Part shown: positions 1 to 40,868 of the stretch, one piece after another
Layout: each line of letters starts with the position of its first letter
Numbering within the stretch: position 1 is the first letter of the stretch
Assembly: GCA_025359165.1 (NCBI GenBank)
Contig: JANYHG010000175.1
Location: 1-40,868 of the forward strand
DNA from: Hyphomicrobiaceae bacterium
GTDB taxonomy: Bacteria; Pseudomonadota; Alphaproteobacteria; Rhizobiales; Hyphomicrobiaceae
Length of the DNA: 40,868 bases
Reading direction: 5' to 3'
Translations under genes and position numbers: made by a program
Notes under the pieces: generated by a model
The model's database searches: none
What the model saw: the letters and a program-made list of their open reading frames with translations, nothing else
What the model was told of the DNA's origin: nothing

Positions 1-186
1 CGCGCGCTGCAGATTGCCGGCTGGAGTCCGCATGCCCGCGCCGATATCGAAATCTTCAAACTCATCGAGGCGGATGGCCTGACGCCGCTGTTGATGGTGC
101 TAGCCGATGCCCACAAATCAGAAACCGGCCACGGCCACACCAAGCCCGCTGCAACCGCGCTGCAGACTACCAAGCTGCCGGCGTAA
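1..186 (+). CDS. C-terminal end of an unidentified protein (5' end outside window)
   Basis: An open frame enters from the left edge and runs 61 codons to TAA at 184-186. The visible part reads as an amphipathic segment (ending LTPLLMVLADAHKS) followed by a polar, Thr/Ala/His-rich tail. I do not recognise the family. No start can be chosen because the beginning is missing. The next 101 bases up to the following gene hold no other signal that I can see. Confidence 0.55.
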   Translation, partial: RALQIAGWSPHARADIEIFKLIEADGLTPLLMVLADAHKSETGHGHTKPAATALQTTKLPA

Positions 187-287
187 ACTGCGCCTGTCTT
201 AACCTTGCGCGGCGGCCTGCTGGATATTTCGCCGATGCACATGCAGTATGCCGATCGTGCAACCGTTCTGGGAGGAGACTTCAGCTC

Positions 288-1247
288 ATGTTATATCTAC
301 GTACAAGTATCGCTGCCGCCGTTCTGATATCCGGTTCAGCCTTGGCTCTGGCGCAAACGCCGGCAGCACCGCCACCTGCCGCGCCGCCAGCCGCTGCTGC
401 GCCGCCGGCAGCGACGGCACCACCGCCGCCTGCGGCTACCGCGCCGCTGTTCGCGACCACCAAGGTCGAGGGCACCGACAATGTCTACATCTTCCGCTAT
501 CAGGGGCATCAGTCGATGTTCGTGGTGACGACGGCGGGCGTCATCGTCACCGACCCGATCGGCCTGCGGCGTCCGCAAGCCGTAACGACCTACATCGACG
601 AAATCAAAAAAGTCACGCAACAGCCGATCAAATACGTCGTCTACAGCCACAGCCATTATGATCACATCGCGGGTGGCAAACCGTTCAAAGACCTGGGTGC
701 CAAATTCATCGCGCACAGGAATGCGCGCGCGCAATTGCAACGCTTTCCGCACCCTGACGTGGTGATGCCCGACGAAGTCGTCGGCGATAAACGCGTCCTC
801 CGCCTCGGCACGACGACGCTTGAATTGCTGTATGTCGGGCGCAATCATTCCGACAATTCGCTCGTCATGCGGTTGCCGAAGGAAAAGCTGATCTTCACCG
901 TCGACTTCGTGCCGATCCAAACCCTGCTGTTCCGCAACCTGCCTGATACCGTATCGCCGCCAGAGTGGGAGAAATCGCTTGGTCGCGTGCTCGCTCTCGA
1001 CTGGGATCGCATGATTCCCGGTCATCCCTACGCGGGCGGTCGGCTTGGCACCAAACAAGATGTCAAAGACCTCGTCGGCTACATGCAAGACCTCTCGGCA
1101 GAAGTCAAAAAGGCTGCCGAGGAAGGCAAGTGCACCGATACCGCGATGAAAGACATCAAGCTGCCGAAGTACGAAAAATGGGGCAACTACGCCACGTTCC
1201 TACCCAGCAACGTCGAGCGGTATTGCTATTTGAACAACGGCAACTGA
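288..1247 (+). CDS. Secreted metallo-beta-lactamase-fold hydrolase
   Basis: A 319-residue protein with a signal peptide (residues 1 to about 23, ending LALAQ) and then a Pro/Ala-rich linker (about 24-54), so it probably works in the periplasm. The metal-binding signature HSHYDH is at 121-126. The other expected ligands are visible as His187 (GRNHSDNS), Asp206 (TVDF) and His246 (PGHP), so the dinuclear metal site looks complete. The ATG at 288 is preceded by GGAGGAG at 271-277 with good spacing, which decides the start over in-frame or overlapping alternatives. It is a single gene, convergent with the CNNM gene. The fold covers lactamases, lactonases, phosphodiesterases and thiol hydrolases. 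The substrate cannot be told from sequence, and beta-lactam hydrolysis should not be assumed. Confidence 0.85.
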   Translation: MLYLRTSIAAAVLISGSALALAQTPAAPPPAAPPAAAAPPAATAPPPPAATAPLFATTKVEGTDNVYIFRYQGHQSMFVVTTAGVIVTDPIGLRRPQAVTTYIDEIKKVTQQPIKYVVYSHSHYDHIAGGKPFKDLGAKFIAHRNARAQLQRFPHPDVVMPDEVVGDKRVLRLGTTTLELLYVGRNHSDNSLVMRLPKEKLIFTVDFVPIQTLLFRNLPDTVSPPEWEKSLGRVLALDWDRMIPGHPYAGGRLGTKQDVKDLVGYMQDLSAEVKKAAEEGKCTDTAMKDIKLPKYEKWGNYATFLPSNVERYCYLNNGN

Positions 1248-1276
1248 GTCTGAGGCCAGACCCTTACGCGCTGCGC

Positions 1277-1307
1277 CGAACGCCGGCCGGGACGAGGCCG
1301 GCGTTCG
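1277..1307. terminator. Perfect 12-bp hairpin between convergent genes
   Basis: The arms CGAACGCCGGCC (1277-1288) and GGCCGGCGTTCG (1296-1307) are perfect reverse complements around a 7-base loop. The hairpin sits between the stop of the metallo-hydrolase (1247) and the stop of the opposing CNNM gene (1311). Neither side has a T-tract, so it may stop transcription weakly or protect 3' ends in both directions. Confidence 0.6.
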
Positions 1308-1310
1308 CGA

Positions 1311-2654
1311 TCATCCCGCATCCATCGCGCCGGTATCGCTGGCGTTGGGGCCGCGCGCCGACGATCGACCGGGTGTCGCCGGCACGACCGGAGCCAACGG
1401 TCTTATGCGCAGCGCCGTGATGCGGTTGCGTGTCTTGCGCAACACTTCGAAGCGATAGCCGTAAAAGGTGAAGGCCTGCCCAGGTTCAGGAATCGTTTCG
1501 GCTTCGTGGATGACGAGGCCGGCGACGGTGGTGGCTTCGTCGTCCGGTAGCGACCAGTTCATGTGCCGATTGAGATCGCGCACCGGCACACTTCCGTCGA
1601 CGTTGACGGAGCCATCCACCTGCGGCCGGATCGCCGACTCGAGGGTGTCGTGTTCGTCGCGGATCTGGCCGACGATCTCCTCCAGAATATCCTCGAGCGT
1701 CACGACACCCTGCACGGTGCCATACTCGTCGACGACCAGCGCCATCTGCGCCTTGCGTTTGAGGAATGCGGTGAGCTGGTCGCGCGCACGCGTCGTCTCG
1801 GGCACGAACCACGGCGGCTGCGCCAAATCGGCAAGCTTCAAGGCGGCGGGATCGAAATTGTTCTCGGCGAGGGCCGCGAGCAGATCTTTGGTGTTGAGGA
1901 TGCCGACGATATTTTCGGTGTTCTCGCGCCACAGCGGCACGCGGGTGAACTGACTTTTCAACACGTCCGCGATGACCTTGGTCGTGGGCTCGTCGATGTC
2001 GGCGGATTCCATCTTGGTGCGATGGATCATGATGTCGGACACATCGAGATCGCCGAGATCGAGCACGCCACCAAGCATTTCGGCGTCGTGGCGGGCGACC
2101 GTACCTTCTTTGGTCTGTAGCTCGATGGTGCCGCGGATCTCTTCGCGCGCCGCCAGGATGTTGGCGGCGTCGTCTTTCGTCGAAGGCGTCAGCGCCAACA
2201 GCAGACGCACGATGACCTGGACGGTGCTGGTCAGCGGCGTCAAGATCCAGATGAAAACCCGCATGATCGGTGCCAGTCGCAACGCGGTGCCGTCGGCCCA
2301 GGCCAACGCGTAGGTCTTCGGCAGCACAGCGGAGAAAATGACGATCAAAATAGTGAGAATGGCTGTCGCATAGACCACGCCGACATCGCCGACCAACGTG
2401 ATGGCGAGGCTCGACGCGAGAGATGCCGCGAGCACGTCGACGAGCGTGTTGCCGAGCAGGACCGCGCCCAGCAGCCGCTCCGGATTGCCCATCAGGCGGT
2501 TGACGAGTTTGGCGCGCACATCGCCCTCCTCGGCCAGCTGATGCATGCGGGCCTTGGACGATGCGGTCAGCGACGTCTCGCTCGCATTGAAGAAGGCCGA
2601 CAACACCAGCAGCACCACGATGGCGACCAGGATCACGCCGATTTCGAGTGTCAT
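1311..2654 (-). CDS. CNNM/CorC-HlyC family membrane protein with CBS pair (hemolysin-related)
   Basis: A 447-residue protein. An N-terminal DUF21/CNNM membrane domain (about residues 1-190) opens with a hydrophobic helix and the motif FFNASETSLTASSKAR. A CBS-domain pair (about 205-330) and a C-terminal CorC_HlyC domain (about 345-430, with VDEYGTVQGVVTLEDILEE just before it) follow. The family is linked to divalent-cation, mainly Mg2+, transport or its regulation; the older hemolysin name is historical. Its ATG overlaps the aroB stop by four bases (ATGA, 2651-2654), so translation is probably coupled to aroK-aroB. This gene order is common in alphaproteobacteria. Ion specificity cannot be read from the sequence. 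Confidence 0.88.
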   Translation of the reverse strand: MTLEIGVILVAIVVLLVLSAFFNASETSLTASSKARMHQLAEEGDVRAKLVNRLMGNPERLLGAVLLGNTLVDVLAASLASSLAITLVGDVGVVYATAILTILIVIFSAVLPKTYALAWADGTALRLAPIMRVFIWILTPLTSTVQVIVRLLLALTPSTKDDAANILAAREEIRGTIELQTKEGTVARHDAEMLGGVLDLGDLDVSDIMIHRTKMESADIDEPTTKVIADVLKSQFTRVPLWRENTENIVGILNTKDLLAALAENNFDPAALKLADLAQPPWFVPETTRARDQLTAFLKRKAQMALVVDEYGTVQGVVTLEDILEEIVGQIRDEHDTLESAIRPQVDGSVNVDGSVPVRDLNRHMNWSLPDDEATTVAGLVIHEAETIPEPGQAFTFYGYRFEVLRKTRNRITALRIRPLAPVVPATPGRSSARGPNASDTGAMDAG

Positions 2655-3805
2655 CTTCGAGCTTGTCTTTCGCGGTTGCCGCTTGCGGGCAATTTCAGTT
2701 CACGTTGCAGGAATTTTTCGACGGCATCCGGCGTCACGTCGCGGCTGACGAACGACTGGCCGATGCCGCGCAACAAAATGAATGTCATCTGTCCATCGCG
2801 GACTTTTTTGTCCTGCGCCATCAGCGCCAGCAGCGTGGCCACGGCGGGCCGATCGGCACCTGATATATCGGCGATCACAGTGGGCAAGCCGACGTCGGCC
2901 AGATGACGTGCGACCCGCTCGGCCATGCCGGGGGCGCACAGACCTTCGGCCTCAGAGAACCTGAACGCCTGCGCCATGCCGATCGCCACCGCCTCGCCGT
3001 GCAACAGCCGGTCCGAATAGCCGGCCCAGGCTTCGAGCGCATGACCGAAGGTGTGGCCCAAATTGAGCAGCATGCGATCGCCTTGTTCGGTTTCGTCGCG
3101 CGCGACGACGGCGGCTTTGGCGGCGACGCTGGTTTCGACCGCCGCGGCGATGGCTGCGGGATCGTTTCCGAACACCGGACGCCAGCCCTGTTCGAGCCGC
3201 TCGAAGAACGCCAGGTCGCCGAGCAGACCGTACTTGACCACTTCGGCATATCCGGCCCGCATCTGGCGCGCTGGCAGCGTTGCGAGCGTATCGATATCGG
3301 CCAGAACAAGCGCCGGCTGATGGAAGGCACCAACGAGATTTTTGCCGTGGGCGGTATTGATGCCCGTCTTGCCGCCGACGGAACTGTCGACCTGTGCCAG
3401 CAGCGACGTCGGGATCTGCACGAAACGTACGCCCCGTCGCAGAATGGCCGCCGCAAAGCCGGTGAGATCGCCAATCACACCGCCGCCAAGGGCAACGATC
3501 ACGTCACCACGTTCGACGCCCAGCGCCAACAGCCGATCACAGAGCTCATCCAGGCGAGCGAACGATTTGGTCTGTTCACCGGGCGGCAACACGATGCTGC
3601 CACGGCAGCGGTCGCCGAGACTCTCGATGACGGTGCCGAGATGGTGCGCTGCTACGTTTTCGTCAGTGACGACGGCGACACGTGCACGGCCGAAGTGATC
3701 GGCCAAAAGCTGGCCCGATCGCGCGAGCAGGCCGCTACCGACCATGACCTCGTAGCTGCGGTCGCCGAGCGCAACCGGGATCTTCCGCGTCGAAGTTCTG
3801 GTCAT
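2651..3805 (-). CDS. aroB: 3-dehydroquinate synthase
   Basis: A 384-residue enzyme that converts DAHP to 3-dehydroquinate, the second step of the shikimate pathway, using NAD+ and a divalent metal in the cytosol. Family marks are PPGEQTK (74-80), the dinucleotide segment ALGGGVIGDLTGF (about 105-117) and DSSVGGKTGIN (140-150). The expected zinc ligands are Glu188 (GYAEVVK), His251 (LGHTFGHALE) and His269 (LLHGEAVA). Length is normal. Start and stop both lie in ATGA overlaps, with aroK upstream (3802-3805) and the CNNM gene downstream (2651-2654), which marks a tightly coupled operon. Confidence 0.96.
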   Translation of the reverse strand: MTRTSTRKIPVALGDRSYEVMVGSGLLARSGQLLADHFGRARVAVVTDENVAAHHLGTVIESLGDRCRGSIVLPPGEQTKSFARLDELCDRLLALGVERGDVIVALGGGVIGDLTGFAAAILRRGVRFVQIPTSLLAQVDSSVGGKTGINTAHGKNLVGAFHQPALVLADIDTLATLPARQMRAGYAEVVKYGLLGDLAFFERLEQGWRPVFGNDPAAIAAAVETSVAAKAAVVARDETEQGDRMLLNLGHTFGHALEAWAGYSDRLLHGEAVAIGMAQAFRFSEAEGLCAPGMAERVARHLADVGLPTVIADISGADRPAVATLLALMAQDKKVRDGQMTFILLRGIGQSFVSRDVTPDAVEKFLQRELKLPASGNRERQARR

Positions 3806-4410
3806 GACTGGGCATCCGGCGCGTTGTGCGAGAAATACTCGTGCAGCGATTCTATCACTTTTGCGGCCATGGCATCGTGGGTGATGTCCTGACTTTCGAC
3901 TGTCACGTGGGCTTTTTCGTAAATCGGGTAGCGGGCGGTCATGAACCCGCGCATGACCGCCTCGGGGTCGGCGGCCTGCAAGAGCGGACGGTTGGAACGT
4001 TTAAGGACCCGCCGCATCAGCATCGGCAATTCGGCTTTGAGCCAGACCGCAACACCGCAATCGGCAATGGCCGCTCTGGTTTCAGCATTAATGTACGCGC
4101 CGCCGCCGGTCGCCAGAACCTGCGGCGCCGAACGCAGCAGGCGCGCGATGACCCGTCGCTCGCCGTCGCGGAAATAGGCTTCGCCATGCTCGTCGAAAAT
4201 CTCCTTGATCGTTCGGCCGGCGGCTTGCTCGATCGCTTCGTCGGCATCCACGAAGGGCAGGCCGAGTTGTAGCGCCGTGCGGCGACCGACCGAAGTCTTT
4301 CCGCACCCCATCAGCCCGACCATGACGATGTTGCGGCGACCAAGAGCTTCGCGGACCTGGGCAGCCAATGGGCTGCGCGGCTCGGAAGCGGGTGGAGAGT
4401 CGGCATGCAT
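3802..4410 (-). CDS. aroK: Shikimate kinase
   Basis: A 202-residue kinase that phosphorylates shikimate with ATP. The Walker A motif GLMGCGKTSVG is at 32-42, the shikimate-binding VDADEAIE follows at about 54-61, and the GGGAYI segment and the lid arginines (KRSNRPLL) are present. There is an N-terminal extension of about 25 residues before the first beta strand (NIVMVGLMG), which is common in alphaproteobacterial AroK. It is the first gene of the aroK-aroB-CNNM operon, and its stop overlaps the aroB start. The upstream region (4411-4571) is shared with a divergent gene set. Confidence 0.95.
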   Translation of the reverse strand: MHADSPPASEPRSPLAAQVREALGRRNIVMVGLMGCGKTSVGRRTALQLGLPFVDADEAIEQAAGRTIKEIFDEHGEAYFRDGERRVIARLLRSAPQVLATGGGAYINAETRAAIADCGVAVWLKAELPMLMRRVLKRSNRPLLQAADPEAVMRGFMTARYPIYEKAHVTVESQDITHDAMAAKVIESLHEYFSHNAPDAQS

Positions 4411-4492
4411 GGACGTACGTAACCCTTGGTAGTCACCGAAAGGCTTATGCCCCGGTTATTTATGCCGTGTCGTGAGTTGCGCACACGCAGAT

Positions 4493-4522
4493 TTGGGCGA
4501 AGTCCTGTTTCTGGGTCATAAT
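4493..4522 (+). promoter_or_regulatory. Possible sigma-70-type promoter for the small membrane protein/xerD genes
   Basis: TTGGGC (4493-4498), an 18-base spacer and CATAAT (4517-4522) lie about 50 bases before the ATG at 4572, in the divergent gap after aroK. The match is partial and comes from reading alone. Confidence 0.3.
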
Positions 4523-4571
4523 GGTGCCCGGTTCTAGCCCCTACATACCGCCTAGAGACACGGAACGCTAC

Positions 4572-4715
4572 ATGCCGAGCCTGTTCAGATTTGTCCTCGT
4601 GTTAGGGTTCGCGGTGGGGTTGGTAACCGGTGGACTGTTTGTCCTGTCGGAGTACTTCGAGCCGTCGCAACGGGAAATCCGCGCGACGGTGTCAGGCGTC
4701 AAAGTGCGGCAATAG
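4572..4715 (+). CDS. Small conserved single-span membrane protein
   Basis: A 47-residue protein with one hydrophobic helix (RFVLVLGFAVGLVTGGLFVL) followed by a short polar tail (EYFEPSQREIRATVSG). An earlier in-frame start at 4521 would add 17 polar residues ahead of the helix; the ATG at 4572 gives the usual compact form. Small proteins with a helix and an EP..RE tail are, from memory, common between aroK and xerD in alphaproteobacteria and are sometimes mislabelled as histidine kinases. The function is unknown. It is divergent from aroK and precedes a secreted protein and xerD on the same strand. Confidence 0.65.
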   Translation: MPSLFRFVLVLGFAVGLVTGGLFVLSEYFEPSQREIRATVSGVKVRQ

Positions 4716-4769
4716 CAGTATTTTCCGGGTCATGCCGTAACGCGTTGACCGGCAGCGAGGACGTCCGGA

Positions 4770-6686
4770 ATGAAGAAGATGTGGCAGTCCGTGGCGTCGC
4801 TGACGTTGATGGCGGCCGTAGTTTCAGTGGTGCCGGGCGAGGCGCAGGAGGCCTGGAACCCGTTTCGAGAGAAGGACGAGGCCGCACGCCGCTCGCGCCG
4901 CGCTGCCGAACCTCCCCAACCGACGCTGTCGCCGATGGACGGCGTTTTCCACAACAATAGCGGGTCGCGGGTGGCAGTCCCACCAGCGGGGCAATCGGGA
5001 GGGCAACCGGGCTTCGGCTCGGCGTACCCTGGAAGCGATGCGCCGCCTGAATACGCGCGCGCAGCCGCTGGCTCGCAACCCGGACCCCAGTTCGGATCCC
5101 AGTTCGGATCCCAGTTCGGATCCCAGTTCGGATCGATGGGAGCGGCGCGAGAGGCGTCCAATGCGTCCAAAATCGAACGCCTCGAACTGGAGCCGGCGCT
5201 GACCACCGATGGTAGCGGGCTGCCGCTCGATGCCTGGCGGGGGCTCGACGTCAAAGCGGTCGAAGAGATTTTCGCTGGCCTGTCGATGCCGCCCAAGTCG
5301 GCGGCCTTACATGCGCTGTGGCAGCGCTTACTGAGCGCCTCCGCCGATGCGCCCGCCGGGGGGCAGACGCCTGCGCATTTCGATGCCGTTCGCCTCGAGG
5401 CGCTATATCGCTCAGGCCTGATCGGTGCCATGGGCGCCCGGCTGGACGCGACATCGCCCGACGATCCGATTTTTCAGTCGTTCGCGCTGCGCCGCGATCT
5501 GGCGATCGGCAAACGCGAAGCCGCCTGCCAGACGACCAAGGGGCTGATGGGCCGACGCGCCGATCTGCCGAAACAAATCAGCGGGGAGTTGCATCTGCTG
5601 GCGGGCTATTGCGCGGCGGTGGCGAGCAATCCCGGCGGCGCGGGGGTGGCGGCCGATCTCGCACGCGAGGAAAGCGTCGACGCTCCGGTCGCGCTGGCGG
5701 CACTCGACGCCCTGGCGGGTCACGGCAAAGCTCCGTTGACGCCACCAAAACAAGTGCGCGTTCTCGACTATCGCCTGCTCGAACTGTTGGGCCCGGTCGC
5801 GCCGGAGCAGGTCATCGACCGGGCGGAGCCGGCCTTGGTCGCAGCCCTTGCATTGCAGGAGACCGCTGAACCGCGGGTGCGGGTGGCCGCTGCGGAAGCG
5901 GCAGCACGCCTGTGGGCGATCGACGCCGAGCAGTTGGCGGCGGCTTATCGCGCAGCCAGCGAAGGCGCGGATGATCCCGCGCTGCGACGCGCGGAATCCA
6001 TTCGTCAGATTGCCGCCGAGACGGCCGCGCCGCGCAAATTGCAACTGATGCGCTCGGCCCTCGACGATGCGCGGCAGAAGGGTTTGTATCTGCCGATGGC
6101 GCGCGTGCTCGGGCCGATGCTGGCTAACGTGACGCCGTCACCGGATGTGCGTGCAAACGTCGACACCGCGATCGAAATCGCGATTGCTGCCGGCGACACG
6201 CGGCGCGCGCGGGAGTTCGCGAATTCGGCCGGAGCGCGTCATTGGCTGGCGCTGATCGACATCGGCGAGCCGGGACTGAGCGAGGAAAGCCGCGAGCGCA
6301 ATCTGGAAGCGCTGGACGACATGGTGAAGCGCGGACGATTTTCGGCTGATCTTTTGCATCGGCTCGCGACGGTCCTGGACGCGACCGACGTGAACGTTCC
6401 GATCCCTCTGTGGGAAGCGGCGAGCCGTACGCCGCAACCGTCGATGGGCTATCTGCCCGACACCGGCGTGCTGGCACAGCTGCAGGATGCTGCGAAAAAG
6501 AAGGACCAAGCCCGTACCATTCTGCTGTCGCTGCGCGCGTTCGGGCCGGTGGGTGCCGACGGTGTGCATCTGATCGCTTTGGGCGATACGATCCGCGCGC
6601 TCCGCCGGAGTGGGCTTGATCGGGACGCACGCGCCCTCGGCGTCGAAGCGCTGCTCGCACAGTGGCCGCGCAGCGGTGGCGCATGA
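4770..6686 (+). CDS. Exported protein of unknown function, Ala-rich helical repeats
   Basis: A 638-residue protein that starts with a signal peptide (MKKMWQSVASLTLMAAVV..., likely cut after GEAQ). A disordered Pro/Gly/Ser-rich region (about 25-130) follows and includes four QFGS units. The rest (about 130-638) is Ala/Leu/Arg-rich and looks like an all-helical solenoid. GAGGA at 4757-4761 sits eight bases before the ATG. The stop overlaps the xerD start by four bases (6683-6686), so the two are translationally linked. I recognise no named domain. A role beside xerD in cell-envelope or division processes would be inference from position only. Confidence 0.8.
   Translation: MKKMWQSVASLTLMAAVVSVVPGEAQEAWNPFREKDEAARRSRRAAEPPQPTLSPMDGVFHNNSGSRVAVPPAGQSGGQPGFGSAYPGSDAPPEYARAAAGSQPGPQFGSQFGSQFGSQFGSMGAAREASNASKIERLELEPALTTDGSGLPLDAWRGLDVKAVEEIFAGLSMPPKSAALHALWQRLLSASADAPAGGQTPAHFDAVRLEALYRSGLIGAMGARLDATSPDDPIFQSFALRRDLAIGKREAACQTTKGLMGRRADLPKQISGELHLLAGYCAAVASNPGGAGVAADLAREESVDAPVALAALDALAGHGKAPLTPPKQVRVLDYRLLELLGPVAPEQVIDRAEPALVAALALQETAEPRVRVAAAEAAARLWAIDAEQLAAAYRAASEGADDPALRRAESIRQIAAETAAPRKLQLMRSALDDARQKGLYLPMARVLGPMLANVTPSPDVRANVDTAIEIAIAAGDTRRAREFANSAGARHWLALIDIGEPGLSEESRERNLEALDDMVKRGRFSADLLHRLATVLDATDVNVPIPLWEAASRTPQPSMGYLPDTGVLAQLQDAAKKKDQARTILLSLRAFGPVGADGVHLIALGDTIRALRRSGLDRDARALGVEALLAQWPRSGGA
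5088..5135 (+). repeat. Four tandem 12-bp units in coding sequence (QFGS x4)
   Basis: The unit CAGTTCGGATCC occurs three times exactly (5088-5123) and a fourth time with the last base changed (5124-5135). It encodes Gln-Phe-Gly-Ser four times in the disordered part of the exported protein. Because the period is a multiple of three, copy-number change by slippage would keep the frame. Confidence 0.95.
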
Positions 6687-7648
6687 CACTGCGGGAGGAA
6701 AACGATACCGAGGCATCGGCGCATCTGCAGGCTTATCTCGAGATGCTGCAAGCCGAGCGCGGGGCGTCACAGAATACGATCGATGCCTATCGGCGCGACA
6801 TCGAGGACTTTCTCGGTTTCATCGCCGCCGATCGCCTGGATCTCGACGCGGTGCAGCGGCGACACGTGGCGAGCTACCTCGAGGGATTGGGCCGTCAGGG
6901 GCTGGCACCTGCGTCACGGGCGCGGCGGTTGTCGGCGTTGCGGCAGTTCTCGAAGTTTCTGGTTGCGAGCGAGGTCATCGACGAAGATGCTTTCGAACTG
7001 GTGCGCGGGCCTAAAAAAACGCGTGCGCTGCCAAAAATCCTGTCCATCGCGGATGTCGACCGGTTGCTTGCAACCGCCGCCGAGCGGGTGACCGCAGCGG
7101 CGGACGCCACCGACGTCTTGCGCGCCTTACGGCTGCTGGCGCTGCTCGAAGTGCTGTATGCGACCGGGCTTCGCGTCAGCGAACTGGTGACGTTGCCGCG
7201 CAGCGTGCTGGCTGGCGACGGCCGTGTCATGACGATAAAAGGCAAAGGTGGACGCGAGCGGCTGGTGCCGTTGACGGGACCGGCGGTCGCAGCATTGCAG
7301 CGGTTTCTCGCGGCAACAGAGGCGCGCGCCGGGATATCCCTGGCGACCGGGGCGAGCCGGCACTATCTGTTTGCGTCGCGCGGGGCGGAGGGACATTTGA
7401 CGCGGCAGCGGCTGGGGCAGGATCTGAAGGATCTCGCACTTGAAGCCGGGCTCGATCCGGCGAAAGTGTCGCCGCATGTGCTTCGCCACGCCTTCGCATC
7501 GCATCTTCTCGACCGTGGTGCCGATCTTCGTGTGGTGCAGCAATTGCTCGGCCACGCCGACATTTCCACCACGCAGATCTACACGCACGTGTTGCAGGAG
7601 CGGCTGAAACACCTCGTCTTTACCCATCATCCGCTGGCGAAGGGTTGA
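6683..7648 (+). CDS. xerD: Tyrosine recombinase XerD
   Basis: A 321-residue recombinase that, with XerC, resolves chromosome dimers at dif near the division septum. The N-terminal SAM-like core-binding domain spans about 10-100 and the catalytic domain about 115-315. The full active set is present: Arg164 (ATGLRVSEL), Lys188 (IKGKGGRER), His265 and Arg268 (SPHVLRHAFASHLL), His291 (LLGHADISTTQIYTHV) and Tyr300. I chose the ATG at 6683, which overlaps the upstream stop as ATGA, over a GTG at 6662 that would add seven residues. It is convergent with the next gene, with four bases between the stops. XerC and XerD are hard to tell apart; the neighbourhood favours XerD. Confidence 0.92.
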   Translation: MTLREENDTEASAHLQAYLEMLQAERGASQNTIDAYRRDIEDFLGFIAADRLDLDAVQRRHVASYLEGLGRQGLAPASRARRLSALRQFSKFLVASEVIDEDAFELVRGPKKTRALPKILSIADVDRLLATAAERVTAAADATDVLRALRLLALLEVLYATGLRVSELVTLPRSVLAGDGRVMTIKGKGGRERLVPLTGPAVAALQRFLAATEARAGISLATGASRHYLFASRGAEGHLTRQRLGQDLKDLALEAGLDPAKVSPHVLRHAFASHLLDRGADLRVVQQLLGHADISTTQIYTHVLQERLKHLVFTHHPLAKG

Positions 7649-7652
7649 GTTG

Positions 7653-8576
7653 TTATCCAGCCAGCGCGATTTCGTAGGCTTGGGTATTGGTGGCGGCGAT
7701 GCGGAAGATGGGATTGGGGACGCCGTGACGGGCAGCTTTTTCGGCGAGGTAGCCGAGAATGTGCGCGCCCTCGGTACGGCCGCCGCGCTCCATGTCGCGG
7801 AGCATCGAGGCTTTGTAGGTGCTGCCGGCGGCACCGAAAACTTTCAGATAATCCTGGATCATCGGCTCGGGGATCGGATAGCCCTCGGCACTGGCGATGG
7901 CGGCGATGCTGCGCAGCGTGCTCTCGATCAACCAGGGGCCGTCGGCAGTCTGATTAACGATGCCGATCGCCTGCCGCGTCAATGACGTGACGCTGGCGAC
8001 GGTGCCGAGATGGACGAGCTTGCGCCAGAGCTGAAACGCGATGTCCGGTACCGCCTGAGCGCGTACCTGCGGTGTTGGAAACAAGGCTGCGAGCTCGACG
8101 ACGCGCTGGCTCATCCGACCGTCGAGCTCGCCGAACACGATCTCGTTCCAGTCGCCCATGGTGAGGATGGTGCCGTCGGGTTTAAGCGTCGCCTGGATCT
8201 TGGCCAGACCGGCGATCACCCTGCTGGTGCCGAACTCTGCAACGAGCCGGTCGATATGCTTCATGCCGTTGAGAATTGGCAGCACGGCAGTGGCCGGACC
8301 CATGGCCGGACGGATGGCGTCGATAGCGCTGTCGAGATCGTAGGCTTTCGCGGTGAGGAGAACGATATCGTAAGACGCGTCGGTGAGCGCATCGCGCGTC
8401 ATGGCGTGCACACGGCGGGCGAGTGCGCCTACCGGGCTTTCGATCCTGAGGCCGTCACGGTCGAGTGCAGCTTTCCGCTCCGGCCGGACCAGGAAAACAA
8501 CTTCGGCGCCGTTCTGGGCCAGCCAGCCACCGAAGTAGCCGCCGAGCGCGCCGGCGCCGAGTATGAGGATCTTCAT
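7653..8576 (-). CDS. Ketopantoate reductase family (PanE/ApbA) oxidoreductase
   Basis: A 307-residue NADPH-dependent reductase-like protein. The N-terminal Rossmann fold shows GAGALGGYFG (7-16); NGM(K) and the segment LWRKLVHLG, which carries the likely catalytic lysine, follow, then the helical C-terminal domain. True PanE reduces 2-dehydropantoate in pantothenate and CoA synthesis, but this family has many paralogues of unknown substrate. A second one lies at 13710-14633, so at least one is probably not PanE. It may be co-transcribed with a small gene that ends 68 bases upstream. Confidence 0.85.
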   Translation of the reverse strand: MKILILGAGALGGYFGGWLAQNGAEVVFLVRPERKAALDRDGLRIESPVGALARRVHAMTRDALTDASYDIVLLTAKAYDLDSAIDAIRPAMGPATAVLPILNGMKHIDRLVAEFGTSRVIAGLAKIQATLKPDGTILTMGDWNEIVFGELDGRMSQRVVELAALFPTPQVRAQAVPDIAFQLWRKLVHLGTVASVTSLTRQAIGIVNQTADGPWLIESTLRSIAAIASAEGYPIPEPMIQDYLKVFGAAGSTYKASMLRDMERGGRTEGAHILGYLAEKAARHGVPNPIFRIAATNTQAYEIALAG

Positions 8577-8644
8577 GATGTATCGTCCGCTGCCAAAAGT
8601 GAGAGCCCACCTTTAACACGCCGGACGCGGTGGCAAAGTCGAGA

Positions 8645-8776
8645 TCAGAACCCGCGTGCGCCAACCGCAGACGAGGTCAGGGCGCGGTCCAGGCCAAGCA
8701 AAAAGCGCTTGAACCAAGTGGCCCGAACAGTCTGTGCACTGCGGTCGAAGTCCGTGGAAATGGTAGCAGAAGCCAT
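8645..8776 (-). CDS. Possible small protein of 43 residues
   Basis: A short frame with GGAGAG (8783-8788) six bases before ATG 8776. A second ATG at 8782 abuts the Shine-Dalgarno sequence and is less likely. The product is polar with a basic, aromatic centre (TWFKRFLLGLDRAL). It has no signal peptide and matches no family I know. It lies upstream of the reductase-like gene on the same strand and fills much of the 354-base gap before hslO. The ribosome site is the main support. Confidence 0.4.
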   Translation of the reverse strand: MASATISTDFDRSAQTVRATWFKRFLLGLDRALTSSAVGARGF

Positions 8777-8805
8777 GGTCATCTCTCCGTCTGAGTTTCT
8801 GATAT

Positions 8806-8817
8806 GTGGCATACCAC
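8806..8817. promoter_or_regulatory. Imperfect palindrome, possible regulator site
   Basis: GTGGCATACCAC is a 12-base palindrome with one mismatched central pair. It lies about 30 bases upstream of the possible 43-residue gene. The TGG-N4-CCA form resembles sites bound by GntR-family (FadR-type) regulators, but no such regulator is encoded in the window. Weak evidence. Confidence 0.25.
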
Positions 8818-8930
8818 GCACATGCGAGATGGACAACACTGAACGTTCCGCATCACTGATCCGTAGTGTCGCAGGCTTGTTGCGGCGGCGCGGGACGATT
8901 AGGTAAGCGGACGTTTCCCGGCAACTCCAC

Positions 8931-9917
8931 ATGACCGAGCTCCAGACTTTGACCCAACCTCGCGATCCTGTCCGCACTTCCGACGACCTCGTGATGCCAT
9001 TCGCCACGCGCTTGAACGGCGTCAGCGGTCGGCTGGTGCGGCTCGGCCCGCTCGTCGACGAGATCCTGTCGCGTCACGCGTATCCAGATGTCGTGAGCGT
9101 GGCCCTCGGCGAGGCGATCGTGCTGGCCGCGCTGCTCGGCTCGGCGCTCAAGTTCGACGGGCAGCTGATCCTGCAGACCAAGACCGACGGACCGCTTGGT
9201 CTGTTGGTGGCCGACTATATGGCACCGGGAAAGTTGCGCGGGTATGCGAGCGTGGTGCCAGAAAGCGCGACGGCGATCGCCGATGCCCCGGAAACACCGG
9301 CACACAAGCAGGCGCGGCTGCTCGGCAAAGGCTATCTGGCAATGACAATCGACCCGGGCGGCGACATGGATCGTTACCAGGGCATCGTCGCGCTCGAGAA
9401 CCAGACGCTGACCGAGGCGGCTCACACGTATTTCCGCCAGTCCGAGCAATTACCGACATTGATCCGTGTCGCGGTCGCCCGTCACTTTGCCGATGGCGCA
9501 TACAGGTGGCGTGCCGGTGGACTGATGATCCAACAGGTGGCACGCACCGGCGGCATGACCGCTGCGCCGACGGCGAGCGACGAAGAGCGCGATGCCAGCC
9601 TGGAAGGCGAGCACGACGAAGACTGGAACCGCATTCGGCTGCTGGCCGGAACCACCGAAGATCACGAGTTGATCGACCCGCTTCTCGACCCGCAACGGCT
9701 GCTCTACCGGCTGTTCCACGAGGAGGGTGTCACCCAGCGCACCGCCACGCCGCTGACCGCGGAATGCCGATGCTCTCGCGACCGGCTCCTTGGTTATCTG
9801 CAAGGTTTCGATGCCGCCGCACTTGCCGATCTTCGAGACGAGAGCGGCGCGTTGAGCGCGACCTGTGAATTCTGCTCGACGGTTTACAGATTCGATGGCG
9901 AAGACGGCGTCGGCTAG
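8931..9917 (+). CDS. hslO: Hsp33 redox-activated chaperone
   Basis: A 328-residue holdase that is switched on by oxidative unfolding of its zinc centre in the cytosol. The N-terminal Hsp33 domain includes GEAIVLAALLGSALKFDGQL (about 64-83). The C-terminal redox switch has Cys279 and Cys281 (ECRCSRDR), then Cys312 and Cys315 (TCEFCSTVY), the expected CxC and CxxC pairs. Length is slightly above the E. coli protein because of an acidic linker near residues 215-235. The start at 8931 has no clear Shine-Dalgarno sequence. It stands alone between a divergent small gene and the halogenase. Confidence 0.95.
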   Translation: MTELQTLTQPRDPVRTSDDLVMPFATRLNGVSGRLVRLGPLVDEILSRHAYPDVVSVALGEAIVLAALLGSALKFDGQLILQTKTDGPLGLLVADYMAPGKLRGYASVVPESATAIADAPETPAHKQARLLGKGYLAMTIDPGGDMDRYQGIVALENQTLTEAAHTYFRQSEQLPTLIRVAVARHFADGAYRWRAGGLMIQQVARTGGMTAAPTASDEERDASLEGEHDEDWNRIRLLAGTTEDHELIDPLLDPQRLLYRLFHEEGVTQRTATPLTAECRCSRDRLLGYLQGFDAAALADLRDESGALSATCEFCSTVYRFDGEDGVG

Positions 9918-9960
9918 CGTCACCGCTCGATATTCTGCACGTTTTACTTTCTGTCGATGA

Positions 9961-11601
<1,641 letters not shown>

Positions 11602-11701
11602 GGATCAAATGGGAGGAATATGAAGGGATATTTGTTCGCGCTTACGTCGCTTGCATAGCTTTTCCTCGTCCCACCCACGCTCGCCCGCCCCACCACTTAA
11701 C

Positions 11702-11721
11702 CCTCCCCCGCGAGGGGGAGG
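11702..11721. terminator. GC-rich hairpin after the halogenase gene
   Basis: CCTCCCCC (11702-11709), the tetraloop GCGA and GGGGGAGG (11714-11721) form a perfect 8-bp stem about 100 bases after the halogenase stop. The same kind of CCTCCCC/GGGGAGG hairpin is a frequent intergenic repeat in alphaproteobacteria. It has no T-tract, so termination is possible but not sure. Confidence 0.55.
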
Positions 11722-11810
11722 CAATCAGATCGCCGTGCGGCCACGCTGGAGCCGTTCGCGCACTCTTTCGCACCGCTACCAAATCTTCTAATTCTCGGGA
11801 TATTCACTCA

Positions 11811-11880
11811 CAGTCAGTTACGTAAAGTCACGGTCAGTCACGTAAGTCACGGTCAGTCATGTAAGTCACGGTCAGTCATG
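11811..11880 (+). repeat. 19-bp tandem repeats running into the sulfatase start codon
   Basis: The unit CGGTCAGTCACGTAAGTCA is present at 11831-11849. A one-base variant with CATG follows at 11850-11868, a diverged copy precedes (11811-11830), and a partial copy (11869-11880) supplies the ATG of the sulfatase gene. The third unit contains ATGTAA (11859-11864), a start codon followed at once by a stop. There is no Shine-Dalgarno sequence in the array. Confidence 0.9.
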
Positions 11881-13455
11881 GCGCAGCGTAAGCCGAACAT
11901 TCTATTCATCATGGCCGACCAGTTGCGGTGGGATTATCTCGGCTGCGCGGGCCATCCGCATATCAAGACGCCGAACATCGACGCATTGGCCAAGCGCGGC
12001 GTCCGGTTCGATCGGGCGTTCGTGCAGTCGCCGGTGTGCGGGGGATCGCGCATGTCGTTCTACACGGGCCGCTATAACATCACGCACGGCGCAACCTACA
12101 ACAACTTCCCGCTGCGCATCGACGAGATGACGATCGGCGACTACCTGAAGCCGCAGGGATATCGCACGGCACTGGTCGGCAAAACGCATTTCAAGCCGGA
12201 CAGCGAAAGCCTGCAGCGGCTCGGGGTTGCCCAGAGTAACGATCCCGGTATATCCGCCACCGCCTGCGGCTTCGAAGAATTCGAACGCGACGACGGACTT
12301 CACCCTGAAGAGAGCAACCCGACCGACCTCGCCTATAACCAATGGCTCCGGCAACTGGGCTATGCCGGCGACAACCCCTGGCACACACACGCCAACTCGG
12401 TCGAAGGCGACAACGGCGAGGTGCTCAGCGGCTGGTCGATGCGCAACGCGCGCAAGCCTGCGCGCGTGAAGGCTGAGCATTCAGAAACGGCGTACATGAC
12501 CAATCGCGCCCTCGATTTCATCGATGCGGCCGGCGACCAGCCCTGGTGCCTGCACCTGTCGTATATCAAGCCGCACTGGCCCTATATCGCACCTGCGCCG
12601 TATCACGACATGTATGGCGTCACGCACATGCTGCCCGTCAATCGCAGTGCACACGAGCGCGCGCATCCGCATCCGGTCATCGCCGCGTTCATGAAGCACG
12701 AGGAGAGCGTCAACTTTTCCCGCGACGAGGTGCGCGAAGCGGTCATTCCCACCTACATGGGGCTGATCAGCGAGTTCGATCATCATCTAGGCCGCGTGTT
12801 CGCGCATCTGAAAAAGCGCGGGTTGGCCGACGATACCATCATCGTCGTCACGTCCGATCACGGCGATTATCTCGGCGACCACTGGCTCGGCGAAAAAGAG
12901 CTGTTTCACGAGGAAGTGGTGCGCATTCCGCTTGTCGTGATGGACCCGCGGGCGGGGGCGGACGCTACGCGCGGGCACGTGGTGGCCGATCTGGTGGAAG
13001 CGATCGATCTCGTGCCGACGTTCGTGGAGATGGCGGGTGCGCCGCCCGCACCGCATCGGCTGGAGGGGGCGTCGCTGGTGCCGCTGCTTTGCGGCGCGGC
13101 GCCGGCGACGTGGCGCACCGCCGCGCACTGCGATTCCGATTTTGCGCTCCGGCATGCGCGACGGCATCTCGGGCTCGCGGCGGATCAGGCGCGCGGGTTC
13201 ATGGTGCGGACGAAGCGGTGGAAATATGTGCATTTCGAACGGTTCGCACCACAGCTGTTCGACCTCGATGCCGACCCGCACGAACAGAGCGATCTGGGCG
13301 TGTCGGAGGCGCACGCCGACGTGCGTGCCGAGATGAAGGATCGCATGATCAGCTGGCTCACCAGCCGCAAAACGCGCATCACCATCAGCCACGACACGAT
13401 CGAACGCATCACGGGCAGCGCGAAAGTGCGCGGGTATCGGTTCGGGGAGTGGTGA
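11878..13455 (+). CDS. Sulfatase/alkaline phosphatase-superfamily hydrolase with altered active-site signature
   Basis: A 525-residue type I sulfatase-like protein without a signal peptide. The opening PNILFIMADQLRWDYLG carries the metal ligand Asp14, and further ligands and active-site residues are Lys102/His104 (GKTHFKP), Lys231/His233 (KPHWPY) and Asp327/His328 (TSDHGD). The residue converted to formylglycine in active sulfatases would be Cys54, but the signature is CGGSR (54-58) instead of C-x-P-x-R, so the proline used by formylglycine-generating enzyme is glycine. The start must be 11878 because the first strand begins six residues later. The gene follows a tandem-repeat leader. It could be a sulfatase, phosphonate or phosphate ester hydrolase, or an unmodified variant. 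Confidence 0.85.
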   Translation: MAQRKPNILFIMADQLRWDYLGCAGHPHIKTPNIDALAKRGVRFDRAFVQSPVCGGSRMSFYTGRYNITHGATYNNFPLRIDEMTIGDYLKPQGYRTALVGKTHFKPDSESLQRLGVAQSNDPGISATACGFEEFERDDGLHPEESNPTDLAYNQWLRQLGYAGDNPWHTHANSVEGDNGEVLSGWSMRNARKPARVKAEHSETAYMTNRALDFIDAAGDQPWCLHLSYIKPHWPYIAPAPYHDMYGVTHMLPVNRSAHERAHPHPVIAAFMKHEESVNFSRDEVREAVIPTYMGLISEFDHHLGRVFAHLKKRGLADDTIIVVTSDHGDYLGDHWLGEKELFHEEVVRIPLVVMDPRAGADATRGHVVADLVEAIDLVPTFVEMAGAPPAPHRLEGASLVPLLCGAAPATWRTAAHCDSDFALRHARRHLGLAADQARGFMVRTKRWKYVHFERFAPQLFDLDADPHEQSDLGVSEAHADVRAEMKDRMISWLTSRKTRITISHDTIERITGSAKVRGYRFGEW

Positions 13456-13532
13456 TGATGATTTTGCAGCGCTTGGCGGTCCCGTGTCTGCGCTGCACAA
13501 ATTTGCGAAGTACATATTTATGCAGCGCGCAC

Positions 13533-13619
13533 ATGACAATCGAGTTTAGGGCCGTGATCCCTGCAAAGCCATGGTGCACATCGCATACAAATGACCGTTG
13601 AGTTTATAGCTGTCATTCC
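13533..13619 (+). repeat. Two diverged direct repeats (29 bases) before the second PanE-like gene
   Basis: The segments 13533-13561 and 13591-13619 start ATGAC and match at 21 of the first 29 positions when aligned without gaps, 58 bases apart. Both contain GAGTTTA followed by a form of GTCATTCC, which recalls common proteobacterial intergenic repeats. The rest of the 254-base gap shows nothing else I can name. Confidence 0.55.
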
Positions 13620-13709
13620 AGGCGCAATGCAGCACTCGTGATGCGCTGCAGACACGGGGCCGCATAGCCCGTTATAGTCGCCTCAGACAATTCAACACGG
13701 AGACCTCCC

Positions 13710-14633
13710 ATGAAAATTGCGATCCTTGGCACGGGGGCCATGGGCTCGGTGTATGCGGCGTTGCTGGCGGATGGCGGACACGAGGTGTGGGCGATCGATA
13801 CGTGGGCCGAACACGTCAAGGCGATGCAGGACAAGGGCCTGCGCGTCGAGGGTGCGAGCGGCGACCGCACGGTGCGGCTCAACGCGACGACCGATGCACG
13901 CGACGTGAAAGACGCCGATCTCGTCATCATCGCCACCAAGGACGACGGCGTCGAAGCGGCGGCGCACAATGCGCTCGTCATCGCCAAGTCGGACGCGCCT
14001 ATTCTCACCATCCAGAACGGTCTCGGCTCGGCCGACCGCGTCGGCGAGATCGTCGGTGCCAAGCGCACCATGATCGGTGTCGTCGGCGGTTTCGGCGCGT
14101 CGATGAAGGGACCGGGCCACGCGCATCACAACGGGATGGAATTCGTACGGCTGGGCGAGATGGCCGGCGGATTGACGCCGCGCATCGAGACGGTCAAAAA
14201 GGCTTGGGAGCAGGGCGGTTTCAAGGTGCTGGCGTTCGACGACATCCACAAAATGGTGTGGGAGAAACTGCTGTGTAACGTGACATACTCCGGGCCCTGC
14301 GCGATGACCGGATTGCGTGTCGGCGAGTTGCAGGCTTCGCCACACGGGTGGAGCGTGGCGAGTGCCTGCGCAACCGAGGGCTTCCATGTCGCGCGTGCCC
14401 GCGGCATCAAGTTGGATTTCATCGATCCGGTGCGGTACGTCTGGGATTTCGGCCAGAAAATCCTTGGCGCGCGTCCGTCGATGCTGCTCGATCATATGGC
14501 CGGCAAACGCGCCGAAATCGATAATATCAACGGAGCCATCCCGCGCGAGGGCGGCAAACTCGGCATCGCCACACCGGTCAACTCGGTGGTGGTGGCCCTG
14601 CTGAAAGCCAAGGAAAGCGGCTTCGTGAAGTAG
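13710..14633 (+). CDS. Ketopantoate reductase family (PanE/ApbA) oxidoreductase, second paralogue
   Basis: A 307-residue protein with a Rossmann motif GTGAMGSVYA (7-16), NGLGSADR and VWEKLLCNV, where the lysine is the likely catalytic residue, and a C-terminal helical domain with DHMAGKRAEIDNINGAI, the usual ketopantoate-reductase C-terminal fingerprint. GGAG at 13699-13702 precedes the ATG. It is clearly different in sequence from the paralogue at 7653-8576. An MFS carrier gene follows on the same strand after a hairpin, so a joint role in uptake and reduction of a keto acid is possible but is inference. The substrate is not known. Confidence 0.85.
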   Translation: MKIAILGTGAMGSVYAALLADGGHEVWAIDTWAEHVKAMQDKGLRVEGASGDRTVRLNATTDARDVKDADLVIIATKDDGVEAAAHNALVIAKSDAPILTIQNGLGSADRVGEIVGAKRTMIGVVGGFGASMKGPGHAHHNGMEFVRLGEMAGGLTPRIETVKKAWEQGGFKVLAFDDIHKMVWEKLLCNVTYSGPCAMTGLRVGELQASPHGWSVASACATEGFHVARARGIKLDFIDPVRYVWDFGQKILGARPSMLLDHMAGKRAEIDNINGAIPREGGKLGIATPVNSVVVALLKAKESGFVK

Positions 14634-14660
14634 GTCATTTGCGCCATCGCGACTCACATT

Positions 14661-14692
14661 TCGCTGATTTGGGCGAAGGCCCGGATCAGCGA
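14661..14692. terminator. Extended hairpin between the PanE-like and MFS genes
   Basis: The outer arms TCGCTGAT (14661-14668) and ATCAGCGA (14685-14692) pair perfectly. Inside, GGGC (14671-14674) pairs with GCCC (14679-14682) around GAAG, leaving a TT/GG internal loop. It lies 27 bases after a stop and 18 bases before a start. With no T-tract it may be a weak terminator or an mRNA-stability element. Confidence 0.5.
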
Positions 14693-14710
14693 CACTTCTG
14701 AAAGTTTCTC

Positions 14711-15964
14711 ATGACCGCCGCTGACGCCAGTGCTCATCCGGACATCGAATCCCGTTACGCGTGGATCAGGCTCGTTGCGGCGATTTTGATCGGCACGATC
14801 GGCGGCGTCGGGATGTGGTCGGTGGCGGTAGCACTGCCGGCGGTGCAGGCGGAATTCGGCGTCACCCGGGGCACGGCGTCGTTGCCCTACACTCTGACGA
14901 TGCTCGGCCTAGCAGCCGGCGGCATTTTCTATGGCCGCATGGCGGACAGACGCGGCATCACGTGGCCGCTGCATCTCGGCGCGATTTTTCTCTGCATCGG
15001 TTATCTCGCCGGAAGCCTGGCGCAGAACATGACGCAGTTCATGCTGATCCAGGGCGCGTTGATCGGCGGGCTCGGGGGCTCCTCGACATTCGGGCCGTTG
15101 GTGGCCGATATCTCGCTGTGGTTCCAGCGCCGACGCGGTATTGCGGTGGCGCTGGTGGCGAGCGGGAACTACGTGGCGGGTGCCGTCTGGCCGCCGCTGC
15201 TGACATGGGCGATCGAGGCTTATGGCTGGCGTACGACGTATGCCGCCACGGGCATTTTCTGCCTCATCACGATTCCACCGCTGGCACTGCTGATGCGTCG
15301 GCACGCGCCGCCGCAGCCCGCGCCGACACTTGCACAGACGACGGCCAGTCGGGAAAACGGTGGTCGCCCGCTCGGCTTCAATCCGAATGCACTGCAGGCG
15401 CTGCTCATGTTCGCCGGTATCGCCTGCTGCGTCGGCATGTCGATGCCGCAGGTGCATCTCGTGGCCTACTGCGGCGACCTCGGTTACGGCGTCAAGCGCG
15501 GGGCGGAAATGCTGTCGCTGATGTTCATCGGCGGTGTCGTCAGCCGGCTGGTGTCGGGGTATCTTTCCGATCGTATCGGCGGGCTCTATGCGCTGGCGCT
15601 CGGCTCGTCGCTGCAGGCGCTGATGCTGACGCTGTTTCTGCCGTTCGACGGCCTCGCCGCGCTGTACGTTATTTCCGGCCTGTTCGGTCTTGCCCAGGGC
15701 GGCATCGTGCCGAGTTACGCGATCATCGTGCGCGAGTTGTATCCAGCATCCGAAGCTGGCACCCGCGTCAGCGCGGTATTGATGTCGACCGTCGCGGGGA
15801 TGGCCGTGGGCGGCTGGCTGTCGGGGATCATCTACGACCTCAGCGGCGGCTACCACGCAGCCTTCCTCAACGGCATCGCCTGGAATGTGGCGAACGTGGT
15901 GATCGCGCTGGAGTTGATCCGGCGCAGTGTCGGCGCGCGGCAACGGGCTGCGGTTGCGGTGTAG
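14711..15964 (+). CDS. MFS transporter, oxalate/formate-antiporter-like
   Basis: A 417-residue, 12-helix major facilitator. The first helix begins near residue 18 ([16 protein letters not shown]), the loop 2-3 motif is GRMADRRG, and the central loop (about residues 200-220) is polar. The YLSDRIGG motif marks the second half and a short basic tail ends the protein. The layout resembles carriers of the OFA and monocarboxylate type, which move small organic acids across the inner membrane. The start at 14711 comes right after the hairpin. It probably belongs with the upstream reductase-like gene. The substrate is unknown. Confidence 0.85.
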
Positions 15965-16052
15965 ATCCTTGCGCGGCGACCGCTACCGTTTGCCCATTGA
16001 GCCCGGCGACGGCGTTCGCTACACAGTGCCAAACACCGAGAGGCCCGCCCGC

Positions 16053-16763
16053 ATGTCCGTTCGCCGCCTGCACCCGACCCAGCCGAAGTCATTCGCCTTT
16101 ACGCCAGAGAACGAGGCATGGGCGCAAGCGACGATCGCCAAGTATCCGCCCGGCAAGCAGGCCTCCGCCGTCATCCCGTTGCTGATGCGAGCGCAGGAGC
16201 AGCACGCCAATTGGCTGCCCGAGCCGGCGATCCGGGTCATCGCCGACCGGCTCGGCATGGCCTACATCCGCGTCTACGAGGTGGCGACGTTTTACACCCA
16301 GTTCCAGTTGGCCCCGGTCGGCACCAAGGCGCACATCCAGGTCTGCGGCACGACGCCATGCATGCTGCGCGGTGCCGAGGGCTTGAAAGACGTGTGCCGC
16401 AAGAAGATCCACAAGGACCAGTTCCACCTTTCCGCAGACGGTGCGTTTTCGTGGGAGGAGGTCGAATGCGCGGGCGCGTGCGCCAATGCGCCGATGGTGC
16501 AGGTATTTTCCGACACCTACGAAGATCTGACGCCGGAACTGCTGGAGAAGGTTATCGACGGCTACGCCAAGGGCGCGCCGCCAAAGCCCGGCTCGCAGAT
16601 CGGTCGCCAAGCCTCGTCGCCGGACGGTGGCTTTACGGCGCTGACCGACCCGAGCCTCTACGACGGCTCGAGCGTTGGTGGCTGGAAAAAGCGGCTGGCC
16701 GATCTTGATGCCAAGGCAGCTGCGGCAGCAGCAGCGGCGCCACCCGCCGAGAAGAAGACGTAG
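16053..16763 (+). CDS. nuoE: NADH-quinone oxidoreductase subunit E (24-kDa type), isolated copy
   Basis: A 236-residue thioredoxin-like [2Fe-2S] protein. The cluster ligands are Cys98 and Cys103 ([12 protein letters not shown]) and Cys139 and Cys143 ([11 protein letters not shown]). The N-terminal helical part ([11 protein letters not shown] to [12 protein letters not shown]) and the C-terminal extension ([11 protein letters not shown], then Ala-rich) are as in alphaproteobacterial NuoE. I chose ATG 16053 (MSVRRL...) because the family starts there; the open frame extends further upstream without homology. NuoE normally sits between nuoD and nuoF, yet here an MFS gene precedes it and a small membrane protein follows. 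It may be a second copy or evidence of a dispersed nuo locus. Confidence 0.88.
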
Positions 16764-16819
16764 GCTGTCGACGTGGACCAACCCCTAGGGATCGCCGATC
16801 GGCACGAGGAAGCGACGCC

Positions 16820-17005
16820 ATGGCCGACGAACCGCAGAATGATCTGCCACTCGGTCGCATGGCGTTGCATGGGGCACTGGCGGGCGTGATTTTCTTTGCG
16901 CTCAACCGCTTCGGCCTGGGGCAATCGTTCGAGTGGTCGCTCGTGTGGGCGGTGGTCGCCGCCCCGTCAGCGGCTTATGTCGCCTACAGCCAGACGCGTC
17001 GTTGA
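16820..17005 (+). CDS. Small two-helix membrane protein next to nuoE
   Basis: A 61-residue protein with two hydrophobic segments (ALHGALAGVIFFALNRF and SLVWAVVAAPSAAYVAY) and short polar ends. It starts 56 bases after nuoE. From memory, small proteins with an RMALHG opening lie between nuoE and nuoF in some alphaproteobacteria, so this gene may be part of the original nuo context. The function is unknown. Confidence 0.6.
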   Translation: MADEPQNDLPLGRMALHGALAGVIFFALNRFGLGQSFEWSLVWAVVAAPSAAYVAYSQTRR

Positions 17006-17026
17006 TTTCCAGGTGGAGGCGTGCCG

Positions 17027-17527
17027 GTGGCTGAACGACGAGATCCCAAGACTTCACGCAGCCTTGATCTCGCGAGCGTGGGCGAGGCGTGGCATCGCAA
17101 CCTGCGCCCGATCGGCACGCTGCTGGTGGATATCTTCCACTACGTCGGACTGTTCTTGATCGGGGCCGCGACCGTCTGGGCGGCCGGCTGGTCGTTCGTC
17201 GAGATGTTCAAGAAGCAGCCGCATGCCTCGATCGACGACCTGCTGCTGCTGTTTATTTTTCTCGAAATCGGGGCCATGGTCGGCATCTATTTCAAGACCA
17301 ACCACATGCCGGTGCGATTTCTGATCTATGTCGCGATCACCGCCGTGACGCGGCACCTGATCACATTCGTCAATCACACGCAGCCGCCGGGACCGGAGTT
17401 GCTGATCGTGTCCGGCACCATCCTGTTACTGGCGCTGGCGCTGCTGTGCATCCGCTATGCCTCGTACTCCTACCCGACAGAAGCCGTGCGCCCCGCCTCA
17501 TTCAAGACGGATGTCGATCCGGGGTGA
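17027..17527 (+). CDS. PsiE-like inner-membrane protein
   Basis: A 166-residue protein with four predicted membrane helices (about residues 30-50, 72-95, 100-118 and 125-145). The segment FIFLEIGAMVGIYF...MPVRFLIYVAITAVTRHLI is typical of the phosphate-starvation-inducible PsiE family. There is no ATG near the beginning; GGAGG at 17015-17019 suits GTG 17027 better than GTG 17021, though either may be used. The biochemical role of the family is not established. It is close behind nuoE and the small membrane gene on the same strand and may share their transcript. Repeat copy A follows. Confidence 0.8.
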   Translation: MAERRDPKTSRSLDLASVGEAWHRNLRPIGTLLVDIFHYVGLFLIGAATVWAAGWSFVEMFKKQPHASIDDLLLLFIFLEIGAMVGIYFKTNHMPVRFLIYVAITAVTRHLITFVNHTQPPGPELLIVSGTILLLALALLCIRYASYSYPTEAVRPASFKTDVDPG

Positions 17528-17604
17528 GCGACTAATTCGGCAACTGATCCCGCAAACATCGTTAGTCAGCGGTATACTGAGTATGAGTTTTATGGGTCGC
17601 CGGC

Positions 17605-18105
17605 CTTGCGGATGAAATTAGCCATTTCAGCAGCTTGCGCGTGCAGGTTGTGACGTGGTGTGATATCGCTTTTGCATCCAAATCGTCTGGGGGGTGGACC
17701 GTGCGCGTACTCGGACCCCGATCTGGGAGCTGGTCAGACGGAGCTGAGGTGAAGTCGCCGAGGCAGGCAGCGTATAACGGCTATTGCGGCAAAGCGCTGT
17801 GTCGATGGTTCGAAGTGCGACCGGAAAACCTGAAGCAACCGTCTGAATAAAATGCCGGACAGGATGGTGCTGGTCACGCTTCGCACCACGCTCGAACGAG
17901 GACACATGGCCTCGAACCCCTGATGCGTTTGATCAACGCGGACGGCTTTTTTCGAGCTGCTCCCCGGCGGCAAAGCGGGACGTGATGCCACGCATCACAC
18001 CCCGATCCCCGGCATCACGTCCCGCCCCTGTTATGGGGGCATAAAGTGAGCTGGAACTGGTTAAAACCACACGGCTGAAGCCGGTGTGGACAAAGGTGTT
18101 TTGCG
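17605..18105 (+). repeat. Intergenic repeat element, copy A
   Basis: About 500 bases after the PsiE-like gene align with 26830-27335 (copy B) in the same orientation. The similarity begins near the ATTA.CCAT segment (17618 here), passes through a 49-codon frame opened by GTG 17701 and closed by TAA 17848-17850 behind a G-rich ribosome-site-like run, and ends past the third hairpin. A 32-base block (18043-18074) is identical in both copies. There are no terminal inverted repeats or transposase. Ends are approximate because they were judged by eye. Confidence 0.85.
17976..18089 (+). ncRNA. Candidate structured RNA with alternative hairpins (copy A)
   Basis: CGGGACGTGATGCC (17976-17989) pairs perfectly with GGCATCACGTCCCG (18011-18024). 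The inner part GTGATGC (17982-17988) can instead pair with GCATCAC at 17992-17998 across a 3-base loop, so the two stems exclude each other. CCCC/GGGG (18025-18028 with 18035-18038) and a third hairpin (18067-18089, CCACAC/GTGTGG) follow, and TTTT comes 11 bases later. The pairing is seen in sequence; that it is an RNA, and a switch, is inference. Confidence 0.4.
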
Positions 18106-18159
18106 ACGAAGCCGTGGGGTGCCATAGCGGAGCGTATTGCACCGCTGCAGGGTGACGTC

Positions 18160-18187
18160 GGTGTAATACGGCTGCGCCTATTACACC
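18160..18187. repeat. Palindromic intergenic hairpin
   Basis: GGTGTAATA (18160-18168) pairs with TATTACACC (18179-18187), and GGC/GCC extends the stem past one bulged base. Similar GGTGTAATA...TATTACACC hairpins are common between genes in alphaproteobacteria. From here to 18384 I see no clear gene: a minus-strand frame is open from 18400 to a stop at 18188 but has no usable start. Confidence 0.6.
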
Positions 18188-18384
18188 CTACACGACGTGG
18201 CCGGGGTCGGGTGGGGCGTCGTCACTCAATTTCAGCGTATTGGTGACCGCGCCAATCTGGACCTTGTCGTGGGTGCCGTCCACACATGACGAAAAATTAT
18301 GACCGTGGAGGGGTTGTAAACCGCGGCGAAGCTTGCCGTTTGGCGGCTTGTCGTGGGTGATCTGCGCAGCGTTCGGCGCGATGC

Positions 18385-19128
18385 TCAGGCGGTGATGAGG
18401 TCACGTTTGAACGCGCCGTTGCGGTAGTAGTAGTAGGGCACGGGATTGGTGCCGTGATCAAGCGAGCCGTTGTCGAGTTGTTCGGCCAAATCCTCGAGCA
18501 CGACGCGGGTGATGCGCGGCAGATCCAAAGCGCGGGCACCCTCCATGGTCACCCACTCGAGACCGCTCAATTCACCGTCATTGATCGCCTGCCGCTCGAC
18601 GATGGCCGAGGCATCGATGCAGAAGAAGCGGGTATCGAATCGGCGCGGCCGGCCGGGTGGCGTTACGGCGCGTGCGAAAAACGTGATGCCGGCGAGTGCC
18701 GGGGCGTATCCGGCTGCGAAGAATGTCTTCCAGCCTTCGGGCGGCGTCTTGGTCGCACCAGCGGACGAGGAGCCGATGATGAGCCCAGCTTCTTCGTAAG
18801 CTTCGCGCACGGCAGCGGCCGCCAGCGAGCGCGCCCGCGTCGCGGTGGGAAGTCCGCGCATGCCGACCTTAAGCTTGGCGATCTCGCTCTCGCGCAGATC
18901 CGAGGCGACAGTGACCGACTTATCGGTGCGATCGACCCGGCCGCCGGGAAACACGTACTTGCCCGCCATGAACGCCAGATCGGCGCGGCGCTTGCCGAGC
19001 AGCAACTTGGGTTCGTTGCCGGTGCGATCGACGATGACCAGCGTGGCGGCATCTTTGGGACGCAACAACTTCGCGGCGGGATTGCGCTTCTCGCTGAACT
19101 CTTTTTTCAACGCGTCCATTTCAGCCAT
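18385..19128 (-). CDS. NUDIX hydrolase with an extended Nudix box
   Basis: A 247-residue protein with the Nudix fold. The conserved box is split: GKYVFPGGRVD marks its start and REAYEEAGLI its catalytic end, with 44 residues between the key glycine and REAYEEAG instead of the usual 13. This insertion is also known in NUDT19-type and related bacterial proteins. Nudix enzymes cleave nucleoside diphosphates linked to another group, such as CoA or sugars; the substrate here is open. The stop of the upstream DUF983 gene overlaps its start by eight bases, so the two are expressed together. Confidence 0.85.
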   Translation of the reverse strand: MAEMDALKKEFSEKRNPAAKLLRPKDAATLVIVDRTGNEPKLLLGKRRADLAFMAGKYVFPGGRVDRTDKSVTVASDLRESEIAKLKVGMRGLPTATRARSLAAAAVREAYEEAGLIIGSSSAGATKTPPEGWKTFFAAGYAPALAGITFFARAVTPPGRPRRFDTRFFCIDASAIVERQAINDGELSGLEWVTMEGARALDLPRITRVVLEDLAEQLDNGSLDHGTNPVPYYYYRNGAFKRDLITA

Positions 19129-19585
19129 GTTTGCTCGCGGCGACAGAGACAGTCGGCCAGGGCTCGGGCAGCGACGGATCGGGATCGGTTCCGAACCCGT
19201 GCATACGCATGGCCCATTGCTGGCCGATCAAGGCCCCCTTGATGCGCGGGAGCAGCCACAAAGACAAGCCCAGTGTGGCCGGTCCCCACAGCAACGCATG
19301 CACCCAGAGTTCGGGATGATACTGTCTCTCGACCACCAACACCAACCCGACCACGATGTGCGCGACGATCGTCATCGTAAAGTAGGGCGGCGCATCGTCG
19401 GCGCGGTGATGATGCAGGACCTGACCGCACGTGGCGCAGGTATCGACGACTTTGAGATACTTGCCATAGAGCGCACCGTCGCCGCAGGCCGGGCATCGCT
19501 GCTGCCAACCGCGCCACAGTGCCGGCCACGCGGCGCGCGGACCGGAACGATGGGATACGGACGGGTCGGAGATGACAACAGCCAA
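19121..19585 (-). CDS. DUF983 family membrane protein
   Basis: A 154-residue protein. A zinc-ribbon-like pair, CPACG (about 32-36) and CATCG (about 50-54), is followed by the DUF983 segment ADDAPPYFTM and two membrane helices (about 73-90 and 95-113) ending in a polar tail. The family is widespread in alphaproteobacteria, often near nudix or cytochrome oxidase genes, with no proven function. Its 3' end overlaps the NUDIX start by eight bases. Upstream lies a gap holding one small secreted gene. Confidence 0.85.
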   Translation of the reverse strand: MAVVISDPSVSHRSGPRAAWPALWRGWQQRCPACGDGALYGKYLKVVDTCATCGQVLHHHRADDAPPYFTMTIVAHIVVGLVLVVERQYHPELWVHALLWGPATLGLSLWLLPRIKGALIGQQWAMRMHGFGTDPDPSLPEPWPTVSVAASKHG

Positions 19586-19764
19586 GGCGAAACCTCGCTA
19601 CGGGACCAAACTCGAGATCGGGAAGTGTCTCTTGAACATGGGCTGCAGGGGCGCGCGCGTCAATGCCGCGCGCGGTCGCTGCGTCGACGCGTGGGCCGTC
19701 GGAAAAACTGCAGTCAGTCGGGTCGCGTTTGGGACAGCCTTATTGTTCCTTCGCGTGGCCGGTC

Positions 19765-19908
19765 CTAGGCTTTGACGCATTTGTGCTCGTCGCTCACGAC
19801 GTAGCCTTTTTTGCATTTGGGGTGCGGTTGGTCGCCGTGCGCGCGAGCGGAGACAACGCCCGCGACAAGCAACGAAAGTACGGCGAGCAAAAGTTTAGAA
19901 GGGCGCAT
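19765..19908 (-). CDS. Small secreted peptide, 47 residues
   Basis: MRPSKLLLAVLSLLVAGVVS is a clear signal peptide (cut near ARA-HG). The mature part is only about 25 residues: it begins HGDQPHPKC and ends with a second Cys and a Lys. It holds three His, two Cys and several Lys. GAGA lies just before the ATG at 19908. It is on the same strand as, and 120 bases after, the outer-membrane protein gene, whose mature part also begins HGDHGG. A metal-related role is possible from the His/Cys content and context only. It is the only gene seen in the 442-base gap 19586-20027. Confidence 0.65.
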   Translation of the reverse strand: MRPSKLLLAVLSLLVAGVVSARAHGDQPHPKCKKGYVVSDEHKCVKA

Positions 19909-20027
19909 GGCGTTCTCTTTCGATCAGGACTTTGGGGCGGAAGGCTGAGGCGCGGCATCGTCGACAAATAAGCGGTCGCGAATGCCGCACAGAGACACGG
20001 TCGGCGCACGCAGAAATGCGACGCGCA

Positions 20028-21083
20028 TTAGAATTTAACCGCGATGCCGGTGGTGGCCTGCAGTCTGGGCTCGGATTGAATGCCGTTGAGGTGACGCGCG
20101 ACAGGCACGCCGACACTCAGGAAGCCTGACCAGTTGTCGACGCTGAGGCGGGCACCTGGCGACAGGAACACCACGTTGCCGCCGGTGTTGCCGTCACGCT
20201 CGCCGGCAATCGTCTGCGCGCCGCTCCATTGGCCGTTCAAGCCCAGTGAAACATCGAGCGCGACTTTCGACGAGGCTTGCGCGGGCGGATGATCGACGCC
20301 GCCGTGGCGCATCATGCCATCGAAGGGACCGCCCAGATGCATGGCGTGATCGTGCGATCCGCCATTGGTCCACAAGCGGTAACTCGCGCCGATGCCGTAG
20401 CTGGCGCGATCGCCAAGACGCGTGTCCTGCAAGCCTGCGCCTGCGCGGGTGTAGAGCGCATTGGCGCTGAAACTCCACAAACCCGCCTGTTTGGAGGCGG
20501 CGGCACCGATCGAGGGATCCCACGAGCCGCTGCCGGGCTGGTGCTCGCTCTCGAAAAGGACACCGTCGCGATCGAGGGCATTGGTGCGGCCGGTGGGTGC
20601 CTTGAGGCCTAGGATCACGGCAGCGTCGAGACCAGCAGCGGTATCGTTCAAGACCCGGTACGTGGCGAAAGCCGATGCGTCGCCGAAGCCGTAGACCCCG
20701 CCACGCTCCGTGATGCCGGGGCCGGCGATGTCGGTTTCGCGTATGTCGCGGTTGGCGAGGTAGGGAAGGCGCGCAGTGATGGTGAGATCTTTGGTCAAGC
20801 CGTAGGACAGCGCAAGCGATGGCACGGCGATGGTGCGAATGGCGTGTACACCTTCGACGCCGGCAGTTGCGAGATCGTTCAGCCGCGCATCGCTGAGCGG
20901 TTTGTAGGAGACCATATCGTACTGTAGCGTGACGAGTGTGATACCCTGCGGTAACACGCTGCCGTCGGCACCGCCGCCATGATCGCCGTGGGCATAAGCG
21001 GATTGTATCGAGGTAAGGCAAAGGATGCCGACTGCGGCGCAGAGGGCGACCGCCCGCGTTCGGCGAGCGAAAAAGCAAGACAT
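20028..21083 (-). CDS. Outer-membrane beta-barrel protein, His-rich N-terminus (MetA-pathway type)
   Basis: A 351-residue protein with a signal peptide (MSCFFARRTRAVALCAAVG..., cut after AYA), a mature start HGDHGGG, alternating beta-strand pattern throughout and a C-terminal phenylalanine (TGIAVKF), all typical of an outer-membrane barrel. It resembles the transporter-like proteins of the phenol-degradation/MetA-like group (PF13557), often found near metal genes. The ATG at 21083 follows TGGAG at proper spacing; a longer frame upstream (to 21173) lacks these signs. Loops hold further His clusters (GGSHDHAMHLGG). It follows the DUF2946 gene by 67 bases, on the same strand. Confidence 0.75.
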   Translation of the reverse strand: MSCFFARRTRAVALCAAVGILCLTSIQSAYAHGDHGGGADGSVLPQGITLVTLQYDMVSYKPLSDARLNDLATAGVEGVHAIRTIAVPSLALSYGLTKDLTITARLPYLANRDIRETDIAGPGITERGGVYGFGDASAFATYRVLNDTAAGLDAAVILGLKAPTGRTNALDRDGVLFESEHQPGSGSWDPSIGAAASKQAGLWSFSANALYTRAGAGLQDTRLGDRASYGIGASYRLWTNGGSHDHAMHLGGPFDGMMRHGGVDHPPAQASSKVALDVSLGLNGQWSGAQTIAGERDGNTGGNVVFLSPGARLSVDNWSGFLSVGVPVARHLNGIQSEPRLQATTGIAVKF

Positions 21084-21150
21084 GGAAGGCTCCAGAAACG
21101 TGCACGGGTTCGATGTGCGCAAAGGGCGCACGACGGCTTCAGGCAACAGT

Positions 21151-21558
21151 TCAGGAGTAAGACGGTGGCGCACGCGCGCCGAGCTGCGGACCGACGTCGA
21201 TCGGTGGCGTGGATAGGTGAGCGAACGGCGCTACGCGAGCCGTATCGGGCGATAGAATGCCGAATGAGAGGGCAGACGTTGCTGGCTGAAACAGGTGCGC
21301 GAGCGCGCCGAACGCGCAGGCATCGCTCGCCTTGCGGGCGGCTTCGGCAGGGACTCGAGGTGCACTCTCGGGCGTGGCCGCCTGAACAAGTCCGTGCTCG
21401 CTGCAGATGACGAACGCGGCAGACTCGCCGGAGCGCACGCCGAACTGCGGCATGTAGCCAACCGGCAGCAAGGCGCGCAACATGACACCGAGCAGCAACC
21501 AGCGCGCGACGGTCGCATGCCAGCCTGTCAGCACTCGCGTTCGAGCCAAATCGCCCAT
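21151..21558 (-). CDS. DUF2946 family protein
   Basis: A 135-residue protein with an N-terminal hydrophobic helix (WLLLGVMLRALLPVGYMP) and the family marks LPVGYMP, ICSEHG and CAFGALAH. DUF2946 proteins are short membrane or exported proteins commonly linked with copper and TonB loci; the function is not proven. It is the first gene of a minus-strand set with the outer-membrane barrel and the small secreted peptide. The 177 bases between it and rnr show no clear promoter. Confidence 0.7.
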   Translation of the reverse strand: MGDLARTRVLTGWHATVARWLLLGVMLRALLPVGYMPQFGVRSGESAAFVICSEHGLVQAATPESAPRVPAEAARKASDACAFGALAHLFQPATSALSFGILSPDTARVAPFAHLSTPPIDVGPQLGARAPPSYS

Positions 21559-21735
21559 ACTGTAGAGAGTCTCATGCGAACTCGTGATTCGTCAACGGCT
21601 CGGCGGGAAAAGCGCCAAGGCAATACGATTTCGATTGCGCCGACACCTTCGATGCCTGACGCGATGAACGAAGGCACCGGAAGCGACACTCAGCTAACCT
21701 GACGCGTAACAGGGCAGTTTCTTTACACAAGCGCT

Positions 21736-24057
21736 CTACCGCCGCTTTGGCCCCTTCCGGCCGAGCCGGGCACCCATTTTGCCAAGGTCGCGGCGGGTGC
21801 CGCGGAGGCCCTTGCCGCCACCGGAGGCCACCATATCCTTGTGACCTTCGCTGAGCATTTCGAAGCGCAGCGCGCCGGCGGTCGGCACCGCCTCGACGAG
21901 ACGCACGTTGACCGTATCGCCGAGACGGAAGCCGCGCCGGGTGCGGTCGCCGATGAGGGCGTGACTGGCGGGGTCGTGGACGAAGAAATCATCGCCCAGC
22001 GTCGAGATGGGAATGAAGCCGTCGGCACCGGTGTCGGCGAGTTTGACGAACAGTCCCGACTTGGTGACGCCGGCGATGCGGCCACGGAATTCAGCACCGA
22101 CGCGGTCGGCCAGATGGGTGGCGATCAGGCGGTCGGTGGTCTCGCGCTCCGCGGCCATGGCGCGCCGCTCCATCTGCGAGATGTTCTCGGCGATCTCGGT
22201 CAGCGCGCCCAACTCGGCGTCGGTGATGCCGTCGCTGCCGAGGCCCAGCGCGCGCACGAGACAGCGGTGCACGATCAGATCGGCGTAGCGGCGGATGGGC
22301 GAGGTGAAGTGCGCGTAGCGCTTGAGGTTCAGGCCGAAGTGGCCGAGATTGCCAGGTGCATAGACCGCCTGCGATTGCGAGCGCAGGACCACCTCGTTGA
22401 TGAGATCGGCACTCGGCATGGTCTTGGCTTTGGTCAGGATCTCGTTGAAGTGCAGCGGTCGCAGGTTGCCCGCTTTGGGCAATTGCAGCTCGAGGGTTGC
22501 CAGAAAATCGCCGAGCGAGGCGAGCTTCTCCTTCGATGGCTGCTCGTGCACCCGGTAGATCAGCTTGGTGCGCTTCTCTTCCAGCGTTTCGGCGGCGGCG
22601 ACGTTGGCCTGGATCATGAACTCTTCGATCAGGCGATGGGCGGTCAGACGTTCGGGCACGATGACGCTGGCGACGCGACCAGCCGCATCGAGCACGATCT
22701 TGCGCTCAGGCAAATCCAGATCGAGCGGCGCACGGCCATCACGCGCGCGGCTGACGGCGGCATAGGCAGCCCACAGCGGCTTCAGCGCGGTTTCGAGGAC
22801 GGCTGCGGCCTTCGGCGTCGGTTTGCCGTCGATGGCTGCTTGCGCTTCCTGGTAGCTGAGTTTGGCGGCCGAGCGCATCAGCGCGCGGTGAAAGGTGTGG
22901 CGCTTCTTGTGGCCGGTGGCGTCGAAGATCATCTCGACGGCGAGGCACGGGCGCTCCTCCAGTTCGCGTAGCGAGCAGAGGTCGTTGGAGATGCGTTCGG
23001 GCAGCATCGGCACGACGCGATCGGGGAAGTAGACCGAATTGCCGCGCAACCGCGCCTCACGGTCGAGGAGCGTGCCGGGCCGCACGTAGGCAGCGACGTC
23101 GGCGATGGCGACGATGACGCGCCACCCGCCGGGATTGGTGACATCGGCGTCTGACGTGGCGTAGACGGCGTCGTCGTGGTCGCGAGCGTCGACCGGATCG
23201 ATTGTCAGCAGCGGGAGGTTCGTGAGGTCGCGGCGCTTGTCATGCGTCAGCGCAGGCAGATGCTGCACTTCCTCCAGTACGCGTGCGGGGAATTCGTCGG
23301 GAATGCCGTGCGTGTGAATGGCGATGAGCGAGATTTGCCGCTGATCACTGGGGTTGCCTACGCTCTCGACGATCTTGGCATGGGGGGTGCCGTGCCGGCC
23401 GCGGATCAAGTCGAAGCGGACGAGATCACCGTTCTTGGCGTCGCCGGCCTGTTGGACGTCGACCGGCCAGGAGCGCATTTCTTTTTTGTCGATGGGTTCG
23501 ATGACGCCGCCGCCCTTGGGCCCTGATGCCGTGTTGGCGCGGAAGATACCGAGCGCGCGGGTGCGTTCCTTGGGCAGCTTCTTGATCGGCTCGACGGCGT
23601 AAGCGTAGCGATCGCCTGTGAGGCGGATGGTGCGGGCAAGAATGCGGTCGCCGCCACCGAGCGTGAAGCGCTCGTCGCCACCCGAGCGGCGCGGCATACG
23701 GACGACGGTCTTGGGGCGTGCGCCGTTGGCGTCGTCCCAGACTTGCGGCTCGGCGATCAAGTCGCCCTCGGGATCGCGGCCGACGATATCGAACGTGGCA
23801 ACGGCGGGCAGGCGGCCTTTCTCCTGCAGCGCGGTGCGGTTGCCGGAGAGTTGCCCGGCCTCCGTCATCTCCTGCAGCAACAGCTTGAGGGCGATGCGAT
23901 TATCGCCCTTGATCGAAAAGGCACGCGCGATCTCGCGCTTACCGACAGTTTCGGTGGCGCCCTGAATGAACTGCAGCACGTCCTCTTTGGAGGGCATGCC
24001 GGCCGGCCCCCTGGGCGGCTGGACTTTGGATGCTGGGGCTTTACCGCGCGGCGCCAT
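21736..24057 (-). CDS. rnr: Ribonuclease R
   Basis: A 773-residue 3'-5' exoribonuclease that degrades structured RNA. In order: an N-terminal helix-turn-helix-like domain (KREIARAFSIKGDNR), cold-shock-like domains, the RNB catalytic domain with DARDHDDAV near residue 290 (Asp residues hold Mg2+) and SPIRRYADLIVHR, then an S1 domain (about 640-725, FRGRIAGVTKSGLFVKL) and a basic tail ending GRKGPKRR. GGAGAG sits before the ATG at 24057, which I prefer over a GTG 33 bases upstream. In alphaproteobacteria topA often lies nearby, but it is not seen here. The gene is divergent from uvrD. Confidence 0.95.
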   Translation of the reverse strand: MAPRGKAPASKVQPPRGPAGMPSKEDVLQFIQGATETVGKREIARAFSIKGDNRIALKLLLQEMTEAGQLSGNRTALQEKGRLPAVATFDIVGRDPEGDLIAEPQVWDDANGARPKTVVRMPRRSGGDERFTLGGGDRILARTIRLTGDRYAYAVEPIKKLPKERTRALGIFRANTASGPKGGGVIEPIDKKEMRSWPVDVQQAGDAKNGDLVRFDLIRGRHGTPHAKIVESVGNPSDQRQISLIAIHTHGIPDEFPARVLEEVQHLPALTHDKRRDLTNLPLLTIDPVDARDHDDAVYATSDADVTNPGGWRVIVAIADVAAYVRPGTLLDREARLRGNSVYFPDRVVPMLPERISNDLCSLRELEERPCLAVEMIFDATGHKKRHTFHRALMRSAAKLSYQEAQAAIDGKPTPKAAAVLETALKPLWAAYAAVSRARDGRAPLDLDLPERKIVLDAAGRVASVIVPERLTAHRLIEEFMIQANVAAAETLEEKRTKLIYRVHEQPSKEKLASLGDFLATLELQLPKAGNLRPLHFNEILTKAKTMPSADLINEVVLRSQSQAVYAPGNLGHFGLNLKRYAHFTSPIRRYADLIVHRCLVRALGLGSDGITDAELGALTEIAENISQMERRAMAAERETTDRLIATHLADRVGAEFRGRIAGVTKSGLFVKLADTGADGFIPISTLGDDFFVHDPASHALIGDRTRRGFRLGDTVNVRLVEAVPTAGALRFEMLSEGHKDMVASGGGKGLRGTRRDLGKMGARLGRKGPKRR

Positions 24058-24273
24058 GAAACTCTCCGTGTGTGGTGCCAGCGGTATCACATATTCGCGC
24101 TGCCGGGGCTAAGGACCGGCATTCTGCCACAGGCTGAGGTGGCCAAGCCAGACTCCAGCCGGCCCTGCAGTCCCTCGGAACAGCCCTTGTGATGCCGCCG
24201 TGCGCACCCGATCTGCTGTGAGTAACGGCAGCCGCCGCATCGTGGCCACGAACAGCTATGATATACATCCCCC

Positions 24274-26295
24274 ATGACAAACTCGTTCACATTGCCGTCT
24301 TTTGTCCACAGCGCCGCCGCAGACGGATCGGGTGGCGGCGGTGGTGCGGGATCTGACAGCGGGGCCCGATCGGGCGGCCTGAGCCTGTCGCAGCGCGCCA
24401 TGCAGGGGGCTGCGCCGCCCTACCTCGCCGGGCTCAATCCCGAACAGCGGCAGGCGGTCGAGACGCTGGATGGGCCAGTGCTCGTGCTGGCCGGCGCCGG
24501 CACCGGCAAGACCAAGGTGCTGACAACCCGCATCGGTCACATCCTCGCGACCGGCCGCGCGTTCCCCAGTCAAGTGCTGGCCGTCACCTTTACCAACAAG
24601 GCCGCGCGAGAGATGCGCGAACGGATCGGCAGCCTGATCGGCGGTGCCGTCGAGGGCATGACGTGGCTGGGCACGTTCCACTCCATCGGCGTCAAGATCC
24701 TGCGCCGGCATGCCGAACTGGTCGGGCTCAAGTCGGGCTTCACGATCATCGACATGGACGACAGCCTGCGCCTGATGAAACAAGTGATCGAAGCCGAGGG
24801 GCTGGACAAGGAGCGCTGGCCGGCGCGGCAGCTGGCCAACCTGATCGACAGCTGGAAAAATCGCGGCATGACGCCGGACAAGGTCCCGGCAGGCGAAGGC
24901 CAGAACTTCGGCAACGGCACCGGGCTCAAGTTGTATACGGCCTATCAGCAGCGGCTGAAGGATCTCAACGCCTGCGACTTCGGCGATTTGCTGCTGGAGT
25001 GCATCCGCCTGTTCCAAACGCACCCGGACGTGCTGGCCGATTACCATCGCCGCTTCAAGTTCATGCTGGTCGACGAGTATCAGGACACCAACGTCGCGCA
25101 ATATATGTGGTTGCGGTTGCTGGCGCAGGGCTGCCCGAACCTCTGCTGCGTCGGCGACGACGACCAGTCGATCTACGGCTGGCGCGGCGCGGAAGTCGAC
25201 AACATCCTGCGCTTCGACAAGGATTTCCCCGGCGCGACCGTCATTCGCCTTGAACGCAACTATCGCTCCGACGGCCACATCCTCGGAGCCGCCGCTGCCT
25301 TGATCGGCCAGAACAAGGGCCGCCTCGGCAAGACGCTGTTCACCGATGGCGACCTCGGCGCGAAGGTGACCGTGACGGGCGTGTGGGACGACGAGGAAGA
25401 AGCCCGCACGGTCGGCGAAGAAATCGAGCGGCTGCAGAAGTCGCATCATCCGCTGAACGAGGTGGCCATCCTGGTGCGCGCTTCGGCGCAGATGCGCGCC
25501 ATCGAAGATCGCTTCATCACGCTGGGATTGCCGTATCGCGTCATCGGCGGCCCGCGCTTCTACGAGCGGCAGGAAATCAAGGACGCCATCGCCTATCTCG
25601 AAGTGGTCGCCAATCCGCTCAACGATCTCAAGTTCGAGCGCATCGTCAATGTTCCGAAACGCGGGCTCGGCGAGACCTCGGTCAAACGGATCATGGAATA
25701 TGCCCGTGCGCGGTCGATCCCGATGACGGTCGCGACGCGCGAAATCATCGAGACGGAGGAACTCGGCGGCAAGGCGCGGCGGGGCTTCCGCGATCTGCTC
25801 AATCAGTTCGAGCATTGGCGCAGCCAGGTCGACCGCATCAGGCACACGGAACTTGCCGAACTGATCCTGGACGAGAGCGGCTATACCGCCATGTGGCAGG
25901 CCGACAAAGGCCCGCAGTCGCAGGCGCGGCTGGAAAACCTGAAGGAACTCGTGCGCTTCATGGAGCAATTCGAGACGCTCGCGGGGTTCCTCGAACATGT
26001 GTCGCTGGTGATGGATACGGCCAGCGGCGACGACGGCGACCGCGTGTCGCTGATGACGCTGCACGCGGCTAAGGGCCTCGAATTTGGCACGGTGTTTCTG
26101 ACCGGCTGGGAGGAGGGGCTGTTCCCGCACCAGCGCTCGCTCGACGAAAGCGGACTGCAGGGCCTGGAGGAAGAGCGGCGACTGGCCTACGTCGGCCTGA
26201 CACGCGGCAAGCACAATGTGCGCGTTTCATTCGCACAGAATCGCCGTCTGCGCGGCCTCTATCAAAGCGCGGTGCCATCGCGCTTCGTCTACTAG
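24274..26295 (+). CDS. uvrD: UvrD/PcrA-type DNA helicase, ended early by a TAG stop
   Basis: A 673-residue superfamily 1 helicase. Walker A is AGAGTGKT (73-80), motif Ia is VTFTNKAAREM, Walker B is DEYQD (267-271), motif III is GDDDQSIYGWRGA and motif V/VI lie in TLHAAKGLEF and EERRLAYVGLTR. All motor parts are present, so the protein should unwind DNA. A Gly/Ser-rich N-terminal extension (about 1-50) precedes them. The frame ends at TAG 26293-26295, in the place where relatives continue with ELPE...HVEVTE, a linker and a C-terminal Tudor-like domain. That remainder is still readable downstream in the same frame. UvrD acts in nucleotide excision and mismatch repair. Confidence 0.92.
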   Translation: MTNSFTLPSFVHSAAADGSGGGGGAGSDSGARSGGLSLSQRAMQGAAPPYLAGLNPEQRQAVETLDGPVLVLAGAGTGKTKVLTTRIGHILATGRAFPSQVLAVTFTNKAAREMRERIGSLIGGAVEGMTWLGTFHSIGVKILRRHAELVGLKSGFTIIDMDDSLRLMKQVIEAEGLDKERWPARQLANLIDSWKNRGMTPDKVPAGEGQNFGNGTGLKLYTAYQQRLKDLNACDFGDLLLECIRLFQTHPDVLADYHRRFKFMLVDEYQDTNVAQYMWLRLLAQGCPNLCCVGDDDQSIYGWRGAEVDNILRFDKDFPGATVIRLERNYRSDGHILGAAAALIGQNKGRLGKTLFTDGDLGAKVTVTGVWDDEEEARTVGEEIERLQKSHHPLNEVAILVRASAQMRAIEDRFITLGLPYRVIGGPRFYERQEIKDAIAYLEVVANPLNDLKFERIVNVPKRGLGETSVKRIMEYARARSIPMTVATREIIETEELGGKARRGFRDLLNQFEHWRSQVDRIRHTELAELILDESGYTAMWQADKGPQSQARLENLKELVRFMEQFETLAGFLEHVSLVMDTASGDDGDRVSLMTLHAAKGLEFGTVFLTGWEEGLFPHQRSLDESGLQGLEEERRLAYVGLTRGKHNVRVSFAQNRRLRGLYQSAVPSRFVY

Positions 26296-26826
26296 CTGCC
26301 CGAGTCGCACGTGGAAGTGACCTAAGCCAAAAGTCCGTTCGGCGGTGCCTATCAGAATTTTGCGGGACCGGGATCGTTCGGGCGGCAGAACCCTTATGGC
26401 AAAAGCCGCTTCGACGACAACGTGCCGTCGCCATATGAAAGCACGTACAATACGCCGGGATGGCAGCGGGCACAGCAGCACTGGAAGGGCGGCGGCGGTA
26501 ACGCGTCGTCGGGTGGCGGCAATTTCGGGGGCAACAGCGCCTCCGGTTCGGGCAACTTCTCGACGGGTGCGGCCAAGCCAAAATTCCAGACGGCCAACAA
26601 GTTCCAGACCGCGAAAGCAGTGCCGAAACGTGGCCCCCAAACCATCGAGGGGGAACTCGTCGCGGCTTCGAGCGCGCCGGGGCTCGGCTTCCTCAAGGGC
26701 GAACGCGTCACGCACCAGAAGCTCGGCGCGGGCACAGTCGTCGAAGTCGATGGCAACAAGCTGACGATCGAATTCGATGAAGCCGGACGCAAGCGCGTGG
26801 TGGATGCGTTCGTGGATCGAGCGTGA
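26296..26826 (+). pseudogene. In-frame C-terminal remainder of uvrD behind two stop codons
   Basis: The uvrD frame continues after TAG (26293-26295) as LPESHVEVT, meets TAA at 26323-26325, then runs 166 codons to TGA at 26824-26826. It encodes a Gly/Ser/Asn-rich linker with NTPGWQRAQ, then the conserved end GERVTHQKLGAGTVVEVDG...FDEAGRK, which is the PcrA/UvrD C-terminal domain known to contact RNA polymerase. There is no frameshift and no other stop. Both stops are one G-to-T change away from glutamate codons expected in relatives. A downstream restart is possible (GTG 26422), but no good ribosome site is seen. Confidence 0.8.
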
Positions 26827-26829
26827 GGA

Positions 26830-27335
26830 CGGCTTAGTGGGTATTATCCATACCTGCAACTTACGCGCGCAGATTGCGCCGCGTTGTGCTATACGTTTCT
26901 GCATCCCATGGTCATCAGGGGGCGGCTTGTGAGCGTTCACGACCCCCGACCGGGAGCCGTGTCGGAGCGGCGCTTGGATCGCAAGATTCGGGCAGCGGCG
27001 TACAAGGAAGAGAATTCCGAAGGTGCCGTGCGAAGCGGAAGGCGCAAGCCGACCACGACGCAACCGTTCCGAATATAAAACCGGTCCGATGGTGCGAGGT
27101 CACGCACGGCACCTGGCTCGAACTGGCGGACACTCGTGCCCCCAACAACGCTTCGCTTGATCAGCGAGCGGTTCGAGCGATCCCCCGGCGGCAAATTGGG
27201 ACGTGATGCTCAGGCATCATTTTCCGATCACGCGAGCATCACGTCCCGCCCCTGGTTTGGGGCCAGAAAGTGAGCTGGAACTGGTTAAAACCACACGGTG
27301 AGAGCCGGTGTGGCTGGAGGTGTTTTTGCATCAGT
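26830..27335 (+). repeat. Intergenic repeat element, copy B
   Basis: The second copy of the element at 17605-18105 lies a few bases after the uvrD tail. It contains a GTG-started frame (26929-27078) of exactly the same length as in copy A (49 codons plus stop), G-rich sequence before it, and the identical 32-base block at 27267-27298. The two 49-residue products share only about 12 aligned residues, so the DNA is better conserved at the 3' half than in the frame. This element fills most of the 587-base gap before the FkbM gene. Confidence 0.85.
27198..27313 (+). ncRNA. Candidate structured RNA with alternative hairpins (copy B)
   Basis: GGGACGTGATGCT (27198-27210) pairs perfectly with AGCATCACGTCCC (27235-27247). 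Compared with copy A the last pair changes from C-G to T-A, a compensatory change. GTGATGC (27203-27209) can also pair with GCATCAT (27214-27220). GCCCC/GGGGC (27248-27252 with 27259-27263) and CCACAC/GTGTGG (27291-27313) follow, then TTTTT at 27323-27327. Structure is supported by two copies only. Confidence 0.4.
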
Positions 27336-27413
27336 AACGCTCGCAGGACCGTTCTCGACGGAGCCCGCCTGCGAGCGTCGAAAAATCTCAGTAAAGATAA
27401 GGCGTGCAATCGT

Positions 27414-28436
27414 TTATGAAGCTTGCCGATCGCCAAAAAAGCGCTCGCGTTTCTCTAAAAGCTGAATTTCGTCGAATGCAAATGGCCTATTTTTCCAAGA
27501 AAGCGTCCGCATGCCAGCGGTAAAAAAGGTGCCATCGTAGCCTTGAAAGATGAGCGTTTGACTGGGATTAAACATAGAATCGATGCTGTTGTCAGGAATA
27601 TTGAACAAACTATACAACTCATCCAAGACGAAAAACGCATCCATCCCAGCGATGCACACCAACGAATACCCTTTCTCTTTCCCAAGCTTAATCATCGCTG
27701 ACAAAGAGCTACCCTGATTGATAGAGGGGTTGGCGGCTTGGACAAAATAAACGTCGTTCGGCACAGTAGGATTAAACTCGATATTGATCACACGCGGCTT
27801 GTGGCCATGTATACCGTTCCACACGTGCCAATCGTTTCCGTCGATGTCAATGCTCAAAAGATCGATTTCGGCTTTTAGCTTCAATCTATTTATTACATTG
27901 TCGAAACTGTTTTCGCCGTTCCAGGTTATGAAATGATTGAGAGCAGTAACCCGTTCATAGGGATGATTGATCTTAATCTGTTTGCACCGCTCGACGTTGG
28001 CTTCGGCCAGAATTCCCGACCAGCCCTCTTCTGCAATCAAACGCCAAGTGTTACTCATCGTTTTACCATCAAACCCACCGAATTCGACCGCTATCTTCGA
28101 TACTGGCTTGATGACCTCGAATATTTTTTCTAAGACGCCATCCTGTCCGTCTTGCGATGCGACATTCCGGGCATAGCCATTTAACCAATTACAATCGGCA
28201 CGCACGCGCGATTGTTGTTTATATGAAATCGAAGGCATCGCTGCGGCTTCGGTCGGCACATAGGTCGAGACAGATGTAATCGCATCCCGGCCAAGTCGTT
28301 CGACGTCGCGCTTAACCTCGGAGGGGATCGGCCCAAAGCGATTGATTAAGTCGGCATGGTTGAGCCTTTCCAGCACGCCGTCAGTGAACCAGTGCCCGAT
28401 TGATTTGACGCCGCGACGATAATAATCAAGCAACAC
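27414..28436 (-). CDS. FkbM-like SAM-dependent methyltransferase, AT-rich
   Basis: A 340-residue protein. The SAM-binding motif region is AVEFGGFDGKTMSNTW (116-131) followed by GWSGILAEAN, and the second mark is DLLSIDIDGNDWHVW (192-206), then RVINIEFNP. These fit the FkbM-type methyltransferases, which often modify sugars or lipids of the cell surface; the substrate is unknown. The N-terminal 80 residues have no family match that I see. Its base composition is clearly more AT-rich than all neighbours and its codon choice differs, which points to horizontal gain. It stands alone between repeat copy B and ptsH. Confidence 0.75.
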   Translation of the reverse strand: MLLDYYRRGVKSIGHWFTDGVLERLNHADLINRFGPIPSEVKRDVERLGRDAITSVSTYVPTEAAAMPSISYKQQSRVRADCNWLNGYARNVASQDGQDGVLEKIFEVIKPVSKIAVEFGGFDGKTMSNTWRLIAEEGWSGILAEANVERCKQIKINHPYERVTALNHFITWNGENSFDNVINRLKLKAEIDLLSIDIDGNDWHVWNGIHGHKPRVINIEFNPTVPNDVYFVQAANPSINQGSSLSAMIKLGKEKGYSLVCIAGMDAFFVLDELYSLFNIPDNSIDSMFNPSQTLIFQGYDGTFFTAGMRTLSWKNRPFAFDEIQLLEKRERFFGDRQAS

Positions 28437-28608
28437 GTTTCACCTCTAGATCCTGCCAAATTAGGATGCGGCTGCACAAGGATTGATTGACGTCAGTCAG
28501 CTTTGCACACATCGCATTGTCGTTCTCAAATGATTTCTTTCGTGATCTCGGCATGACTCGCGACTGCGTCGATCAAGTCCCGTTTGCTCATGCCTACATT
28601 TCCAAGTT

Positions 28609-28905
28609 CTACTTGTCTTCGCCGAAGCCATCTTTGACGAGTGCCACGAGGGCTTCGAGTGCTTCCGGAGCGTCAGGACCGTCTGCGGCGAGATGGATTT
28701 TGGTGCCGGTCGAAGCCCCCAGCATCATCAAGCCCATGATCGAGGTGCCGCCGACGGTCTGGCCGTCGCGGGTCACGTGGACGTTGGCGTTGAAGGTCTC
28801 CGCCAATCTGACGAACTTGGCCGACGCACGCGCGTGTAAACCTTTGCGATTGCAGATGACAACCTCGGCCACAGGGCGCATTGCCCCCGCACTTTCGCGC
28901 TCCAT
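28609..28905 (-). CDS. ptsH: HPr phosphocarrier protein
   Basis: A 98-residue HPr. His24 lies in NRKGLHARAS, the site phosphorylated by enzyme I. Ser55 in GGTSIMGLMML is the site expected for HPr kinase. About nine residues precede the usual start; an inner ATG (codon 9) could also be used. It lies 25 bases after the EIIA-Man gene on the same strand, the usual alphaproteobacterial regulatory phosphotransferase arrangement without sugar permeases. It relays phosphate and signals carbon and nitrogen state in the cytosol. No hprK or ptsI is in the window. Confidence 0.95.
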   Translation of the reverse strand: MERESAGAMRPVAEVVICNRKGLHARASAKFVRLAETFNANVHVTRDGQTVGGTSIMGLMMLGASTGTKIHLAADGPDAPEALEALVALVKDGFGEDK

Positions 28906-28930
28906 TCTGCGGTCCCCGTTTTGCGTGCGA

Positions 28931-29335
28931 TCAGCCCTCGCCGGACAGCACCTGGCTGGCGACGCTGATGTATTTGCGGCCAGCGTCTTTGGCAGCGGTC
29001 ACGGCCTGCGTCAGGCCCATGTCTTTGCGCGCCGTCGCCAGTTTGATGAGCATGGGCAGGTTGATGCCGGCAATCACCTCGGCACCGGTTTCATCCATTA
29101 CGTTGATCGCGAGGTTCGAGGGCGTGCCGCCGAACATATCGGTCATGACTATGACACCCTTGTCGGCGGTCACGCGACGGATGGCGGCGACCAATTCGGT
29201 GCGGCGCGCTTCCATGTCGTCCTCGGGACCGATCGACAGCGTCTCGAGCAGGTCCTGACTGCCGACGACATGCTCGAGTGCCGCGCGAAACTCGTGCGCC
29301 AACCCGCCATGTGTGACGATAACGACGCCGATCAT
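28931..29335 (-). CDS. PTS EIIA component, mannose type
   Basis: A 134-residue protein of the PTS EIIA-Man fold. His9 in VIVTHGGLA is the phosphorylated residue; GVIVMTDMFGGTPSNLA (about 61-77) is a second family mark. No EIIB, C or D genes are present, so it should serve regulation rather than sugar uptake, as in other alphaproteobacteria. It is followed by ptsH. The usual upstream hprK is missing: instead a 231-base gap (29336-29566) with no recognisable feature separates it from the hydratase operon. Confidence 0.93.
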   Translation of the reverse strand: MIGVVIVTHGGLAHEFRAALEHVVGSQDLLETLSIGPEDDMEARRTELVAAIRRVTADKGVIVMTDMFGGTPSNLAINVMDETGAEVIAGINLPMLIKLATARKDMGLTQAVTAAKDAGRKYISVASQVLSGEG

Positions 29336-29566
29336 GAAAGCCTTTATCGATCTCTTGCGCCGGATTTAGTGCCGGCTGACTTTACGTTTGCGGCAGGGTC
29401 GACCACCGGATCTGCGTAACGCGATATGTCATATGATGGTCAGGTACAAGTGCGGATGCAAGACCTTTGGCGCATTCTGCAGCGTGCTGCGCGCTTTCGC
29501 GCATCACTTATGCAGTGGAAATAACCAGCGTTCAACCGAGGCTGTTACGGGCGCACGTGCTGCCCG

Positions 29567-30241
29567 TTATGCGTAAGTCGGAATGGCCGTGCCGATCATG
29601 GCATCGCGCGAAACCAGAGCCGCCAGCGCCGGCTCGTCTAGCTTTTCGGTGCCTTTCGGCCGCATCGGCAGCACGATGTAGCGCAGATCTGCGGTCGAGT
29701 CGTGCACGCGCACTTCTTGTGATTTCGGTACCTTGACGCCGAACTCGGCGAGGACGCCGCGCGGGTCCACTACGGTGCGGGAACGATAGGCCAGATTCTT
29801 GTACCAGGCGGGCGGAATGCCGAGCAGCAGCTTCGGATAACACGAGCATAGCGTGCAGACGATCACGTTGTGGGTCTCGGGCGTGTTCTCGACGACCTTG
29901 AATTCCGCGATCTGGCCGATGTCGATCTGCATCTCCATCAAGGCTGCGCGGCAGTCGGCGAGCAGGCGCTGCTTGAAGGCCGCATCGGTCCAAGCGCGCG
30001 CTACGACCTTGGCACCGAGCGCCGGGGACCGACTGTCGATGAGGTCGATCTGGGCTGCGATCTCGGCATCGGTGAGAATGCCCTTTTCGATCAGCAGCAG
30101 ACGCACGGCTTCTTCCATGACCTCGTAGACACCCATCGGTCCGGCATCGTGATCACGCTGCGCGGGGTGGGGGTGATCGTGATCGCCATGGCTATGATCG
30201 CCGTGACTATGATCGTGCGGATGGTCGTGGTCGTGAGTCAT
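29567..30241 (-). CDS. Cobalt-type nitrile hydratase alpha / thiocyanate hydrolase gamma-like subunit, His-rich leader
   Basis: A 224-residue metal-binding subunit. The claw motif is VCTLCSCYP, with Cys129, Cys132, Ser133 and Cys134. Thr130 (CTLCSC rather than CSLCSC) points to non-corrin Co(III). The residue after CYP is Lys, where nitrile hydratases usually have Trp, and GIPPAWYKNLAYRSR follows. The first 31 residues are His/Asp-rich (12 His, beginning MTHDHDHPHDH), an unusual leader for this subunit. The ATG at 30241 overlaps the stop of the previous gene (ATGA, 30238-30241). It should hydrate nitriles or thiocyanate with its two partner genes; which substrate is not decided. Confidence 0.85.
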   Translation of the reverse strand: MTHDHDHPHDHSHGDHSHGDHDHPHPAQRDHDAGPMGVYEVMEEAVRLLLIEKGILTDAEIAAQIDLIDSRSPALGAKVVARAWTDAAFKQRLLADCRAALMEMQIDIGQIAEFKVVENTPETHNVIVCTLCSCYPKLLLGIPPAWYKNLAYRSRTVVDPRGVLAEFGVKVPKSQEVRVHDSTADLRYIVLPMRPKGTEKLDEPALAALVSRDAMIGTAIPTYA

Positions 30242-30603
30242 GGCGATTTGGCCTTTCGCTTGGCGGAGACGGGGGCCTGCAGCCAATTCTCGGTGAGGTC
30301 GGCTTCAAGACGGTCGCGGGCGGGCCCGGGATAGTCCGGCCACAGATCGGTCTGCTTGAACCGCACTTTGTAGAGAATTTGCCGGGGCACGCCGGGACGA
30401 TGGTAGGCGAGCCGTTCGGGATCGCGAAAATCGCCCAGCACTTCCGAGATCACGCCGATTTGGCCGCGCAGATACCACGGCGCACGGCAGTGGCCGGCGA
30501 CGTCGCGATCGTCGACGCGGACACTATCGCCGGGACGATAGCGCGTCGTACGCATCGGCTTGCCCACGCTCCCGCTCATGACCCCGCTCATGACCCCGCT
30601 CAT
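30238..30603 (-). CDS. Nitrile hydratase beta C-terminal half / thiocyanate hydrolase alpha-like subunit
   Basis: A 121-residue protein matching the SH3-like C-terminal domain of nitrile hydratase beta: YRPGDSVRVDD, HCRAPWYLRGQIGVISEV, and RQILYKVRF..TDLWPDYP. The ATG at 30603 overlaps the previous stop (ATGA, 30600-30603). Three more in-frame ATGs lie in or near the repeat, at 30609, 30591 and 30579, so the exact start is uncertain. It is a separate gene rather than the second half of a fused beta subunit, as in thiocyanate hydrolase. Confidence 0.82.
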   Translation of the reverse strand: MSGVMSGVMSGSVGKPMRTTRYRPGDSVRVDDRDVAGHCRAPWYLRGQIGVISEVLGDFRDPERLAYHRPGVPRQILYKVRFKQTDLWPDYPGPARDRLEADLTENWLQAPVSAKRKAKSP

Positions 30604-30606
30604 GAC
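30571..30606 (-). repeat. Three exact 12-bp repeats spanning a gene overlap
   Basis: Read on the minus strand, GTCATGAGCGGG occurs three times without a mismatch. Each unit carries an in-frame ATG in an ATGA context. The first ATGA is where the upstream gene stops and this gene starts. The products begin with repeated Met-Ser-Gly-Val. Confidence 0.95.
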
Positions 30607-30977
30607 CATGTCGCCTTGTGCGTCGGCACCGTGCGGCCGGCGGCCCGGTGGCGGTCGGCGACTTCTGCCATCTTGGCGTCGATCTCGGCGCGGCTGACGA
30701 CCTCTTGCTCGACGAGCAGGTTGCGCATCGCACGCATCCATTTCTCGTAATATGCGATCTTGTCATAGGTCTGCTGGCCGTAGTCTTCGATGGTGCGGCG
30801 CATGGCGTCGACCGTCCACAGCCCCTTCTTGGAATAGAGCAGAATCATCATCGAATCGACGCGCTTTTCCCATAGCGCGAGATCATGTTCGGTGCGGTCG
30901 ATGGCACCGAAATCGAGCCCGCCGACGTCGTGCACCGCGCGACCGTCGGCCCCGTCTCTGGTCTTGGTCTTGCGCAT
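30600..30977 (-). CDS. Nitrile hydratase beta N-terminal half / thiocyanate hydrolase beta-like subunit
   Basis: A 125-residue protein that matches the helical N-terminal half of nitrile hydratase beta: DVGGLDFGAIDR at the beginning, then a Trp/Glu-rich segment (ALWEKRVDSMM), MRRTIEDYG and the hallmark IAYYEKWMRAMRNLLVE. In nitrile hydratases two arginines spaced R-x3-E-R contact the metal-site cysteines; here the second one reads Asp (RTIED) and an Arg-Arg pair precedes it. It is the first gene of the three-gene operon, with ATGA overlap to the next. No activator gene (P14K/P15K-like) is seen on either side. Confidence 0.82.
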   Translation of the reverse strand: MRKTKTRDGADGRAVHDVGGLDFGAIDRTEHDLALWEKRVDSMMILLYSKKGLWTVDAMRRTIEDYGQQTYDKIAYYEKWMRAMRNLLVEQEVVSRAEIDAKMAEVADRHRAAGRTVPTHKATWS

Positions 30978-31167
30978 GAGGGCCTCGTAGAAAAATTCGA
31001 CGCTCGCATTATAGCAAGACCCAACGGGCGAGGAAACAGGTGCGGGCTGCGCCCAGCCCGATCCGACTTCTCGATTTTGTCTTCAGGCGGTTTCGCACTA
31101 TCGTCCCACCCGCAGCCGGTGAACAGCATCGGCGCGACAGTCGAAACTGCACCGGGAGAAAAAAACA

Positions 31168-31902
31168 ATGATCGCTTCCACGAAACCTGCATCGATCAGA
31201 ACGACCCTGTCGTTCGTGCTGACGTGTGCGCTGCTCGGCACCATCACGCCTGTGCACGCACAACAACCGACAGCACCGGCAGCAGCTCCGCCGGCGCTAC
31301 CGCAGGCACCGAACATGACGTTCTTCGTCACAGGGTCGGGGATCGGAAAAGGTGCTGATCTCGGTGGTATCGAGGGTGCCGACCGGTATTGCCAGACGCT
31401 CGCCGAACGGCACGGTGCCGTCGGTAAAACCTGGCGCGCCTATCTGAGTACACAAGCTGCAGACGGCAAACCCGCGATCAACGCGCGCGACCGCATCGGC
31501 AAAGGTCCGTGGCAGAATTTCAAAGGCGATGCCGTCGCCCAATCGGTCGACGATCTGCACAGCGACAACAACAAGCTCACCGTCGCCACGTCACTGTCCG
31601 AGCGCGGCCTGATCATTCCGGGTGTCGGCTTTGCGCCCAACCGCCACGATGTGCTGACCGGCTCGACGCCGGAGGGCAACGCGATGCCGGCCGGTGAGGA
31701 TCGCACGTGCCGCAACTGGACCAGCAGCACGCAGGGCGCGGCAATGGTCGGCCACGTCGACCGCAAGGGACTGCGCGAGGACGCCCCGGCGCGGTCGTGG
31801 AATTCGTCGCATCCGTCGCGCGGAGCCGAAGGCGGCTGCAGCCAGAGCGATCTGCGCAGCACGGGCGGCGATGGCTTGTTCTACTGCTTCGCCGCGCAGT
31901 AA
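31168..31902 (+). CDS. Secreted lectin-like protein
   Basis: A 244-residue protein with a signal peptide (to about residue 34, ending PVHAQ) and a short Pro/Ala linker. The main domain begins FFVTGSGIGKGADLGGIEGADRYCQ and contains KTWRAYLST, ARDRIGKGPW, CRNWTSS, SWNSSHPSRG and LFYCFA. These marks fit the C-type-lectin-like/endostatin-like secreted proteins common in rhizobia and relatives; four or more cysteines may form disulfides. The ligand is unknown. GGGAGAA at 31154-31160 precedes the ATG. It is divergent from the hydratase operon, with 190 bases between the starts. Confidence 0.72.
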   Translation: MIASTKPASIRTTLSFVLTCALLGTITPVHAQQPTAPAAAPPALPQAPNMTFFVTGSGIGKGADLGGIEGADRYCQTLAERHGAVGKTWRAYLSTQAADGKPAINARDRIGKGPWQNFKGDAVAQSVDDLHSDNNKLTVATSLSERGLIIPGVGFAPNRHDVLTGSTPEGNAMPAGEDRTCRNWTSSTQGAAMVGHVDRKGLREDAPARSWNSSHPSRGAEGGCSQSDLRSTGGDGLFYCFAAQ

Positions 31903-31928
31903 ACGACGACACGTGAGACGATTGGGTT

Positions 31929-31951
31929 GGCCGGACGCGCCGCGTTCGGCC
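31929..31951. terminator. Hairpin after the lectin-like gene
   Basis: GGCCGGAC and GTTCGGCC form an 8-bp stem with one G-T pair around GCGCCGC, 27 bases after the stop. There is no T-tract, so it is a weak candidate. Confidence 0.4.
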
Positions 31952-32034
31952 ATACTCGCTCGGTGACCTAAAACAAATTTGGCGATGGCATCGAGCAACG
32001 ACCTGCGATCAGGTTCGCGCTCCAGGAGACGCAC

Positions 32035-33021
32035 ATGAAAATTCTGATCATCGGCGGCGCTGGTATGGTGGGGCGCAAGCTGTCGGAGCGACTGGCGAAA
32101 GACGGACAGCTCGGCGGGCGCGAAATTTCCGCACTGACGATGTACGACGTGGTCGCGCCGACGCCGCCGAAGGGCGCGGCATTCAAGGTGCACACGGCGA
32201 CCGGCGATTTGCCGGCCAAGGGCGAAACCGACAGGCTGGTCGCCGACAAGCCCGATGTCATTTTTCACCTGGCGGCGATCGTGTCGGGGGAAGCCGAACA
32301 GGAGTTCGACAAGGGCTATCGCATCAATCTGGTGGGCACGCAGAATTTGCTCGAAAGCGTTCGGCACACCTACGAGAAGGATACGAAGAAGCCGCGCGTC
32401 GTGTTCACGAGTTCCATCGCCGTATTCGGCGCGCCGTTCCCCGACAAGATCGGCGATGAGTTCTTCACCACGCCGCTGACCAGTTACGGCACGCAGAAGG
32501 CGATCGGCGAACTGCTACTGGCAGACTATACGCGCAAGGGAATGCTTGATGGCATCGGCATACGGTTGCCCACCATCTGCGTGCGGCCGGGCACGCCGAA
32601 CAAGGCCGCATCGGGATTTTTCTCCAACATCTGCCGCGAACCGCTGGCAGGCAAGGAGGCAGTGCTGCCGGTCTCCGACGACGTGATGCACTGGCACGCC
32701 TCGCCGCGCGCGGGCGTCGGCTTCCTGCTGCACGCGGCGACCATCGACGGCGAGAAAGTCGGCACGCGCCGTAATCTGTCGATGCCGGGACTGGCGGCGA
32801 CCGTCGGCCAGCAGATCGACGCCTTGCGAAAGGTCGGCGGCGAGAAGGTCGTCGCGCGCATCCGCAGAGAGCCCGACCCGTTCATCCAGAAGATCGTGGC
32901 GGGCTGGCCGCGCAATCTCGATCCGAAGCGGGCGTTGTCCCTCGGCTTCAAGGCAGACGCCAGCTTCGAGGACATTCTAAGGGTGCATGTGGAGGACGAG
33001 TTGGGGGGAAAGATCGGGTGA
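32035..33021 (+). CDS. NAD-dependent sugar-acid dehydrogenase, DenD (D-erythronate dehydrogenase)-like
   Basis: A 328-residue extended short-chain dehydrogenase. The NAD motif is GGAGMVG (7-13), the HLAA segment is at 78-81, and the catalytic set is Ser126/Ser127 (TSSIAVFG), Tyr151 and Lys155 (YGTQK). The region LPTICVRPGTPNKAASGFFSN is typical of DenD, which oxidises D-erythronate to its 2-keto acid. DenD partner genes (otn type) are not beside it, so the substrate may differ. The ATG follows GGAG (32024-32027) closely. Confidence 0.8.
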   Translation: MKILIIGGAGMVGRKLSERLAKDGQLGGREISALTMYDVVAPTPPKGAAFKVHTATGDLPAKGETDRLVADKPDVIFHLAAIVSGEAEQEFDKGYRINLVGTQNLLESVRHTYEKDTKKPRVVFTSSIAVFGAPFPDKIGDEFFTTPLTSYGTQKAIGELLLADYTRKGMLDGIGIRLPTICVRPGTPNKAASGFFSNICREPLAGKEAVLPVSDDVMHWHASPRAGVGFLLHAATIDGEKVGTRRNLSMPGLAATVGQQIDALRKVGGEKVVARIRREPDPFIQKIVAGWPRNLDPKRALSLGFKADASFEDILRVHVEDELGGKIG

Positions 33022-33147
33022 GACTCCCGACCCCTCTTGTCAGCTAAATCGATGTCACGGCTTTGGTAAAACCTTCCACCCGTGGTATGATTTGGCTGGT
33101 GCGCTGAAACGGCGCGGTGCGGATCGATATCAATTCTAGGGGGATAC

Positions 33148-33444
33148 ATGCGGCGCTGGATGATGGGTGGTTTGGTGTCGATGGCTGCCGTGACGGGGGT
33201 ACAAGCGGGCGATCGGGTCGGCTACGTCACAGCGGAAAGCCGCTATGGCGTGGCGACGATCACGGCACCGGTCCGCGAGGGGACACGCGGGTTGCAGGTG
33301 CAGTTACCCGGTGGGACCTGGTACGATTGCGACCGCAGCTGTTCGGAAAAACTGCGCCGCGAAACGATCGATTTCTGGCAGAATCACAACGGGACACGCG
33401 GGGCCGAGGTCGACGGGCCCGGCTACTTCCTTTGGCGGCGTTGA
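33148..33444 (+). CDS. Small secreted protein of unknown function
   Basis: A 98-residue protein with a short signal peptide (MRRWMMGGLVSMAAVTG, cut near VQAG). The mature part is beta-rich with the segment VQLPGGTWYDCDRSCSEKLRRETIDFW, where two cysteines (CDRSC) may form a disulfide. It ends in DGPGYFLWRR. Similar short exported proteins occur in rhizobia, without known function. GGGGG at 33140-33144 precedes the ATG. It is a single gene between denD-like and ihfA. Confidence 0.7.
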   Translation: MRRWMMGGLVSMAAVTGVQAGDRVGYVTAESRYGVATITAPVREGTRGLQVQLPGGTWYDCDRSCSEKLRRETIDFWQNHNGTRGAEVDGPGYFLWRR

Positions 33445-33613
33445 CGTCTGCAGGTTTCTATAACCAATTCATGCGTTTGCAGGCTTTTGCGCAACACCAT
33501 CGGGTTGACCGGTGCCGCTACCGCAGTTAGGTTGCGCCCACATGACAGGACGACGGGCCTGCGCACGGGAGCGCCGACGTCGTGCAGCGGACGCGAAGCG
33601 AGGGAGTTCGAGT

Positions 33614-33952
33614 ATGGCCGGCAAGACATTGACGCGCGCAGATCTTGCGGAGGCCCTGGTCGAGAAGATCGGCCTGCCGCGCAATGAATCGCAGGACATG
33701 GTCGAAATCATCCTGAAGGAAATCTCCGACAGTCTCGCCAAAGGTGAGCAGGTCAAGTTGTCGTCGTTCGGCTCGTTCGGTATCCGCTCCAAAGGCGAGC
33801 GAATCGGGCGCAACCCCAAAACGGGTGAGGAAGTGCCGATCACGCCGCGCCGCGTTCTGGTCTTCAAGCCGTCCAATATCATGAAAGAGACGATCAACCA
33901 GCAGCGGGGCGGCAAATCCGCCGCGAGCGAGAAAACGAACGGCAAAGCGTAA
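33614..33952 (+). CDS. ihfA: Integration host factor alpha subunit
   Basis: A 112-residue HU/IHF-fold protein: [10 protein letters not shown] near the start, [13 protein letters not shown] (about 47-59), the DNA-contact arm [17 protein letters not shown] with the intercalating proline, and [10 protein letters not shown] basic, disordered tail (about 95-112) extends it slightly beyond E. coli IhfA. It bends DNA as a heterodimer with IhfB. It is followed by a MerR-type gene, the normal alphaproteobacterial order. The ATG at 33614 was chosen because the family begins there. Confidence 0.94.
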
Positions 33953-33995
33953 GCCGATCTGCCGCGTGATCGGCGCCAACGGTAAGGCGTAAGCC
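33938..33995 (+). repeat. 18-base repeat of the ihfA 3' end
   Basis: AACGGCAAAGCGTAAGCC (33938-33955), which holds the last codons and stop of ihfA, recurs as AACGGTAAGGCGTAAGCC (33978-33995) with two changes, just before the MerR gene. A short AGCCCT/AGGGCT hairpin follows at once. Confidence 0.8.
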
Positions 33996-34028
33996 CTTGA
34001 AGGGCTGCCCAACACGAGGAGCCGAACG

Positions 34029-34559
34029 ATGGCAAAGTCGACCGACGCGTTCCGTACCATCGGTGAAGTATCCGATGATCTCGACGTGCCGAAACACGTG
34101 TTGCGTTTCTGGGAAGGCAAATTCCCGCAGTTGAAACCGATGAAGCGCGGCGGCGGACGCCGTTTCTACCGACCCGAAGATGTGGCGTTGCTGCGTGGCA
34201 TCCATCAGCTGCTGCATGCCTCCGGGTATACGATCAAGGGCGTGCAGCGGATTCTCCGCGACGACGGGATCGAAGCCGTCAAGTCTGCAGCGACGAACGG
34301 GTCCGTCGAGCCTGTCGCGCCCGTCCCCGCTGCCGCCGCAGTGCCGGCGAAAAAACGGCAAGCGGCTGCCCCGCCGGCCAAATCCGCACAACAAGGCAAA
34401 CCTGCGCCACACGGATTGTCCGCGCAGCTTCGGGCGCAACTGAACGAGCTGGCGGCCGAGCTGGATGCCTGCCTCGAGTTGGCGCGGAAAGGCATGACCG
34501 CCGCCACCTCTCCGGGCCCCACACCGACGCGCGCCGTCGCCGGCAAGACAAAACGCTGA
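34029..34559 (+). CDS. MerR-family transcriptional regulator
   Basis: A 176-residue protein. The N-terminal winged helix (about 9-75) reads [22 protein letters not shown] and [15 protein letters not shown], the MerR DNA-binding domain. A Pro/Ala/Lys-rich linker (about 95-135) and a C-terminal helix (about 137-155) follow. There is no metal-sensing cysteine set. It lies 76 bases after ihfA and probably shares its transcript. The target genes are unknown. Confidence 0.9.
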
Positions 34560-34602
34560 GCGCCGATAGCTGGTGAACCACACCAGAGTGTGATCACAGC
34601 AG

Positions 34603-34621
34603 CGCCGCCCGGCGTTATTTT
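34603..34621 (+). terminator. Weak intrinsic terminator after the MerR gene
   Basis: CGCC (34603-34606), loop GCCC, GGCG (34611-34614), followed by TTATTTT (34615-34621), which overlaps the prfC stop on the other strand. The stem is short. Confidence 0.4.
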
Positions 34622-36216
34622 ACCGAGGTGGTTTTGATGTCGGCGAAGCGGATGGCGAGGTTCTTGTCGGCCGTCCATTTCAAATCGAAGTCCGACGCGG
34701 CAAGGAATACGTGATCGCCGTCGAGATCGGTGGCGCAGGCTTGGCGATTGCGTTCGAGGAACTGAGCCAACGCCGTCGGATCGTCGGACGAGATCCAACG
34801 CGCCTGCTCGAATTGGGCAGATTCAAAACCGATAGGCAGGCCGTATTCGTTCGACAGGCGGTCGCCGAGCACGTCGAGTTGCAGCGCGCCGACCACACCC
34901 ACCAGCGCCTGCGATCCGTTCAACGGCTGGAAGATCTGCACGGCACCTTCCTCGGCCATCTCCTTCAGCGCTTCCCAGAGTTTGCGCGACCGGATGGCGT
35001 CGTCGAGGCGCACGTGACGCAAAATTTCCGGCGCAAAACTGGGGATGCCGACGAATGTCAGATTTTCGCCTTCGCTGATGGTATCACCGATGCGGAGTAC
35101 GCCCTTGTTGGGCAGGCCGACGATATCGCCGGCATAGGCCTCTTCCGCCAGCGAGCGGTCCTGGGCGAAGAAAAACTGCGGCGCCTGCAACACCACTGTC
35201 TTGCCCGAGCGCACGATTTTGACCTTCATGCCGCGCGTGAGCTTACCCGAGCAGACACGCATAAAGGCGATGCGGTCGCGGTGGTTGGGATCCATGTTGG
35301 CTTGAATTTTAAAGACCAAACCCGTGAGCGCCGTCTCGCTGGCATCGACCACGCGTTTGTCGGCCTCACGCGTGCTGGGCGCAGGCGCATGCGCGATCAG
35401 CGCCTCCAGTAGATCCTTGACGCCGAAGTTGCGCAGCGCGCTACCGAAATAGACAGGCGTCTGCGTGCCGTGGCGGAACTGTTCGAGATCGAACGGATCA
35501 CAGGCGGCATTGACGAGTGCGATCTCGTCGCGCCACGCTGCGGCCTCGTCCGGCTCGAGAAAACCGGCCAGGGCAGGGTCGTCGGGACCGCTCGTCGCCA
35601 GGCCGTCGTCGTCGTCGCGATCGATCTGGCGAAAGGTATGCGTGGTCAGATCGTAGGTGCCCTTGAAGTGCCGTCCCTTGCCCATGGGCCAGACCATGGG
35701 TGCGGTGTCGAGCGCCAGCGTCTTCTCGATCTCGTCCAACAATTCGAACGGTTCGCGCGCTTCGCGATCCATTTTGTTGATGAAGGTGATGATGGGAATG
35801 TCGCGCAGGCGGCAGATTTCGAACAGCTTGCGCGTGCGTGCCTCGATGCCGCGCGCGCCGTCGATCACCATGATCGCGGCATCGACCGCCGTCAGCGTGC
35901 GATAGGTGTGATCGGAGAAGTCTTCGTGGCCGGGCGTATCGAGCAGATTGAAGATCGCGCCGCCATACTCGAACGTCATGACTGAAGTGGCGACGGAGAT
36001 ACCGCGCCGCTGCTCGATCGCCATCCAGTCCGAGCGCGTCGAACGCTTGTCGGCCTTGGCTTTGACCTGGCCGGCCTGCTGGATCGCACCGCCGAACAGC
36101 AACAACTTCTCGGTGAGCGTCGTTTTACCGGCGTCGGGATGCGAGATGATGGCGAACGTGCGGCGGCGGGCGACCTGATCTTTGGCCGCGCCGGCCGCAT
36201 TGGTTGCGAGTGTCAT
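34615..36216 (-). CDS. prfC: Peptide chain release factor 3
   Basis: A 533-residue translational GTPase that removes RF1/RF2 from the ribosome. G1 is SHPDAGKTTL (25-34), the switch region has RGISVATSVM, G3 is DTPGHEDFSDHTYR and G4 is NKMDRE. The C-terminal domains carry FFAQDRSLAEEAYAGDIVGLPN and VGVVGALQLDVL, which distinguish RF3 from EF-G. Length is normal. It is convergent with the MerR gene with 55 bases between the stops. The upstream gap contains the transporter's terminator. Confidence 0.96.
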   Translation of the reverse strand: MTLATNAAGAAKDQVARRRTFAIISHPDAGKTTLTEKLLLFGGAIQQAGQVKAKADKRSTRSDWMAIEQRRGISVATSVMTFEYGGAIFNLLDTPGHEDFSDHTYRTLTAVDAAIMVIDGARGIEARTRKLFEICRLRDIPIITFINKMDREAREPFELLDEIEKTLALDTAPMVWPMGKGRHFKGTYDLTTHTFRQIDRDDDDGLATSGPDDPALAGFLEPDEAAAWRDEIALVNAACDPFDLEQFRHGTQTPVYFGSALRNFGVKDLLEALIAHAPAPSTREADKRVVDASETALTGLVFKIQANMDPNHRDRIAFMRVCSGKLTRGMKVKIVRSGKTVVLQAPQFFFAQDRSLAEEAYAGDIVGLPNKGVLRIGDTISEGENLTFVGIPSFAPEILRHVRLDDAIRSRKLWEALKEMAEEGAVQIFQPLNGSQALVGVVGALQLDVLGDRLSNEYGLPIGFESAQFEQARWISSDDPTALAQFLERNRQACATDLDGDHVFLAASDFDLKWTADKNLAIRFADIKTTSVK

Positions 36217-36400
36217 GGCTTGTCTTTCATCGTCGCGGACGGACCGGCGCAGCTTCCCGAACGTGTGGACCGACTGACTGCGGGCCGCCGGACATTGCCG
36301 TATGCGCGAGCGCTGGCGTTAGCATCTGGGACGGGGACGAGCAACCGGCAGATCGGATCGCCGCCACCGTCTCGCTCCAGCAATGAACGCGAAAAGCAAA

Positions 36401-36426
36401 CCCCGCAGCAATCGCTTGCTGCGGGG
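36401..36426 (-). terminator. Intrinsic terminator of the MHS transporter gene
   Basis: CCCCGCAGCAA (36401-36411), TCGC loop and TTGCTGCGGGG (36416-36426) form a perfect 11-bp stem. On the minus strand it is followed by TTTGCTTTT (36392-36400 reversed). It lies 31 bases after the transporter stop. The rest of 36217-36400 shows no gene. Confidence 0.88.
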
Positions 36427-36457
36427 TCAAGTGTCGAGAGACTATCGACGATACGCT

Positions 36458-38158
36458 TTAGCGCACGTGGTCGATATTTTTCTCGCCGGGATCGCGAACG
36501 AAGATCACGCCGAGCACCACCGTCAACAGAGCGAAGCCGATCGGGTACCAGAGACCGAAATAGATGTCGCCGGTCGAGGCGGTCATGGCGAACATCGTGG
36601 CCGGTAACAGGCCGCCGAACCAGCCGTTACCGATGTGGTAGGGCAAGGACATGGCGGTGTAGCGGATACGGGTCGGGAAGAACTCGACCAGGGCAGCGGC
36701 GATCGGGCCGTAGACCCATGTGACGTAGATCACCATCAGCGTCAGCAGGGCGATGGCCTGCAGCGCGCGGAAGTTGGTGATCGCATCGATCATCCCGCTG
36801 ACCTTCAGGATGTTCTTGTCGTTGACGGCAGGGTAACCGGCTGAAATGGCTGCGGCAGTGACGTTCTTGCCGAAGTCCTTGTCGAATACCACGTCCTTGC
36901 CATCGACCGTGATCGCGGTCTTGGCACCGGCCGGAGCCGGCAGCAGCGTGTACTTGATAGCAGCCGACGCCAGGGCGCGGCGGGCCACGTCACACGGTGC
37001 GGTGAACGCGCGGATGCCGACGGGATCGAACACGTTGCCGCATTCTGCCGGATCAGCCTTGAGTTCGACCTTCACTTTGGAGAGTGCCGATTCGAGCTGC
37101 GGATTGATGACGCTCGTGAGCGTCCAGAAGATCGGGAAGTACGTGAGCGCGGCGATAAGGCAGCCGCTGAGGATCACGACGCGCCGACCGACGCGATCGG
37201 ACAACCAACCGAAGAACAGGAAGCCGCCTGTACCCAGAATAAGCGCCCAGGCGATGAGCACGTTCGACGTCAACAGGTCGGCTTTCAGCACGTTCTGGAT
37301 GAAGAACAACGCATAGAACTGCCCCGTGTACCAGACCACGGCCTGACCGACGACGAGACCGAACAAGGCGATCAACACGATCTTGCCGTTCGCCCAATTG
37401 CCGAACGCTTCCTTGAGCGGCGCTTTGGAACGCGTGCCTTCTTCCTTCATTTTCTGGAAGGCAGGGCTTTCGTTCATGGACAACCGGATGAACACCGAGA
37501 TGATCAGCAGCAGGATCGAACCGAGGAACGGGATGCGCCAGCCGCCCTTCAGACCGAAGAACCCGAGGTCGTAGGTCGAGGCAAATTCCACGGCCGTCAT
37601 AGATTGGCGAAGCGCCAGGATCACAATCAGTGAGAGCAGCAGACCGAGCGTAGCGGTCGTCTGAATCCAGCTGGTGTAGAAGCCACGGCGGCCTGGAGGC
37701 GCGTGCTCGGCGACATAAACTGCGGCACCGCCGTACTCGCCACCCAGCGCCAAACCCTGCAACATGCGCAGCGCGATCAGCACGACGGGAGCAACCCAAC
37801 CGATAGTATTGTAGTCGGGCAGCAATCCGACGAGGAAGGTGGACAAGCCCATGATCAAGATGGTGATCAGGAACGTCGCCTTACGACCGATCAAGTCACC
37901 GAGACGACCAAAGAACAGCGCGCCGAAGGGGCGGACCAGGAAGCCGGCAGCAAATGCCAGAAGCGCAAAGATGTTGCGCGTATTGACGTCGAACGACGAG
38001 AAGAAGTTGGCACCGATCATGGCGGCCAAGGCGCCGTACAGATAGAAGTCGTACCATTCGAAAATCGTACCCAACGACGAGGCGATGATGACTTTGACCT
38101 CTTCGCCGGTCATGCCGCGCGTCGGTGCGCGTGTTCCTGAATCATAGGCCGTAGCCAT
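36458..38158 (-). CDS. MHS-family MFS transporter with a large inserted domain
   Basis: A 566-residue metabolite:H+ symporter-like carrier. Helix 1 begins with SLGTIFEWYDFYLYG, the loop 2-3 motif is GRLGDLIGRK, and RMLQGLALGGEYGGAAVYVAEHAP is the family mark. Twelve helices are present, but about 105 residues (around 365-470) are inserted before helix 9-10; this part is polar and has two cysteines (ECGNVFDPVG...APCDVA) that could form a disulfide if it faces the periplasm. I chose ATG 38158, after GGGAGAG, over a longer frame. Substrates of the family are organic acids and compatible solutes. Confidence 0.87.
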   Translation of the reverse strand: MATAYDSGTRAPTRGMTGEEVKVIIASSLGTIFEWYDFYLYGALAAMIGANFFSSFDVNTRNIFALLAFAAGFLVRPFGALFFGRLGDLIGRKATFLITILIMGLSTFLVGLLPDYNTIGWVAPVVLIALRMLQGLALGGEYGGAAVYVAEHAPPGRRGFYTSWIQTTATLGLLLSLIVILALRQSMTAVEFASTYDLGFFGLKGGWRIPFLGSILLLIISVFIRLSMNESPAFQKMKEEGTRSKAPLKEAFGNWANGKIVLIALFGLVVGQAVVWYTGQFYALFFIQNVLKADLLTSNVLIAWALILGTGGFLFFGWLSDRVGRRVVILSGCLIAALTYFPIFWTLTSVINPQLESALSKVKVELKADPAECGNVFDPVGIRAFTAPCDVARRALASAAIKYTLLPAPAGAKTAITVDGKDVVFDKDFGKNVTAAAISAGYPAVNDKNILKVSGMIDAITNFRALQAIALLTLMVIYVTWVYGPIAAALVEFFPTRIRYTAMSLPYHIGNGWFGGLLPATMFAMTASTGDIYFGLWYPIGFALLTVVLGVIFVRDPGEKNIDHVR

Positions 38159-38325
38159 ATTTCCACTCTCCCTGAGAATCCCACCCATAAAAACAGTGCA
38201 ACGAATGTCCGCTTTCGTATTTTTCTGAACGGATTATCAACGAAGCCTGTCTTGGCTATAGCCTAATGTGTTTGCAGCGTGGCGTCGAACTATTCATGCG
38301 ACCTACGACTTTGGTTGCATTGGAC

Positions 38326-38363
38326 AAAACAGAAAACCCGCCCGTCGATTAACGACGGGCGGG
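38326..38363 (-). terminator. Strong intrinsic terminator of the LytM-domain gene
   Basis: CCCGCCCGTCG (38337-38347), loop ATTAA and CGACGGGCGGG (38353-38363) pair over 11 bases. Read on the minus strand, TTTTCTGTTTT (38326-38336) follows. It is 77 bases after the lipoprotein stop, in the right orientation. The rest of the gap 38159-38325 is the transporter leader, without a promoter that I can name. Confidence 0.9.
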
Positions 38364-38439
38364 CGTTCCTAGCCTGGAACAGTGCGAGTGAAATCAGGCT
38401 TTTGGATTGTTATCGCTACTATTTTTCTAGCGGCAGCAG

Positions 38440-39894
38440 CTATTTCTCCATGTGCGGCGCAGGGTCAACCGGCTTCGAACCTTGCCGCAGTTCGAAGTGA
38501 ATTTGCGGCTGGTCGACCGATCCCGTGGTGCCGGCTTTGGCGATAATTTGACCACGCGTGACCGAATCGCCGCGCTTGACCAGGATCTTGTCGGCATGCG
38601 CGTAAGCCGTCACCCAGCCGCCTTCGTGCCGCACGAGCACGAGATTGCCGTAGGCTTTGATCTCACCCCCAGCGTACGCGACCGTACCCGCCTCGGCAGC
38701 AGCGATGTCGGCCCCGGCGGGCACGGCGATGTTGATGCCGTCGTTGTGGGCACCATCGGGACGCTTGCCGAAGCCGGCCAACGTCGTGCCGCGCGCCGGC
38801 CAGCGGAATTTGGTGCCGCCTACACTTGCAGCCGTCGCGGTCGCGGGGCCGGCGACTTTCACGGACGGCAACGCAGCCACGTCTTTCGGCGGCAAAGCGT
38901 CGGCCGGCGGATTGAGCAGGCGAACGCCACCCGAGACAGCGGCAGGAGCGGGAGCTGCGGCAAGCGGAGCCGGTGCTGCCGCAGGTGCCGGCAGCGCATC
39001 GTTCGACTGTGGCGCGCCGGCGGCCACTCCGGCACTCCCCGCAGGCACTTTGAGCGCCATGCCAGGCTTCATCTTGAGCGCGTCGGTGATCGCGTTCTGG
39101 CGCTGCAGCTCGGCCACCTGAACTTTGTGAGCGCGGGCGATCCCGTAGAGCGAATCACCTGATTTGACGACGTAGCTGCCGTTCCAATCACCTGTCGGTG
39201 CTGCCGGTGCTGCCGGTGCTGCCGCTGCGGCACGGGCAGGCGGTGGCAGCGCCGCCATCGGGGGAACCGATGTGATGGGCGGCGTCGCGAGCGGTGCCTG
39301 GCCGACAGCCGCGCCGGGAACGACCGGTGCCTTGGCCAGCGGGCGTTGCGCATTGGCGGGCAGAACGATTTTCTGCCCCGGCTTGATGGATGCGTTCTTC
39401 AAGCCGTTGAGTTCCATCAACGCGGCGATCGACACGCGATGACGTTTGGACAGGGCATAAAGGCTGTCGCCCTGCTGCACTTCGACGGTCGCGCCTGGGG
39501 CGATAGGCGCACCTATGCTCTTGCCGGGCGGGGGCGCAACGACGGTCTTGGTCTTGCGGGGAGCATCGAAGGGATGGGAGGGATTTACGGGCGGCGACAC
39601 CTCGGGCAGCGCGGTGACACGGTCGTTTCGCGGTGGCGGAAGCTGCGTGCCGCCGCGCGGACCCGAGTCGCCCCAGCCGGCGTTCTCATAGGCTGGAGGG
39701 GCACCGGCATTGCGGCGTCCGATCGGCTCCGACGGAATTGGGCCGCGTTCGCCGAGCGCATAGGTCGGCTTCTCGAGCCGACTGATATCGGCACTGCAGC
39801 CTGCCAGCAAGGCAGCGCCCGCCAAAGTACCAAACGGGACAACCCGCCGGACTAACCATTTCACACTTGGACCGACGTGATGACTACGCAACAT
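38440..39894 (-). CDS. NlpD-like lipoprotein with two LysM domains and a degenerate LytM (M23) domain
   Basis: A 484-residue outer-envelope lipoprotein: basic start, hydrophobic helix and lipobox LLAGCS (Cys near 38). A Pro-rich linker, LysM 1 (about 138-181, VQQGDSLYALSKRHRVS), LysM 2 (about 242-285, VKSGDSLYGIARAHKV), an Ala/Pro linker and the LytM domain (about 370-480) follow. The zinc ligands are altered: NDGIN in place of HxGxD and QIHFE in place of HLHFE, so it is more likely an amidase activator like NlpD/EnvC than an enzyme. ATG 39894 follows AGAGGTGG; a GTG start 21 bases upstream is possible. Confidence 0.88.
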   Translation of the reverse strand: MLRSHHVGPSVKWLVRRVVPFGTLAGAALLAGCSADISRLEKPTYALGERGPIPSEPIGRRNAGAPPAYENAGWGDSGPRGGTQLPPPRNDRVTALPEVSPPVNPSHPFDAPRKTKTVVAPPPGKSIGAPIAPGATVEVQQGDSLYALSKRHRVSIAALMELNGLKNASIKPGQKIVLPANAQRPLAKAPVVPGAAVGQAPLATPPITSVPPMAALPPPARAAAAAPAAPAAPTGDWNGSYVVKSGDSLYGIARAHKVQVAELQRQNAITDALKMKPGMALKVPAGSAGVAAGAPQSNDALPAPAAAPAPLAAAPAPAAVSGGVRLLNPPADALPPKDVAALPSVKVAGPATATAASVGGTKFRWPARGTTLAGFGKRPDGAHNDGINIAVPAGADIAAAEAGTVAYAGGEIKAYGNLVLVRHEGGWVTAYAHADKILVKRGDSVTRGQIIAKAGTTGSVDQPQIHFELRQGSKPVDPAPHMEK

Positions 39895-39915
39895 TTTTGC
39901 CACCTCTGTGTCCAC

Positions 39916-40233
39916 GATTCGTAACGCTCATTGGGTTAATGCACCGTTAACAACCGCAGCCCCCGCTGCACCAAACTTGGAAGCAATGTCGAAACGTAGC
40001 GCCGGTTCGCCTCGCGCACCGACTCGATCACGACGTAACCACTAAACGCCGTACGCTGAGATTGTGATATGTTCGCGGAAGACTTGTGGCGAAATCGCGG
40101 TGCCGCTGCTTTTGCACGAACCGGTCAGCATTTTCTGAATTCGTGACGCCAATCGACACAGGCGACCAACCCTGACTTCCGACGGGCCGGCAGCGCAGTT
40201 ATAGAGGCGCAAACCGAGCACAAAGAGGGCCGC
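39916..40233. other. Intergenic region between the LytM lipoprotein and queF
   Basis: About 318 bases between divergent genes. I find no open frame with a ribosome site, no repeat in common with other gaps and no convincing preQ1 riboswitch form ahead of queF. Promoters for both genes must lie here, but none stands out. Confidence 0.6.
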
Positions 40234-40713
40234 ATGGCCAAGATCAAACCACCTTCCGCCGAACCGATGGCCGTCAGTCAGCTGGGCCAGTCTGTCACGA
40301 CACCCCGCAGCCCCGCCGAGGCCGTGCTCGAACGCGTACCCAATCCGCACCCCGACATGCCCTATGTGGCGCGGTTCGCGTGCCCAGAATTCACCTCGCT
40401 GTGCCCGGTGACCGGACAGCCGGATTTCGGCCATCTGGTAATCGACTATGTGCCAGACGCCTGGCTGGTCGAATCGAAGTCGCTCAAGTTGTTTCTACAG
40501 TCGCATCGCAATCACGGTGCCTTCCACGAGGACTGCACCGTCGGCATCGCCAAGCGGCTGGTGACGCTGCTGTCGCCGCAGTATCTTCGCATCGGCGGCT
40601 ACTGGTACCCGCGCGGTGGCATCCCCATCGACGTGTTCTACCAGACCGGCGACGTGCCAAAGGGTGTGTGGCTGCCCGACCAGGGCGTCGCGCCCTATCG
40701 CGGACGCGGCTGA
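40234..40713 (+). CDS. queF: NADPH-dependent 7-cyano-7-deazaguanine reductase
   Basis: A 159-residue enzyme of the short QueF type that reduces preQ0 to preQ1 in queuosine synthesis. The catalytic Cys57 is in [15 protein letters not shown], with Asp64 beside it, and [20 protein letters not shown] is the NADPH/substrate segment. The GTP-cyclohydrolase-like fold makes a ring-shaped multimer in the cytosol. About 30 extra residues precede the first conserved helix. An incomplete purN follows after 42 bases, on the same strand. Confidence 0.95.
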
Positions 40714-40755
40714 AACGCGATAGAGCAGCAACGATCACGTCACGGGAGCCTGCAA

Positions 40756-40868
40756 GTGCAAAAACGCCGGGTGGGCATTCTGATCTCGGGTCGCGGCTCC
40801 AACATGCAGGCGCTGGTGAAAGCCATGCGCCAGCCGGGCTTTCCGGCCGAGCCGGTGGTGGTGCTGTC
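40756..40868 (+). CDS. purN: Phosphoribosylglycinamide formyltransferase, 5' part only
   Basis: The first 37 codons of a frame cut by the window edge. GTG 40756 follows GGGAG (40744-40748) by seven bases. The opening VGILISGRGSNMQALVKAM is the typical purN start with the GRGSN phosphate loop. The enzyme makes formylglycinamide ribonucleotide in purine synthesis. In many relatives purM lies just upstream, but here it is queF. Confidence 0.88.
   Translation, partial: MQKRRVGILISGRGSNMQALVKAMRQPGFPAEPVVVL

Follow-up and report, generated by a model that had tools for sequence, protein, structure and literature searches.

Two Copies of One Element in the Window

The window, i.e., the whole stretch of 40,868 nucleotides that was analysed, was found to contain two copies of one element on the same strand (+). 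Copy 1, of subfamily A, extended over 17617..18105, with an exact left end and a fuzzy 3' end (18102 to 18110); copy 2, of subfamily B, extended over 26843..~27327, with its left end exact at 26843. The two copies were alignable end to end, and the local match was 77% identical over 270 nt (E 2.4e-44). A sequence-only reading had described an intergenic element of ~500 bases, present in two copies of the same orientation, and the whole-length alignment confirmed this; the 32-base identical block (18043-18074 and 27267-27298) lay exactly where it had been placed. The element is ~480 bases long, non-coding and intergenic. No open frame was common to the copies, and the differences in copy length were often not multiples of three.

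The left end of the element was sharp, and the sequence upstream of it was common to no copies except the pair L009/L011. The right ends of both window copies were found 10-20 nt past a terminal hairpin (18067-18089 and 27291-27313, respectively), where a loosely conserved GGTGTTT followed the hairpin CCACACGG..CCGGTGTGG. No long terminal inverted repeat was found in the element, in agreement with the earlier statement that inverted ends are missing, and the complete copies showed no visible target-site duplication. In copy 1, the fold paired TTAGCCATTTCAGC imperfectly with the subterminal GCTGGAACTGGTTAA, a pairing that was not kept in the sister species.

The 5' domain of copy 2 (26918..26959, +) contained a GGGGG/CCCCC helix (26918-26922 with 26943-26947), a hairpin P3 (26927-26932 with 26937-26942) and a possible pseudoknot CGGC/GCCG (26923-26926 with 26956-26959). 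It was followed on the same strand by the hairpin H1 (27153..27167, loop UUGAUCA), the conserved core GAGCGATCCCCCGGCGGCAA (27175..27194), the hairpin H2 (27198..27247, arms 27198-27211 and 27234-27247) and the nearly invariant terminal hairpin H4 (27291..27313). Copy 1 contained, on the + strand, H1 at 17925..17939 (GCGU-UUGAUCA-ACGC), the core GAGCTGCTCCCCGGCGGCAA at 17954..17973, H2 at 17975..18025 and H4 at 18067..18089. A GTAG-type palindromic repeat doublet (18114..18192, strand not assigned) stood directly after copy 1 as a neighbouring repeat outside the element proper.

The gene before copy 2 (24274-26826, +) encodes a pcrA/uvrD-like helicase and contained in-frame stops at 26293-26295 and 26323-26325, before the C-terminal tudor part; it was otherwise open, and the stops may mark a genuinely split gene or an error in the sequence. 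After copy 2, an open reading frame of 340 aa (27414-28436, -) had no Pfam match and was unmatched in the loci of the sister genomes.

Conserved Fold of the Element

The minimum-energy folds of complete copies were below those of shuffled sequences, with z -2.8 in copy 1, z -4.4 in copy 2 and z -3.3 in L010; the reverse strand of copy 1 folded more weakly (z -1.9). Folding energy alone is weak evidence, because a copy of the G003 genome reached just z -1.3, and covariation is the stronger evidence. In the 3' domain (H1, H2 and H4), 93.4% of cells were paired and eight pairs showed two-sided change, in 32 cells; three of the four H1 pairs covaried, with all cells paired. Against shuffles that ignore the relatedness of the copies, the covariation score of the 3' domain was 0.276 (shuffled mean 0.170; 0/500 shuffles as high), and slid controls reached at most 0.103. 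In the 5' domain, where the GGGGG/CCCCC helix encloses P3, four P3 pairs were changed on both sides, and the score was 0.248 against 0.127 in the same kind of shuffles (0/500 as high), far above every slid control. Measures based on counts of pairs or of types were less decisive (23/500 and 88/500; 117/500 and 469/500). The helices H0 and H3, whose arms were taken by hand, were compensated between species. The pseudoknot helix CGGC/GCCG fitted 81% of cells and was broken in subfamily A; it is considered only possible because two-sided changes were absent.

None of the 10 own-genome copies in the alignment A2 broke a pair of H1, H2 or H4. There were more G-U cells (27) than A-C cells (14), and among the own-genome copies of that alignment every non-Watson-Crick cell was G-U (13 G-U, 0 A-C), which favours the + strand as the one that would act as RNA. 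The H1 loop was UGAUCA or UGAUCG, a palindromic UGAUCR, whereas the H2 loop contained an invariant CGAUC; an invariant GAUC was thus present in both. Because neither loop varies, we only infer a possible kissing interaction of the two loops, either inside one molecule or across two.

The way the 5' helices are nested had suggested a hammerhead- or HDV-like ribozyme, which was rejected by eye as neither the loop nor the catalytic strand matches. An integron attachment site was likewise rejected by eye, the consensus being absent. One G003 copy contained the hairpin CCCCTCACTTTTGAGGGG three times in tandem inside the element (L058:1838-1925).

Copy Number and Distribution

The own genome (G000) is a draft of 4.16 Mb in 268 contigs, 97% complete. 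Copy 1 as the query found 24 matching places in it and copy 2 found 23, which together gave 27 distinct places on 26 contigs. This spread excluded local duplication, the alternative that the sequence-only reading had set against further copies. Since 16 left ends were counted by pattern along with 15 intact right ends, the genome holds about 16-17 elements, seven of them complete, namely the two in the window and one each on contigs 39, 240, 122, 136 and 77. The incomplete copies were cut by contig ends, as is expected of repeats in a fragmented assembly, except for an internally deleted copy on contig 246. The copies formed two subfamilies, A (with copy 1) and B (with copy 2), about 70-78% alike between and about 83-93% within.

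Diverged relatives were found in two of the four other genomes of the genus (Hyphomicrobiaceae MAGs): G003 contained nine matches to the 3' model, and G002 contained three matches, with five right ends recognised by pattern. The element was not matched in G001 or G004, although a G004 sequence, CACTAGGTATCTACCTAGTCG (L059:315-340), is similar to the hairpin at the left end of the G003 elements. A search with R1, a covariance model of the 3' part of the element, found no element in the other 98 genomes of the family. Among 397 sampled genomes of the order, it gave a single weak outside match, from a different family, at 24 bits and E 0.005 per genome (397 genomes); this was a plain hairpin without the core and at chance level. 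The exact 20-base core pattern, searched in one genome each of 84,980 species, was found only in the sister Hyphomicrobiaceae MAGs GL140_1_metabat_314 and GL140_3_metabat_318_sub and at two unrelated sites; the exact matches in Bosea and Phycisphaerales lacked the other parts of the element and were rejected.

No match came from viral contigs (exact 18-base pattern), phage records or plasmids, and a phage or plasmid origin was rejected within the records searched. Rfam 15 gave no match in the window at its own (gathering) thresholds, and relaxing the search to E 10 in nine loci gave none of note, the HEARO and group II intron models included; a known RNA family was therefore rejected within Rfam 15. 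The earlier statement that no named family fits thus held within these libraries. The element makes up a family of dispersed structured-RNA repeats that is confined to the genus and unmatched in the libraries searched.

Genomic Context and Neighbouring Repeats

All copies examined were present between called genes. Both window copies had been described as lying just after a plus-strand gene, and this is not a rule: with genes called by a simple codon-usage script, the upstream gene had the same orientation in 12 of 19 copies and the downstream gene the opposite one in 14 of 22, a weak tendency. The 51 flanking proteins were of diverse, unrelated families, among them NuoE, aconitase, leucine aminopeptidase, acyl-CoA ligases and ribonuclease J, and one of the proteins was a phage-type integrase. 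Neither a common transposase nor a member of the IscB/IsrB family was found among the best 25 of 78 and the best 25 of 514 families listed for these proteins.

In subfamily A, the region of the GTAG doublet formed a 3' extension common to five of the six copies. L001 and L003 had in common the element and ~200 nt of right extension, including the doublet, whereas their left flanks differed. The cut copies L007, L006 and L008 contained the same extension at differing lengths, and L002 was without it. Such copies, fixed on the left and variably extended on the right, suggest a mechanism that occasionally misses the right end; it is also possible that the repeats were inserted before copying. Directly to the left of both L009 and L011, 65 bp of another palindromic repeat was found, which reflects either a preference for palindromic-repeat sites or a mosaic that moved together.

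GTAG-type doublets similar to that at 18114-18192 were also present after element copies in G002 and G003 (L061, L067 and L066). The right flank of L003 (2130-2256) contained CGTC-type palindromes (CCCGGCCTGCGCCGGGATGACG); as these stand close to element copies, the intergenic regions that bear the element are mosaics of several repeat families.

Probable Mobility and Alternative Explanations

Both window sites were without the element in the sister genomes where the upstream gene could be found. Gene order differs in these genomes, synteny is broken and no clean empty site was recovered, so we infer the insertion of the element. A tree built from the 3' domain placed all 14 copies of the own genome in a single group (99/100) and the three from G002 in a second (99/95), a pattern that points to separate amplification in each lineage. 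The sites of the element were not common to the species, and the copies clustered by species.

The element is probably a non-autonomous mobile intergenic repeat of ~480 bp that encodes a structured RNA. The mobile part of this reading is supported by the dispersed copies, the non-shared sites, the sharp ends and the species-specific families, and the RNA part by the compensatory base pairs. Against mobility, recombination between repeats might also have spread the copies, the draft genomes yielded neither an enzyme nor a clean empty site, and L009 and L011 share the left flank of 65 bp. The sequence-only reading had proposed either a non-autonomous mobile repeat or a dispersed regulatory RNA gene. 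Both ideas survive, and mobility is the better supported; the compensatory pairs support the RNA of the second proposal, and nothing was found in favour of its regulatory role.

It is unlikely that the host keeps the element as a multicopy gene for a functional non-coding RNA with a dosage-dependent or site-specific job, its spread being incidental. Such a gene would account for the intact helices of all own-genome copies in A2 and for the two-sided compensatory changes, and the palindromic UGAUCA loop with the invariant CGAUC loop suggests an ordered tertiary or dimeric RNA. However, a consensus scan found no promoter-like site, nothing was conserved upstream of the left end, the neighbours were unrelated, the sites differed between the species, and the element was missing from two genomes of the same genus and from the rest of the family.

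We regard it as quite improbable that the element is a mosaic repeat acting in DNA form only, like REP/BIME or ERIC, with a fold that serves as a cruciform or as 3'-UTR hairpins affecting transcription ends, mRNA stability or DNA-protein binding. Several copies do adjoin GTAG palindromes, L009 and L011 adjoin another palindromic repeat, and many copies are located after genes. The complex fold, with its multiple helices and long unpaired motifs that are conserved, and the excess of G-U over A-C cells argue instead for RNA, and the orientation to upstream genes is without clear bias (12/19).

The least probable explanation, which we give very little weight, derives the element by deletion from an RNA-guided or self-splicing one (IscB/IsrB with HEARO RNA, TnpB with guide RNA, a group II intron or a retron). 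A structured RNA does cover a unit that looks mobile and whose 5' end is fixed, and the own genome contains one retron-type reverse transcriptase, but the element is not near that locus, Rfam gave no match even at E 10, the carriers were without a Y1 transposase and no version bearing an open reading frame was seen. A MITE of a DDE transposon was rejected, as the complete copies had neither a terminal inverted repeat nor a visible duplication.

Candidate Enzymes and Proposed Mechanism

Y1, reverse transcriptase (RT), IS91 and IS110 were searched in five members of the genus, of which the own genome, G002 and G003 are the carriers. No match to the Y1 transposase (PF01797) was found in the three carriers, which are drafts 92-97% complete. 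RT was present in the own genome and in G003 and absent from G002, and the same was true of IS110; the IS91-type enzyme was found, among the carriers, in G002 only. An autonomous partner among these four was rejected, none being present in all three carriers, and no enzyme can be named for the element because each is missing from at least one of them. The RT of the own genome (L154:1276-2643, -, contig 179) is a retron-type protein of 455 aa, below the NCBIfam cut-offs for the named retron families.

The copies would spread by transposition in trans, through an outside factor. The + strand would fold, as RNA or as single-stranded DNA, and the 3' hairpin would mark the right end; the internal RNA fold is probably kept since the transcript helps mobilisation or persistence. 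Elements of the IS200/IS605, REP/RAYT and IS91 types are handled as folded single strands. We tentatively suggest, as one possibility, a mechanism that recognises folded single-stranded ends and not a DDE transposase acting on inverted repeats. It fits because inverted ends and target duplications are missing, a hairpin stands 10-12 nt before the right end, and the right end is sometimes extended whereas the left end is fixed. A non-autonomous IS200/IS605 derivative would have hairpins near both ends, a fixed target tetranucleotide on the left and no target duplication; in the element, a terminal hairpin and no duplication were seen, and no fixed target letters preceded the left end. It is rather doubtful that the element represents a new class of bacterial mobile element, in which the large structured RNA is itself the mobile or guiding entity, either as an RNA intermediate or by recruiting an enzyme of the host or an orphan one, and which would have multiplied separately in each species with no coding partner.

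Comparison with Known Repeats and Structured RNAs

Non-autonomous intergenic repeats are already known as a kind, and it is the size, the fold and the missing inverted ends that set the element apart as a variant. Short dispersed repeats in bacteria are mostly palindromic, or else relics that bear inverted ends. A repeat of ~480 nt that keeps an elaborate RNA fold by two-sided changes, while reaching new sites in each species, raises the question of whether the RNA aids its own spread. Our analysis supplies a covariance model and a set of copies for this family, which Rfam lacks.

The ERIC, BOX, RUP and Correia repeats are non-coding and intergenic, occur in tens of copies, fold as RNA and are patchy among relatives, and the element is like them in all these respects. 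They are non-autonomous small mobile repeats of bacteria (PMC2229807, PMC3049150). The element is longer, showed no terminal inverted repeats or target duplication, and was unrelated to them in sequence by the Rfam and collection searches.

The REP/BIME and REPIN palindromic repeats are GTAG- and CGTC-tagged and 20-40 bp long; like the element, they are dispersed, intergenic, hairpin-bearing, present in many copies and presumed to be mobilised in trans (PMC3733652, PMC3116915). REP-like palindromes are neighbours of some element copies here. The element differs from REP in its ~480 nt, its several helices and its conserved core. It is not a palindrome of 20-40 bp with a GTAG or CGTC tag at one end, and in the own genome no such tag with a palindrome was found at its end; the left end of the G003 element begins with CGTC.

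GOLLD, ROOL, OLE and HEARO are large structured (ornate) bacterial RNAs (PMC12286853). The element resembles them as a large structured RNA in which kissing loops are suspected from the sequence; bearing on an RNA-only homo-oligomer of the GOLLD/ROOL type, the sequence offers only the palindromic UGAUCR loop and the invariant CGAUC loop. It differs from them in its copies dispersed through one genome, with no Rfam match (the HEARO model gave none up to E 10 in the nine loci) and no associated protein known. The BRE repeat of Betaproteobacteria, of unknown function, is an intergenic multicopy repeat with mobile-element features, as is the element, whereas it is ~90 bp long; it occurs in up to 29 copies, which are mostly intergenic (PMC3110155).
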